DNA from: Halobacteriales archaeon QS_5_68_33
GTDB lineage: Archaea > Halobacteriota > Halobacteria > Halobacteriales > Haloarculaceae
DNA: 64,000 bases
Direction of reading: 5' to 3'
NCBI GenBank assembly: GCA_003023785.1
Contig: PXRS01000076.1
Span: 1-64,000, forward strand
Shown here piece by piece: positions 1 to 64,000 of the stretch. The notes under the pieces are model-generated. The model did no database searches, had not been told where the DNA came from, and was given only the letters and a program-made list of their open reading frames with translations. The first letter of the stretch is position 1. Each line of letters starts with the position of its first letter. The translations under genes and the position numbers were made by a program.

Positions 1-172
1 CGAGTAGAAACGGTTTAGTGTGGGAGCGCCGACCTTCGGGTGGGAACGCACGACCGCAAATCCGACTCGCCCCGCGGTTGCGGGGCTCCGGGATTGCGGC
101 CGTGTTCGCGCATCGCGCGCATCGCGGCGCCGCCGTCAGGCGGACAGCGGTACGTAGCGTTCCAACCAACAC

Positions 173-637
173 ATGGCACGAATGCACACGCGCCGTCGCG
201 GCTCGTCCGACTCGGACAAACCGGCGGCAACGGAACCACCGGCGTGGAGTGACGTCGACGAAAAGGCGATAGAGGAGCGGGTCGTCGAACTCGCCGAGGC
301 GGGCCACAGCCCCAGCGAGATCGGCGTAACGCTCCGCGACGAGGGCGTCGACGGGACGCCCGTCCCGGACGTCTCGCTGGCGACCGGCAAGAAGGTCACC
401 GAGATCCTCGAGGAACACGACGCCGAGCCCGAGATCCCGGAAGACCTCCGTAATCTCATGGAACGCGCGGTTCGCCTGCGCGAGCACATGGACGAGAACC
501 CGGGCGACCACCAGAACAAGCGGGCGCTCCAGAACTCGGAGGCGAAGATCCGCCGCCTCGTCGACTACTACCGCGGCGACGAACTCGACGAGGCGTTCAC
601 CTACAGCTACGACGCCGCCGTCGACCTGCTGGAGTAG
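173..637 (+). CDS. rps15: 30S ribosomal protein S15 (archaeal S15/S13e)
   Basis: 154 aa; haloarchaeal S15 with EIGVTLRDEGVDGTPVPDV and HQNKRALQNSEAKIRRLVDYYR. Confidence 0.95.
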   Translation: MARMHTRRRGSSDSDKPAATEPPAWSDVDEKAIEERVVELAEAGHSPSEIGVTLRDEGVDGTPVPDVSLATGKKVTEILEEHDAEPEIPEDLRNLMERAVRLREHMDENPGDHQNKRALQNSEAKIRRLVDYYRGDELDEAFTYSYDAAVDLLE

Positions 638-1792
638 ATGTCCACCACCGGGCCCGAGCGCACCGACGCGGGCGAGCACGCCGCCAGCGACGTCGCCGGC
701 CGGATCCGCGAGGCCGAGTTCGTCCGTCTCGCGGGCGCGGCCACCGGCGACGGCCTCGCCGCCAGCGGCGTCCTCGCGCGAGCGCTCGCGGCGCTGGGCC
801 GGCCGTTCCAGGTCAGCCTCGCGCCGCTCGCGGCCGACGCGGCCCGCGGGACCGACGCCGACATGGCCGTCGCCGTCGGGCGCGCCGACGCGGCGGCCGA
901 CCTGCACCTGCCCGGCACCGCGCGCCCGGCCAGCGAGACGGCGCTCGCCGTCGCCCGCGAACTCGGGGCCGTCGAGGAGGCGGGGACCACCCTCCTCGCG
1001 CTCGCGTTCGCCGGCTGTCACGCCGACGGTCGCGTCGACGGCGACATCGCGGACCGCGCCGCGGCCGAGTTCGACCGCCGACCCGGCCTCGCGGTGCCGA
1101 CGGCCGACCCCGCCGACGGTCTGGCCCACTCGACGCTGGTCCACCTGCCCGTCTCGGGTGACCGGGACGCCGCGGCAGACCTGCTCGCCGAGCACGACCT
1201 TCCGACCGACGGAGCGCTCGACGAAGCGGACCGGCGTCGGCTCGCGTCGCTGGTCGCCATCGAGGCGGCCGGCGACGACGACGTCCCCCCGAGAGGCGGC
1301 GAAGCGGTCGAGCGGATCTGTCGCCCGTTCGCGGGCGGCCCCGTCGAGACGGTCGGCGGGTACGGCGACATCCTCGACGCCGTCGCCCGGGAGCGGCCCG
1401 GGACCGGCATCGCGCTGGCGCTGGGCCAGGACGTCCACGCGGACGCGCTGGCGGCCTGGCGCGAGCACGCCCGCCGCGCCCACGAGGCGGTCCGGGAGGC
1501 CGACACCGGCCGGTACGACGGCCTGTTCGTCGCCCGGCCGCCCGCACCGGACGCCCCCGTGGGAACGGTCGCGCGTCTCGTCCACGACTACCGCTCGCCC
1601 GAACCGGTCACGCTGGCCGCGGTCGACGGGACCGCCGCCGTCGTGGCCGACGACCGCGGTCTGGACTCGGTCGTCCGGACGGCGGCCTCGCGGCTGGACG
1701 GAACGGGCGAGGCGACCGGGACGACCGGCCGCGCCCGCTACGACGCCGAGGCGAGCGCGCTCGTCGCCGCTGTCAGGGAGGCCCTGGCATGA
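638..1792 (+). CDS. DHH/RecJ-like phosphoesterase downstream of S15
   Basis: 384 aa, GAATGDGLAASGVLARAL start; conserved position between S15 and Pcc1. Confidence 0.75.
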   Translation: MSTTGPERTDAGEHAASDVAGRIREAEFVRLAGAATGDGLAASGVLARALAALGRPFQVSLAPLAADAARGTDADMAVAVGRADAAADLHLPGTARPASETALAVARELGAVEEAGTTLLALAFAGCHADGRVDGDIADRAAAEFDRRPGLAVPTADPADGLAHSTLVHLPVSGDRDAAADLLAEHDLPTDGALDEADRRRLASLVAIEAAGDDDVPPRGGEAVERICRPFAGGPVETVGGYGDILDAVARERPGTGIALALGQDVHADALAAWREHARRAHEAVREADTGRYDGLFVARPPAPDAPVGTVARLVHDYRSPEPVTLAAVDGTAAVVADDRGLDSVVRTAASRLDGTGEATGTTGRARYDAEASALVAAVREALA

Positions 1793-2178
1793 CCGACGAG
1801 CACGACTCCGGGCGGACGACCCGGGCCGCGACCACCGACGAGGGGTCGACGGGCGACACGGGAACCGACGAGGAAACGGCGACCCGGGGTGCGACGGTCA
1901 CGACGACACACGGCGACGCGGCGGCGGCCGAGCGGGTCGCCGCGGCGCTCGACCCGGACAACACGGCGGAGATGGCGACCCGGACCGACGGCGACCGCGT
2001 GGTCACGACGGTCCGGCGGAACTCGACCGGCAGCCTGCGGTCGACAGTGGACGACTACGTCGTCAACGCGACGGTCGCGGACCGGCTCACGACCGACGAC
2101 GCCGGTGACGGACAGAGCGACACCGACGATACCGACGATATCGACGATACCGACACCAGCGACACCACACCAGCATGA
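1789..2178 (+). CDS. pcc1: KEOPS complex subunit Pcc1-like
   Basis: 129 aa, SLRSTVDDYVVNATVADRL-type C-terminus; overlaps upstream gene by ATGA. Confidence 0.75.
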   Translation: MTDEHDSGRTTRAATTDEGSTGDTGTDEETATRGATVTTTHGDAAAAERVAAALDPDNTAEMATRTDGDRVVTTVRRNSTGSLRSTVDDYVVNATVADRLTTDDAGDGQSDTDDTDDIDDTDTSDTTPA

Positions 2179-2816
2179 GCGACCGATCAGTTTCACGACG
2201 CAGAGAACAGAAGCGGTGGTACACCCTGCTCGCCCCCGAGCAGTTCGACCGGGCGGAGCTGGGCGAGACCATCGCGGAGGAACCGGACCAGGTGCTCGGG
2301 CGGACCATCGAGACGACGCTCGGCGACCTGCGAAACGACGCCAGCGAGAACAACACCAAGCTCACCTTCCAGGTGAACGAGGTGGCCTCGGACTCGGCGT
2401 ACACGGAGTTCGTCAAGCACGAACTGACGCGGGACTACCTGCGCTCGCTCGTGCGCAGGGGCTCCTCGAAGATCGAGGCCTACGTCACCGTGCTCACGGA
2501 GGACGACTACCGCGTCCAGATCCAGCCGGTGGCGCTGACGACGAAAAGCGCCGACGAGAGCCAGGAGAAGGCCATCCGCCGGACGATGATCGACCTCGTC
2601 GAGGAGTCTGCCCGCGAGCGCGCCTACGCCGACCTCGTCGACAGCGTCGTCGAGGGCCGGCTCTCCTCGGCCATCTACAACGAGGCCAAGACCATCTACC
2701 CGCTGCGCCGCGTCGAGGTCCAGAAGGCCACACTGGAGGCCCACCCCGAGGAAGTCGCCGCCGAAGAGGAGGCCAGCGTCGATGTCGACGAGGACGAGGT
2801 CGAAGCCGACGACTGA
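2175..2816 (+). CDS. rps3ae: 30S ribosomal protein S3Ae (eS1)
   Basis: 213 aa, KRWYTLLAPEQFDRAELGET ... IYPLRRVEVQK; ATGA overlap with pcc1. Confidence 0.95.
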   Translation: MSDRSVSRRREQKRWYTLLAPEQFDRAELGETIAEEPDQVLGRTIETTLGDLRNDASENNTKLTFQVNEVASDSAYTEFVKHELTRDYLRSLVRRGSSKIEAYVTVLTEDDYRVQIQPVALTTKSADESQEKAIRRTMIDLVEESARERAYADLVDSVVEGRLSSAIYNEAKTIYPLRRVEVQKATLEAHPEEVAAEEEASVDVDEDEVEADD

Positions 2817-2893
2817 GCGCGTTCGAGTCCGAGGATTCTTTTCGGCGAGAAGTACTACCCGAGGAGCCAACCGGCTACCGCCCGAAGCCGGCG

Positions 2894-3322
2894 TCACTCG
2901 GACCCGGACGCCTCGACGGTGACGACGCCGACCATCCCGACCTCCTCGTGGGGGATGCAGAAGTAGCCGTGCTCGCCGGGGGTCTCGAACGTGTGTTCGA
3001 AGGTGTCCCCCTGGCCGAGGCGACCGCCGGCCCCGTCCATCCAGGCGTCCTCGGCGGCCGACTGGGAATCGGCATCTCCGCTGGCGAAGTAGTCGGCGCC
3101 GTCGGGGAGCTGGTCCCCGTAGGCGGTGACGGTGTGGCCCTGCTTGCTGGTGTTGCGCCAGACGACGGTCTCGCCGACCTCGACGGTGACGGTCTCGGGG
3201 CGAAACGCGTCGGTCGACATGCCGACGTCGTACTCCCCGCCGCCGCTCCCGCCCGCGGCACACCCGGCGAGCGCGGCCGCGGCGACGCCCGCCCCGGTCG
3301 CCAGGAAGGCTCTGCGGTCCAT
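2894..3322 (-). CDS. Halocyanin-like blue copper lipoprotein (TAT + lipobox)
   Basis: MDRRAFLATGAGVAAAALAGCAAG signal; type I Cu motif H...C.PHEEVGM; internal start of ORF 2894..3706. Confidence 0.9.
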   Translation of the reverse strand: MDRRAFLATGAGVAAAALAGCAAGGSGGGEYDVGMSTDAFRPETVTVEVGETVVWRNTSKQGHTVTAYGDQLPDGADYFASGDADSQSAAEDAWMDGAGGRLGQGDTFEHTFETPGEHGYFCIPHEEVGMVGVVTVEASGSE

Positions 3323-3458
3323 ATCGGGTTTTTGGACCCCCGCGACATATGGGGCTCGGTCCGTTCCCGGGGGCTGAGACTTCCGGGACCGCCCACCCGT
3401 CGCCACACGGGGACCGCGAATGAAAACGCCTTTGCCACGGAGAATCGCACACTCGGGT

Positions 3459-4790
3459 ATGAGCAACGGGGACGACGATGCCGGGGCGGGCGACGCCGAC
3501 GGCGCAGACGAACCCGAATCCGAGCCCGGAACGGACGCCGAACCCGAAGCCGAGTCCGAAACGGAGGGCGAGACCGAGGAGACGGCGCTCTCGGCCGACA
3601 CGCTGGACGAACGGCTGGCCGAGGCCGAAGCGGCCCTGGACGGGGCCGAGACCGAGGCCGACCTGGACGACGTCGAGGCCGACCTCGACGCCATCAGCGA
3701 GGACATCGAGGCCGCAGACCTGCCCGAACCCGACGAGGACGACGAGGACGCGGAGGACCCGCAGGCCGAACTCGAAGACCGGCTCTCGGACCTGCGCGAC
3801 CGGCTGGCGGACCAGCGCGGTCCCTACGCCGAGGACGTCAGCGGGTCCGTCGAGGGGACGGCCTCGACGGTCGCAAGCACCCGGTGGACCGACGACGGCC
3901 TGCCGGAGGTCGTCGACGCCGTCGAGGCGTTCCTCGGGACGGCCGCCGACCGCCTCGGCACCGCCTTCGCCGCGGACAGCGAGGACGCCGACGACCTCGC
4001 CGCCGCGCTGGAGGAGGCCGCCGACGCCATCGAGGACGCCGGTCTCGACCCCGACGACGACGCAGAGACCATCGGTGCGCTCCTCGAGGCGGCGGAAACG
4101 CTCGCCGACGACGTCGAGGCCGCCGAGGAGTGGGACGACCTCACGGTGCGGGAGCAGCTCGATATCCGAGGCTTTTACGACGTGCTGGAGTCGGAGAACC
4201 GCAAGGACTTCCCGCCGGAGTGGACCGCGATCAAGCTCTACGAGAAGCGGGGCGAGCCCGAACCCATCCTGCACGGCCTGGAGACGTTCGACTCCGATTT
4301 CATGGAGGAAAACATCCTCGACACGCTGACCCGGATGGCCCCCGAGGAGGCCTTCGAGCAGATCCACCAGCGCGCCCAGAAGCGCGACAGGAAGCCCGTC
4401 GAGATACTCGGGAAGATCGGCGACGAGCGCGCCTGCGAGACGCTCCACGAGTTCGTCGAGGGCGACGGCGACCCCGCCCTCCAGAAGGTGACCCTGCGGG
4501 CGCTGGGCGAGATCGGCAGCGAGGAATCGGTCCAGCCGGTCGCGAACCGCCTCGAGGCCGACAGCTACGAGGTCCGCAGTGCCGCCGCGCGCGCGCTCGG
4601 CCTGGTCGGTGACACCCGCGCCATCGACCCGCTCGCCGACGTCCTCGACGAGGACGAGGCCGACGAGGTGCGGGCGAGCGCCGCGTGGGCGCTCAACCGG
4701 ATCGGGACCGAACGGGCCCTGGAGGTCCTCGTCGACTACACCGACGACCGCGCCTACATCGTCCAGGCCGAAGCCCGGAAGGCGATCTGA
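3459..4790 (+). CDS. HEAT-repeat protein with acidic N-terminus
   Basis: ALGEIGSEESVQPVANRLEADSYEVRSAAARALGLVGDTRAIDPLADVL HEAT units. Confidence 0.85.
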   Translation: MSNGDDDAGAGDADGADEPESEPGTDAEPEAESETEGETEETALSADTLDERLAEAEAALDGAETEADLDDVEADLDAISEDIEAADLPEPDEDDEDAEDPQAELEDRLSDLRDRLADQRGPYAEDVSGSVEGTASTVASTRWTDDGLPEVVDAVEAFLGTAADRLGTAFAADSEDADDLAAALEEAADAIEDAGLDPDDDAETIGALLEAAETLADDVEAAEEWDDLTVREQLDIRGFYDVLESENRKDFPPEWTAIKLYEKRGEPEPILHGLETFDSDFMEENILDTLTRMAPEEAFEQIHQRAQKRDRKPVEILGKIGDERACETLHEFVEGDGDPALQKVTLRALGEIGSEESVQPVANRLEADSYEVRSAAARALGLVGDTRAIDPLADVLDEDEADEVRASAAWALNRIGTERALEVLVDYTDDRAYIVQAEARKAI

Positions 4791-4878
4791 GTTCTCCCCC
4801 CGGTCTCTCCCTCCACTGTCGTCCCGGTCTCCCGTTCCCCCCGGAGGTTTATATCCGAACCCGCGACCAGCGACGGCC

Positions 4879-6535
4879 GTGTCGCGCCCCGGCTTTCGCA
4901 GTCTCGACGTGCTCGCCCTCGTGGTCCTGCTCTGTGCCGCTCTGCCCGTTGGGACCGTCCCGCACGTCGGGGCCGTCCCGTCCGTCGGGGGCGGTTCCGC
5001 GCTCGCGGGCGTCCAGGGCCCGGCGGCGACCGACTCGGCGGCGATGGCCGCCCCAGGGTCGGAGGCCGCCATCGTCGCGGTCTCTCCGAACCCCGTCGCC
5101 GACGGCGACCGCGGCGAGTTCGTCGTGCTGGACCTGCCCGCGGCGGGGCCGTACCACCTCGACGACGGCGAGGGTCGCGTGGCGCTCCCGAACGTCACCG
5201 GTCGGGTCGCGGTCACCGCCGCGCCGGCGCTCGTCCGGAACCTGAGCGACACGCGGGTGGTCGGCGTCGCGGGGATGCCAGCGCTCGCGAACGGCGGCGA
5301 GCGACTGCGGCTCCTGCGGGACGACGAGACGGTTGCGACGGCACGCTACCGGGACGCCCCCGAGGGGGAACTCGGCCGGTTCGACGAGCGCGGGGCGGTC
5401 ACCTGGCGCGCCGTCGGGCGGACCGACCGCCCGGTCGTGACCGGGTCCGGGGGGTCGGCGACGGCGTTCGTGTTGCCCGACGCGCCCGACGTCGCCGTCG
5501 AGACGATCCGCGACGCCGACGAGCGCGTCCTGCTGGCGGGGTACACGTTCAGTTCGCGACGCGTGGCGCGGGCGCTCGAGCGGGCGGCCGCTCGCGGCGT
5601 CCGGGTTCGGGTCCTCCTCGAGGGCGAACCCGTCGACGGACTCTCCCGCCGGGAGGCGCACCTCCTCGACTCGCTGGTCGCGGCGGGCGTCTCGGTCGAA
5701 CTCGTCGGCGGGCCTCCCGACCGGTACGCCTACCACCACGCGAAGTACGCCGTCGTCGACGACCGGGCGCTGGTCCTGACCGAGAACTGGAAACCCGCGG
5801 GGACCGGCGACCACGTTCCGTGCCGACGCGAACTGGACCGGCGTGCGGGGCTGGCGCGAGTTCCGCCGCGGGCGCTCGTTCACGACGCGGTCGGTCGCCA
5901 ACGGGTCATATCCCACGCGCCACGACCCCGCGACGGTCGCCGTCGAGCGCACGTCGCTGGTCGTCGCACCCGACAACGCCGAGCGGGCGGTCATCGACCT
6001 GCTGGACGACGCAACGGAATCCATCGACGTCGTGCAGTTGAACGTCGATGAACCCGACGGTGAGTTCCTGCGGACGACCGTCCGGGCGGCGCGGCGAGGC
6101 GTCGAGGTGCGGGTCCTGCTGAGCAGCGCGTGGTACGTCCGCGAGGAGAACCGTCGGATCGTCGAACGGTTGCGCGAACGCGCCGAGAGCGAGGACCTCC
6201 CCATCCGGGCGAAACTGGCCGCGCCCGAGGGCCGCTTCGAGAAGATCCACGCCAAGGGCGTCGTCGTCGACGGCGACCGCGTCCTGGTGGGAAGCCTCAA
6301 CTGGAACCGGGAAGCAGCCCGCGAGAACCGCGAAGTGATGCTCCTGCTGGAAGGGGAGACGGTCGCCGGCTACTACCGCGGGGTGTTCGAGAGCGACTGG
6401 GCAGCCGCGAGCGGCGACGACCCGCGGTCGCTTCCCGTCGGGTCGATACTCGCCGTCGCGGGCATCGTCGTCCTCGCGGTGCTGGTCGCACGTCGCGTCG
6501 AGTTCGGGGAGACGACCGGCGTGGGGCCCGGTTGA
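4879..6535 (+). pseudogene. Phospholipase D-like domain membrane protein, frameshifted near 5815
   Basis: Two PLD motifs in different frames (HHAKYAVVDDRALVLTENWKP; HAKGVVVDGDRVLVGSLNWN); frame changes after GTGDH into FRADANWTGVRGWREF. Confidence 0.8.
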
Positions 6536-6598
6536 GCAAACACACGCCTGCTGTCCACAGGGCGCGTGGCCACCGATTCACGGTCTGCCCGGTCGTCG

Positions 6599-6674
6599 TA
6601 CGGTCGGTTGTACCGATTGACCGGTAGTTCGCCGACCGGTCGACGAAATCCGGGAACGATTACAGCCGACCGTA
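6599..6674 (+). repeat. Family A palindromic mini-element, copy A1
   Basis: TACGGTCGGTTGTA ... TACAGCCGACCGTA inverted ends, 76 bp, shared internal sequence with other copies. Confidence 0.9.
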
Positions 6675-6678
6675 CCAT

Positions 6679-6784
6679 AGTGTTTATCACGAGAGATTCG
6701 ACGATACCCCGCCAGTCCGGTCCGGAGAAACGCTCTCACCCGGTGACCCGACCGATTCACCGGTAAATGCTCGTGATAAACACT
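6679..6784. repeat. Inverted-repeat mini-element D (single copy here)
   Basis: Perfect 15-bp inverted ends AGTGTTTATCACGAG / CTCGTGATAAACACT, 106 bp. Confidence 0.8.
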
Positions 6785-6785
6785 C

Positions 6786-8696
6786 TCAGTCCTCGAGGAC
6801 GGGCGTCGAACTGCCGAGTTCCTCGTCGAGTTCGGCGCGGGCCATCTTGTCGACGAGCGCCTCGATGACGCTGACGCGCATCCCGCGGACGAACTTGATC
6901 GACCCGACGACGAGGTGGCCGCCCCCGCCGACGCCGCCGCCCTCGATCTCTGCCTTGAGTTCCTCGACCATCTCCGGGATGTCGAGGCGGACGCCGTCCG
7001 ACCGCAGGACCGCGAAGTCGGGACCGTGGCCGATGGTGATGACGGGTTCGCCCGTCTCGGCGACCTTCCGGTCGTGGATCTTCCCGGTGGTCTTGCCCGG
7101 CGCCGGGTAGGTGAAGCGGTGGGCGTGGTTCTCGACGTCGATCCGGTAGAGGTGGGCGCCGTTGTCGAGGCGCTCGTGTTCGACGTGGTCCATCGCCACG
7201 TCGAGTTGCCGTTCGACGTCGCGCTCGGCCCGGTCGGCGAGGAACTCGACGAGTTCGCGGTGGCGCGTCCCGTCGTCGCAGTCGACGTTCAGCGCGTCGG
7301 TGACGAGTTGACCGCCGTCGTCGTAACGCAGCCAGAAGGTCACGTAGTCCAGCGCCTCCCCGACGTCGCGGAGTTCGCTCTCGTCGTAGCCCTCCGCCCT
7401 GGCGAGTTCGAGGTAGTCGGCCATCGCGTCGGCCTCCGAGCGGTCCGAGAGGCCCGCCACCGCCGGGACGTGCCGGATCTCGTCGGCGATATCCGGGTCT
7501 ATCATCCGCGCGAGTTCGACGCACAGCATCCCCGTGGTGATCCGGTAGTCCTCGTCGTGGAGGTAAGGGTTGACGTGTTCGTCGACGAGGTCCTCGACGG
7601 CCTCGGGGTCGGGGTGGTGGTGGTCGACGACGACAACGGGGATGTCGTAGTGCGCGAGGTTGCGATACGCGGGCGCGTCCTCCTCGGTCGACCCGTTGTC
7701 CAGCATCAGGAGCAGCGGGAGTTTCTGGCCGTGACGCTCCCTGTCTTCGAGCGCGAAGTTCAGGTCGCGGGTGACGTCCTCGATCTCGTAGTAGGGCGCC
7801 TTGCTCGGCAGGCGCTTGAGGAGGTGCCGGGGCGCCTCGGGGTCCTCGTAGGTCTCGCGGACGAACCGTTCCAGGGCGGTCTGGAGCGGGACGCTCGCAC
7901 AGATGCCGTCGCCGTCGGCGTGGTGGCGCATCCGGATCGGCCGGCCCTCCAACACCGTGCGGCGCAGTCGTGTCGCGACCGCTTCGAGGTCGTCCCACAT
8001 CTGTTCGAGGCCGTCCCACTCGACCAGCGGGTCGACCTCGTGGGGCGCGGCGAGGTCGTCGAGCGCCGCCGACTGTTCCTCTCGGACGGTCTCGGCCTGC
8101 TCGCCCTCCAGGACGGTGAGCGCGTCGACCTCGACCTGGACGGCGTCGTCGCGGGTCTCGGCGCGTCCCTCGATCCGGACAACGTCGTCGAGTTCCACGT
8201 CCGGGTGGGCGCGGACGCCCGCCTCCGCGAAGGCGGTACAGGGCGCGATGCCGGTCGCGTCCCGCACCTGGAAGACGGTGGGGCCGCCGGTCTGTTTGAT
8301 CTGGACGACCGCCCCGACGAGCGTGACGGACTCGCCGACGAGGTCGCCCAGGTCAGCGACATCGTCGCTCGCGGGTTCGACGCGTTCGACGGTGTACTCC
8401 TCGACGGTGACCTCGGCGAAGGCGACGTCGCCGTTCTCGCGGACCTCGTCGAGTTCGACGACGAGTTCGTCGCCCACCTCGTAGCTCCCCCGGAGGTTGG
8501 AACTGTGCACGAGGCCCGACACCTCGTCGGAGAGGTCGACGAAGACGCCGTACTCGACGATGCCGTTGACGGTGCCCAGGTAGCGCTCGCCCGGTTCGAC
8601 GTGCTCGAGGTCGCAGGTATCGGCGAGGTCGTAGGCGGTGGCCCCGCTGTCGGGGACCGCGACGCCGGAACCCCCGGCGTCGTCTGCAGGTGACAT
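6786..8696 (-). CDS. DHH-family RecJ-like nuclease with S1 and OB-fold domains
   Basis: S1-like GTVNGIVEYGVFVDLSDEVSGLVH; DHH motif VVVVDHHHPD; C-terminal GGGGHLVVGSIKF. Confidence 0.9.
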   Translation of the reverse strand: MSPADDAGGSGVAVPDSGATAYDLADTCDLEHVEPGERYLGTVNGIVEYGVFVDLSDEVSGLVHSSNLRGSYEVGDELVVELDEVRENGDVAFAEVTVEEYTVERVEPASDDVADLGDLVGESVTLVGAVVQIKQTGGPTVFQVRDATGIAPCTAFAEAGVRAHPDVELDDVVRIEGRAETRDDAVQVEVDALTVLEGEQAETVREEQSAALDDLAAPHEVDPLVEWDGLEQMWDDLEAVATRLRRTVLEGRPIRMRHHADGDGICASVPLQTALERFVRETYEDPEAPRHLLKRLPSKAPYYEIEDVTRDLNFALEDRERHGQKLPLLLMLDNGSTEEDAPAYRNLAHYDIPVVVVDHHHPDPEAVEDLVDEHVNPYLHDEDYRITTGMLCVELARMIDPDIADEIRHVPAVAGLSDRSEADAMADYLELARAEGYDESELRDVGEALDYVTFWLRYDDGGQLVTDALNVDCDDGTRHRELVEFLADRAERDVERQLDVAMDHVEHERLDNGAHLYRIDVENHAHRFTYPAPGKTTGKIHDRKVAETGEPVITIGHGPDFAVLRSDGVRLDIPEMVEELKAEIEGGGVGGGGHLVVGSIKFVRGMRVSVIEALVDKMARAELDEELGSSTPVLED

Positions 8697-8984
8697 TTGC
8701 TGTGGACTCGGCACCCACGCCAGTTTAACCCTCCGGAACGCTTCTCTCGGCCACCGGTGTGGCGTCGCGTTTTCCACCCAACCCGCGAAGGCGCGCGCTG
8801 TCGCGCGCGTTCATGCGCGCTCGCACGAGGGACGAGGAGCGCAGCGAGCGGAGTGACTCGACGGAACCCCGCTTGGGTGGAGGACTGTCGGTGCTATAGC
8901 GTATTTGATTCGGGAGCGAGAAACGTCCGTTCTTCAGCTGTCTCTAGCTCGACGTGCCAAAAATATTTGCGAACAAAAACGTTC

Positions 8985-9281
8985 GGGGAATCCAGCGTCG
9001 ACCGCTACAACGTGTCCGTCGACGGGAGCAAGCGCACCGAATACGAGTTCTTCGTGACGGCAGTCGACGCTGCCGGGAACGAATCCGACGAGAGCAACCG
9101 CATCACCGTCCGGACGACCGGGCACCCCGGCCGTGGCGACGGCAGCGGCAAAGGGGCGGACGGCAACGACGAGGACGGCGACGGGTATGAGGACGACCAC
9201 GACGGGGCGGACGAGGAGGTAGCACGGCAGGACCGCCGGGAAGCACGCAACAACCGTCGCGCCGGCGGCCGTCAGCGCTGA
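8985..9281 (+). pseudogene. Fragment of an extracellular protein with a fibronectin-III-like end
   Basis: YEFFVTAVDAAGNESDESNRITVRTT typical FnIII terminus with no complete upstream domain; acidic tail. Confidence 0.5.
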
Positions 9282-9354
9282 TACGGTCGGTTGTCAGTCG
9301 TCTCCGGGATTCGCCCGTCCGGCGAATCACCAGTATACAGTTACAACCGACCGT
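9282..9354 (-). repeat. Family A palindromic mini-element, copy A2
   Basis: TACGGTCGGTTGT ... ACAACCGACCGT ends; preceded by TGA stop of upstream frame. Confidence 0.8.
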
Positions 9355-9357
9355 CGG

Positions 9358-9900
9358 ATGGGGCACCGTCTGCATGATCTGGCTCGACTGCACAGCATCC
9401 GTCTCGCAGAACTGTCTCTTTCGAATACTGTTTCGTTTCTCTATGTGTTCGGTGTCGACCGTGTTCGGTCCACCGTCCACAACCGGGTTCACAAGGCCGG
9501 TCTACGGCCCGAGACTGGCCGATCCCCGGATCACGTTGCGGTCGACGAAACCGTGATCCGCATCGGCGACGAGCAGTGCTGGCTGTGCGCCGCCGTCGAT
9601 CCTGATTCACGTGAATTACTCCATACGAAGCTCGAGCCCGCCGGAAGGGACGCGCTCGTAGAGGTCTTCTCCGGCGAACTCCGCGAGAAAGACGGGGCCG
9701 ACGATGCCGTGTTTCTCGTCGACGACGCCACCCCGCCGAAAGGGGTTTGCCGTCGACACGGTCTCGATTTCAGAGACGAACGCCACGGAGGTCGCAACAG
9801 TGTCGAACGTGTTTTTCGCGAGGTAAAAAGACGAACTGGTTCATTCTCAAACTGTTTCAGCGTGGCAAACACCCGCACAACACCGCGAGCGGGCGTGTAA
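9358..9900 (+). pseudogene. Degraded IS6-family transposase
   Basis: SLSNTVSFLYVFGVDRVRSTVHN, VAVDETVIRIGDEQCWLCAAVDP, RNSVERVFREVKRRTGSFSNCF; N- and C-termini not intact. Confidence 0.8.
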
Positions 9901-10093
9901 GCGTCAAACAGGGGCTCGCGTACCGGAACGTTTAAAACTCCGGCGCGCCGACCTGCGGGTACCAGAACGTCTCCGGCGTTCCGGCAGTACCGTACTTCGC
10001 CCAGCATGACAGGGAACCCTTGTTGTCGGCGTCAGCACACCGAGACGGGCACGACTGTCACGCGCCGGAGCAGTATGGCCCCGAGGTTCAATC

Positions 10094-10984
10094 ATGGCTG
10101 AATCGATAGACGAATCCAAGAACGCAACGGTAACAGACGACGACCTGGAGAACAGATCCAAGGGCGAGCTCATCAAGCTCGCCGGGCAGCTCCGGGACCG
10201 ACGAAACGAACTCAACCAGCTCGCCTCCGAGCGCGCCTCCGAGCGCGACGACCTGAACGCCGAGACCCGCGAGAAGGTCGACGAGGCCCAGGAACACCGC
10301 GAGAAACGCGACGAGCTCAACCAGCGGGTCCAGGAACACAAGGAAAAGCGCAACGAACTCAACGCCGAGGCCAACGAGCTCTTCGACGAGGTCGATCAAA
10401 AGCGAAACGAACTCGAACTCGACGAGGGCAAGGACATCGAGCAGCTCGAAAGCGAGATCGAGGACCTGGAGTTCAAACAGCAAACCGAGGTGCTCTCGGC
10501 CGAGGACGAGCGCGAACTCATCGAGAAGATCGAGGACAAGCGCGAGAAACTCGCCGAGAAAAAGGAGAAGCTCGACCAGGGTGACGACCTGGAGGCGCTC
10601 AAGGAGGAAGCCGAGGAGATCCGCTCCGAGGCCTCCCGGCACCACCAGAAGGTGACCGAACTCGCGGACGAGGCCCAGAAACACCACAACCAGATGATCG
10701 AGGCCTACCGCAAGGCCGACGAGATCCGCGACGAGGCCGACGAGATGCACGAGAAGTTCGTCGAGGCCCAGGAGGCCGCGGACCAGCACCACGAGGACTT
10801 CGTCCGCGTCCAGAAGCGCCTGCGCGAGCTGGACAAGAAGGAAGAAGAGGAGGAGCGCGAGGCCCGCAAAGAAAAGGAGGAAGCCGCCCGCGAGGAGGCC
10901 GAGGAGATCTACCAGAAGTTCAAGGAGGGCGAAACGCTCGACACCGAGGACCTGATGAAACTCCAGAACACGGGGCTGCTGTAG
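10094..10984 (+). CDS. Coiled-coil protein (COG1340-like)
   Basis: 296 aa, almost entirely charged heptads. Confidence 0.75.
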   Translation: MAESIDESKNATVTDDDLENRSKGELIKLAGQLRDRRNELNQLASERASERDDLNAETREKVDEAQEHREKRDELNQRVQEHKEKRNELNAEANELFDEVDQKRNELELDEGKDIEQLESEIEDLEFKQQTEVLSAEDERELIEKIEDKREKLAEKKEKLDQGDDLEALKEEAEEIRSEASRHHQKVTELADEAQKHHNQMIEAYRKADEIRDEADEMHEKFVEAQEAADQHHEDFVRVQKRLRELDKKEEEEEREARKEKEEAAREEAEEIYQKFKEGETLDTEDLMKLQNTGLL

Positions 10985-11106
10985 TCGACGCCGACGCTTT
11001 CTACGTTTTAGTTGTAAATATTTTCGCACGACCGTATGAGCCGGTCCCTGGAGCCGGTGAAGTTGGGGGATCCACAGAACGTTATCTCGACGGTATCGTC
11101 CGGTCG

Positions 11107-11184
11107 TACTGCCGGCTGTGCGTCTGTCAAGAACTTCGCCGCTCCGGGGCGGTGAATGCCTTCACGAAGTTACAGCCGGCAGTA
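11107..11184. repeat. Inverted-repeat mini-element E
   Basis: Perfect 13-bp ends TACTGCCGGCTGT / ACAGCCGGCAGTA with internal AACTTCG/CGAAGTT arms, 78 bp. Confidence 0.75.
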
Positions 11185-11219
11185 TCAGGGCGGGTGTTGT
11201 ACCGCCCGGCTGAACGGGG

Positions 11220-12401
11220 TTATGATTCAGTCCGGATGTCGGCTGCTCGCCCGGTATCGAGGTCGAAAACGCCCGATTCGACCATCGCTTCGAGCGGGTT
11301 GTTCTCGATGTCGAGCGGGAAGTCGACGCGGCCGCGACGGCGCGCCGACTCCCAGGCGGCGAACGCGACCTCCGTCGCACGCAACGACCGCTCGCCGCTT
11401 ATCTCCGGTTCGCGTCCCTCTGCCATTGCGGTGACGACCTCTTCGATCGCGCGCTCGTAAAACGTCGGCCGGTCGAGTCGACCCTCGTCGACGACCGGTG
11501 CGCGCTCGAGTATCTTCATTGCACCGGCTCGGGCCAACCCCTTCTCCGGTCCGTGGATCGAGTCGGTCGTCTCGACGGTCGTCCAGCCACGTCCGTCGAC
11601 ACGGTATCGGAGCGCGGGCCCACCCTCGACGCCCAGTTCGATCACCCCGTCGGTCCCGACCAGCCGGAGGTAACACCCGACGAGGTCGGTCCCGAAGCCG
11701 TCGCCTTCTCCGGTTATCGCCAGGCCGGTGACGCCGTCGTCGTACTGCCACTGTGCGAGGCCCTGGTTCTCGTTATGCGTCCCGAACCAGCGGTTCTCCT
11801 CGCGATAGTCGATGTTCGCCAGAACCCACTCTACGGTCGCGTAGTCGGTGTAGTACCCGGCGAGGTCGAACTGGTGGACCCCGGCGTCGAAGAGGTTGAC
11901 TTCGCCGCACTCGATCCGTTCGAGCTCTCCGACGGTGCCGTTCGCGAGCAGTCGTTTCGCCTCGCGGAACGGCTCGCCGAACCGCCGCTGGTGGTCGATT
12001 GTCAGCTGGACGTCGGCCCTGGCACACGCCCGGACCATCCGCTGGCAGTCCTCCCAGGTCGTCGCCATCGGTTTTTCGCAGTGGACCGCGTCCGGGACGC
12101 CGCTCTTCGCGCACCCGACGACGATGTCCGCGTGGGTCGCCGGCGGCGTACAGATGCTGACGATATCGGGGTCCACCTCCGACAGCATCGCTTCGTAGTC
12201 CTCGAAGACGTTCTCCGGGGCGATGTCGAAATGTCCCGCGAACGCCTCGGCGTTCTCGCGAACGATGTCCACACAGGCGACGAGTTCGACGTCGTCGAGG
12301 CGCTCGTAGCCAGGTGCGTGTCTGTGCGCCATCGCGTAGCCGGTCCGGTCCCGGTCGTCGGGGTCGGCCCCGGTCCCAATGATCGCAGCGGTGTAGACCA
12401 T
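11220..12401 (-). CDS. Gfo/Idh/MocA family oxidoreductase
   Basis: MVYTAAIIGTGADPDDRDRTGYAMAHRHAPGYER Rossmann start; HCEKPMATT motif. Confidence 0.85.
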   Translation of the reverse strand: MVYTAAIIGTGADPDDRDRTGYAMAHRHAPGYERLDDVELVACVDIVRENAEAFAGHFDIAPENVFEDYEAMLSEVDPDIVSICTPPATHADIVVGCAKSGVPDAVHCEKPMATTWEDCQRMVRACARADVQLTIDHQRRFGEPFREAKRLLANGTVGELERIECGEVNLFDAGVHQFDLAGYYTDYATVEWVLANIDYREENRWFGTHNENQGLAQWQYDDGVTGLAITGEGDGFGTDLVGCYLRLVGTDGVIELGVEGGPALRYRVDGRGWTTVETTDSIHGPEKGLARAGAMKILERAPVVDEGRLDRPTFYERAIEEVVTAMAEGREPEISGERSLRATEVAFAAWESARRRGRVDFPLDIENNPLEAMVESGVFDLDTGRAADIRTES

Positions 12402-12445
12402 CCCGCTTGTTCGATACCCCGACACCGACCAATAATATACTGTCC

Positions 12446-13711
12446 CTAACGGGACTGGCGGGCGTCGTCGCTCTCGTAGAGCCGGCGGGTCCGCCGACCG
12501 ATGGTCTCCCAATCGAACTGTTCGACGTACCGTCGGTTCGCTGCCCCCATCGCCGCCAGGTCGGCGTCCAGCGCCGTTTGCAGCGCGTCGGTCAGCCCGT
12601 CCGGGTCCGCCGGATCGTAGCAGACGTTCTCGCTCGCAGTGAGGAGTTCGCCGACACAGCCGGCTTTCGGAGCGACGACTGGCAGTCCGAACGACATTGC
12701 GAGCATCGCGGCACCCGACATGAGCGTCGTCCCGTAGGGCAACACGACGACGTCGGCGCTGTGCATGTACCGCTGTACCTCCTCGTCCGGGACGAATTCG
12801 AGGGTCGTTCGGACGCGGTCGTCCTGCTCGGCCGCCGACCGGATCGCCTCTGCGATGTCGTCGTCGAGCGGATTGCCGACGACGGACAGTCGCGCCCCGG
12901 GAGCCTCGACGCCGCTGAACGCCTCGAGCAGTTTCAGGACGTTCTTGTAGGGCCTGATGACCCCGAAGTAGAGAAACACCGTCTCGTCGGGGTCGTATCC
13001 CAGCGACTCGCGTGCCTCGGTGCGGTCGAGTTCGGCCGGGTAGCTGTCGACGTAGTGGCCGTGGGGGACCGCGACGACCGACTGTCGCTTGCTCTCCGAC
13101 AACCGGAGCGTGTCGGCGACTGTCTCGCTGGCCCTCTCACAGTGGGTGATGAGGACGTTGACGAGTCGAGACGCGAGCCGCTTGACGACCAGCTCGACGC
13201 GGGGGCACCGCCGCTCGTGTTCGAAGAGGTTGTGGACCGTCCAGACGACTCTGATCCCGGACAGTCGCAACACGGCCAGTTCGACCAACAGTCTGGCACC
13301 CCTCAGGGCCGTGGCCGAGCGATAACTGGTGACGAAGTGGGCGCTCAACCAGTGGAGGTGGACCACGTCGGGGCGATCACGCCCGCCCAGCACCGCCAGC
13401 AGTTTCCATCGGCTGTCGTATCTCGAAAGTTCGACAGTCACGTTCTCTTGCCCGAGCGCCTTCCCGAGTTCGTGCTGATAGGGGTTGCTGTCCGAGTAGT
13501 CGGTATACATCGAGGCCGAGAGGTGTCCCCGGGCGCGACTCTCCTCCTTCCGAGGCATGCCCGACGTGTTGTTCTTGGCCGTCGCGTCTCCGGTCTCCTG
13601 CCCTGACTGTGAGGCGTTTACCTCCAGGTTCCGGAAGGTGAGTATCGACAGTGCGCGCTCGACATACCGGCGGACGGTCTCCGGCAGCATGCGGCTGTTT
13701 CCTCTCATCAT
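12446..13711 (-). CDS. Glycosyltransferase family 4 (start uncertain)
   Basis: FLYFGVIRPYKNVLKLLEAF, VLPYGTTLMSGAAMLAMSFGLPVVAP donor-site motifs. Confidence 0.85.
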   Translation of the reverse strand: MMRGNSRMLPETVRRYVERALSILTFRNLEVNASQSGQETGDATAKNNTSGMPRKEESRARGHLSASMYTDYSDSNPYQHELGKALGQENVTVELSRYDSRWKLLAVLGGRDRPDVVHLHWLSAHFVTSYRSATALRGARLLVELAVLRLSGIRVVWTVHNLFEHERRCPRVELVVKRLASRLVNVLITHCERASETVADTLRLSESKRQSVVAVPHGHYVDSYPAELDRTEARESLGYDPDETVFLYFGVIRPYKNVLKLLEAFSGVEAPGARLSVVGNPLDDDIAEAIRSAAEQDDRVRTTLEFVPDEEVQRYMHSADVVVLPYGTTLMSGAAMLAMSFGLPVVAPKAGCVGELLTASENVCYDPADPDGLTDALQTALDADLAAMGAANRRYVEQFDWETIGRRTRRLYESDDARQSR

Positions 13712-14216
13712 CCCCCTCGTTCGTCTCTTCGGGGCGGCCGGCGTCCCGCCGTCGGTCGCTGCCGGTCCCGACCGCTCGCGACACGTCCGGCCGACCGGTG
13801 ACGGCTGACACGCCCTGTTCCGAGAGCGCGGTCTATGGCCGGGGGGCTCGGTTCGCGGTCTCGCGGCGCCGTGTGACGGTCGACAGGTCGACTGTCCACC
13901 GTGACAGCGTCGGATTGACCGGCCCGCCACCCCGCAGTGCCACTCTCACATGGACGCGTCCTGTCTCCCGGAGACCATCCACGCATTGTGTCCACAAGTA
14001 GTAAGACAACAACTAAAGTAAAGATACCGTACCGCGGCCGAACTGGCGGACCGATCCCGTCTCCGGAAGGGAGCTGACAGGCCGTGGCCGACCGGAACGC
14101 CGAGTCGGGAGGTAACAGCGGCATAACGAAGTGATACCGAACCCCCGTCCGGAGTGTGAGAACCGACGGTGGCGTGATCCGACAGGCGAGCGGTTCCTCG
14201 GGAGGCGCGTGAGCCG

Positions 14217-15152
14217 ATGGCTGACCGGGAGTCGGAGTCACCGCTCGTATCGGTCGTGATCCCGACGCACTACCGGAACGATGTGCTGGTCGAGACGGTC
14301 CGAAGCGTCCTAGCCCAGTCGTACTCACCGATCGAGACCATCGTCGTCGACGATTCAGGGGAGGGACACGCCGCCCCCGTCGTCGAACGATTCGACGAGG
14401 TTGACTACGTCGCCTTCGACGAGAACCGCGGGGCAAACGCCGCTCGAACCGCCGGGGCCAGGCGTGCGCGCGGGAGGTACGTTCACTTTCTCGACGACGA
14501 CGACAGGATGTTCGACTCGAAGGTCGAACGCCAGGTACGCCGCTTCGAGGAGGTCGACGGCACCGGCGTCGTCTACACCGGCCTCCGGAAGAAAGGCGAC
14601 CAGACCGACCTGCCCGACCCGGACGTTCAGGGGGATGTCCTCGAGGCCGCGCTCACATTCGACATGTGGCCGTGTATGACCTCAACAATGCTCATCGACA
14701 GCGATGTCCTGGCAGCGGTTCTCCCGCTCTCCGACAGGGCGGCCGCACAGGACCTGGAGCTGATGATCCAGCTCGCGCGACGGACGGCGTTCGAGTTCGT
14801 CGACGCGCCGCTCCTGTACAAGCGCATCGACATGGACTCGCTGGGATCCTCGATGACCGCGGTCGATTGCCGCAGACAGCTCGTGATCGACTATGCGGAC
14901 CTCTACGCGGAGCATCCACCCCGGATTCGGAAGACAGCGATGGCGAAGAACTACGAGGCCGAAGCCGCGCTACTGCTGCGAAAGCGCGGGTGGTCGACAG
15001 GAGCGATCGGGTCCCTGTTGCGACATTGTTACTATGTCCCCGACCAGCGGCTGCAGTCGGTCGTCAAGGTCCTCGCCGGTTGTTTCGGGAAACCCGGGTG
15101 GACCGCTCTCGACCGCGTGAACCGACTCATCACCGCGGTCACCGTCCTGTGA
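14217..15152 (+). CDS. Glycosyltransferase family 2
   Basis: PLVSVVIPTHYRNDVLVETVRSVLAQSYSPIETIVVDDSG ... FLDDDD. Confidence 0.92.
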   Translation: MADRESESPLVSVVIPTHYRNDVLVETVRSVLAQSYSPIETIVVDDSGEGHAAPVVERFDEVDYVAFDENRGANAARTAGARRARGRYVHFLDDDDRMFDSKVERQVRRFEEVDGTGVVYTGLRKKGDQTDLPDPDVQGDVLEAALTFDMWPCMTSTMLIDSDVLAAVLPLSDRAAAQDLELMIQLARRTAFEFVDAPLLYKRIDMDSLGSSMTAVDCRRQLVIDYADLYAEHPPRIRKTAMAKNYEAEAALLLRKRGWSTGAIGSLLRHCYYVPDQRLQSVVKVLAGCFGKPGWTALDRVNRLITAVTVL

Positions 15153-15198
15153 CGCTGCCGGAACGGTCGCTGTCCCGCGTCTGTGCGTTCGACGGGCG

Positions 15199-16347
15199 TC
15201 ACTGCACCGCGTCGTAGACGCGCATGTACGAGCGGGCGGTCTTCTGGATAGTGAACTCGCTGCGCGAGCGCTCGTACCCGTTCTTTCCCATCCGCTTGCG
15301 ACGGCTGTCGTCGGTCATTCGGCGCAGTCCCTCCGCCAGGTCCGCGGGGTCTGTCGATGCGGTTATGACGCCGGTCTCCCCGTCGACGACGGCCTCCTCG
15401 GTGCCGGGTGCGGGGGTCCCGACGACTGGGAGGCCCGCCGCCATGGCTTCGAGCAACACGACGCTCAACCCCTCCGTTGTCGACGGGAGGACGAAGGCGT
15501 CCGCCGTCGAGTAGTAGTCGGCAACGGAGTCGACCCGTCCCGTGACCGAGACGTTGTCGGCGATACCGTGTCGGGCTGCGGTGTCGCGCAGTTCGTCTCC
15601 GAGCGGTCCCCAGCCGACGACGAAGAGGTGTGCATCCGGCCAGTCGTCGACGAGTTCCGCCATCGCCCGGACGAGGTTGCGCTGGTTTTTCACCTCGGTG
15701 TACCGACCGACGTTCAGGAAGACGGGACCGTCGCCGACGTCGTACTCGGCGTACAGCGGTTCCGCGTCGGCTTCCGCCACCCGCGCTCTGAACGCCTCGA
15801 CGTCGATCCCGTTGTGGACCGTGTAGGTCGGCCGGTCGAGCCCGTCCTGGCCGAGTTCGTACCGTCTCGCGGACCCGGCGAACGACCGCTCGACGTCCTC
15901 CGAGACGGCGATGTCGACCGCGCTCAACGGCCGCGTGACGCGTTCCATCACCCGCGTTCCGGGGTGGTAACTGTCGCTGACGTTGTGGAAGGTCCCGACC
16001 ACCGGGACGCCGGCCAGCCGTCCACAGACCCGCGCGACGAGAAAGAGATACAGCGAGCCGTGGACGTGGAGCACGTCGAACCCCTCCTCGCGGAGGAAGC
16101 CGGCGATCCGCCGGAGAACAAGCGGGGAGAACTGAGCGACCGGGCTGTCCGACCCCGTCTGCAGGTCGACGACGCGCGCGCCGGCCGCCTCGAAGTCCGA
16201 CCGCATCGCCGTCTCCCCACCGATGTACCCCACGGTGTACGCTGCCTCGTCGTCCGGCGTCGCCTCGACGATCCGGAGCAGCTGGGTCTGCAGGCCGCCG
16301 AGCGCGAGCTGGTGGACGAGGTGGCAGATCCGATTCCGGGCCGTCAT
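15199..16347 (-). CDS. Glycosyltransferase family 4
   Basis: ICHLVHQLALGGLQTQLLRIVE; FLNVGRYTEVKNQRNLVRAM; PSTTEGLSVVLLEAMAAGLPVVGT. Confidence 0.92.
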   Translation of the reverse strand: MTARNRICHLVHQLALGGLQTQLLRIVEATPDDEAAYTVGYIGGETAMRSDFEAAGARVVDLQTGSDSPVAQFSPLVLRRIAGFLREEGFDVLHVHGSLYLFLVARVCGRLAGVPVVGTFHNVSDSYHPGTRVMERVTRPLSAVDIAVSEDVERSFAGSARRYELGQDGLDRPTYTVHNGIDVEAFRARVAEADAEPLYAEYDVGDGPVFLNVGRYTEVKNQRNLVRAMAELVDDWPDAHLFVVGWGPLGDELRDTAARHGIADNVSVTGRVDSVADYYSTADAFVLPSTTEGLSVVLLEAMAAGLPVVGTPAPGTEEAVVDGETGVITASTDPADLAEGLRRMTDDSRRKRMGKNGYERSRSEFTIQKTARSYMRVYDAVQ

Positions 16348-16543
16348 CGTCCCCCCATCAGTCGGGCACACTCCCGAGCGCAAACCTGTAGCGGCACCCC
16401 TCCCCTCCGCGGGTCGACCGCTACCGTCTCCGGCGCCGCACTGTCGAGACCTGTGCGCCGATGTTGAGCATCGTGACCTGTGGCCCCGCCCGCGTGTCCG
16501 AGCCGTGATGCGAACCGGGGTGGGCGCCCGTGTTTCGAGGCGG

Positions 16544-18769
16544 TCATGTGGTTTCGTTGTCGGCCGCGTCGGGGCGGTCAGGCTCGTACATCACGAACGT
16601 ATCGGTGTTGTCGTAAACGACGTTCCGGCCGTCCGGGTTGAGGTCGATACCGTCGGCCGAGACGGGGTCGAGGACCCTGATCGTCTCCTCGCCGTCGTAG
16701 GCCGCGGAACCGGGCGGGCGGACCAGCACCTTGATCCGCCCCTCCCGGAGCGACGTCCGTTCGACGACGGTGAGTCCCGGTTGCGCCTCCGGGCTGCCGT
16801 CGGTGATCCGCATCCGGCCGAACCGGGAGGACCGCTTCGCGGTCGGACCCGTCCAGTCCTCGTGGATGAGATACCCCGAGAACGAGTGGGACGCGTAGAC
16901 CGGTGTATCGCTCGTGTGCTCCAGGACGTAGTCGGCGGCGGCGAGGTCGCCGGTGGTGAAGTGGTCGCGGGCCCCCTTGTCGTAGCCGAAACTGTTGGAC
17001 AGCGATGGGTCGGTGAACCCGCCGCCGACCGAGACGAAGGCCGCCGTCACCACGAGCAGCGACACTGCGACGATGCCGGCCGTCCGTCTGTGGTCGTCGA
17101 CCCGCGCGAGGCCGAGCGCGACGACGGGGAGGAGAAACAGGAGCGTCATGATCCCCCACCGGTTCAACGCCGCGAGGCCCCGCGCGAGCGCCCACGTCGG
17201 GTTCGGGATGTACAGCGGGACTGCCACGAGAAACCCCGCGATCACCTTCGGGAAGACCCGACTCGGCATCGTCCCGTTGGGTCGGACGATGGTCCAGAGC
17301 CCGTACCCGCCCACGCCCAGAAACAGCGCGTAGTGGACGTTGTCGAGGAGGAACGGCACGGACGCCAGCATCAACTCGACGGGGTCGGTGTAGGTCTGTA
17401 TCACGAACTGCTCGGTCGGCAACCCCGACGATGCGGACGGACTCGTTTGCGTGATCCACCGGATCGGCACTTGGACGAGGTCGGTGAGCCACCAGTAGAC
17501 GGCCACGGAGACAGTCAGGATCATGTACTGGTGGAGCGGCCGCTGGATACTGTCGCCGTCTGCGTGTCTCGCCGCCAGGATCCAGGCCGTCCCTGCGATC
17601 GTCCAGACGGCGATCAACACGACCGACATGAACACGCTGAGGTGGTGGGTTATCGTCCAGGCGACGACGATGAAGACCGAGACCACAGTGTACCTGATGT
17701 CCCTGGCCAGTTTGCTGAGCAACAGCAGGAAGACGGCGAGAAAGAAGAAACTCAGCGACTGGACGTGTGCCTGAACGCCCCACCGGATGAACTCCGGGTT
17801 GACGGCCGCGAACGCCGCGGCGTAGAACCCGATTTTCCTCGACCCCGTGACGTTCCGCACGATGGCGTACGCGGCGACGACCACGACCGAAAAGAGGACG
17901 GCGACGAGGACGCCAATGACCGTCCGCGGGGCGACCGGCGACAGCTGGACGAAAACGCTCGAAAGCGTGTGAAACACCGGCAGATTGGTGTATCGGGTAC
18001 CGATCGTCGGGACAAGCGACCCCGCGTCAGCGATCCGCCGGGCGAGCGCCGTGTGGTACACAGTGTCCAGTGTCTCGACGTAGTACGGGCCTGTCAGCAC
18101 CTGCGCTGCCAGAACTGTGCCCGCGGCCACGACAAGCAACGCGAGGCTCGACAGGATCGGCGCGTATCGCTCGTCGGTGAGATAGACGTTCACCACCAGC
18201 GACCCAACGAAGACGGACACACACAGGAAGTACGCCAGGCCCCGTCCGAGCGTGGCCAGGACGATGACGCTCGAGAGCAGCGCGCTCACCGCGAATCGCC
18301 GGTCCCGCAGGACCACCCACAGCAGCTCGGTCCGCACGAGCAGCGACTCCTCGCTCCCGACCAACCGCCGGAACACCAGCAGGTCGACGAGTCCGACGGT
18401 CAACAGGCCGATGACGGCCATCCCGAAATACCGCGTCCGGCCGATCGAGAGCGCCAGAACCGTGCCGCCGCCGACGGCCACGGTGAGCACAGCGAGCGTG
18501 GCGTTCAGTATCTCGTTACGGGGACGATACCGTGCAGTGACGATCCGTTGTGTCGGGACAGCGGCGAAAACGTGTGAGTTCGTGATCGCCGCCCCGACCG
18601 CCTGTGTGCTGCTGGCGAGCGCGTGTTCGACAACGTACACGACCCTGTAGGTCACGTATCCGAGGAGCATCCCGAAGACGACCAGAACGGGGATTGCCTC
18701 GGCGAGCGGTGCATCGGGGACCTCCCAGGGGATCTGAACCGGCATGCCCACGATGTCCGGGAGACTCAT
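16544..18769 (-). CDS. Polytopic membrane protein, GT-C/GT39-like candidate glycosyltransferase or polymerase
   Basis: Many TM segments; soluble C-terminal part; first gene product pair overlaps sulfatase gene (ATGA). Confidence 0.6.
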   Translation of the reverse strand: MSLPDIVGMPVQIPWEVPDAPLAEAIPVLVVFGMLLGYVTYRVVYVVEHALASSTQAVGAAITNSHVFAAVPTQRIVTARYRPRNEILNATLAVLTVAVGGGTVLALSIGRTRYFGMAVIGLLTVGLVDLLVFRRLVGSEESLLVRTELLWVVLRDRRFAVSALLSSVIVLATLGRGLAYFLCVSVFVGSLVVNVYLTDERYAPILSSLALLVVAAGTVLAAQVLTGPYYVETLDTVYHTALARRIADAGSLVPTIGTRYTNLPVFHTLSSVFVQLSPVAPRTVIGVLVAVLFSVVVVAAYAIVRNVTGSRKIGFYAAAFAAVNPEFIRWGVQAHVQSLSFFFLAVFLLLLSKLARDIRYTVVSVFIVVAWTITHHLSVFMSVVLIAVWTIAGTAWILAARHADGDSIQRPLHQYMILTVSVAVYWWLTDLVQVPIRWITQTSPSASSGLPTEQFVIQTYTDPVELMLASVPFLLDNVHYALFLGVGGYGLWTIVRPNGTMPSRVFPKVIAGFLVAVPLYIPNPTWALARGLAALNRWGIMTLLFLLPVVALGLARVDDHRRTAGIVAVSLLVVTAAFVSVGGGFTDPSLSNSFGYDKGARDHFTTGDLAAADYVLEHTSDTPVYASHSFSGYLIHEDWTGPTAKRSSRFGRMRITDGSPEAQPGLTVVERTSLREGRIKVLVRPPGSAAYDGEETIRVLDPVSADGIDLNPDGRNVVYDNTDTFVMYEPDRPDAADNETT

Positions 18770-20052
18770 ACGTACCCCAGTTCCTCGAGCCGGTCCTCGA
18801 CGTCGTCGTCGAGGCCCGTCTTCCGTTCTCGGATGACGTCGAGGTCGACGTCCGACCTGGCCAGGAAGGCGTCGACCGTCGATTCGAGATCCGTCATCGC
18901 TTCGGGGTCTTCGACCGACGTCGACTCCTCCGGGTCGGTTCGGAGGTCGTACAGCTCGCGGTTCTCGACCGTCCAGCGCTCGTCGTGGTAGGATCTGATG
19001 AACTTGTGACGGTCGGTCCGGACGCCGGCGTAGCTCCGCTCGTGCAGTGGGGAGTGGTTCAGCAGTATCGCGCGCCGACTCGTTCCATCGACCGGTTCCC
19101 CCTCCCAGTTGTCGGGGACCGACAGGCCCAGTTCCCGCAGAATCGTCGGCGCGAGGTCGATGTGTCGGACGTTGCTCTCCGTGACGGGGCGGTCCAGGTT
19201 CCTGGTGAAAAGCGGTGTCATCACGCACTCGTCGTACAGTTGGGCGTGGCCGTGGTAGCCGTGGCCGAACTCCTCGCCGTGGTCGCCGGTCACCACGACA
19301 ACCGCCTCGTCGTCGATGAACTCAAGGACCGTCGACAGCCGCTCGTCCAGCCGCTTGACACACTGGTCGTAGAGCTCTCGCAGCGTCGCCAGTATCGACG
19401 GGGTACACCTGTCGCGGACGTGGTAGTCGACCAGCGTCCGGTAGGTCTCGTACAGTCCGACCCCCCGTGCCTTCCTGACCCCTGTGAAGTAGGGGCCGTG
19501 GAGGTCCATGAGGTGGACCCACAGGAATCGCGGTCCGCCCTGTCGCCGGTACCACCGCCGCGCCCGGGTCGCGACGTCGGTCGCGTTGACCCGCTGTTTC
19601 AACCGTACCAGTCGCTGTGCCCGGTCGAACACGCTGTAGCGCGGCCCCGCCAGGTCCATCTCGGTCGTCATCCCGTCGTTCCAGAAGTGGTCGAAGTGAC
19701 CGTCCCACTTCGCCAGAAACGGGTTCGACGCGACGACGCCTCCCGTCGCGTACCCCTGTTCGCCGAGGATCGCCGGCAACGATCGCGTACCCGACCGGAC
19801 CAGTCCATCCGGGTCGTAGGCTTGGACGAGGTGCTGGCTCGCCAGCAACGGCGGGAACGCGCCGTTGGTCGAGGCCGAGTGGCTGACGGCCGTCGACCGC
19901 TCGTACGCCCCGTCTTCGGCCATCGCGCGGAGCGCCGGCATGTCCGCGACCGCGTCAGCCCGCCAGGCGTCGACCGTGACGAGGACGACGTCTCTGGCGT
20001 TGCGGGGTTCGCGCTCCTCGCTCATGGTTTTTTCCCGTGGTGTGTCGTTCAT
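18766..20052 (-). CDS. Sulfatase-like / alkaline-phosphatase-superfamily enzyme
   Basis: DVVLVTVDAWRADAVADMPAL; VVVVTGDHGEEFGHGYHGHAQLYDE. Confidence 0.88.
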   Translation of the reverse strand: MNDTPREKTMSEEREPRNARDVVLVTVDAWRADAVADMPALRAMAEDGAYERSTAVSHSASTNGAFPPLLASQHLVQAYDPDGLVRSGTRSLPAILGEQGYATGGVVASNPFLAKWDGHFDHFWNDGMTTEMDLAGPRYSVFDRAQRLVRLKQRVNATDVATRARRWYRRQGGPRFLWVHLMDLHGPYFTGVRKARGVGLYETYRTLVDYHVRDRCTPSILATLRELYDQCVKRLDERLSTVLEFIDDEAVVVVTGDHGEEFGHGYHGHAQLYDECVMTPLFTRNLDRPVTESNVRHIDLAPTILRELGLSVPDNWEGEPVDGTSRRAILLNHSPLHERSYAGVRTDRHKFIRSYHDERWTVENRELYDLRTDPEESTSVEDPEAMTDLESTVDAFLARSDVDLDVIRERKTGLDDDVEDRLEELGYV

Positions 20053-21674
20053 TCGAGATACCCGAGTCCGCGTAGTTGCTCGCGGACGTCTTCGCTCTCT
20101 GCCTCGGAGTACTCCCGGCGGGTCCCGTGCTCGTCGTGGGTCCGCCGGCACGTGACGTCGAAATTCCCCGCCAGTCGGTCCGACGGCAACTCGCCATCGA
20201 AGTTCTCCGGGACCGCCACGTCGGCCAGGGCGAGAACCAAGGGGAACACGTCGAGGACGCTCCTCTCGGCGACGTCGTCCGTTCGCGCGAACGACTCCCC
20301 GGCCGTGATGAGTGTCCCGAACGGGCGGTGTTCGCTCCACTCGTCGCGGGCGAACAGTTCCCCGTCGTTGAAACTCGTCTGGATACCGACCTGCATGTCG
20401 TCAGCGATCGGGATCACGTCGGGCGCCCCGTCCACAAAGGGCCCCCTGAACACCTCTTCCTTGCGACGGATCTCCGTCATCAGCGGATCGTCGCGGTCCG
20501 GTGCGGGGTGAGTCACCGTTTCGAGCCCGGCGACGAGGTCCGCGCGCAACTCGCCGGCGCGCGCCTCGTCGACGGTTCCGGACGGGTGCGTCCCGGCCCC
20601 GTTGAGGTAGACGACGTTCTGGTCGGGGGAGTAGGCGACCGTCTCTGACCAGTCGACCCGGGCCGAGTCGAACCCCTCGCTGCGTTCGTCCGCGGGCGGG
20701 ACTACCCGCTGAAGCAGGTCCAGCACGGGCTGGGGCAGGCGACCCCGCACGTCCTCGGCCCCGAGCGCGCGCTTGGCGGCGACCAGCCGCTCGCGCGTGA
20801 ACCCGACCCGTCTGAGCAGGGATCGGGTGTCGAAGCCCGACGCGTCGGTCACCGAGAGGTAGCCGTTCTCACGGAGCCACTCGTTGATGTGGAAGTTCCA
20901 GTCGCTCGCTGCCGCGTGGCCGTGGTCGCTCATGACGATCGTGTCGACGTCGTCGGGACAGGCCGCCAGCAACTCGGCGAGCGCCCGGTCCTGTTCGACG
21001 TACAGTTTCCGGAGCAGGTCGGGGTTGCGCCCGAGGTAGTGGCCCGCGACGTCGGTCGCCATGAACACGCAGAAAAAGACCTCGACGTCCGTCTCCCGGA
21101 CGAGCGTCTCGAAGGCCCGCTCGTGGTGCCACAGGCCCTCGGTGACGTCCGCGAGCACCTCCTCGTCGCCCGCCTGCATGAGCTCCGGGCCCACGCTGAA
21201 CGGGTTGACCCGGTAGCGCTCGCCGGTCTCGTGCTCGACGGTTTCGATGACCTCGGGCGGGTTGCTCACCGCCGCGCGGTTGGGGCTCGGCCAGCCGGCG
21301 ACGACGTACCCGTGGTCGAGGTCGCTCGGCGGGTAAGTCAGCGGGACGTTCGCGATGCCACAGGCGACACCGGCGGCGTCGAGCACCTCCCACAGCGACT
21401 CGGCGTTGACGTCGCTGTAGTTGACGGGCTCCCAGCTGTAGTCGTCGAATTCGCGCTTGGTGAAGCTGAAACAGCCGTGTTTGCCGCCCTGCTTCCCCGT
21501 GTAGATCCACGGCCAGGCCGGCACCGACAGCGGTGGATCGGCGGACCTGATGCGACCGAACGACCCGCTGGTCCGGAGGTTCCGGAGCGTGGGGAGGTCC
21601 GCCGACCAGCGCCGGACGAGGCTGGGTTCGAGCCCGTCCAGCCCGACAACGACGATGCTTGGTCCCTCAGACAT
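20049..21674 (-). CDS. Type I phosphodiesterase/nucleotide pyrophosphatase-like (AP superfamily)
   Basis: IVVVGLDGLEPSLVRRW; VMSDHGHAAASDWNFHINEWLRENGYL. Confidence 0.88.
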   Translation of the reverse strand: MSEGPSIVVVGLDGLEPSLVRRWSADLPTLRNLRTSGSFGRIRSADPPLSVPAWPWIYTGKQGGKHGCFSFTKREFDDYSWEPVNYSDVNAESLWEVLDAAGVACGIANVPLTYPPSDLDHGYVVAGWPSPNRAAVSNPPEVIETVEHETGERYRVNPFSVGPELMQAGDEEVLADVTEGLWHHERAFETLVRETDVEVFFCVFMATDVAGHYLGRNPDLLRKLYVEQDRALAELLAACPDDVDTIVMSDHGHAAASDWNFHINEWLRENGYLSVTDASGFDTRSLLRRVGFTRERLVAAKRALGAEDVRGRLPQPVLDLLQRVVPPADERSEGFDSARVDWSETVAYSPDQNVVYLNGAGTHPSGTVDEARAGELRADLVAGLETVTHPAPDRDDPLMTEIRRKEEVFRGPFVDGAPDVIPIADDMQVGIQTSFNDGELFARDEWSEHRPFGTLITAGESFARTDDVAERSVLDVFPLVLALADVAVPENFDGELPSDRLAGNFDVTCRRTHDEHGTRREYSEAESEDVREQLRGLGYLE

Positions 21675-22995
21675 CGTCGCCCTCCGAGAGCAGCCGGTAG
21701 TACTCGTCGACCGACTGTTCCTTGGTGAACTGTGCCTCGAACGCCTCGCGGGCGTTGGCTCCCTGGCGTGCCACCAAGTCAGGGTCGGTCCGCCACCGCT
21801 CGATGGCCCGTCGCATCCCCTCGACGTCGCCCTGCGTGACCTGTTCGCCGGCGTCGTATCGCTCGACGATTCGCGCCTCATCGTCGTCGGGATGGGATAT
21901 CACCAGCACGGGCTGGCCGGCCGCCAGGGAGGTGTACAGTTTGCTCGAGACACAGAGGCCTCTCATGCCCTCGCTGACGGAGACGACCGAGACGTCACCG
22001 CAGGTCAGGGTGTGGGGGAGAATATCGATGTCCTGATACGGCAGGAACCGCACGGTGTCGTCGGTGAGACCGTGCAGTTCCGCCCGGTCGACGACCGCGT
22101 CTTTCCCATCGCCCTCCCCGATGATGAGAAACCGCACGGGGTCGTCCTCGAAGGCAGTCGCGGCCTCGACGACCGTCGCCAGGTCGTGGTTCGCGCCGAT
22201 GTTCCCCGAATAGACGAGGGTGAACCGATCGACGAGCCCGTGTTCCTCGCTGAACGGGTTTTCCGCCTTCGCCTTCGGTTCGATGAACTCGCCGTCGGCC
22301 CAGTTGTCGATGACCGCGACCTTCCCGGCGTCGAACCCCTCGCCCGCGGCCGTCGCGATCCGGTCACGCATGACTTCTCCGAGCGCGACGACGCTGGCGG
22401 CGTTCCGGAAGACGTAGCTGTTCACGGCCGTCCAGGATCGATAGACGAGGCCGCTGTCGCTGATGTACCCCGCCGCGGCGATCACGTCCGGGTAGAGGTC
22501 ATAGACGACGTACGTGTACTCCCACCCCTTGTACCGGCAGAGCAGCCACATTGCCGGCGGCAAAAACGGGGGGTTCGAGACGAAGAGGAGTTCGCGGTCG
22601 TCCGTCCGGTCGCGGGCGAGCTGGCAGGTCATCCAGACGGTGAACACGACCCAGTTGAACAGCCGCCGGGGGAGCGACGTCTGCCGGACCTGCGGTGCAC
22701 GGATGCGCCGTACCTCGACGCCCTCGTGGAAGTCCCGCACCGGCTGTTTCTCGTAGTCGCCGCTGTGGTAGTTGGGCTGGCCCGTGTAGACCGTCAGGTC
22801 CAGTCCGCGCTCGGCGAGCCCGGTCGCCAGGTCGGTCATGAGCTGTCCCGTCGAGGCCGTGTCGGGGTGGAAGTACTCTGTGACGAGGACGAACTCCGTC
22901 GACCCCGCGTCGGTGCGCTCAACGTCCTCGTTATCGCTCGTGGAGGAGCGTGTGGAGGTTCTCTCTGACGTAGTCTCTGTCGCGGTTCGTGACAT
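21667..22995 (-). CDS. Glycosyltransferase family 4 (WcaI-like; start uncertain)
   Basis: VLVTEYFHPDTASTGQLMTDLATGLAERGLDLTVYTGQPNY; LVYSGNIGANHDLATVVEA. Confidence 0.88.
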   Translation of the reverse strand: MSRTATETTSERTSTRSSTSDNEDVERTDAGSTEFVLVTEYFHPDTASTGQLMTDLATGLAERGLDLTVYTGQPNYHSGDYEKQPVRDFHEGVEVRRIRAPQVRQTSLPRRLFNWVVFTVWMTCQLARDRTDDRELLFVSNPPFLPPAMWLLCRYKGWEYTYVVYDLYPDVIAAAGYISDSGLVYRSWTAVNSYVFRNAASVVALGEVMRDRIATAAGEGFDAGKVAVIDNWADGEFIEPKAKAENPFSEEHGLVDRFTLVYSGNIGANHDLATVVEAATAFEDDPVRFLIIGEGDGKDAVVDRAELHGLTDDTVRFLPYQDIDILPHTLTCGDVSVVSVSEGMRGLCVSSKLYTSLAAGQPVLVISHPDDDEARIVERYDAGEQVTQGDVEGMRRAIERWRTDPDLVARQGANAREAFEAQFTKEQSVDEYYRLLSEGDDV

Positions 22996-23950
22996 ACCAA
23001 TCGATAGTTTCGTCGAGGCCGTCCTGCAGCGTGTACTGCGGTTCCCAGCCGAGCAGTTCCTCCGCGCGGCTCGTGTCGGCGGCCCGGTGTCGGACGCCGA
23101 CCGGCTTGTCGGTCATTCGGTCGATCTCCTCGGGCTCCCGGTCGAGGGCTTGGAAGATCGATTCGGCGACTTCGTTGATAGTTATGTACCGACTGATGCC
23201 CGCGTTGACCGGGGTCGCATCGGTGACGTTCTCGGCAGCCAGCCGCAGCGCTCGCGTGATGTCTTTCACGTAGGTGAAGTTACGTGTCTGCTCGCCGTCC
23301 CCCCAGATCCGGAACGGATCCTGGCCGGCGTAGGCCTTGGCCAGCAGTGCGATTATCGCGTGGGTCTCGTTCTCGCGGGGGCCGTAAGCAGTGAAGATGC
23401 GGACGATGCTCGCGTCGATGTCGTGTTGCTCGCTGTAGGCCATCAGCGAGCGTTCGCCCATGAGTTTCGCCCAGCCGTACACCTCGTCGGCATAGGCGCC
23501 CCCGCGCTCCTCGAAGCTCACCATGTCCTCGCGCAGGCGCCGCTTTTCCTGCTGGATGTCCGTCGGATATGTACACGCCGAGGAAGCGAACCCGATCCGG
23601 TCGACGCCGTTTCGCGCGGCCGCCTCGAAGACAACGTTGTCCAGCGCCATGTTCGTCGCACAGTTGGCCGGGTAGTTCGCGATGTACCCTCGCCCACCGT
23701 GGTCCGCGGCAAGGTGGAACACGGTGTCGATCCCCTCGGTGGCCTCCTCGGCGACGCTCATCCGCTTGAGGTTTCCTTCGAGGACCTCGATCTCACCGTC
23801 GAGCGCGGCCAGGTTCTCGCGCTCACCGCTGGAGAAGTCGTCAGCGACGCGGACCTCCGCGCCTTCCGCGGCGAGGTCCTCGACGAGGTGGGACCCGATG
23901 AACGACGCGCCGCCGGTCACGAGGACGTGCTCGTCGGTCCACTCGCTCAT
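22931..23950 (-). CDS. NAD-dependent epimerase/dehydratase (SDR)
   Basis: VLVTGGASFIGSHLVEDL; SSACTYP; YGWAKLMGE. Confidence 0.9.
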   Translation of the reverse strand: MSEWTDEHVLVTGGASFIGSHLVEDLAAEGAEVRVADDFSSGERENLAALDGEIEVLEGNLKRMSVAEEATEGIDTVFHLAADHGGRGYIANYPANCATNMALDNVVFEAAARNGVDRIGFASSACTYPTDIQQEKRRLREDMVSFEERGGAYADEVYGWAKLMGERSLMAYSEQHDIDASIVRIFTAYGPRENETHAIIALLAKAYAGQDPFRIWGDGEQTRNFTYVKDITRALRLAAENVTDATPVNAGISRYITINEVAESIFQALDREPEEIDRMTDKPVGVRHRAADTSRAEELLGWEPQYTLQDGLDETIDWYVTNRDRDYVRENLHTLLHER

Positions 23951-24963
23951 CGTGCACCCCCGTCGGCGGCCAGCGCAGCACGGGTCCCCTCGAGTTCGGC
24001 CTCGGCCCACCGGTAAACCGTCCGGAGTCCCTCCTCGAGCGGAACCCGGGGCTCCCAGTCGAACTCCTCGCGCATCCTCGTCATGTCGCAGGCGTACTTG
24101 TCGGTGCCCGTCGGTTTCGACCGGTCGTGCTCGATGCTGAGGTCCTTGCCGCTGATATCGATGATCGTCTCGGCGAGTTCGTTCATCGAGACGACCTCCT
24201 TCGAGTTCCCCAGGTTGATCGCCTCACCGTCGCCCTTTTGCTCGATCGTCTCGACCATGCCCTCGACGAGGTCGGTCACGTAGATGAACCCGCGCTGCTG
24301 GGTGCCGTCGCCGAACAGTTCGATCGCGTCGCCGTCTTCGGCCTCGATGACCTTGCGACACAGCGACGGGATGACGTGGCTGCTGTCGGGGTCGAGGCTC
24401 TCCCGGGGGCCATAGCAGTTGAAGATGCGCACGCTGCTGGTGGCGATGTCGCAGTCCTCGCTGTAGGCCCGGCAGGCGACTTCGCCCAGGACCTTTGCCC
24501 ACCCGTAGGTGCTGTGTGGGTTCGCCGGGACCGCCTGGTCCTCGCTGAAGAGATGCAGGTCGTCGTTTTGCTGGCGGTAGATACAGGCGCTGGAAGCAAA
24601 CAGGAAGCGGTCGACGTCAGTGACGCGGGCGGCTTCGAGCATGTGCTGGTTCATGAGCACGCTCGGGGTGAGACCGCCGACGTTCTCGCGTTTGATGTAG
24701 TGGATACCCCCGACGCTGGCCGCGAGGTGAAAGACATGGTCGACGCCCTCGACGGCCCGGAGACACCCTCTCTGGGTTGTCAGATCGACCGGTCGGACCT
24801 CGATATCGTGCTCGAGGTGGTCGATGTTTTCGCGGTCGCCCCGCGAGAAGTTATCGGCCACGACGACGTCCATACCGCGGTCGACGAGCCGCTCCGTCAA
24901 GTGTGATCCGATGAATCCCGCGCCGCCCGTTATCACTGCGCTTCCGTTTTCGAGCGTTGGCAT
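23947..24963 (-). CDS. NAD-dependent epimerase (GDP-mannose 3,5-epimerase-like)
   Basis: AVITGGAGFIGSHLTERL; FASSACIY; STYGWAKVLGE; ATG at 24961-24963. Confidence 0.85.
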   Translation of the reverse strand: MPTLENGSAVITGGAGFIGSHLTERLVDRGMDVVVADNFSRGDRENIDHLEHDIEVRPVDLTTQRGCLRAVEGVDHVFHLAASVGGIHYIKRENVGGLTPSVLMNQHMLEAARVTDVDRFLFASSACIYRQQNDDLHLFSEDQAVPANPHSTYGWAKVLGEVACRAYSEDCDIATSSVRIFNCYGPRESLDPDSSHVIPSLCRKVIEAEDGDAIELFGDGTQQRGFIYVTDLVEGMVETIEQKGDGEAINLGNSKEVVSMNELAETIIDISGKDLSIEHDRSKPTGTDKYACDMTRMREEFDWEPRVPLEEGLRTVYRWAEAELEGTRAALAADGGAR

Positions 24964-25381
24964 CGTTCCACACAGCGTCCCTATCGGGAAAGAGTATGCG
25001 CCTATTACCCGCTCGGCTTCCCGGGCTCGTCGGTTTAGACGCCCGTTTACCGTCGCCCGGTTTCGCTCCGTATGACGACGTGCCTGCCGGGGATCTGGTC
25101 CGTCTCGGGCCCTGACCGCCACGCCCTGGGAGCCGGTGGGGTCCGGACGCGGGTTCCCGGCGGTTCCCGTGACGCCGTCCGGGTGCGCTCAATCGCGCCC
25201 CGGGGCCCGGGATGGGGAGTCGTGGGTCGAGTTTCGACGGCCCGGTCGTCCACGGGCACCGGATCTACCCGGATCCCGCCGCTTTCGGTCCCCGGGACCC
25301 ACGGCTCGTAGCGCCCGGCCTCGTTGGTTAATTCAGGCATAACTTACCGTGTGATCGGCCAACTGATGCGATACAGCAGAG

Positions 25382-26533
25382 ATGTCGATGGACTTCAGAC
25401 ACGAACGAGTCGACGGGAATCCGCCGGCCGGACGCATGACGAACCTGCACGCGACGGACATCACCGGCAACGGGAAACCGGACATCGTCGTCACTGCACT
25501 CGGCGTGAACCCGCGTGTCACGGTCCCCGGCATCGGCGAACTGCAGCTCCGGTACACATCGGGTGTGATGCGACTGATCCCCTATCTCGAGACGAACGTG
25601 TTCTGGTACGAGAACGCCAGCTGGGAGCGCCACGCCGTCTCGACGACGCGGGACCTCCAGATAGGTGTTGGAAGCGCGACATGTGAGTTCGGGGAGGACG
25701 GTCGGCCGGGGCTGGTCGCGGGACAGGGGACTGGCGAGTCCGACGTCTACTGGTTCGAGTCGGGCCCGGACCCCCGCGAGCCCTGGGACCGGTACACCAT
25801 CACCGACGCTTTCCAGAAGTACCACGACTTGGCGGTGGCCGACGTGGACGACGACGGCGAACCCGAACTGGTAGGTCTCTCACAGGAGAGCGACACCCTG
25901 TTTTACTGCGATGTCCCTGCAGACCCGCGTCGCTCGCCCTGGCCCGCGGAGTGTCTGCACGTCGTCGACGACGATATCCACGCCGAGGGACTCGCAGTCG
26001 TCGATATCGACGGTGACGGCAGGACTGAAATCGTCGCCGGCCCCGCCCTCTATCACCGGACTGACGCCGGTTCCTGGGAGCGCGAGACCATCGCGACCGG
26101 TTGGGAGTATACGCGAGTTGCCGTGGGTGACCTTGACGGCGACGGTGAGCACGAGGTCGTCCTCTCGGAAGGGGACTCCCCCGCACTCGGGACTCGGCCG
26201 GGACGCGTCGCGGTGCTGGACCCGCCGGACTGGGAGCCGACGTTCCTGCGCGAGGGGATGTACTGCCCGCACAGCCTCCAGGTCGCTGACTTCGACGGCG
26301 ACGGCCGCCTCGACGTCTTCGTGGCCGAGATGGGACTGTTCGACAACGACGACCCCGCGGGGCTGGTCTTTCGGAACCTGGACGACGGCGAATTCGAGGA
26401 GCACGTCGTCAGTCGCGGGATTCCGACGCACGAGGCGAAGGCGGTCGACCTGACGGGTGACGGCAGCCCGGACATCGTCGGTAAATCCTACGAACCGACC
26501 GCACACGTCGACGTCTGGTACAACGAAACCTGA
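25382..26533 (+). CDS. FG-GAP/VCBS-repeat beta-propeller protein
   Basis: Repeated VADVDDDGEPELV, VVDIDGDGRTEIV, VGDLDGDGEHEVV, VADFDGDGRLDVF; no signal peptide seen. Confidence 0.88.
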   Translation: MSMDFRHERVDGNPPAGRMTNLHATDITGNGKPDIVVTALGVNPRVTVPGIGELQLRYTSGVMRLIPYLETNVFWYENASWERHAVSTTRDLQIGVGSATCEFGEDGRPGLVAGQGTGESDVYWFESGPDPREPWDRYTITDAFQKYHDLAVADVDDDGEPELVGLSQESDTLFYCDVPADPRRSPWPAECLHVVDDDIHAEGLAVVDIDGDGRTEIVAGPALYHRTDAGSWERETIATGWEYTRVAVGDLDGDGEHEVVLSEGDSPALGTRPGRVAVLDPPDWEPTFLREGMYCPHSLQVADFDGDGRLDVFVAEMGLFDNDDPAGLVFRNLDDGEFEEHVVSRGIPTHEAKAVDLTGDGSPDIVGKSYEPTAHVDVWYNET

Positions 26534-26743
26534 CCGGCTCGACCGGACTGTCGCCATTGCGGACCGTTCCGCGGCGATGTCGCCTCCGCGGACGCCGTTC
26601 GACGGTCGACGGCCCTCCGTGCGACGGTTTCTCCGCGTCGTCGGTCCCGAGCGACCGACATCCGGGGCGCGACAGTGGTGGTCCGGAAACGTCGGGGTTC
26701 GACCTGTCCGACACCGGACCAGTAAGCGGGCGTCTAACCATGT

Positions 26744-27808
26744 GTGTGGAGAGCCTGGGGTCGGAACGTGTCGGGTCTCAGATCAGTCGGTCGCGGAGAC
26801 GGCCGCGCGGTCCCCGTCGACCTCGTGGCGGTCCTCGCGCTCGTGCTCGCGGCGAACATGGTGGTCGTCTGGACAGGGGTGGGAGCGGGAACGCTCTCGC
26901 TCCTCGTCGGCTTCGTTTTTTTCCTGTTCGCGCCCGGGTACGCCTTCGTTGCGGCGCTGTTCCCCGAGGCCGGCGGAGATCTCTCGACCCGGACGGTCGG
27001 CACGGGTGAGACCGCCCGGTTCGACAGCGACGTCGGTCTGCCAGGCCGGCTTCGCGAGCGCGGGGTAGACGGCGTTGAACGGTTCGTCTTCGCCGTCGGG
27101 ACGAGCGTCGCGGTCCTGCCGCTCTGTGCCTTTCTGGTCAACGCCACCGACTGGGGCATCCGTCCCGAGCCGATGACGCTCGCGCTGAGTGCGTTCACGC
27201 TCGTCGCCACGGGCGTCGCGCTCGTCCGGCGGCTGCGGACCCCGCCTGAAGACCGCTACCGGGTCCCGCTCCGCGAGTGGGTACCCGCTCGCCCCGCGTT
27301 CGCCGACCAGAACCGGATCGACATGGCTCTGAACGCGCTGTTGGTCTGCTCGCTGCTGCTCGCCGCGGGGAGCGCGGGCTACGTCGTCGTCACGCCACCG
27401 GCGGGGGACACCGAGTTTGCGATGCTCACCCAGAACGAGACCGGCGCCCTCGTGGCCGGGGGGTACCCGACCGAGTTCGAGCGCGGACAGAGCAAGCCGG
27501 TCGTCCTCAGCATCGCCAACCAGGAACACGAGACCGTCGAATACACCGTCGTGGTCAAACTCCAGCGGGTTCGCACGGCCGGCGGGTCGATAACCGTCGA
27601 GGCGACGCGCGAACTCCAGCGGATCACGACCCGGGTCGAGCACGGCGGGACTTGGCGTGGCCGGTACGATATCACACCGACGCTGACGGGAGAGCGCTTT
27701 CGCATGGTGTTTCTCCTGTATCGCGGCGACACTCCCGATCGACCGACCGTCGACAATGCCGACCGACGCCTCCAGCTGTGGATCAACGTCTCCGGTGGCG
27801 GCGTGTGA
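26744..27808 (+). CDS. DUF1616-like membrane protein
   Basis: LLVGFVFFLFAPGYAFVAALFP plus C-terminal beta domain EYTVVVKLQRV. Confidence 0.8.
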   Translation: MWRAWGRNVSGLRSVGRGDGRAVPVDLVAVLALVLAANMVVVWTGVGAGTLSLLVGFVFFLFAPGYAFVAALFPEAGGDLSTRTVGTGETARFDSDVGLPGRLRERGVDGVERFVFAVGTSVAVLPLCAFLVNATDWGIRPEPMTLALSAFTLVATGVALVRRLRTPPEDRYRVPLREWVPARPAFADQNRIDMALNALLVCSLLLAAGSAGYVVVTPPAGDTEFAMLTQNETGALVAGGYPTEFERGQSKPVVLSIANQEHETVEYTVVVKLQRVRTAGGSITVEATRELQRITTRVEHGGTWRGRYDITPTLTGERFRMVFLLYRGDTPDRPTVDNADRRLQLWINVSGGGV

Positions 27809-27853
27809 GTTCCGGGCAGGGCCAATGTCTCCGGCGGTGGTGTGTCGACTCCG

Positions 27854-28798
27854 TCAGACGTAGCCGAGTTTCTCCAGTTGCTCCTCGACGTCCCGTTTCG
27901 CCTCCTGGACCTCCGTCCGCTCCTGTTCAAACGTGGGTTCGTACTCGCCGGTATCCGTTGCGGTCGTCTCGATCCACGGGACCTCTCGGAGGACTCGCAG
28001 CGGGATCCCGTAGTGCCCGTAAATCCCCCACTCGCCGATGGCCTCGCCGTGGTCGGAACTGATGACGACCGAGTCGGCCGAGATACTGCTGAGGAGCACC
28101 TCGACGTAATCGAGCACGTAGCGGAGGTTCTCGCGGTACCCCTGCCACTTTTCCTCCCTCGAGACGCGGCCGATCCGGATGTCGCGCCACTGGTTGAGCC
28201 ACTTCTGGTGGAGTTCGGACTCGAAGCCGTCGAACTGGGGCAGGAACGGGTGGTGGGGCTGCATGTAGTGGACGACGAGCCGGTCCGGGTCGAGGTTCCG
28301 CTTGACCGAGACCGCGCGGTCGGTTATGTACCGGGGTTCGAACAGTTCGTCCTCGTCCTCCCAGCCGTAGCGCCACACCTCGTCCAGCAACAGGAAGTCC
28401 TCCGCGTCCAAGTACGTCCCCGTGTGGGGGTTGCCTGTGACCATCGCGGTCTCGGCTTTCTCCTCGGCGAACTCGTCGGTGAAGTTGCTCTCGAGCCACT
28501 CCCCGGAGTTGCTGCCCAGGGACGTGTGTCGCGAGTACGGTTCCAGAAAGGGGTACTCGTCGCGATGGTCACAGGCGACCTCGTCCATGAGGTCGACGCG
28601 ACAGGCGTCGAGGATGACCAGCACGTCCCAGTCGCGCTCGTAGACAGGGACTCCGACGTCGTCCTCGAAGCGGTCGAAGAGCAGGCGAACCGTCTCAGCG
28701 TGTGCGTCGTACGTGACGCGTTTCGTCGCTGTGACCGGGTCCTCGTTCCGATAGTATTTGACTGTCCTGTCGACTCCCTGCCGGAGACGGTCGATCAT
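27854..28798 (-). CDS. Sulfatase-like / AP-superfamily protein
   Basis: WDVLVILDACRVDLMDEV; VVHYMQPHHPFLP; VVISSDHGEAIGEWGIYGH. Confidence 0.85.
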   Translation of the reverse strand: MIDRLRQGVDRTVKYYRNEDPVTATKRVTYDAHAETVRLLFDRFEDDVGVPVYERDWDVLVILDACRVDLMDEVACDHRDEYPFLEPYSRHTSLGSNSGEWLESNFTDEFAEEKAETAMVTGNPHTGTYLDAEDFLLLDEVWRYGWEDEDELFEPRYITDRAVSVKRNLDPDRLVVHYMQPHHPFLPQFDGFESELHQKWLNQWRDIRIGRVSREEKWQGYRENLRYVLDYVEVLLSSISADSVVISSDHGEAIGEWGIYGHYGIPLRVLREVPWIETTATDTGEYEPTFEQERTEVQEAKRDVEEQLEKLGYV

Positions 28799-28907
28799 AT
28801 GTGTGTCACTGCCCCGTCGCTTGGCCTAAGTATACCCTGCGTAACCGCCGGAGTCGATACGCTTCGCAGGAGTCTCCGAGCCGGCCGGAACTCCGGTGAC
28901 GGCCCCG

Positions 28908-29471
28908 TCAACGGCTCCCCTGGCCGCCGGCCGAGTCGTAGATGTAGCGACCGACTTCGACGGCGACTGGTAACCCGTCGTCGATCCAGACGACGATGAC
29001 CAGCAAGACCATAGCAGTTCTGTACGACAGCGTCGTCAGGTAGACTTCCGGGGTCATGAGTACGTCCAGCATGCGCTGGAACGCGGTCCCCATCCCGGGG
29101 GTCGCGGGGTAGACCGGCCACAGGAGGAACCTGGTGCTACCGTAGTGTCCCTCGATTACAGCCGGGAGCGCATCACCCAGAAGATGAGAGAGATACCCGA
29201 TCGTGAACGCGACCCCCAACGCGAACCGGTCCCGTCGTATCGCGGCGACGAGGACGATGAGACAGAGCGGTGCGGCGACGAGCAGAGAGTGGGTGAGGCT
29301 CCTGGCCGCCGGTAACGCGCCCAGATGATACAGCGGTCTGTCGACGAGGTCGGGGAACTGGGTGCCGGCTGCCACCGCCATCACGAGCAGCCCGTTTCGT
29401 TTCCGGTCCGAAAGCCGCCAGGCGACCGAAACGATCAGATATCCGAGTGCAAGATGTTCCCAGGGCCACAT
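28908..29471 (-). CDS. Membrane-bound metal-dependent hydrolase (DUF457/YdjM-like)
   Basis: WEHLALGYL, FPDLVDRPL, RSLTHSLLV, GYLSHLLGDALP. Confidence 0.85.
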   Translation of the reverse strand: MWPWEHLALGYLIVSVAWRLSDRKRNGLLVMAVAAGTQFPDLVDRPLYHLGALPAARSLTHSLLVAAPLCLIVLVAAIRRDRFALGVAFTIGYLSHLLGDALPAVIEGHYGSTRFLLWPVYPATPGMGTAFQRMLDVLMTPEVYLTTLSYRTAMVLLVIVVWIDDGLPVAVEVGRYIYDSAGGQGSR

Positions 29472-29517
29472 GGTGGAGGACGCTCGTCACGCACTCAAAG
29501 AGCCTCCAGCCACTTGA

Positions 29518-29594
29518 TACGGTCGGTTGTGGATCAGTTCCGGATTCGTCGGACCGGTCGGCGAAATACCGGTAAACCGGTCCAACCGACCGTA
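29518..29594 (-). repeat. Family A palindromic mini-element, copy A3
   Basis: TACGGTCGGTTGT ... CCAACCGACCGTA, 77 bp. Confidence 0.9.
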
Positions 29595-30024
29595 CGAGGC
29601 GTCCCAGGCACGGCTCCGCCGACAGCCGGTACGGCAGACCTCGACCGGGTCTCGGCGGTAGATCGCACGTCGCCATTCACGCCCCGTAGCCGGCGTCCGA
29701 ACTGAGCCCTTCCAGGTTATGCGGTGTCTAATAATGAGGTCTGTGCAGGAAAAGCGAACACCGAGACTCGATGAGTGCTATTGAGTACGGGACAGTCGCG
29801 ATCGTCGAGCACGGACGAGTCATTGAGCACGGGCGAGTCAACTTTCCGCGTGTGCGTGAGGCGGTGGGATCTGTCGGTCATACCGGATCTCCGGCAGGGG
29901 TCCCACAGTTGCGACAGCAGTCGTCCGACCGGACGACGAGAGCAGACGTGGTCATCGACAGCCGTAAAGGTGTGACGTCGGACCGTACTTGTATCACCGG
30001 GAACGGGACCGGATACCGAGAGCG

Positions 30025-31527
30025 ATGAGGGACCGATTGCGGTCGTTTATCAGGCGACTGGTTCCGAGGGGGGATGTCCTCGAGCAGACAATAATGAGCG
30101 GCGCGTGGGGCGGGTTGCTGAACGTCTTCTCGCGGGGACTGCAACTGGGGATGCTGGTCCTGCTCGCGAACCTCCTCAAACCGGCGGATTTTGGACTGCT
30201 CGGGATCGGCTTGTTGGTGTTGAGCGGTCTGCGGAACTTCACCACGATGGGGTTGGACGAGGCGGTCATTCAGCGCGAGGAGGACGACGTCAACCGATAT
30301 CTGAACACGGTATGGGGGCTGGAACTGCTCCGCGGGTCCCTGCTCGCGGCGGTGCTCCTGGCGCTCGCGCCGGTCATCGGGTCGGTGTTCGGTGAACCGC
30401 GCGCGCCGGATGTCGTTCGGGTGCTCGCGGCCTCGCCGCTGTTGATGGCGCTTCGTAACCCCGCTGTGGTGTATTTCAGGAAGCGACTCGACTTCCACCG
30501 GGAGTTCGCCTACCAGATGAGCGGCTCCGTCTCGCGCTTCGTCGTTTCCGTCGGGTGGGCGCTGGTTTCCCCGACGGTGTGGGCACTCGTGTTCGGGCTG
30601 CTTGCGTCCGAGGCCATCAAATCGGTCTTTTCGTTCGTCGCTCACGAATACCGGCCGCGGCCGGCGCTCGACCGCGAGCGGGCGGCGGAACTCATCGGCT
30701 ACGGCAAGTGGCTCACGGGTAATTCGATCCTGTATTTTCTCTACAGCGAGGGCGATGACGCCGTCGTCGGGTGGCTCCTCACGTCGACGATGCTCGGGTT
30801 CTACCAGACCGCCTACCGGCTGTCGAACGCGCCGGCGACCGAGATCTCGCAGGTGATCGGCAAGGTCATGTTTCCGGCATTCTCGACGTTGCAGGACGAC
30901 CCCGCAGCGCTCCGTATGGCCTACTACCGGGTGTTACAGACGTCGATGTTCGTCGCCTGCCCGCTCGCGTTCGGTATCGTCGCCGTCGCCGAGGTGTTCG
31001 TCCCGACGTTCATGGGCGAGGAATGGCTGCCGATGATCACGGCGATGCAGCTTCTGGCGGTCTACGGCCTCCTCAGGTCGCTCGGGAAGACGATGAGCCC
31101 GCTCTGGAAAGCGATCGGCCGTCCGGACTACGTCACGAAACTCTCGCTGTTGCGGGTCACACTCATAGCCGTGTTGATCGTTCCGGTGACGAACGCTTAC
31201 GGCATCGAAGGGGTTGCGGGGCTCATCGTCGGGATATTCGTGTTCCCCATGATCCCGCTGGACACGTACCTGATAATCGAGTCGATCGACGGATCCTACC
31301 GGCGGTTCGTCCGGGAACTCGCGTATCCCATGGTCGCAAGCGTTCTCATGTACGGTGCGGTCACGGCTGTCCGCGAGGAGCTGGCCCTCGGCGCGGGCGT
31401 TCTCGAGTTCGTGTTGCTCGTCGTCGTGGGCATCGTCTCTTACGTGGCGGTCGTCGTCGCGCTCGCGTTCAAGTTCGAGTGGGGCATCGAGGACAACATC
31501 CGGGAGATCGTCGACACCGTCGGGTGA
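30025..31527 (+). CDS. Polysaccharide flippase (Wzx/MATE-like)
   Basis: SGAWGGLLNVFSRGLQLGMLVLLANLLKPADFGLLGIGLLVL; ~12-14 TM. Confidence 0.92.
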   Translation: MRDRLRSFIRRLVPRGDVLEQTIMSGAWGGLLNVFSRGLQLGMLVLLANLLKPADFGLLGIGLLVLSGLRNFTTMGLDEAVIQREEDDVNRYLNTVWGLELLRGSLLAAVLLALAPVIGSVFGEPRAPDVVRVLAASPLLMALRNPAVVYFRKRLDFHREFAYQMSGSVSRFVVSVGWALVSPTVWALVFGLLASEAIKSVFSFVAHEYRPRPALDRERAAELIGYGKWLTGNSILYFLYSEGDDAVVGWLLTSTMLGFYQTAYRLSNAPATEISQVIGKVMFPAFSTLQDDPAALRMAYYRVLQTSMFVACPLAFGIVAVAEVFVPTFMGEEWLPMITAMQLLAVYGLLRSLGKTMSPLWKAIGRPDYVTKLSLLRVTLIAVLIVPVTNAYGIEGVAGLIVGIFVFPMIPLDTYLIIESIDGSYRRFVRELAYPMVASVLMYGAVTAVREELALGAGVLEFVLLVVVGIVSYVAVVVALAFKFEWGIEDNIREIVDTVG

Positions 31528-31550
31528 CGGTGCGGTCGGCAGGGCAGCTC

Positions 31551-31630
31551 TACTGGTCGACAGAGGCCCTGATAGATATTCGCCGAGACGTGGCGGGGGC
31601 GAATTCTATCAACCGTTCTGTCGACCAGTA
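31551..31630 (+). repeat. Family B palindromic mini-element, copy B1
   Basis: Perfect 14-bp ends TACTGGTCGACAGA / TCTGTCGACCAGTA, 80 bp. Confidence 0.92.
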
Positions 31631-31690
31631 TCATAGAGGTCACCGGGCGCCGACGTCACCGATGTCTCTCACCTGCGTGGCCGCCGTCTC

Positions 31691-31770
31691 ATACGGTCGG
31701 TTGTACCGGTGTACCGGTATTTCGCCGACCGATTCGACGAAATCCGGAACTGATTGACAACCGACCGTAT
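31691..31770 (+). repeat. Family A palindromic mini-element, copy A4
   Basis: Perfect 14-bp ends ATACGGTCGGTTGT / ACAACCGACCGTAT, 80 bp. Confidence 0.93.
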
Positions 31771-34700
31771 CACTCGGCGCCGTGAGTCAGTGTGACATGT
31801 CCCAGAAGCCGAATGTCGTAGTGGGGACGGCCACTGATCTCCGAGGGGTTGTCGATAGCGCCCTTGAACTCGCCCCAGTGGGCGTAGGCAAGTTCGAACG
31901 TTGAGGTGGATTCCTCGACCGACGAACCGGCGAGTCGCTCGTCGTTCCACGACCACGCCGAGGTGTCCTCCGTGTACTCCTCCAACCAGTTGAACGCTTT
32001 CCACAGCGAGGAGCCGCTTTTCCTGTCGCTCGGCGCGTTGTAGTCGTACAGTTGCGTATCGTCGTACCGCTCGAAGACCAGCAGCGACATCATCATCGCC
32101 TTCAGGTTGTAGGCGCTGTATCCGAACGCGCCGCTCCGGTGCAGTTCGTGTGTGAATACACCGTTCCTGTTCGGGTCGGCGCTTCCGTCGTAGGCGCGGC
32201 CGTCCCTGTAGTTGTTTACGAAGTCGTTCCACGGTCGCTGTTTGCCGTCGTCACACGTCCGGCACTGCCCTTTCCACATGCAACGTGCCGTCTCCATCCT
32301 GGCGTCGTCCTGGAGATACGCCGCGGACACGGTCCTGTCGGCGATGCGCCAGGCCCATTTGTTGTTGTACTCACAGAGGTCACTGTCCGGATACGGCTCG
32401 GACGCGGTGAAGGTGTCGTGTCGGTCGCTGACCCACTGCTGGAGCGCGGACTCGGCGTCGGGCGAGTCGCCACCATCCCACGGGCGTGACCCGTCATAGT
32501 TGTTCCAGGCGGCGTGGCCGCGGACGAGCGCCGCCGCGTACACGAAGGCGGGGATCGTGATGTGTTGTTCGATGGTCGTCTTGTTGTTGACGATGTCCGT
32601 CGTCGGCTCCATGTAGGTGTCATCGGCGAGACACCAGTGGTGGAGGATTTCGACGGTACGCTCGGCGTATCTGTCCTCGCCGGTGAACTGATACGCGAGG
32701 CCGCAGTCACGGGCCCACTCTGACATCCTGATGGCGTTCAGGTAGTCGTCGCGGTCGGTCGTCTGCTTGAAACGGTGGTCGCCGCCGTCGTCAGTCACCG
32801 ACCGGAGCGTGGTCGACAGCGCGGCCTTCGCGTCCGAGATGAGCTCGTCGTACGCGTCTTCCCAGGGCTGTTGCCCGTTGTCGACGCGCTGTTTCTGCGT
32901 CTGGAGCTCGCTCTCCGTAACGAAGACGTAGTTCGATGACGTGGTTTCGGTGCCGTCATCGGTGTTACCCCCGTCGTCGAAGTCTGTGGATGCGCCGCCG
33001 AAGGTACCACGGTATCGCTCCGCCGCCGCGCCGAAGTCGAACTCGCCCGCGTCAGCGAGTTCGTGGGCCGTCCCTGGCGTGTCGTGCTCGAAGTACGCGT
33101 GGAACAGCACCTCGTGGTCCTGCATCCAGTCGTACATCTTCTGGACGAAGGTGGGGTTTACGTCGCCACCCCACTCCTCCTCGTCGTTGCTGAGCCCCCA
33201 CTCGGGGATGGCAATAGGGCTGTTGACGTCCGTGGCGAGGTCCGCGATGTCGTTCAGCCCGACGCCGTCGGATCCCCACTTGTTCCCTCGACAATGATTC
33301 TCCTCCCAGACGTACTCCTGGACGGTTTTCCGGTCGGTGTCGCTCGCGGTGTCGTAATCGATCCCACCCGGCGCTTGCGCGGGCTTCTCGTAGGCGGGTG
33401 CGGAATCGTAGATGTCCGCGCCGACGATGGCGTACTCCGCGCCGGGATAGTGGGCGAGAACCTCGCTGGTCGGCATCTGTGCGGAGTGGACCAGCGGTGC
33501 CCAGACAGTCTCCAGGTCGTCGCCAAGCACCTCCCGGCAGGACTCGACGACCTGTCGGTATCCTTCGGCCCACGTCTCGGGAGACACGTCGGTACCGACC
33601 GGCGAGTACGGCGCGACCTCGATATTGAATTCGTTCCCGATCCGGAGAACCAGCGTCTCCGACGTGAACCCGTCGGCCGCGAAGTTCTCCGCCATCTCTC
33701 GGAACCTGTCGTTGTGCTCTCCGGCAGCGAGGTCGCGAAGCGCAGTCGCCTGCCCGACGTCGTCAACTTCCTCGTTGGGAAGCATCGGAATGTGGGGCAG
33801 GAATATCCGGTTTTTCCCGTTTGCGACCCACTCCGGGAAGTCACGTGTGTCGAAGTCGACGAAATTATGCCACTTGCGTTTGCCGTGACCGACCGAAGCT
33901 GCCTGTGCCTCCTCGTCGAACCACGACTCGTACGGGCCGAACTGCTCGGCGTACCAGCGCCACGCGCCGTTCGAGACGGTCCCGGGGTCAAAGACGTCGC
34001 TGTTCGACCTGTCGTTCTCGCTGTCGTCGGGCCCGCAGTCGCCGCTGGATGGGTCGAGGACGTCGCTGGTCTCGCCGGAGGGCGGGGACTGCGCCAGCCA
34101 GCCGATGAAATGCCAGTTGCCGTCGCTACTGCCCGAGTAGAACCCGCGCCCTTTCTCGTGGCTCTCGTCCTCGATGAACGCAAGGTGGTGGTCCGAGGGG
34201 TCGTGTTTGTTCAGGTGTTTGGGTTTCATGACCTGGACAAGGCGCTCGTCCGAACGGTCACTGTTTTTCTTCGGGCTGATGGATCCGCTGGTCGTCTCCG
34301 CTGGCCGACTCTGTTCGAGCCATCCGACGAAATACCACTTCCCGTTGCCGCCGGTGTAGAATCCGCGCCCCTTCTCGTGGCTCTCGTCCTCGATGAGCGC
34401 GAAGTCGTGGTCACCCGGCACGTACTGTTTCAGGTCCTCCGGCCGGTAGACCTGGATCAGACGATGCGTGGTTTCGGTTGCATCCTTCGCCGGCGTAACT
34501 GTCCCGGAAGCCGTCTCTTCCGGGCGGGTCTGTGAGAGCCACCCGGTGAATGCCCACCGGCTGGAGCTGGTTCCGGAGTAGAAGCCGCGACCACGTTCGT
34601 GCTCGTTCCGCTCGATCAACGCGAGGTGGTGGTCGCTGGGAGCGCTTCCACACAGGCCACTCGGTTTGGGCACCTGCCGCAGCCGGTGTCCATCGCTCGC

Positions 34701-34928
34701 CGAAGCCACCCCCGTTCCGATGGTCGCGATGCCTGCCGACGCACTGATTAATTTGAGCATACTTCGCCGGGATGCTCCCGACGGACTGGTTTCAGGCCCA
34801 CGAGAGGCCTGTTCGGTCCCGCTCGCGTTCAGCCGGTCTGACCCGTTGAAAGTACTGTTTAGGATACCGTTACCAAAACCGACTGTATCGATAAGCTCTT
34901 CCAACTGACGGATACGACTTCCATCCAT
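31770..34928 (-). CDS. Exported multidomain protein: 3 tandem ~70-aa modules + GH-A-like barrel + alginate-lyase-like domain
   Basis: RRSMLKLISASAGIATIGTGVASA TAT-like signal; RIGNEFN and IPEWGLS clan GH-A-type Glu; C-terminus parallels 35411..36871. Confidence 0.75.
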   Translation of the reverse strand: MDGSRIRQLEELIDTVGFGNGILNSTFNGSDRLNASGTEQASRGPETSPSGASRRSMLKLISASAGIATIGTGVASASDGHRLRQVPKPSGLCGSAPSDHHLALIERNEHERGRGFYSGTSSSRWAFTGWLSQTRPEETASGTVTPAKDATETTHRLIQVYRPEDLKQYVPGDHDFALIEDESHEKGRGFYTGGNGKWYFVGWLEQSRPAETTSGSISPKKNSDRSDERLVQVMKPKHLNKHDPSDHHLAFIEDESHEKGRGFYSGSSDGNWHFIGWLAQSPPSGETSDVLDPSSGDCGPDDSENDRSNSDVFDPGTVSNGAWRWYAEQFGPYESWFDEEAQAASVGHGKRKWHNFVDFDTRDFPEWVANGKNRIFLPHIPMLPNEEVDDVGQATALRDLAAGEHNDRFREMAENFAADGFTSETLVLRIGNEFNIEVAPYSPVGTDVSPETWAEGYRQVVESCREVLGDDLETVWAPLVHSAQMPTSEVLAHYPGAEYAIVGADIYDSAPAYEKPAQAPGGIDYDTASDTDRKTVQEYVWEENHCRGNKWGSDGVGLNDIADLATDVNSPIAIPEWGLSNDEEEWGGDVNPTFVQKMYDWMQDHEVLFHAYFEHDTPGTAHELADAGEFDFGAAAERYRGTFGGASTDFDDGGNTDDGTETTSSNYVFVTESELQTQKQRVDNGQQPWEDAYDELISDAKAALSTTLRSVTDDGGDHRFKQTTDRDDYLNAIRMSEWARDCGLAYQFTGEDRYAERTVEILHHWCLADDTYMEPTTDIVNNKTTIEQHITIPAFVYAAALVRGHAAWNNYDGSRPWDGGDSPDAESALQQWVSDRHDTFTASEPYPDSDLCEYNNKWAWRIADRTVSAAYLQDDARMETARCMWKGQCRTCDDGKQRPWNDFVNNYRDGRAYDGSADPNRNGVFTHELHRSGAFGYSAYNLKAMMMSLLVFERYDDTQLYDYNAPSDRKSGSSLWKAFNWLEEYTEDTSAWSWNDERLAGSSVEESTSTFELAYAHWGEFKGAIDNPSEISGRPHYDIRLLGHVTLTHGAE

Positions 34929-35410
34929 GCGTTAGCGAATCATTAAACACCTGTTATGAGGGTTCTGCCGAGTTGGTTGCCGGTAAATATTCTTTCCATT
35001 TCATTTTTGCCTCATTCTCTCACCGATTGGGATTATTTCAGTACCAGATGGTTGTATTATTACACTTCATAATGTGGAATAATGTCGAATTACTTGAGCC
35101 GCGATTGCGGAATAGGTTTGTAGTATCTTTTTGCTCGCCGCTCTGGTAGGGATAATCCGGCGAAACCCCCTACGATTCCGGCCGCTCGGACGGGTCTAAC
35201 TCGGGACAGGTCTCATACCGGGCGAACATCGGGCAAATTCCGGTACCGGGGTTAGGAGGGCGAGACCGGTGACGGAGGAACGGGGAGCGTTTGGGTGGGG
35301 TCCGCTACCGGTCATGTCGTTGCCAGGGGGACCCCCGCTTGCGGCGGTCGAAACACTGGAACTGTGCTCACCTATGGCAGGGGCGGCAACTCGCGCCGGG
35401 TTGTCCGGGG

Positions 35411-36871
35411 TTATCCGTCCGAGAGGTCGAATCGGTTCGCGTGAGTCAGCGAGGTCCAGCCGAGGTGTCTGATGTCGTACGTCGGTCGACCGGCCGACCG
35501 AACCACGCTGAGGTACTCGGGGCTTTCCCACAGCGAGTGGGCGATCTCGAACACCGATGCGTAGGTTTTCATCTCGAAGTTCGTCACGCTGTCCGACCCT
35601 TTCCCCCACTGCCACCGCGAAGGTAATTTCATGTACGGGCTCATGAATTCGAACAGCTTTCTAAGCGTCGACCCGTCTCCCGGGTCCGTCGGTGCGTTGT
35701 AGCCGTACAGGTCGACGTCGTGCTGTCGTGCGACCTCCGCGGTCATCGTCAGCGCCTTCATGCCGTAGACGTGATAGCCGAACCCGTCTTCACGCGCCAG
35801 CTCGCGTTTGAGATACCCTTTCCCGGACAAGGACGGTCTGTACTGGCTCCAGGGCCGGGGTCGCTCCTTGTCGTGGGCGACGGTTTCGCACTTCCCTCGC
35901 CACATGCAAAACGCCTTCTCCAGGCGAGACTGGTCGTCGAGATAGCTCGCCGCACTCGCGAGCGTGGCGATGCGCCACGCCCATATATTGTTGTACTGGT
36001 AGTACTTCGGAGCGGGGATCGAACTGACGAACGAGCCGACCCAGTCGGCAAACGTCGCTTCGAGGTCGTCGCCGGTCTTCTCCGTCCAGTACGGGTGGCC
36101 GTCGAGGAAGGCGGCACCGTACCACAGCTTCGGTATCGTGACGAACAGCTCGATCCCGGTGTTGTTGTCCGCCATGTTGCCGTCGGGTTTCATCCGCGTT
36201 TCCGGGTCGTGACACCAGTGGTACAGCAGGTCGATGGCCCGTTCGGCGTACTCGTCCTGTCCCGTGAACCAGTAGGCGAGTGCCGTGTCCCGGACGGCCG
36301 TGGTCATGTCGATCGCCGCGTGGTAGTCGTGGCGGTTCTCGTCTTTCCCGAACCTGTGTGGGTCGTCCCAGTTCGGGGCGCCGTCGTCAACGACGCTGCG
36401 CGCCTCCATCTCGAGCGCCTCGTCGGCGTCACGGATCGCCCGGGTGTACGCGTTGACCCACGGTTTCCGGCCGTCCCTGACGCGCTCGGCGACGGCCTTC
36501 AGCTCGTCGTGCCCGACGTACACGTAGTGGTCGCGAGACGGCACGGGCGTCAGTGTCGGTGTCGGCGTCGGCGACTGTCTTCCCGTCCGGCTATTCGAAC
36601 GGGTTCCGGACGTTGACGTCGGCGTCCCTGTCAGTTCCGTCTCCAGCGGGGTCGGCCGCTGGCTCTCTCCGCCGGAACCGACCCCGAAACAGCCGGTGAG
36701 ACCGGCCGTTCCTGAAGCGAGGAAGGCGAGCACCGAACGCCGACTCCTCGCGTTGTCCGATCCCCCGTCGTCCTCACCCGCTCGTTCACTCCCCGAACGC
36801 CGGTCGGTTTCTAGCTCTGCCTGGCCCCCCTCGCGACTGCTCTCCAGTTCCCGAGGGATCCCGTCGGTCAT
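35411..36871 (-). CDS. Alginate-lyase-like lipoprotein
   Basis: RRSVLAFLASGTAGLTGCFG TAT/lipobox; ERAIDLLYHWC, YNNIWAWRIATLASAASYL, RPTYDIRHLG. Confidence 0.8.
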   Translation of the reverse strand: MTDGIPRELESSREGGQAELETDRRSGSERAGEDDGGSDNARSRRSVLAFLASGTAGLTGCFGVGSGGESQRPTPLETELTGTPTSTSGTRSNSRTGRQSPTPTPTLTPVPSRDHYVYVGHDELKAVAERVRDGRKPWVNAYTRAIRDADEALEMEARSVVDDGAPNWDDPHRFGKDENRHDYHAAIDMTTAVRDTALAYWFTGQDEYAERAIDLLYHWCHDPETRMKPDGNMADNNTGIELFVTIPKLWYGAAFLDGHPYWTEKTGDDLEATFADWVGSFVSSIPAPKYYQYNNIWAWRIATLASAASYLDDQSRLEKAFCMWRGKCETVAHDKERPRPWSQYRPSLSGKGYLKRELAREDGFGYHVYGMKALTMTAEVARQHDVDLYGYNAPTDPGDGSTLRKLFEFMSPYMKLPSRWQWGKGSDSVTNFEMKTYASVFEIAHSLWESPEYLSVVRSAGRPTYDIRHLGWTSLTHANRFDLSDG

Positions 36872-37115
36872 ACCACGGACTACGTCCGGGCCGGCAAGAG
36901 TAATTGTTGATTACCGGGTTCCAGGCGACTGCACGAACGACGGACGACCGGAAAGCGCTTGCTATCCCGGGGGTTGCGAACCCGGACAAGTGGCGACCGA
37001 TGGATGCCGATTTTCGCCTCTCCCCGGGGTTGGGCCGCATGGACCGGGAGAAAGAGGCTCCTAACCGGGCGGTATTCGCCATACACTAATACCCGGGGCG
37101 CTGGAACGGCCTGCG

Positions 37116-38318
37116 ATGCGAATCGCAGTCCTGTCACCTCGAAACCCGGTTCCGGTTTACACTGGGCTTCTGGAGCGGACCTACCAGACGTGTCGTTTCC
37201 TCGGTGAACGACACACGGTGAACGTCTTCTTTCCCGACGAACCGGGACGACAGGACGAGGAAGGACGAGTGCCTGACCACCAGCCGTTCGAACGGACGAA
37301 GCTAGAGTCCCCGGTCCTGGACGTTCTCGGACGCGCTGTTCCGGATTACTCCGCGCTGAAGGGGCTGTACCATACACACCCTTGGCTCTACGGGTCACTC
37401 CGCTCGACCCTCCAGCGGTTCGATCCGGACTTACTCGTCGTCGAGTTCCCATACCTGATGCCGCTGACGCGGGCTGCCAGCCGCGGCTTCGACTGTCCCG
37501 TGATCCTCAGCGAGCACAACGTGGAGTACAAGTTCGCCGAGCGACTCGATATCCCGCTGTGGCGGTTGCTCCGCCGGTTCGAGGTGCACGCTTGCAACCA
37601 GGCCGACGCCGTGTTTACCGTCTCGGAGACGGACCGCGACACCCTCGCCGCGCAACTGGACGGTGGCACCGAGGTCGGCGTCGCACCCAACGGCGTTGAC
37701 GTCGGCCGCTACCGCCCCGCCAGGGAGCGTGATTCGGCCCTCGTCCGCGAGCGGTACCAGCTCACCTCGCCGGTACTCGTGTTCCACGGCAACCTCGGGA
37801 ACGCACAGAACGCTGAGGTAGTCGACCTCCTCGTCGAGGACGTCTTCCCGGCGGTCAGGCGCGAGTTTGACGACGCCAGTCTGATGCTCCTCGGGGCCGA
37901 CCCGCCCGAGGAGACGCCTCCCGGCGTCGTCACGACCGGCGTCGTCGACGATCTCCCCGCCCACATCGCCGCGGCCGACGTCGCGGTCGCGCCCATGCTC
38001 TCGGGGTCCGGCACGAACCTGAAGATCCTGGAGTACCTGGCCACCGGCGTGCCGGTCGTGACTACACGGATCGGCGCGGAGGGACTCCCCCTCCGGCATG
38101 GGGAGACCGCGGCTCTCGCCGACCCGGCCGACGTGCCCGCGGCGACGGTGCGGTTGCTCCGCGACCCGGACCGCCGGGAGACGCTGGGGACGAACGGACG
38201 CGACCTCGCGGTATCGGAGTTCAGTTGGTCGCGGACGCTCGAACCGTACGAGCGGGCCATCGAGCGGCTGCTGGACACACACCGCGCGAGCGAAGGCATG
38301 AGGACCACGAACGCATGA
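37116..38318 (+). CDS. Glycosyltransferase family 4
   Basis: SPRNPVPVYTGLLERTYQTCRFLG; VFHGNLGNAQNAEVVDLLVEDVFPAV; MLSGSGTNLKILEYLATGVPVV. Confidence 0.92.
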   Translation: MRIAVLSPRNPVPVYTGLLERTYQTCRFLGERHTVNVFFPDEPGRQDEEGRVPDHQPFERTKLESPVLDVLGRAVPDYSALKGLYHTHPWLYGSLRSTLQRFDPDLLVVEFPYLMPLTRAASRGFDCPVILSEHNVEYKFAERLDIPLWRLLRRFEVHACNQADAVFTVSETDRDTLAAQLDGGTEVGVAPNGVDVGRYRPARERDSALVRERYQLTSPVLVFHGNLGNAQNAEVVDLLVEDVFPAVRREFDDASLMLLGADPPEETPPGVVTTGVVDDLPAHIAAADVAVAPMLSGSGTNLKILEYLATGVPVVTTRIGAEGLPLRHGETAALADPADVPAATVRLLRDPDRRETLGTNGRDLAVSEFSWSRTLEPYERAIERLLDTHRASEGMRTTNA

Positions 38319-39658
38319 ACGTCCTGCTCATCACCGTCGATTCGCTGCGCAAAGACGCCGCTCCCCAGTTCGGGTTCGGGCGGGAACTGTTCGCGGAGAC
38401 GCTCGGCGAGGACATCCCCGAGACCCGGTTCGAGCGCGCGTTTGCGACCGGACCCGGAACCACGCCGTCGTTCCCCGCGCTCCTATCCGGCACGATGCCG
38501 CTGTCTTACGGGGGGCTGGGCCCGCTGTCTACCGACCGGCCGCGGGTGTCGTCGTTCCTGGCCGAGTCCGGCTACGGGACTGCGGGGTTTCAGTGCAACC
38601 CGTTCCTCTCGACACACTTCGAATACGACAGGGGATTCGACACCTTCGAGGACTACCAGAACCCCCTCATGGGGCTGGCGACGAAGGTGTTCCCCCGCGG
38701 CATCGAAATCAACAACCCCCGTCTCAGGCGGGTCGACGACTACCTCCACCTCACGGACGGCATTCGGAAGGGTTACCAGCTCGTCCGGGGCAAACCGCGT
38801 CCGTACGTGAGCGCGGACGTCATCACGGACGACACCATCGACTGGCTGGACCGCGCCGAGTCACCGTTTTTCTGCTGGACCCACTACATGGATGTCCACC
38901 ACCCCTGTTACCCCCCCGACGAGTACCGCGACCGCTTCGGTGTCGGTTCCGTGACCCAGTCCGATGTCGGGGAGTGGTACTCGGCGGTGCTCGACGACCC
39001 GTCGATGCTCGACGACGAACAGACCGACGCGCTCCGTCGCCTCTATCGGGCCGCGATCGCCTACACCGCGGACCAGGTGCGGCGGATCCTGACCCACCTG
39101 CGTGAGACCGGCCGCCACGAGGAGACGCTGGTCGTTCTGACCTCCGACCACGGGGAACTGTTCGGCGACTGGGGGCAGTACGGCAAACCCGAGCGGATGT
39201 ACGACGAACTCCTCCACGTGCCGCTCGTCGTCGCCAACGGCCCGGACTACCTCGACGACGCGGTCGGGGACCTGGTCAGCCTGCTCGACGTGCCGCCGCT
39301 GGTTCACGACGCCATCGGACTGCCGGTCCCCGACGCCTACGACGGCCGGCGACCGGGCGTCGACGAATCGCGGGCGTACGTCCTCGCCGAACACGAGGTG
39401 GAAGGCGACGTCGTGGTCGGCGCGCGCTCCCGAGACTGGCTCTACGAACAGGACGAGGTCCGGGACGAACGCAGACTGTACGACCTCCGGGGCGACGGCT
39501 GTCGGAGCGTCCCCGTCGAGGCACACGCAGACGCGTCCCGAACGGTCAGGCGGGCGGTCTCCGAACGGTTCGCCGACCTCGAGCTGGGAACGGACCGGTG
39601 GGAAGCGGATATCGACGGCGACGTCGAGGGCCGACTCGAGGACCTCGGATACCTCTGA
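38315..39658 (+). CDS. Sulfatase-like / AP-superfamily protein
   Basis: MNVLLITVDSLRKDAAPQFG; VVLTSDHGELFGDWGQYGKPERMYDELLHVPLVV; ATGA overlap. Confidence 0.9.
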   Translation: MNVLLITVDSLRKDAAPQFGFGRELFAETLGEDIPETRFERAFATGPGTTPSFPALLSGTMPLSYGGLGPLSTDRPRVSSFLAESGYGTAGFQCNPFLSTHFEYDRGFDTFEDYQNPLMGLATKVFPRGIEINNPRLRRVDDYLHLTDGIRKGYQLVRGKPRPYVSADVITDDTIDWLDRAESPFFCWTHYMDVHHPCYPPDEYRDRFGVGSVTQSDVGEWYSAVLDDPSMLDDEQTDALRRLYRAAIAYTADQVRRILTHLRETGRHEETLVVLTSDHGELFGDWGQYGKPERMYDELLHVPLVVANGPDYLDDAVGDLVSLLDVPPLVHDAIGLPVPDAYDGRRPGVDESRAYVLAEHEVEGDVVVGARSRDWLYEQDEVRDERRLYDLRGDGCRSVPVEAHADASRTVRRAVSERFADLELGTDRWEADIDGDVEGRLEDLGYL

Positions 39659-39691
39659 CAGTGCGGCCGGAGCAGCCGATGGCGCCCCGAA

Positions 39692-41116
39692 TCAGCTGCC
39701 GGTCGTCTCGTCGGCATACCAGCGGTGAACCATCCCTTCCTCGTCTTTGAACAGCAGCGCGGCGCTCCCGTCGTCGCCCGACTCAATAGCGAACTCACCG
39801 CCGGAGAGGCCCGTGGATGTGGCGTCGGCGTAGCGGGTGAGCCCGGAATCGACCGCCGGTCCGGGACTGCCGCCTTCGCCGTCGTAGCGCTGCATGTCGC
39901 CGAACGTCCAGATATCGCCGGTAGCGTTCGGGGAGACGGCGACGTCCGAGGACGGGCCGAAATAGTACGACGGGCCGGCCGCGTCCTTGGTTACCTCGAT
40001 CTTGGCGTTACGGACCGTCCCGTTGTTGCGCAGCAAGCCGATGATAGTGTTCCCGTTGTTGAACTCCAGCTGGACCATCGACTCCACCTCGGAGTTGGTG
40101 TTCTGGACGTAATCGAGTCGGGTGGACGCGTCGCCCTGGACCGAGACGATGGGTCCGGAAACCGACCTGACCGGTTCGAAATTGATGCCGCCGACATGGA
40201 GGTGTCCGTTGCTGCTGGCCTTGATGCGGATCGCCCGGCCCGCGGACCCGCCGATGTTGATGAATCCGATGTTGGCCTTCACTCCGCCGAAATCCGTGTA
40301 GAATACCGTATCTCCCGTTGCGTTTCCGGCGTCGATGTATCCGATCTGTGTCCCGAGGAGTGATTGCTCGCGTTCGACGAGGAACTCGCGGCCGTGGTTG
40401 GCGTCGTACCCGAAGTCAAGGTGGCCCCAGCTGGAGCCGAACGGCGACCCCCGCTCGCAGTGAACCACCGGGTCGATCCAGTCGCGAAAGGCGAGGTTCC
40501 CGATGTTGAACTGCTTCGGGTGGACTCCGCTGTCGTTGGCGAAGTGGAGTGCGGACCCGCCCGTCCGGCGCTCCGCGTCACCACCGCTTATCGTGAACGC
40601 GTCCAGCAACACGAACTTCCCGTCGGTCAGGTGAGTCACCCTGAAACCGTCGCGCTCGAGGTTGGTGAACGTGATCTCGCTCGTGTGTGCCCCCCAGCCG
40701 ACGAACTCGACGAACTGCGAGGGGACGAGCGGTTTCGCCTCCTCAACCTCCGTCGGCGGCAGGAGGACGGTCCCGTACCCTTCGCGGTCGCCGACGGCGT
40801 CGATGGCTGCGAGGGCGTCCGCGACCGGCGTCGCCGTCTCCGCCGGGTCGACCGCGTCTCCCGGGCCCAGTCCCGGCGCGATCGGCACGACGAACCCGTT
40901 CCTGGCTCGTTTGACCGTCGGATCGGTGGGCGTTTGCTGGCTGTCGGCACCCGACGACTGCAACCCGCCGTTCCCGTCGTCAGTCGCCGTCGAGGTGTCA
41001 CGGGACGTCTCGGTCTGTCCCTCGTTCGAAAGCCACTGGCCACACCCAGCGAGCCCTGCCATCGACCCGGTCAGAACTCCGAGAAAGGAGCGCCGTCCCG
41101 GATGTCCCCTTCGCAT
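39692..41116 (-). CDS. TAT lipoprotein with probable right-handed beta-helix
   Basis: RRSFLGVLTGSMAGLAGCGQ; repeated short beta-rich turns (NIGNLAF, NIGFINIGG, HLHVGGINFE). Confidence 0.6.
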   Translation of the reverse strand: MRRGHPGRRSFLGVLTGSMAGLAGCGQWLSNEGQTETSRDTSTATDDGNGGLQSSGADSQQTPTDPTVKRARNGFVVPIAPGLGPGDAVDPAETATPVADALAAIDAVGDREGYGTVLLPPTEVEEAKPLVPSQFVEFVGWGAHTSEITFTNLERDGFRVTHLTDGKFVLLDAFTISGGDAERRTGGSALHFANDSGVHPKQFNIGNLAFRDWIDPVVHCERGSPFGSSWGHLDFGYDANHGREFLVEREQSLLGTQIGYIDAGNATGDTVFYTDFGGVKANIGFINIGGSAGRAIRIKASSNGHLHVGGINFEPVRSVSGPIVSVQGDASTRLDYVQNTNSEVESMVQLEFNNGNTIIGLLRNNGTVRNAKIEVTKDAAGPSYYFGPSSDVAVSPNATGDIWTFGDMQRYDGEGGSPGPAVDSGLTRYADATSTGLSGGEFAIESGDDGSAALLFKDEEGMVHRWYADETTGS

Positions 41117-41323
41117 GCGTACACCTGTGAGGTCAATTATTTAATTACAGCCTTGCTACCGGGATTAACCCTCTATTTCTGTCGGTTCCCGGCGAAACAC
41201 GCCAGCAGTCGGTCACCGGGGTAGCGAACGAAAACATCTCGGTACCGGGTAGCGCCTCTCGGACCGTCCGTCGTGGCCGCTCGCCCCCTCTGTCCGGGGA
41301 GTCTCCGAAAAGTCCGCGGCCCG

Positions 41324-42472
41324 CTACAGCCCCAGTTCCCGCCCGAGGACGAGCCGCTGGATCTCGCTGGTCCCCTCGCCGATCTCCATGAGTTTCGCGT
41401 CCCGGAAAAAGCGCTGTGGCGCGAAGTCGGTGGTGTAGCCGTACCCGCCCAGCACCTGGACGGCGTCCTCGGCCACCTCCCGCGAGATTTCGCTGGCGTC
41501 GAGTTTGGCCATCGAGGACAGGCGCGTCAGGTCCTCGCCGCCGCGGTCGTATTCGATGGCGGCCTTCTGGGTGAGCAGGCGCGCCCGCTCGATCTTGCGG
41601 TCCATCGCGACGAGCATGTCCCGGACGGCGTCGAACTCCCCGATGGGCTGGCCGAACTGCTCGCGCTCCTTCGCGTAGGAGAGGGCGGCCTCGAACGCGC
41701 CCTGTGCCAGCCCCACCGAGAGCGCGGCGATGGAGACCCGGCCGCCGTCGAGGGTCTTCCTGGTCTGGTCCCAGCCGTCGCCGGGGTCGCCCAGCAGGCG
41801 GTCCGCCGGGACGCGAACGTCGTTCAGCCGGATCTCGCAGGTGGGGGAGGCGTTGAGCCCCATCTTGTCCCACACCGTCGAGACCTCGAAGCCGTCGTCC
41901 GCGGGGTCGACGACGAACGTCGAAATGGCGCCGTACCCGCCGTCGGGTTCGGTGACGGCCTTCACCAGGACCGACCCCGCGACGTTCGCGTTGGTGATGA
42001 ACTGCTTGGTCCCGTTCAGGACCCACTCGTCGCCCTCTTTCCTGGCGGTCGTGTCCATGTCGGAGGCGTCCGACCCCGACCCGGGTTCGGTCAGCGCCCA
42101 CGCGCCCAGGTGCTCGCCCGTGGCCAGCGGGCGGAGCCACTGCTCTCGCTGCTCGTCGGTGCCGAACAGCTCGATCGGTTTGGCCCCCAGCGAGACGTGA
42201 GCGGCGTACGAGAGCCCGACAGCGCCCGAAACGCGGCCCAGCTCCTCCGTGACGAGGGCGTACATGAGCTGGTCGCCGCCCAGCCCGCCCCATTTCTCGT
42301 CGATGGGCACGCCCATCACGTCCAGTTCGGCCAGCCGGTCGAACACCTCGGCGGGGAACCGGTGTTCGTCCTCGATCTCCTGGGCGATGGGGGCGACCTC
42401 CGCGTCACAGAACTCCCGGACGGAGTCCCGGATCATCCGGTGTTCCTCGGGGAGGGTGAAGTCCATGCGCAA
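41324..42472 (-). CDS. Acyl-CoA dehydrogenase
   Basis: MRMDFTLPEEHRMIRDSVREFCDAEV; ALTEPGSGSDASDMDTTA; GGYGYTTDFAPQRFFRDAKLMEIGEGTSEI. Confidence 0.97.
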   Translation of the reverse strand: MRMDFTLPEEHRMIRDSVREFCDAEVAPIAQEIEDEHRFPAEVFDRLAELDVMGVPIDEKWGGLGGDQLMYALVTEELGRVSGAVGLSYAAHVSLGAKPIELFGTDEQREQWLRPLATGEHLGAWALTEPGSGSDASDMDTTARKEGDEWVLNGTKQFITNANVAGSVLVKAVTEPDGGYGAISTFVVDPADDGFEVSTVWDKMGLNASPTCEIRLNDVRVPADRLLGDPGDGWDQTRKTLDGGRVSIAALSVGLAQGAFEAALSYAKEREQFGQPIGEFDAVRDMLVAMDRKIERARLLTQKAAIEYDRGGEDLTRLSSMAKLDASEISREVAEDAVQVLGGYGYTTDFAPQRFFRDAKLMEIGEGTSEIQRLVLGRELGL

Positions 42473-42611
42473 AACTTGCCGCGTGTCGGAATAAAGACTG
42501 TGGCGGGTCGGGCGGTCGCGGTGAGCCCCGGCGGGGCGGCTTCGACACCGCGGGAACGACCGCCAGCGCCGACAGAACGACTAAACCCGTGGCGTCCGTC
42601 CGGGAAACCGG

Positions 42612-43409
42612 ATGGCGTTCAGGCGGCTCATGCGCGGGACAGTGCCCTGGCCGACACTGGAAGGTGTCATCAGGGAGGTCGTGGACCGCTACGATATCGA
42701 CACCGCCCGCGTGGAGTTTCTGGACGCCGACAACTGGCTGTCGACGCCCTGCGTCGTCAACGACCGCCTGTTCGTGAAGGTGGTCACCGAGCAGAACTCG
42801 CTCGTGCAGGCGCTGTTGACGGCGGGCCGGAACCTCGGCGCCTTCTCCAGCGGCCGCGAGGGCTTTTTCGAGCGGTTCGACGCGCCCATCGAGATGGCCG
42901 AGCACGAACTCGACGCCAACCGGCGGATGCGCGAGCTGGGCATCAACGCGCCCGAACCCAAGGAGGCCTTCGAGCACGAGGACGTCGCGGTGATGGTCCT
43001 GGCGTACCTGCCCGACTTCCGGGCGCTCGGGGACCTCCCGCCCGCGGCGGTCCGGGACCACGCCGTCGACCTCTTCCGGGCGCTGGAGGTGATGCACGAC
43101 GCCAACCTCGCGCACGGCGACCTCCAGCGCGAGAACGTCCTCGTCGCCGGCGGGGAACTGTACTTCATCGACGCGACGAACGTCCAGGACGGGGCCATCG
43201 ACGACGCCCGGTGGTACGACACTGCCTGCGCGCTCGGCGCGCTCGAACCCGCCATCGGCGCCCGCGACGCCGTCGCCGCCGCCCTCGAAGTCCACGACGC
43301 CCGCGACCTGCTGGAGGCCCGCGAGTTCCTCGACTTCGTCGCGATCCGCCCCGAACACGAGTTCGACGCCGCCGCGCTCAAGGGCGAGATCGAGAAACAC
43401 GCCGCCTGA
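42612..43409 (+). CDS. RIO-like/atypical Ser-Thr kinase-fold protein
   Basis: MHDANLAHGDLQRENVLVAGGELYFIDATNV catalytic loop. Confidence 0.8.
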   Translation: MAFRRLMRGTVPWPTLEGVIREVVDRYDIDTARVEFLDADNWLSTPCVVNDRLFVKVVTEQNSLVQALLTAGRNLGAFSSGREGFFERFDAPIEMAEHELDANRRMRELGINAPEPKEAFEHEDVAVMVLAYLPDFRALGDLPPAAVRDHAVDLFRALEVMHDANLAHGDLQRENVLVAGGELYFIDATNVQDGAIDDARWYDTACALGALEPAIGARDAVAAALEVHDARDLLEAREFLDFVAIRPEHEFDAAALKGEIEKHAA

Positions 43410-43444
43410 CGGGGCCGTCGGCCCCGCCCGGCGGTTTCGGCCGT

Positions 43445-44356
43445 TCAGCCGGTCTGTCGACCGCGGGTCGTCACGGCGATGCCCGCCAGCACGACGGCCC
43501 CGCCGACGACCGTCCACGGTCCGGGGATCTCGGCGAGCAGGACCATCGCCAGCAGGGTGCTCCCGACCGGTTCGCCCAGCAGCGAGACGCTCACCACTGC
43601 GGGCTCGACGTGTTCGAGCGCCCAGTTGAGCGCCGTGTGCCCGAACACGCCCGGCCCGGCGGCCATCGCGAGGAAGAGCCCCCACTCGACGGGCGGGTAG
43701 CCCAGCAGGGCGACGTCCTGGACGAGCGCGACCCCCAGCAGTCCCGCCGCACAGACCGAGTAGACGACGGTGACGTACGGGACCAGCGGCACGCGCACCC
43801 GGAGCGACCGGCCGGCGAGGACGTAGGCGGCCATCGTCACCGCGCCGACGACGGCCAGCGCGTTCCCGGCGAGCGGGCGCGGGCCGACCAGGGCGCCGCC
43901 CAGCAGGTCGCCCGCCGACATCACGGCCATCCCCGCCACCGCGAGGAGGATCCCCCCGAGTTTCCGGGCGCCGAGGCGCTCGTCGAGCAGTGCCCACGCG
44001 CCGACGGCGACGAACAGCGGCTGGGCCTGGACGAGCGTGACGGAGGCGGCGACGCTCGTCCACTCGACGGACTGGAACCAGGCGGCGAAGTGGGCCGCCA
44101 GCGCCAGCCCCGTCGCGCCCGCCGCCAGCGCGTCGCGCCCGCCCAGCGAGCGCAGGTGCTCGCCGTGGCGGGTAAAGGCGAGGGGCGCGAGCAGCCCCGT
44201 CGTGAACAGCACGCGGTAGAAGGCGGCGACGGTCGGCGGCGCCCCGCTCCAGCGGATGAGAACGGCGCTGGTCGAGACGGCGAACACCGCCACCGCGAGC
44301 GCGGCCATCGGGGACACCCGCCCCTCCAGGCGCGTCGTCAGCGTCTCGCCGGCCAT
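43445..44356 (-). CDS. EamA/DMT-family transporter
   Basis: 10-TM EamA pattern; RWSGAPPTVAAFYRVLFTTGLL; GEPVGSTLLAMVLLAEIPGPW. Confidence 0.9.
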   Translation of the reverse strand: MAGETLTTRLEGRVSPMAALAVAVFAVSTSAVLIRWSGAPPTVAAFYRVLFTTGLLAPLAFTRHGEHLRSLGGRDALAAGATGLALAAHFAAWFQSVEWTSVAASVTLVQAQPLFVAVGAWALLDERLGARKLGGILLAVAGMAVMSAGDLLGGALVGPRPLAGNALAVVGAVTMAAYVLAGRSLRVRVPLVPYVTVVYSVCAAGLLGVALVQDVALLGYPPVEWGLFLAMAAGPGVFGHTALNWALEHVEPAVVSVSLLGEPVGSTLLAMVLLAEIPGPWTVVGGAVVLAGIAVTTRGRQTG

Positions 44357-44451
44357 CGTCCCGCGTTACGACAGCCGCGACTTTCCTCTTGTGGTCCGGA
44401 CAGCGGGTCCGCGCCGCAAAAAGGTGGGTCGGTCACACGGTCGGTCGTACA

Positions 44452-49047
<4,596 letters not shown>

Positions 49048-49320
49048 CCTCGGACAGTATCGGCCCCCCCGATAAGAGCGTGTCCCTCAAGGCCTATTGG
49101 GACACACTAACACAATTAAGGGGATATAATGGATATGTGTCTCGTCGAACCGTCGCGGCGACGGTGAGCCGGACGGGATCGAAAGAACGTCTCTTTTGCG
49201 GCGCTATTTCGTGGTTTCTTTTATCGTTTTCCGGGCCTGACGTCCGACGATACAAGCCAACCGGACATAAATCAAACGGTCGGGTGCAGTATTCGCGACC
49301 GGTCGGGCAGGCGGATCGTG

Positions 49321-49391
49321 ATACTGTCGGACACAAGTGATGCCACCGCTCCGGTGACTGTTTCGGGGTCTTCGAGATGCATGTCCCCGAA
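49321..49391 (-). repeat. Family C mini-element fragment, right copy
   Basis: ATACTGTCGGACACAAG followed by reverse complement of the 56-bp block at 44555..44610. Confidence 0.9.
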
Positions 49392-49493
49392 GAGTCTGAC
49401 GACGTTTTATGTCATCCGCCGCGCCAGTCGGTGATGCCGTGGGCGCGGTACGGTCACACGCTCCCGTTCCCCGCCTCCGGCGGACCCATCCTG

Positions 49494-49574
49494 TACTGGT
49501 CGACAGAGGCCCTGATAGATATTCGTCGAGACGCGGCGGGGGGCGAATTCTATCAACCGTTCTGTCGACCAGTA
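49494..49574 (+). repeat. Family B palindromic mini-element, copy B2
   Basis: Same 14-bp ends as B1; differs by two substitutions and one indel over ~80 bp. Confidence 0.93.
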
Positions 49575-49677
49575 TATCCATCCCTCGGTTCCGTGACTTC
49601 TCGCTCGTCGAGCGACGCCGCTGTCGGGAGCGCGACCGCTGTCGAGGGCGCGACCGCAAGAACTGCCCGGTCCCGGG

Positions 49678-50346
49678 TCAGGCGGCGGCTTCCTCGCCGC
49701 GGAGGAACGTGCGGATCGCGGAGAGGTCGTCGTGGCTGGCCAGGATCGCCACCTCGTCGCCGGGTTCGATCACCGTCCGGGGCAGCGGGATGGACATGGA
49801 TTCGTTGCGGCGGCCGTGGGCGTAGATGCGGGCGTCGCCTTCGAGTTCGACGCCGACGACGCGTTCGCCGATGGCCGGGGAGCCCTCCGGGATCCGGACC
49901 GTCGCGACGGAGAGTTCGTCGGTCAGGTCCGCGAGCACGTTGAAGTCGCCGCCCATGAGCGCGGTCTTGGCGCCGGCCGCGCCCAGGCGCTCGGGATAGA
50001 TGATCTCGTCGACGTCCTCGGCGTACTTCTCGAAGATCTCCTGGCGGTAGTCCTCGTCGATGCGCAGGACCGTCCGCAGGCCGTAGTGCTTGCCGAGCAT
50101 GCACGCCGAGAAGTTGGTGTTCAGGTTACCCGTCAGCGCGGCGATGGCGTCGGCGTCGGCGATCCCCGCTTCCTCCAGGACGGACTCCTCGGCGCCGTCC
50201 CCCTCGACGATGTCGAACCCCTCGGCCTCCGCCCGCCGGATCTTCTCGGGGTCGTTCTCGACGAGGACGAGGTCGTGGCCCTCGCTCTGAAGGATCCGGG
50301 CGACGCGCATCCCCACGCGACCGAACCCGACGATGACAAACTCCAT
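49678..50346 (-). CDS. trkA: TrkA-type NAD-binding potassium transport regulator
   Basis: MEFVIVGFGRVGMRVARILQSEGHDLVLVENDP RCK-N; RCK-C GDEVAILAS. Confidence 0.93.
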   Translation of the reverse strand: MEFVIVGFGRVGMRVARILQSEGHDLVLVENDPEKIRRAEAEGFDIVEGDGAEESVLEEAGIADADAIAALTGNLNTNFSACMLGKHYGLRTVLRIDEDYRQEIFEKYAEDVDEIIYPERLGAAGAKTALMGGDFNVLADLTDELSVATVRIPEGSPAIGERVVGVELEGDARIYAHGRRNESMSIPLPRTVIEPGDEVAILASHDDLSAIRTFLRGEEAAA

Positions 50347-50541
50347 GCTATCGGGTTCGGCACCCGTCCCCATAACTGCTGTCGTGGTCGGGCCCCCGCG
50401 TCGACGCGGATCACCGGACCGTCTCGCCGGCGGGCGAGAACTCCGACCCGCGCTCGGCGTCGAACCCGTCCGGTTCGTCGTCGCGCGTCCCGGCGTCGGC
50501 CGTAGCGTCCCTCCGACCGTCCGACCGCTCCGCCTCGTGTA

Positions 50542-53500
50542 TCAGTCTTCGAGCGCGAGCGACGCGAGCATCGCCTCCAGCTGGACGCGTTCGCTGGCGC
50601 CGCGGGTGATGCGGTACTCCGTCTCGCCGATGCGGTCGAGCAGCCTGACCGCGGCCTCGTCGTCGAGGTCGAACTCCCAGACGCCGCGGTGGAGCTGGTC
50701 GATGACGTCGCCGCCGGCGATACCCTCCTCGGTCAGCAGGCGGTCGAGCGTCGACCGCGCGGCGGTGAAGTCGCCGTCCAGGGCCTGCTCGACCATCTCG
50801 TGGACCGCCTCCGGGCGCGCCGTGGAGGTCAGCGCGTAGACGGCCTCCTCGTCGACCACCTCGCCCGTGACCGAGGCGGCCTGCAGCGCGTTGATCGCCT
50901 TGCGCATGTCGCCGTCGGCCGCGTAGACCAGCGCGTCCACGCCGCCCTCGGTGAGTTCTATTCCCTCCGCGTCGGCGATGTGGCGCATTTCCTCGGCGAC
51001 CGCCTCGTCCGACAGCGGCGAGAACCGGAAGACCGCACAGCGGGACTGGATCGGGTCGATGATCCGGCTGGAGTAGTTACACGAGAGGATGAACCGGACG
51101 TTGTTCGAGAACTGCTCCATCGTCCGGCGGAGCGCGGATTGTGCGTCGCTCGTGTTGTGAGTCAGGATCCCGTTGGCGAGCATGAAGTTCGGCGTGCCCT
51201 TCATGGTGATGTTGTAGGCCTTCCCCCGGTGGCTGTATTCGATATTGCGTACCGTCGCTGTCTGGACTGGTTGTAGCCCACCGTCGGATACGAGAGCGGG
51301 TTCGAACTCGTCTCTCGTGTAGTGTTCGTGGTGAGGGAGTTCACCGTCCCCAACGACGATGAATCTGTAGTCGTCACCGTACGTTTCGAGGAATTCTTCT
51401 ACCTTCTCGGTCTGCCCCCACAACTTTGCAACGCCCTTGACTTCGATCACGATATCGTCGATCAGGAAGTCAGGGTGGAAGACCGAATCCGACAGTTCGA
51501 ACTCCGGTTCGTATTCGTATTCAACCCCGGCGTCCTGTAGCGCCTTCGCAACCTCGTATTCCCAGCCTGAGCGGACGAGGTGGCTGAGTTCCTCACTGTA
51601 TCTGGTGTTCCCACCCGTCGGTTCATGCCCCATCAGCGCTTCCGAAACCTTCTGTGCGACTTCGGGGTTGCGCATCGGGTTGTTGTCGCCGGTAATGTCA
51701 CAGACGGGATAGTCACAGTTTTCGGTGGCCTTCTCGACCAGTTCGGCTTTCCGGTCGTCGTATAGGTCGTCCCACCACTCGGCGGAACTTCGTCCGATCT
51801 GTTCTTTTACTGCTTCGGGGTTCGCGTCAACGACCCACTCTTCCCACGGAGTTCCGGAGCGCCGCTTGCTGATCTTCTCGCGGAACCGATCGATGGCTTC
51901 CTCGTCCATCTCCCAGACGGAAACACCGTGGAACTCCCCTCCGTAATTCGGGTTGTTCTCGCCCGCAAGCCTCCCGTCGGAGAGCGTCTCGACTATCTTC
52001 TCTCGGCGTTCGTCCGACCACTCCGTCCCGTACATCGGGTTGCTCTCCCCCTGCATCTCGCGACTGTGGCCTTCGTTCTTACAGTCGACGGAGCAGAACC
52101 TCCCCGCGGTCCAGTCTCCACAGGTGTCACACCGTGACACACCGATCTCGTCTCCAAAATCGGCGATCTCGTCCCCGGGAGATAGCTCTCGAAGTTCTTT
52201 CTCGACGAGTCTACCGTCGTCTCCGACCACGAAAAACGGGTGCCCGAGGCTCGCGAGCATCGTCCGTCCGTCGTCCAGTTCCAACTCGAAGAAGTCGGCC
52301 ACGCCCGAATCGACGAGCTTTCCTTTGTCCGACTGAACCTCGTTCGTCTCGAAGTCGACGGAGGGAATCGGTTCTCCGTCTTCGCTCACCTCTTCTATCG
52401 GCTTCACTTCGGGAGAGGACGGATACCCGGTCACGACTTCCGTCCCCGGTGGGACACACAGTGCGTCGGCCTCGTCGAGGAAGATGATCCGGTGGTCGAC
52501 GCCGCCGAAGGAGGTGCGCGCGAAGCTCTTGATCCGGTCGCGGACCACGTCGATGCCGCGTTCGTCCGAGGCGTTGAGTTCGAGGAAGTTGTCTTCCCAG
52601 TCCTCGCCGTAGAGTTCGCGAGCGATGGCCGAGGCGCAGGTGGTGTTGTGCATCACCGTCGGAACATGACCGGCGACGTAGTTTCGGGACTTCGGGACGG
52701 TGAGGTCGTAGACGCGACGGCTGTCCTGCTCGTGTTCGACACCGGTCACCTCGTCGAAGTAGAGGGAACTCTCGACGAGGCGGTCGAGCGTCCGGATGTC
52801 TTCGAGGACGTCCATCGAGAGCATCTCCGTCGCGACTGTTTCGAGCCGTGACGCGACGGTCGCGAATCGCGGGAACGACCGGAGCTGGATGTCGTCGTCG
52901 TTGAGCAGGTTCGAGACGTCGGTACCGAGCATGTGCGTTCCGTCCGTGACCTGTTCGTGGGTGACAGCCAGTGCGTCGATCGCGTCCCGGAGTGTCTGCT
53001 GGACTCGATCCGTGTCCGGTAACTCCTCGTCGGCGACCAAACCGACGAGACGCTCCGCCCGCTCGGCGTACGGCGTCCGCCGACCGTCTGCGTATTCGAG
53101 GAGGCGGTCCTTCCGGATCCCGGTTTCCGATTCGACCTCGCGCCGCGTCTCGATCGGCTCCAGTTCCGGTCGTGTCTCCGTCCAGACGACCGGAACCTTG
53201 TCCGTCGCAGTCAGGTCCGCTTCGAGACGGGACAACGCTTCGATGACCTCCTGTGTCCGTTCGATCCTGTCGGTAGCCGATTCGAGGACGGCCACGAGGT
53301 CGTCCTCGTAGTTCTCCCGTCCCGGGGTGTCGGGGTTGAGCGACGCCGTACAGAGTTCGGATTTCGAGAGGTGAAGCGCGTCACACAGGTCGTCGACGGC
53401 GCGCTGGACGGGAACGGTGTCGTGATTGGGATTTCCGTCTCTGGCCGCGTTGGACTCCAGTCGGGTCGATTTCGGTTCGACCGTGAATCCGATTTCGTCT

Positions 53501-54939
53501 GCGAAGCGAGCGAGGTGGGTCGAACCGGAGACGTAGAGCGTGTGGTACTCGCGTTCGACGTCGCTGCCGTTCGTCGGAGCTTTCCGTTCCCGTTTCCGAC
53601 GGGACGGGATCCCGAAGTCCGCCAGCAGGTACGAGAGGAGAGTGATCAGGCCCCCGTCCTTCTGGGTGAGTTCGATGATGCCCGATTCGGTGACGTGTCC
53701 CTCCGCGTCGAACACCGCCCGGAGGAAGGCGCTTCGGCTGTCGACATCGGCACGGAGTATCGTCGATCCGAACGGGCTGTCGCCCTCCCCGTCGACCGCC
53801 TTCGCGAACACGTCGAAACACGAGGACAGGTACTCCGTCAGCGTCCTGCTGTTGAGTTCGACGTACGGGACCCCCTGCTGTGTGCCACGTTTCGGCTCGA
53901 CGGCGAACAGGTCTCGTGCGGCCGTCTCGAACTGGTTCAGCAGCGTCTCGTCGGTGTTGTAGAACTTGATCCGACCGTCCGAAACCCGTGCTTCGCTGAT
54001 CGCGAGGCCGACGAACCGGGTCAATTCGGGCGTTACCTCCCACGGCGGAGTCACAGACGGTGACCGGTTGTTGTTCGTCGGGGACACCCACTGGATCGCA
54101 TCGATATGGCGTCGGAGTTCGTCTCCGGAGACATCGAGGGACCGGACCGCCGAGAGCGGGCAAGTCGTACTCGTCGCGTCGAGCGCGTCGTCCGATACCT
54201 GCCGGTTGACTGCCAGCACGTACTTGCGGGGTGCATCGACAGCCGCCACCGCATCGTCGACCGTCTCCTCGCGCCGGATCGCCCGCAGGATCTTCTTTTT
54301 CTGCCCGACGTGGCCGGCCTCGTAGGGGATCTCGTATTCCCGTGCGAACTCGTCGGTGACGTGGACGAACGTGCGTTCGCCGTCCATTTCGTGAAACCAG
54401 TCGAGTTTCGAGTCGCTCTCCGGGAGGGGCGCTTCGAGCGGTCGAGCGACCCGGTCTCCCTCCTCGAGACCTTCCGCGTTTCGCCACTCCAGCCCTTCGC
54501 TCGTGACGACGAGCAGTCGATGTTCCGGCGTCACCGTCATCTCTCCCCCGTCCCGCGTCCGAACGGTCACGACCTCGTCTGCCGTTTTGCCGAATCGGTA
54601 GCTCGGCGACGTGTACTCGAACTCACCCCGGTCGGTCAGTGTAAGGACTTCGAGTCCGTCGTCAGCCCGTTCGAATCCCTCGATGTCGCCCGCGACTGTC
54701 TCCATTCGTGACAGTCCTTCGCTCGTGAGAACCGGTGTCTCTCCCGTGACGCACTTCCCGACGCCCGCCGGCCCCGAGAAGAGGAGGTGGGGCAGGTCGC
54801 GGCGCTCGACGTAGCTCCGGAGGCGTTCGACGCTGTCCTCCTGCCCGACCACCTCCTCTAAGGTCTGCGGGCGGTACTTCTCGATCCAGACCGCGTCCCG
54901 TCCGGCCCGCGCCTCCGCCTCCGCGTCGGCCTCGCTCAT
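50542..54939 (-). CDS. rfcS: Replication factor C small subunit precursor with two inteins
   Basis: Exteins join to [20 protein letters not shown]...[24 protein letters not shown], ~327-aa clamp-loader subunit. Confidence 0.97.
51154..52458 (-). mobile_element. Intein 2 (435 aa) in Walker B region of RfcS with NUMOD3-like repeats and PD-(D/E)XK-like nuclease
   Basis: Begins [11 protein letters not shown], block [12 protein letters not shown], ends [11 protein letters not shown]; internal [68 protein letters not shown]...[14 protein letters not shown]. Confidence 0.93.
52645..54753 (-). mobile_element. Intein 1 (703 aa) in Walker A motif of RfcS, LAGLIDADG-type
   Basis: Begins [11 protein letters not shown], block [19 protein letters not shown]-like [14 protein letters not shown] and [12 protein letters not shown], ends VPTVMHN|T. 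Confidence 0.95.
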
Positions 54940-55053
54940 GTCCGGACGGAGGCGACGCCCGTCCGTAAACCTACCGAGAGGACCCCGGCGCGGGGGTCGC
55001 TGCGCCGACGGCGCGGGCGACACGCTCAAGACGCGGCGGGCGAACACCCGGGT

Positions 55054-55254
55054 ATGCACGTCACGGTGTCGGTCGTCGGCGAGGACACCCGCGAGGTCAG
55101 CGTCGCGGAGGGCGACACCTACGCCGACCTGCTCGCAGGGCTGGCTTACAGCCCCCACGAGGTGTCCGTGCTGGTCGACGGCCGGCCCGTCCCCGCGGAC
55201 CGGCCGGTCGACGCCGACCGCGTCGAGGTGCTCCGCCTCGTCAAGGGCGGGTAG
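55054..55254 (+). CDS. samp2: Ubiquitin-like small archaeal modifier protein (SAMP2-like)
   Basis: 66 aa, beta-grasp, C-terminal VLRLVKGG diglycine. Confidence 0.9.
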
Positions 55255-55405
55255 CTCGGGGTTTCCGGTACGCCGGACGCGTTCGCCGCGGCTCCGGTGT
55301 CGGAATCCTCATATCTCTCGCGGATCAAACACGCTTGGTAGGTCGCCCCGCGGAAGTTCGCCGGTGACACAGCCGTTTTGACGCCGGCCGCCGTATCCGG
55401 ACACG

Positions 55406-55927
55406 ATGAGCGACCGCCAGGTGGCGCCCTCCTTCGAGCTGCCGAACGTCGGGCCGGGACCCGACCCGTGTTCGCTGTCGGCGCTCGCCAGCGGCAGCGA
55501 GTTCCTCGTCTGCTTTTTCCACCGGGACAGCGAGTGCGCCGAGTGCCGGACGCAGGCAAAGCGGGTCCGGGACCGCTACGACGCGTTCCGGGCGCGCGGC
55601 GCCGTCGCCGTCTTGGTCCTCCCGGACCTGCCCGAGGACGCCCGGGACTGGCAGCGGTTCGACCTCCCGTTTCCCCTCCTGGCCGACCCCGACCACGAGG
55701 CCGCCGACGCCTACGGCCAGCCCGCCCACCTGAGGTTCGCCGACGACTGGAGCGATTTCTTCGGCCGAATGCCGACGGTAGCCGTCGTCGACGCCCGCGG
55801 GGCCGACTCCCGCATCGCCTGGCGGCACGCAGCCAAGGCGGCCTGGGACCGCCCGGCGACGAACGACGTTCTCGGCGCCGTCGACGACTGCCGAAAAACC
55901 GACCCGCCGCGTGCGACCGGAACGTGA
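55406..55927 (+). CDS. Peroxiredoxin/AhpC-TSA-like redoxin
   Basis: VAPSFELPNVG; FFHRDSECAECRTQAKRVRDRYDAF. Confidence 0.82.
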   Translation: MSDRQVAPSFELPNVGPGPDPCSLSALASGSEFLVCFFHRDSECAECRTQAKRVRDRYDAFRARGAVAVLVLPDLPEDARDWQRFDLPFPLLADPDHEAADAYGQPAHLRFADDWSDFFGRMPTVAVVDARGADSRIAWRHAAKAAWDRPATNDVLGAVDDCRKTDPPRATGT

Positions 55928-56306
55928 CCCCCTCCGACGGTCCCCGAGAGACCGCCACGCCCGACGGCGTGAGCGTCCGCGAGGCGACTCCTCGGGACCT
56001 GGCCGCGGTCCTCAGCGTCCTCGACGCCGCCGCGCTCGAAACCGATGCCGACCGGGTCCAGTCAGGCACCGACGACGGGGACGTTCTCGTGGCGGCGTCA
56101 GGGAACGAAACCGTCGTCGGCGCGCTCGTCCTCGACGGCGACGAGGTGGCGAACGTCGCGGTCCGCCGGCGCCGGCGAGGGCAGGGGATCGGCACCGCGC
56201 TCGTGGCCGCGGCGGCCGCCCGCCGCGCGCCTTCTACGGGTCGCTGGGTTTCGCCGTCGAACCGCTGTCCGACGGGCGATTCCGGGGGACACTCGACGCC
56301 GAGTGA
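55924..56306 (+). pseudogene. GNAT acetyltransferase, frameshifted near 56225-56236
   Basis: VANVAVRRRRRGQGIGTALVAAAAARR in one frame, FYGSLGFAVEPLSDGRFRGTLDAE* in another. Confidence 0.75.
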
Positions 56307-56330
56307 CAGGGCGGTGTGCCCCGGGCCGGC

Positions 56331-57743
56331 TCAGACCAGCGGTTCCACGAGGTTCCGGCCGGCGTCGAGCAACTCGCCGACGCGCTCGGCCGACCGCGCC
56401 TCGGCGTACACCCGGAGCTTGGGTTCGGTCCCGCTGGGCCGGACCAGCGTCCACGAGCTGTCTTCGAGGAAGACCTTGAACCCGTCCACCGTGGAGACGC
56501 GCTCGACGCTCGACCCGGCCATCGCGTCGGGCAGCGCGTCGTCGAGTTCGTCGAGGACAGGGGCTTTGCGCTCTTCGGGACAGTCGATGCTGACGCGGTC
56601 CTGGTGGATCTCGCCGTGCTCGTCGAGCAGGGCGGCGACGCGCTCGTCGTAGGGACGCTCGGCGGCGACTGCGGCGGCGACCAGTGCCAGCAGGACACCG
56701 TCCTTGTTCCGGAGGTGGGTGGTGAGCCCGAACCCGCCGCTCTCCTCGCCGCCCATCAGCGCGTCGCCCTCGGCCATCGCCGCCGCGACGTGTTTGAATC
56801 CGACCGGCGTCTCGTGGACTCCCTGCCCGTGGGCCTCGGCGACGCGGTCGACGATGGAACTCGTCGAGACGGTGCGAACGACGTCGCCGCTCCGGTGGTA
56901 GGCCGCCGGGTCAGAGAGCGCCTCGCCCGCGAGGAGCGCGTCGTAGGTGGCCGCGAAGAAGAGGTTGGGGTCGAGCGCCCCTCGCCCGGGAGTGACGACC
57001 GTGATGCGGTCGGCATCGCCGTCGTTGGCGACGCCGAGCGTCGCGTCCGTTGCCGCGACCCGCTCGACCAGTGCTTCGAGGCGTTCGGGCGCGGGTTCGG
57101 GGGATTCCCCGCCGAAGGTGGGGTCCGTCTCACAGCGCAGACGCTCGACGTCCGCGTCCGCCCGTTCGAGCAGGCGGTCGGTCACGCCGCGGCCGCTGCC
57201 GTGCATCGCGTCGTAGACGACCGTCGCGCCCGACAGGTCGGCCTCGACCGTCGCGAGGGCGTGCTCGACGTACGGTTCGACGAGGTCGACCGCTGATATC
57301 TCGCCCCGCTCGGACTCGGGGAGCGTCTCGGGGGGCGCGAGGCCGGCCTCGATGCGCTCGGTCGTTTTCGGGGGCGCGGGCGCGCCCTCAGGCGGGAGGA
57401 ACTTCACGCCGTTGTATTCGGGGGGGTTGTGCGATGCCGTCACCATCAGCGCGCCCGAGAGACCCCGGTTGCGGACGGTCCAGGCGACGACCGGCGTCGG
57501 GACGTCCCGTTCGGGGACGAGCACGTCGAACCCGTTGCCCGCGAGCACGCCGGCGAGGTCCTCGGCGAAGTCCGGCGAGGAGTCGCGGGCATCGTAGCCG
57601 ACGACGACGGTGCCGGGCCGGTCGAGGACGTCGGCGACTGCCTGGCCGACCATGCGCAGTCGCTCGGACGTGAACTCCGCTAGCGTCGCTCGCCACCCGT
57701 CGGTTCCGAACGCGATCGCGTCGGCTTCGGCGTCGTGGTCCAT
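56331..57743 (-). CDS. Phosphoglucomutase/phosphomannomutase family
   Basis: FGTDGWRATLAEFT; MVTASHNPPEYNGVKF; GDADRITVV; ATG at 57741-57743. Confidence 0.95.
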   Translation of the reverse strand: MDHDAEADAIAFGTDGWRATLAEFTSERLRMVGQAVADVLDRPGTVVVGYDARDSSPDFAEDLAGVLAGNGFDVLVPERDVPTPVVAWTVRNRGLSGALMVTASHNPPEYNGVKFLPPEGAPAPPKTTERIEAGLAPPETLPESERGEISAVDLVEPYVEHALATVEADLSGATVVYDAMHGSGRGVTDRLLERADADVERLRCETDPTFGGESPEPAPERLEALVERVAATDATLGVANDGDADRITVVTPGRGALDPNLFFAATYDALLAGEALSDPAAYHRSGDVVRTVSTSSIVDRVAEAHGQGVHETPVGFKHVAAAMAEGDALMGGEESGGFGLTTHLRNKDGVLLALVAAAVAAERPYDERVAALLDEHGEIHQDRVSIDCPEERKAPVLDELDDALPDAMAGSSVERVSTVDGFKVFLEDSSWTLVRPSGTEPKLRVYAEARSAERVGELLDAGRNLVEPLV

Positions 57744-57780
57744 ACGCGAAGGCTCCGCGGCCGGGAGCAAAAAATCCCGG

Positions 57781-58038
57781 TTACCGCCGCGGGACGGTCC
57801 CCACCTGTTCCTCCTGGACCGGCTGGACGTAGACTGTCTGTCCCGAACGGACGAGGACCCGTAGTCCGGCATACGAGAAGGTGACCGTTACGTCCTGTGA
57901 CGGGTCGGAGACGACCGCATCGAGGGCGTCGAGAGAGACGGACTCCGAGAGCGGCGGCAGGTCCTCGACCCCACACCCCAGTGCGTCGGACGCGGCCTCG
58001 ACGACCGGCACTGTTATTTCGCTCGAAGGCTGATCCAT
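57781..58038 (-). CDS. HalOD1-like output domain protein
   Basis: 85 aa; VVEAASDALGCGVEDLPPLSESVSLDALDAVV ... VTFSYAGLRVLVRSGQTVYV. Confidence 0.85.
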   Translation of the reverse strand: MDQPSSEITVPVVEAASDALGCGVEDLPPLSESVSLDALDAVVSDPSQDVTVTFSYAGLRVLVRSGQTVYVQPVQEEQVGTVPRR

Positions 58039-58160
58039 GTGCGCTCACTGGGTATCCGCACTTTTAGTAACACGTCCCGGATCGAGCGGGTTTTCCGAGG
58101 TTACTCGACCGCGGAACGCCGGATAACCACGCTTACCGCCGTATGGCCGTGCTTACGCCG

Positions 58161-58475
58161 TCAGGTTCTCTCCTCGACCAGTCCCGTCGGGAGAGCGACC
58201 CAGTCGGGGACGCCGCCGGCGTCGACGACCCGCTCCTTCGCGGCGCGGGGCAACTCTTTGAGTTCGTACTCGCGGGACATCGCCGCCGAGCGGCCGTCGA
58301 ACCGCTCGGCGTGGACCAGAACGACCGGGGTCCGACCGCGGGTGTACTTGGCGCCTTCGCCGGCAGCGTGCTCCCGGACGCGGCGCTCGACGTCGGTGGT
58401 GTAGCCCGTATAAAGGGAGTCGTCGGCACACCGCAGAACGTAGACGCAGTGGTCGGGCGACCCGCGGTCGGTCAT
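58161..58475 (-). CDS. GIY-YIG nuclease family protein
   Basis: CVYVLRCADDSLYTGYTTDVERRVREH ... GRTPVVLVHAE. Confidence 0.93.
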   Translation of the reverse strand: MTDRGSPDHCVYVLRCADDSLYTGYTTDVERRVREHAAGEGAKYTRGRTPVVLVHAERFDGRSAAMSREYELKELPRAAKERVVDAGGVPDWVALPTGLVEERT

Positions 58476-58487
58476 CGGGCGCTGCTG

Positions 58488-58637
58488 TCAGGCTTCGGGG
58501 GCGCGCTCTCTGGCGACTTCGGCGATGCCAGCGTTCGCAGAGCAGCTCGGACAGGCGCGGACGCGACCCCGCTCGTCGGCGAAGACGCGGGCGAACTGGT
58601 CCGAGACGTGCGCGCCGCAGTGGTCACACGTTGGCAT
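58488..58637 (-). CDS. Small single zinc-finger protein (DUF7563-like)
   Basis: MPTCDHCGAHVSDQFARVFADERGRVRACPSCSANAGI. Confidence 0.8.
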   Translation of the reverse strand: MPTCDHCGAHVSDQFARVFADERGRVRACPSCSANAGIAEVARERAPEA

Positions 58638-58753
58638 GTGTTGCTGCCGGCTCCGAACCGGTACCAGCCCCTTAACCCGGCCCTGATAAAGTCGGTGTAC
58701 CAACACTGTTCGGTAACGCTGGCGACACCTGTGGCGCCGTCGCTCACGCCGTC

Positions 58754-59518
58754 TCACCCCCTCGCATCGTCGAGCCGTCTGGCGATCAGTCCGGCCTGTG
58801 CGCCCGCGGTGAACCCCGCGTCGACGTTGACCACCGAGAGGGCGGTACAGGACTGGAGCATCCCCGCGAGGGCGGCCTCGCCCTCGCCGCCATGGCCGTA
58901 GCCCGTCGAGACGGGGAGGCCGACGAGGGGAACGTCGACGAGGCCGGCGACGACGGTGGGGAGCGCCCCCTCGCGGCCGGCGGCGACCACGAGGACGTCC
59001 TGGTCGCGCAAGGCGTCGACCGCGTCGAGGGTGCGGGCCAGCGACGCGACGCCGACGTCGTCAACGCGTTCGACGGTCGCGCCCATCTCGCGGGCGACGG
59101 TCGCCGCCTCCGTCGCGGGCACCGCGTCGGAGGTGCCCGCCGTCACGACGCCGACGCGGGCATCCAGGTCCGACGGGTCGAAATCGGCGGCGTGGACGAC
59201 CACCATGCCGGCCCGCTCCTCGACGGTCAGTTCGGCGCCGGGGTGCTCGGCCTCGACGCGTTCGCGTACGGCGGCGCGGTCGTCGGCGTCGCTGCGAGTG
59301 ACAACCGCGCGCCCGGTCGTCTCCAGGGCCGTCGCGGTCAGCGCCGCGACCTCCGCGGGCGTCTTGCCGTCGGCGAGCACCGCCTCGGGGAGTCCCGCCC
59401 GGGCCTCGCGCGCGGCGTCGAAGCGCCCGGCCTCGCCGGTCACGTAGCCCGAAAGCTCTGCCTCGGCCTGTGCGGGCGAGAGGTCGCCCGCGGCCACCGC
59501 CTCCAGGATCTCGCGCAT
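58754..59518 (-). CDS. larB: Nickel pincer cofactor biosynthesis LarB-like (PurE-domain)
   Basis: VGVVTAGTSDAVPATEAATVAREMGATVERVDDVGVA; GREGALPTVVAGLVDVPLVGLPVSTGYG. Confidence 0.9.
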   Translation of the reverse strand: MREILEAVAAGDLSPAQAEAELSGYVTGEAGRFDAAREARAGLPEAVLADGKTPAEVAALTATALETTGRAVVTRSDADDRAAVRERVEAEHPGAELTVEERAGMVVVHAADFDPSDLDARVGVVTAGTSDAVPATEAATVAREMGATVERVDDVGVASLARTLDAVDALRDQDVLVVAAGREGALPTVVAGLVDVPLVGLPVSTGYGHGGEGEAALAGMLQSCTALSVVNVDAGFTAGAQAGLIARRLDDARG

Positions 59519-59690
59519 ACACCCACTCCGCCCCGGTCGTACTTGACCGGTCGGGCCCCACAAAGTACTTAAATCCACCGTCTTCCTCGGTCGGCACCGA
59601 CGGCGAACGGCCCGCAGACCCCCGAGAGAGCGACCGAGAGCGGGTAATTTTGGGAAAGTTTATAAGGGATCCATCTGAATGCGGGAGTGT

Positions 59691-59858
59691 ATGGCAGACC
59701 TCATTGTCAAGAACTCGGTCAAGGAAGAGCTCGACGACATGAACGTGTCCCGCGACTTCTACGATGCGCTCGACGAGGAAGTCGCCGACCTCCTCGACGA
59801 CGCGGCACGGCGCGCGCAGGCCAACGACCGCAAGACGGTCCAGCCGCGCGACCTGTAG
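59691..59858 (+). CDS. 55-aa histone-fold/DUF1931-like protein
   Basis: MADLIVKNSVKEELDDMNVSRDFYDALDEEVADLLDDAARRAQANDRKTVQPRDL; below the ORF-track size cut-off. Confidence 0.85.
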   Translation: MADLIVKNSVKEELDDMNVSRDFYDALDEEVADLLDDAARRAQANDRKTVQPRDL

Positions 59859-59909
59859 ACCCGGTCGAACCTTCTCCGTTTTTTGACCAGTCCCCAGCGG
59901 CACGACTCC

Positions 59910-60596
59910 TCACGGTTCGAACACGGACACGTCCGTTTCCGTCCCCAAGTGGACGGCGTCGGCCGCGTCCACGAACAGGCCGTGCTCGACGACGCCCGGG
60001 AGCGCCGCGAGGTCCCGCGCTAACCCGCCGGGGTCGGGCATCGCCCCGAAGTCACAGTCCAGGACGAGGTTGCCGTTGTCGGTCACGAGGGGCCCGCTTT
60101 TCGCCTCGGCCCGGCGCAGTTCGGGCTGGCCGTCCAGTTCGCGGACGGCCGCCGCGACGGGCGCCCGCGCGTCGGGCAGCACCTCCACCGGGACGGGGCG
60201 GTCGAGGACGTCGGCCTCCTTGGTGGGGTCGACGACGACCACCAGCCTGTCGGCGGCCGTGTCGACGAGTTTCTCGCGGGCGTGGGCGCCGCCGCCGCCC
60301 TTCACGAGGTGGGGGCCCGCGAACTGGTCGGCGCCGTCGATGGCCACGTCGAGTCGGCCGTCCGTTTCGTCGAGCGTCGTCAACTCGACCCCCGCCTCGA
60401 CGGCGACCTCGCGCGCCTGGAAGGAGGTGGGCACGCCCAGCACGTCCAGGCCGGCCTCGACCTCGCGCCCGAGCGCCCGAACGGCGTGGGCGGCGGTGCT
60501 CCCGCTGCCGAGGCCGACGCGGGCGCCATCCGCGACGGTCGCGGCCGCGCTCTCGCCCGCCCGGCGCTTGGCCGCCTCGCGGTCACTCCGGTTCAT
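59910..60596 (-). CDS. rpiA: Ribose-5-phosphate isomerase A
   Basis: VGLGSGSTAAHAVRAL; DVAIDGADQF; LVKGGGGAHAREK. Confidence 0.96.
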   Translation of the reverse strand: MNRSDREAAKRRAGESAAATVADGARVGLGSGSTAAHAVRALGREVEAGLDVLGVPTSFQAREVAVEAGVELTTLDETDGRLDVAIDGADQFAGPHLVKGGGGAHAREKLVDTAADRLVVVVDPTKEADVLDRPVPVEVLPDARAPVAAAVRELDGQPELRRAEAKSGPLVTDNGNLVLDCDFGAMPDPGGLARDLAALPGVVEHGLFVDAADAVHLGTETDVSVFEP

Positions 60597-60802
60597 GTCA
60601 GGGTTGTGGCCGCCCCCCGTCAAAACGCTACCCCACGACGCCCCGGGCCCCGCCGTATCCGCTGCTCCCGTTCCCGGCTCCGTCACACCGGTTGCCCCGT
60701 CGCCGGCGGCTCCCCTCGGGCCGACCACCACGCTCCATCACCTTATATTCTAGAAATAGCATAATAGGAAGCGTTAACAACGTTCGTCCATTTCTCCCGG
60801 TG

Positions 60803-60931
60803 ATGGCAGCGCAACCCCGATCGATATTCGAATCGTACCGGTGCCCGGACTGCGTCGGCGCGGTCACGTGGGAAGGCAAGGGCTGGCAGTGTGCGGACTG
60901 TGGCACGGTCCTGCGCCACGGTTCGGACTGA
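60803..60931 (+). CDS. 42-aa zinc-ribbon protein
   Basis: MAAQPRSIFESYRCPDCVGAVTWEGKGWQCADCGTVLRHGSD, CxxC..CxxC; AT-rich upstream region. Confidence 0.7.
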   Translation: MAAQPRSIFESYRCPDCVGAVTWEGKGWQCADCGTVLRHGSD

Positions 60932-60995
60932 TACGGTCGGTTGTACCGATGTACCGGTATTTCGCCGACCGGGTCGATGAAATCCGGAACTGATT
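60931..60995 (+). repeat. Family A mini-element, copy A6 (right arm missing)
   Basis: ATACGGTCGGTTGTACCGATGTACCGGTATTTCGCCGACC...GAAATCCGGAACTGATT, near identical to A4. Confidence 0.88.
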
Positions 60996-61023
60996 TTTGT
61001 CGGTGCCGCGCGAGCGCACAGGC

Positions 61024-62331
61024 ATGTTCGGAACCAGCGGTATCCGGGGACCGGTCGGCGACGAGGTGACTGCGGCGCTCGCGCTCTCGGTCGGGCGGGC
61101 GCTGGGCGCCGACGCCGACCGGGTCGTCGTCGGCCGGGACGCCCGCGAGAGCGGGCGGGCGCTCGTGGACGCGTTGACCGCCGGCCTCCGCGAGACGGGG
61201 ACCGACGCCGTCGACCTCGGGCTCGCGGCGACGCCGACCGTCGCCCGGTCGGTCGGGTGGCGCGACGCCGACGCCGGCGCCGTCGTCACGGCGAGTCACA
61301 ACCCCCCCGCGGACAACGGCATCAAACTCTGGCAGCCTTCCGGCCAGGCCTTCGACGGCGACCAGCGGGCGGCTATCGCCGAGCGGGTCGAGGCCGATGA
61401 CCCCCCGTTCGCGTCGTGGGACGCCTTCGGCGACCGGGTCCACCGGTCGGGCCGCGAGCGCCACGTCGCGGCGCTGGTCTCGGCCGTCGACCTCGACCGC
61501 CCGCTCTCGGTCGTCGTCGACGCCGGCAACGGCACCGGGGGCGTCACCGCCGACGCGCTCGCCCGCCTCGGCTGCGAGGTCGAGACGCTCAACGCCCGGC
61601 CCGACGGCGCGTTCCCGGGTCGGCCCAGCGAGCCGACGGCCGGCAACTGCGGGTCGCTGGCGACGCTCGCCGGCGAGACGGACGCCGACGTCGGCATCGC
61701 TCACGACGGCGACGCCGACCGGATGCGCGCGGCGACGGCCGCTGGCGAGTTCCTGTCGGGGGACGTGACGCTCGCGCTGCTGGCGCGGGCGGCCGCGAGC
61801 GAGGGCGACCACGTCGCCGCGCCGGTCGACACGAGCCTCGCCGTCGACGACCACCTCGCCGCGGCGGGAGTCGAGGTCACCCGGACCCGGGTGGGCGACG
61901 TCTACGTCGCCGAGCGAGCCAGCGAGGACCGCGTCGCGTTCGGCGGCGAACCCAGCGGCGCGTGGATCTGGCCGGGCGAGACGCTCTGTCCCGACGGTCC
62001 GCTGGCGGCGTGCAAACTCGTCGCCCTGGCGAGCGAGCGCCCGCTGGCCGCCCGAGCGAGCGACGTCGAGACCTACCCGATCCGCCGGGACAGCGTCGAG
62101 ACCGACGAGAAGGCGGCGGTCATGGAGCGGGTGGGCGAGCGGGTCACCGCCGAGTACGACGACGTTTCGACGCTGGACGGCGTCCGGGTCGACCTGGGCG
62201 ACGCGTGGTTCCTGTTGCGGGCCAGCGGCACCGAACCGGTCGTCAGGATCACGGCGGAGGCCCGGGACGCCGACCGCGCCGAGGCGGTTTTCGCGGAGGC
62301 GCGTGACCTCCTGACCGACGCGACCCGCTGA
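61024..62331 (+). CDS. glmM: Phosphoglucosamine mutase-like phosphohexomutase
   Basis: MFGTSGIRGPVGDEVTAALALSVGRAL; VVTASHNPPADNGIKLW; GDADRM. Confidence 0.92.
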   Translation: MFGTSGIRGPVGDEVTAALALSVGRALGADADRVVVGRDARESGRALVDALTAGLRETGTDAVDLGLAATPTVARSVGWRDADAGAVVTASHNPPADNGIKLWQPSGQAFDGDQRAAIAERVEADDPPFASWDAFGDRVHRSGRERHVAALVSAVDLDRPLSVVVDAGNGTGGVTADALARLGCEVETLNARPDGAFPGRPSEPTAGNCGSLATLAGETDADVGIAHDGDADRMRAATAAGEFLSGDVTLALLARAAASEGDHVAAPVDTSLAVDDHLAAAGVEVTRTRVGDVYVAERASEDRVAFGGEPSGAWIWPGETLCPDGPLAACKLVALASERPLAARASDVETYPIRRDSVETDEKAAVMERVGERVTAEYDDVSTLDGVRVDLGDAWFLLRASGTEPVVRITAEARDADRAEAVFAEARDLLTDATR

Positions 62332-62489
62332 CGCAGTCGCTGCCGGCGCGACGTCGGTGAGAAGGGGGCCAGGCGAGGGGGCGGCGAGCGGGTCGCCCGG
62401 TTGTCACCAGCGGGCGACAGCAACGTCGGGTTTCGGCGGGGTCGGCCCCCCCGTCCGCCGGAACCGACCCTCGATCGGAAGGCGATACG

Positions 62490-62648
62490 TCAGCCGCGAC
62501 GCGTGGACCGTGCCTCGCGGACATCGGCCCCGTCGCGGATCTTGTCCTCGCACTGGGGACAGACCCGGGGTGACTCGACCCCGTTCGGCGTGAAAACGCG
62601 CGCGTAATCCGCGGTAACGAAGGCACCGCAGTTCTGGCATTCCGGCAT
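62490..62648 (-). CDS. Small single zinc-finger protein (DUF7563-like)
   Basis: MPECQNCGAFVTADYARVFTPNGVESPRVCPQCEDKIRDGADVREARSTRRG, paralogue of 58488..58637. Confidence 0.75.
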   Translation of the reverse strand: MPECQNCGAFVTADYARVFTPNGVESPRVCPQCEDKIRDGADVREARSTRRG

Positions 62649-62750
62649 ACGTCTCGACTGTCCGAGTATAGGGTCTTAACGGTTGGTGATCTGGTAGCAG
62701 CGGCCGGTCGACCCGTCGGAGAACGGTACGGTTATCCGTCCCTGTCTATC

Positions 62751-64000
62751 ATGGACCGACAACCGCCCGAGCCATTCCGCATGGACCGACCGCTCTCCGA
62801 TCTCACGCGCCTGGGACTCGCCCGCCTGGTCGTGGTCGCCCTCGTCGTCGCGTTGCTGGTCCCCGCGGCGGCGTCGGCGCTCACGCACGACCCCGTCGAC
62901 GTCGAGGCCGGCACGATCCGCGAACCCGCCAACGGGTCGACCGTGGTCTCCGCGCAGGGGTTCGAGGCGCGGGCCGCCAACGCCTCCCTGAAGTCGACGC
63001 GACTCGTCGAGGTCAACGGCGAGGGCGAGTTCATGCGCGAGTACGACCTCGACATCGGCAGCGGCTACTTCTACGACGTCGACCCGCTGCCCGACGGAAC
63101 GGTGCTCATCTCGGCGGGCAAGCACAACTCCTCGTTCATCAAATACGACCCGGAGACGGGCCAGCGGGCCTGGACCGAACAGCTGGGCACCGACGACACG
63201 CACGACGCCGACCTCATCAACGACGACGAGCTGCTCGTCGCGGACATGCGCAACTACAACGAGACAGCCGACGTCAACGAGGACCGGATCTTCGTCTACA
63301 ACCGCACCCGCGACGAGGTCGTCTGGGAGTTCGAGTTCGAGCGGATCTACGACCGCGAGAACGGCGACGACTACACCGACGACTGGACCCACGTCAACGA
63401 CGTCGACAAGGTCGGCGAGGGGCTGTACATGGCCTCGCCGCGCAACATGGACCAGGTCGTCCTCATCAACCGCTCGACGAAAGAGGTCGAATGGGCGCTG
63501 GGCGCGGACGAGAACCACTCGGTCATGTACGAGCAGCACAACCCCACCTACATCGAGGGCGAGGACGGGACGCCGACGGTGCTGGTCGCGGACAGCGAGA
63601 ACGACCGGGTCGTCGAGTACGCCCGGACGAACGGCACCTGGGAGCGGACCTGGGAACTGGGCGTGGGCGGGAACCTGAACTGGCCCCGCGACGCCGACCG
63701 CCTCCCCAACGGCAACACCCTCGTCGTGGACTCGCTCAACCACCGCGCCATGGAGGTCACCCCCGAGGGCGAGGTGGTCCGGGAGCACTACGTCTCCTGG
63801 GGGACCTACGACGCCGAGCGGACGGCGCTGGGCGACGAACCCGGCGGGCCGACCATCCGCGAGCAGAACGCGACCGGCCGCTACGCGCTCAACGGCAGCG
63901 CCTCACTCACCCCGGGGACGAACGACCGCCAAACCTTCGCGGAGTGGCTCTCGGCGACGTTCGCCGGTACCCCGCTCTCGGGACCGGTTGGCTGGTTCGC
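62751..64000 (+). CDS. Arylsulfotransferase-family protein (ASST-like), runs off window
   Basis: Signal segment then TIREPANGSTVVSAQGF, WTHVNDVDKVGEGLYMASPRNMDQVVLINRSTKEVEWALG; no stop before the window end. Confidence 0.85.
   Translation, partial: MDRQPPEPFRMDRPLSDLTRLGLARLVVVALVVALLVPAAASALTHDPVDVEAGTIREPANGSTVVSAQGFEARAANASLKSTRLVEVNGEGEFMREYDLDIGSGYFYDVDPLPDGTVLISAGKHNSSFIKYDPETGQRAWTEQLGTDDTHDADLINDDELLVADMRNYNETADVNEDRIFVYNRTRDEVVWEFEFERIYDRENGDDYTDDWTHVNDVDKVGEGLYMASPRNMDQVVLINRSTKEVEWALGADENHSVMYEQHNPTYIEGEDGTPTVLVADSENDRVVEYARTNGTWERTWELGVGGNLNWPRDADRLPNGNTLVVDSLNHRAMEVTPEGEVVREHYVSWGTYDAERTALGDEPGGPTIREQNATGRYALNGSASLTPGTNDRQTFAEWLSATFAGTPLSGPVGWF

Follow-up and report, generated by a model that had tools for sequence, protein, structure and literature searches.

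The described systems closest to the protein studied here are the glycoside hydrolase family 26 (GH26) enzymes, which include mannanases and lichenase/endoglucanase H and have a His-Glu (HE) motif, the alginate-lyase superfamily PF05426 (structures 3nfv, 9fi3 and 8bdq), with its NNH motif, and the carbohydrate-binding modules (CBMs) of multi-domain glycoside hydrolases and lyases, which hold catalytic domains on polysaccharide and are attached to a carbohydrate-active catalytic domain. We analysed a 64,000-nucleotide stretch of haloarchaeal DNA (the window) in which the gene 31770..34928(-) encodes a protein of 1052 aa having, in this order, a Tat-type signal, three tandem units, a GH26-type domain and a PF05426 domain. 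From this layout, the product is predicted to be an exported two-domain enzyme with the units as its N-terminal accessory array. The Tat-type signal (aa 53-77, SRRSMLKLISASAGIATIGTGVASA; 34698..34772(-)) was recognised by inspection of the sequence. Its SRRS.L motif is also present in the orthologue from a second genome of the same family, G146. No promoter or terminator was predicted ahead of the gene by a scan built for bacterial promoters.

The units lie at 34491..34685 (unit 1, aa 82-146), 34272..34463 (unit 2) and 34050..34244 (unit 3), all on the minus strand. The sequence-only reading had described this region as three tandem copies of a secreted module of unrecognised family; the copies and the lack of a recognised family were confirmed, and secretion is supported. 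Pairwise amino-acid identity among the units is 53-56%, the global alignment scores of unit pairs lie ∼19-21 sd above those of shuffled sequences, the period from unit to unit is 74 and 73 aa, and the Tat-type signal immediately precedes unit 1. Every unit is made up of a conserved core of ∼54 aa and a variable tail, and the linkers joining the units are rich in Ser/Thr/Glu. We observed 29 positions that are invariant across the three window units and 21 that are invariant when the three units of G146 are added; in this six-unit alignment, five invariant aromatics per unit fall within one GFY.G....W.F.GWL stretch. At the DNA level the window copies are 56-69% identical, which indicates old protein-level repeats and no recent DNA duplication. 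No fourth copy was found in the genome's own assembly (2.4 Mb, ∼71% complete).

As to the family, neither the window units nor the six-unit set gave a match above threshold in Pfam, NCBIfam or PHROGs, and the six-unit profile had no credible match among PDB sequences; the units thus have no sequence match to a defined CBM or other known domain in these collections. None of the carbohydrate-binding families in Pfam is matched by the unit sequences, and the top domain-family match, SHIRT, was under its cut-off (E 0.06-0.3). A plasmid search with the three-unit array gave no significant match. Weak matches to phages were mostly to tail proteins, and one alone was below E 0.01. As this best match is 25% identical (E 5e-3) and is unrepeated among other phages, homology to phage tail proteins was rejected.

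In a search of 148 genomes of the family, the units occurred in the window's own genome and in G146 only. No credible addition came from samples of the class (394 genomes), the phylum (394) and two other families (171 and 18), which are partial and overlapping and leave room for a wider occurrence. A second genome of the genus of G146 (78% complete) gave no unit match, and no relative emerged from GTDB and viral contigs when these were scanned for the units or the whole protein with short peptide patterns, a method that would overlook distant forms. Matches in four further genomes (G211, G296, G439 and G644; E 0.0007-0.008) were rejected as partial only: the frames at the match in G211, G296 and G439 lack the remainder of the unit, and the match in G644 has two stops inside. 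We concluded that the units are a previously undescribed small module of narrow distribution.

The orthologue in G146 (L007:11865-15020(-)) is 63% identical over its whole length and has the same three units. Positional counterparts match best between the two proteins (63% for unit 1, 59% for unit 2 and 69% for unit 3), and units 2 and 3 of G146 are 62% identical to each other. This correspondence by position makes it probable that the triplication came before the split. A flippase, a glycosyltransferase, a sulfatase-fold protein, a second PF05426 protein and a beta-helix-like protein are common to both loci in differing order, the genes of the G146 locus being named via their similarity to window genes.

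Most of the evidence for function is carried by the two catalytic-type domains, which were absent from the sequence-only reading. The GH26-type domain (aa ∼319-645; 32994..33974(-)) was identified with a profile of five haloarchaeal homologues, namely the window middle region and four others, which reached GH26 structures with a best E of 2.1e-9. Singly, four of the five matched PF02156, the window member being the one without a match. Glu433 (GNEFN; 33630..33632(-)) falls in the alignment on the Glu of the HE motif, and we take it to be the acid/base from established knowledge of GH26. The His before this Glu is absent, as the motif reads GNEF in both the window protein and its orthologue. 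Glu576 (PEWG; 33201..33203(-)), which is invariant in the five homologues, is the probable nucleophile. On profile similarity together with a catalytic-motif Glu, the middle domain is classed as a predicted GH26 member.

The C-terminal domain (aa ∼663-1052; 31773..32942(-)) matched PF05426 with an E of 2.8e-24 and 86.5 bits, against a gathering cut-off of 22.2, and its profile matched the three PDB structures named above. The NNH motif lacks its His, reading NNK in the window protein and NNI and others in haloarchaeal relatives; the replacement by Lys makes the lyase activity of this domain uncertain. Of 295 genomes of the order, 26 gave relatives of the domain, the window's own genome and G146 being counted, and the three other relatives that were examined at full length are without such units.

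The gene is located in a polysaccharide cluster of a flippase, glycosyltransferases, epimerases, a sulfatase and a second lyase. Among these are the polysaccharide flippase at 29989..31527(+) (PF13440, E 1.3e-81), a glycosyltransferase at 37116..38318(+) (PF13692) and the sulfatase-fold protein at 38225..39658(+) (PF00884, E 1.2e-35). The second lyase is a neighbouring single-domain PF05426 protein at 35411..36871(-), which shares 42% identity with the fused lyase domain; the PF05426 fusion may have arisen from this neighbouring duplicate. By inspection, this neighbour has a lipobox-like cysteine, and neither a membrane anchor nor a lipobox was seen in the tandem-unit protein.

Other genes of the window were also noted. 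The protein at 39692-41116(-), with a lipobox, no Pfam match and a C-terminal tail that by eye resembles a tail-fibre hairpin, is 58% identical to its orthologue in G146 (L007:15429-16967). An FG-GAP repeat protein at 25382-26533(+) has a weak match to the C-terminal domain of rhamnogalacturonan lyase family 11. The gene at 50542-55158(-) encodes a protein like the replication factor C small subunit, apparently with two inteins, as judged by inspection from its long insertions and intein-type motifs.

AlphaFold models of the units were of low confidence for both the single unit (six rows; pLDDT 52) and the three-unit array (pLDDT 43), and the two agree in short strands only; the single-unit model draws the GFY.G....W.F.GWL stretch as a hairpin. 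A PDB structure search was uninformative, with no match below E 0.001. The sole cysteines of the array region are Cys93 in unit 1 (34650..34652(-)) and Cys298 just after unit 3 (34035..34037(-)). Both are conserved in the orthologue and, on these two sequences, could form a disulphide closing the array. If they pair, the start and the end of the array are spatially near, and a compact arrangement becomes more likely than a string of separate beads.

In our assessment, there is about an even chance that the units are a glycan-binding accessory array of an enzyme in a surface or exopolysaccharide cluster. Glycan binding is the best reading because the array stands ahead of two domains of carbohydrate-active type in a polysaccharide cluster, because lectin-like repeats occupy the equivalent place in distant GH26 homologues, and because the five invariant aromatics of each unit lie in one stretch. 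Acidic residues are also in smaller excess in the array (D+E minus K+R of 2-4 percentage points) than in the catalytic domains (7-14), which would suit the binding of an acidic glycan. In this mechanism the units would bind polysaccharide made by the cell itself and keep the catalytic domains attached to it in the manner of CBMs, and the enzyme would probably trim the cell's own surface polysaccharide; the three-fold array would be closed by the Cys93-Cys298 tie. The evidence for binding is positional and compositional, and residue conservation drawn from two genomes tells little of a binding surface. Of the binding roles put forward by the sequence-only reading, carbohydrate binding thus gains from the domains behind the units, from the repeats of the GH26 relatives and from the aromatics, but not from any match to a CBM family, and S-layer binding is left without sequence or context evidence for such a contact. 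The stronger proposal, a new CBM family forming a disulphide-tied closed three-fold array specific for haloarchaeal surface polysaccharide, we regard as doubtful.

The same features were weighed against other roles. Linkers rich in Ser/Thr/Glu between the units, a copy number of exactly three in both species and the tail proteins among the weak phage matches would fit a structural stem or oligomerisation array, which spaces the enzyme from the cell or joins chains and binds no glycan. However, the invariant aromatic and charged residues in all units exceed the apparent needs of a spacer, and the phage link comes down to the lone unrepeated match; we judge this role rather unlikely. Anchoring or regulation of the enzyme through binding of the units to a protein or surface partner, such as the S-layer or another matrix protein, is unlikely. 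A protein in which no anchor was seen, and whose neighbouring lyase has a lipobox-like cysteine, would profit from attachment to the surface, but it is lectin-like repeats that occupy this place in the distant GH26 relatives. The short aromatic units, the strands of the low-confidence models and the sub-threshold SHIRT match could also reflect a diverged known small beta domain (e.g. an H-type lectin, a SHIRT-like domain or a tail-fibre hairpin module) invisible to sequence methods; as no library gave a significant match and direct comparison with the H-type-lectin-like repeats was negative, we find this quite improbable.

Should glycan binding be borne out, the units would be the first members of a new archaeal carbohydrate-binding family and would offer a way into the processing by haloarchaea of their own surface polysaccharide, a subject on which a literature search found nothing direct. 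Otherwise they would be one more accessory domain of the usual sort, narrowly distributed. The binding idea lends itself to a direct test, since related GH26 proteins have, at the equivalent place, unrelated repeat modules.

These modules are the H-type-lectin-like repeats of two distant haloarchaeal GH26 homologues from G403 and G186 (L022:5595-7415(+) and L023:6391-8262(-)). Pfam detects one repeat per protein (PF09458; E 1.2e-6 in L022, and E 0.025, under the cut-off, in L023), and the three repeats in each were seen by eye only and escaped a BLAST self-comparison. Like the units, they precede a homologous GH26 domain, and the genes lie in polysaccharide clusters. However, their sequence is unrelated, the units matching neither PF09458 nor the repeats themselves on direct comparison, and these proteins are without a PF05426 domain. 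With the described GH26 enzymes, the middle domain shares the profile match and the conserved motif Glu, but it has NE where they have HE and on its own falls short of the Pfam model for GH26. The C-terminal domain is likewise close to the PF05426 superfamily in Pfam and profile matches, but the haloarchaeal proteins do not conserve the His of NNH. The CBMs of multi-domain glycoside hydrolases and lyases resemble the units in being small, tandem, aromatic-rich modules placed before catalytic-type domains of a secreted protein, and the units are attached in one chain to predicted carbohydrate-active domains of GH26 type and PF05426; they differ in that the units are without sequence similarity to any Pfam CBM family and their binding is putative.
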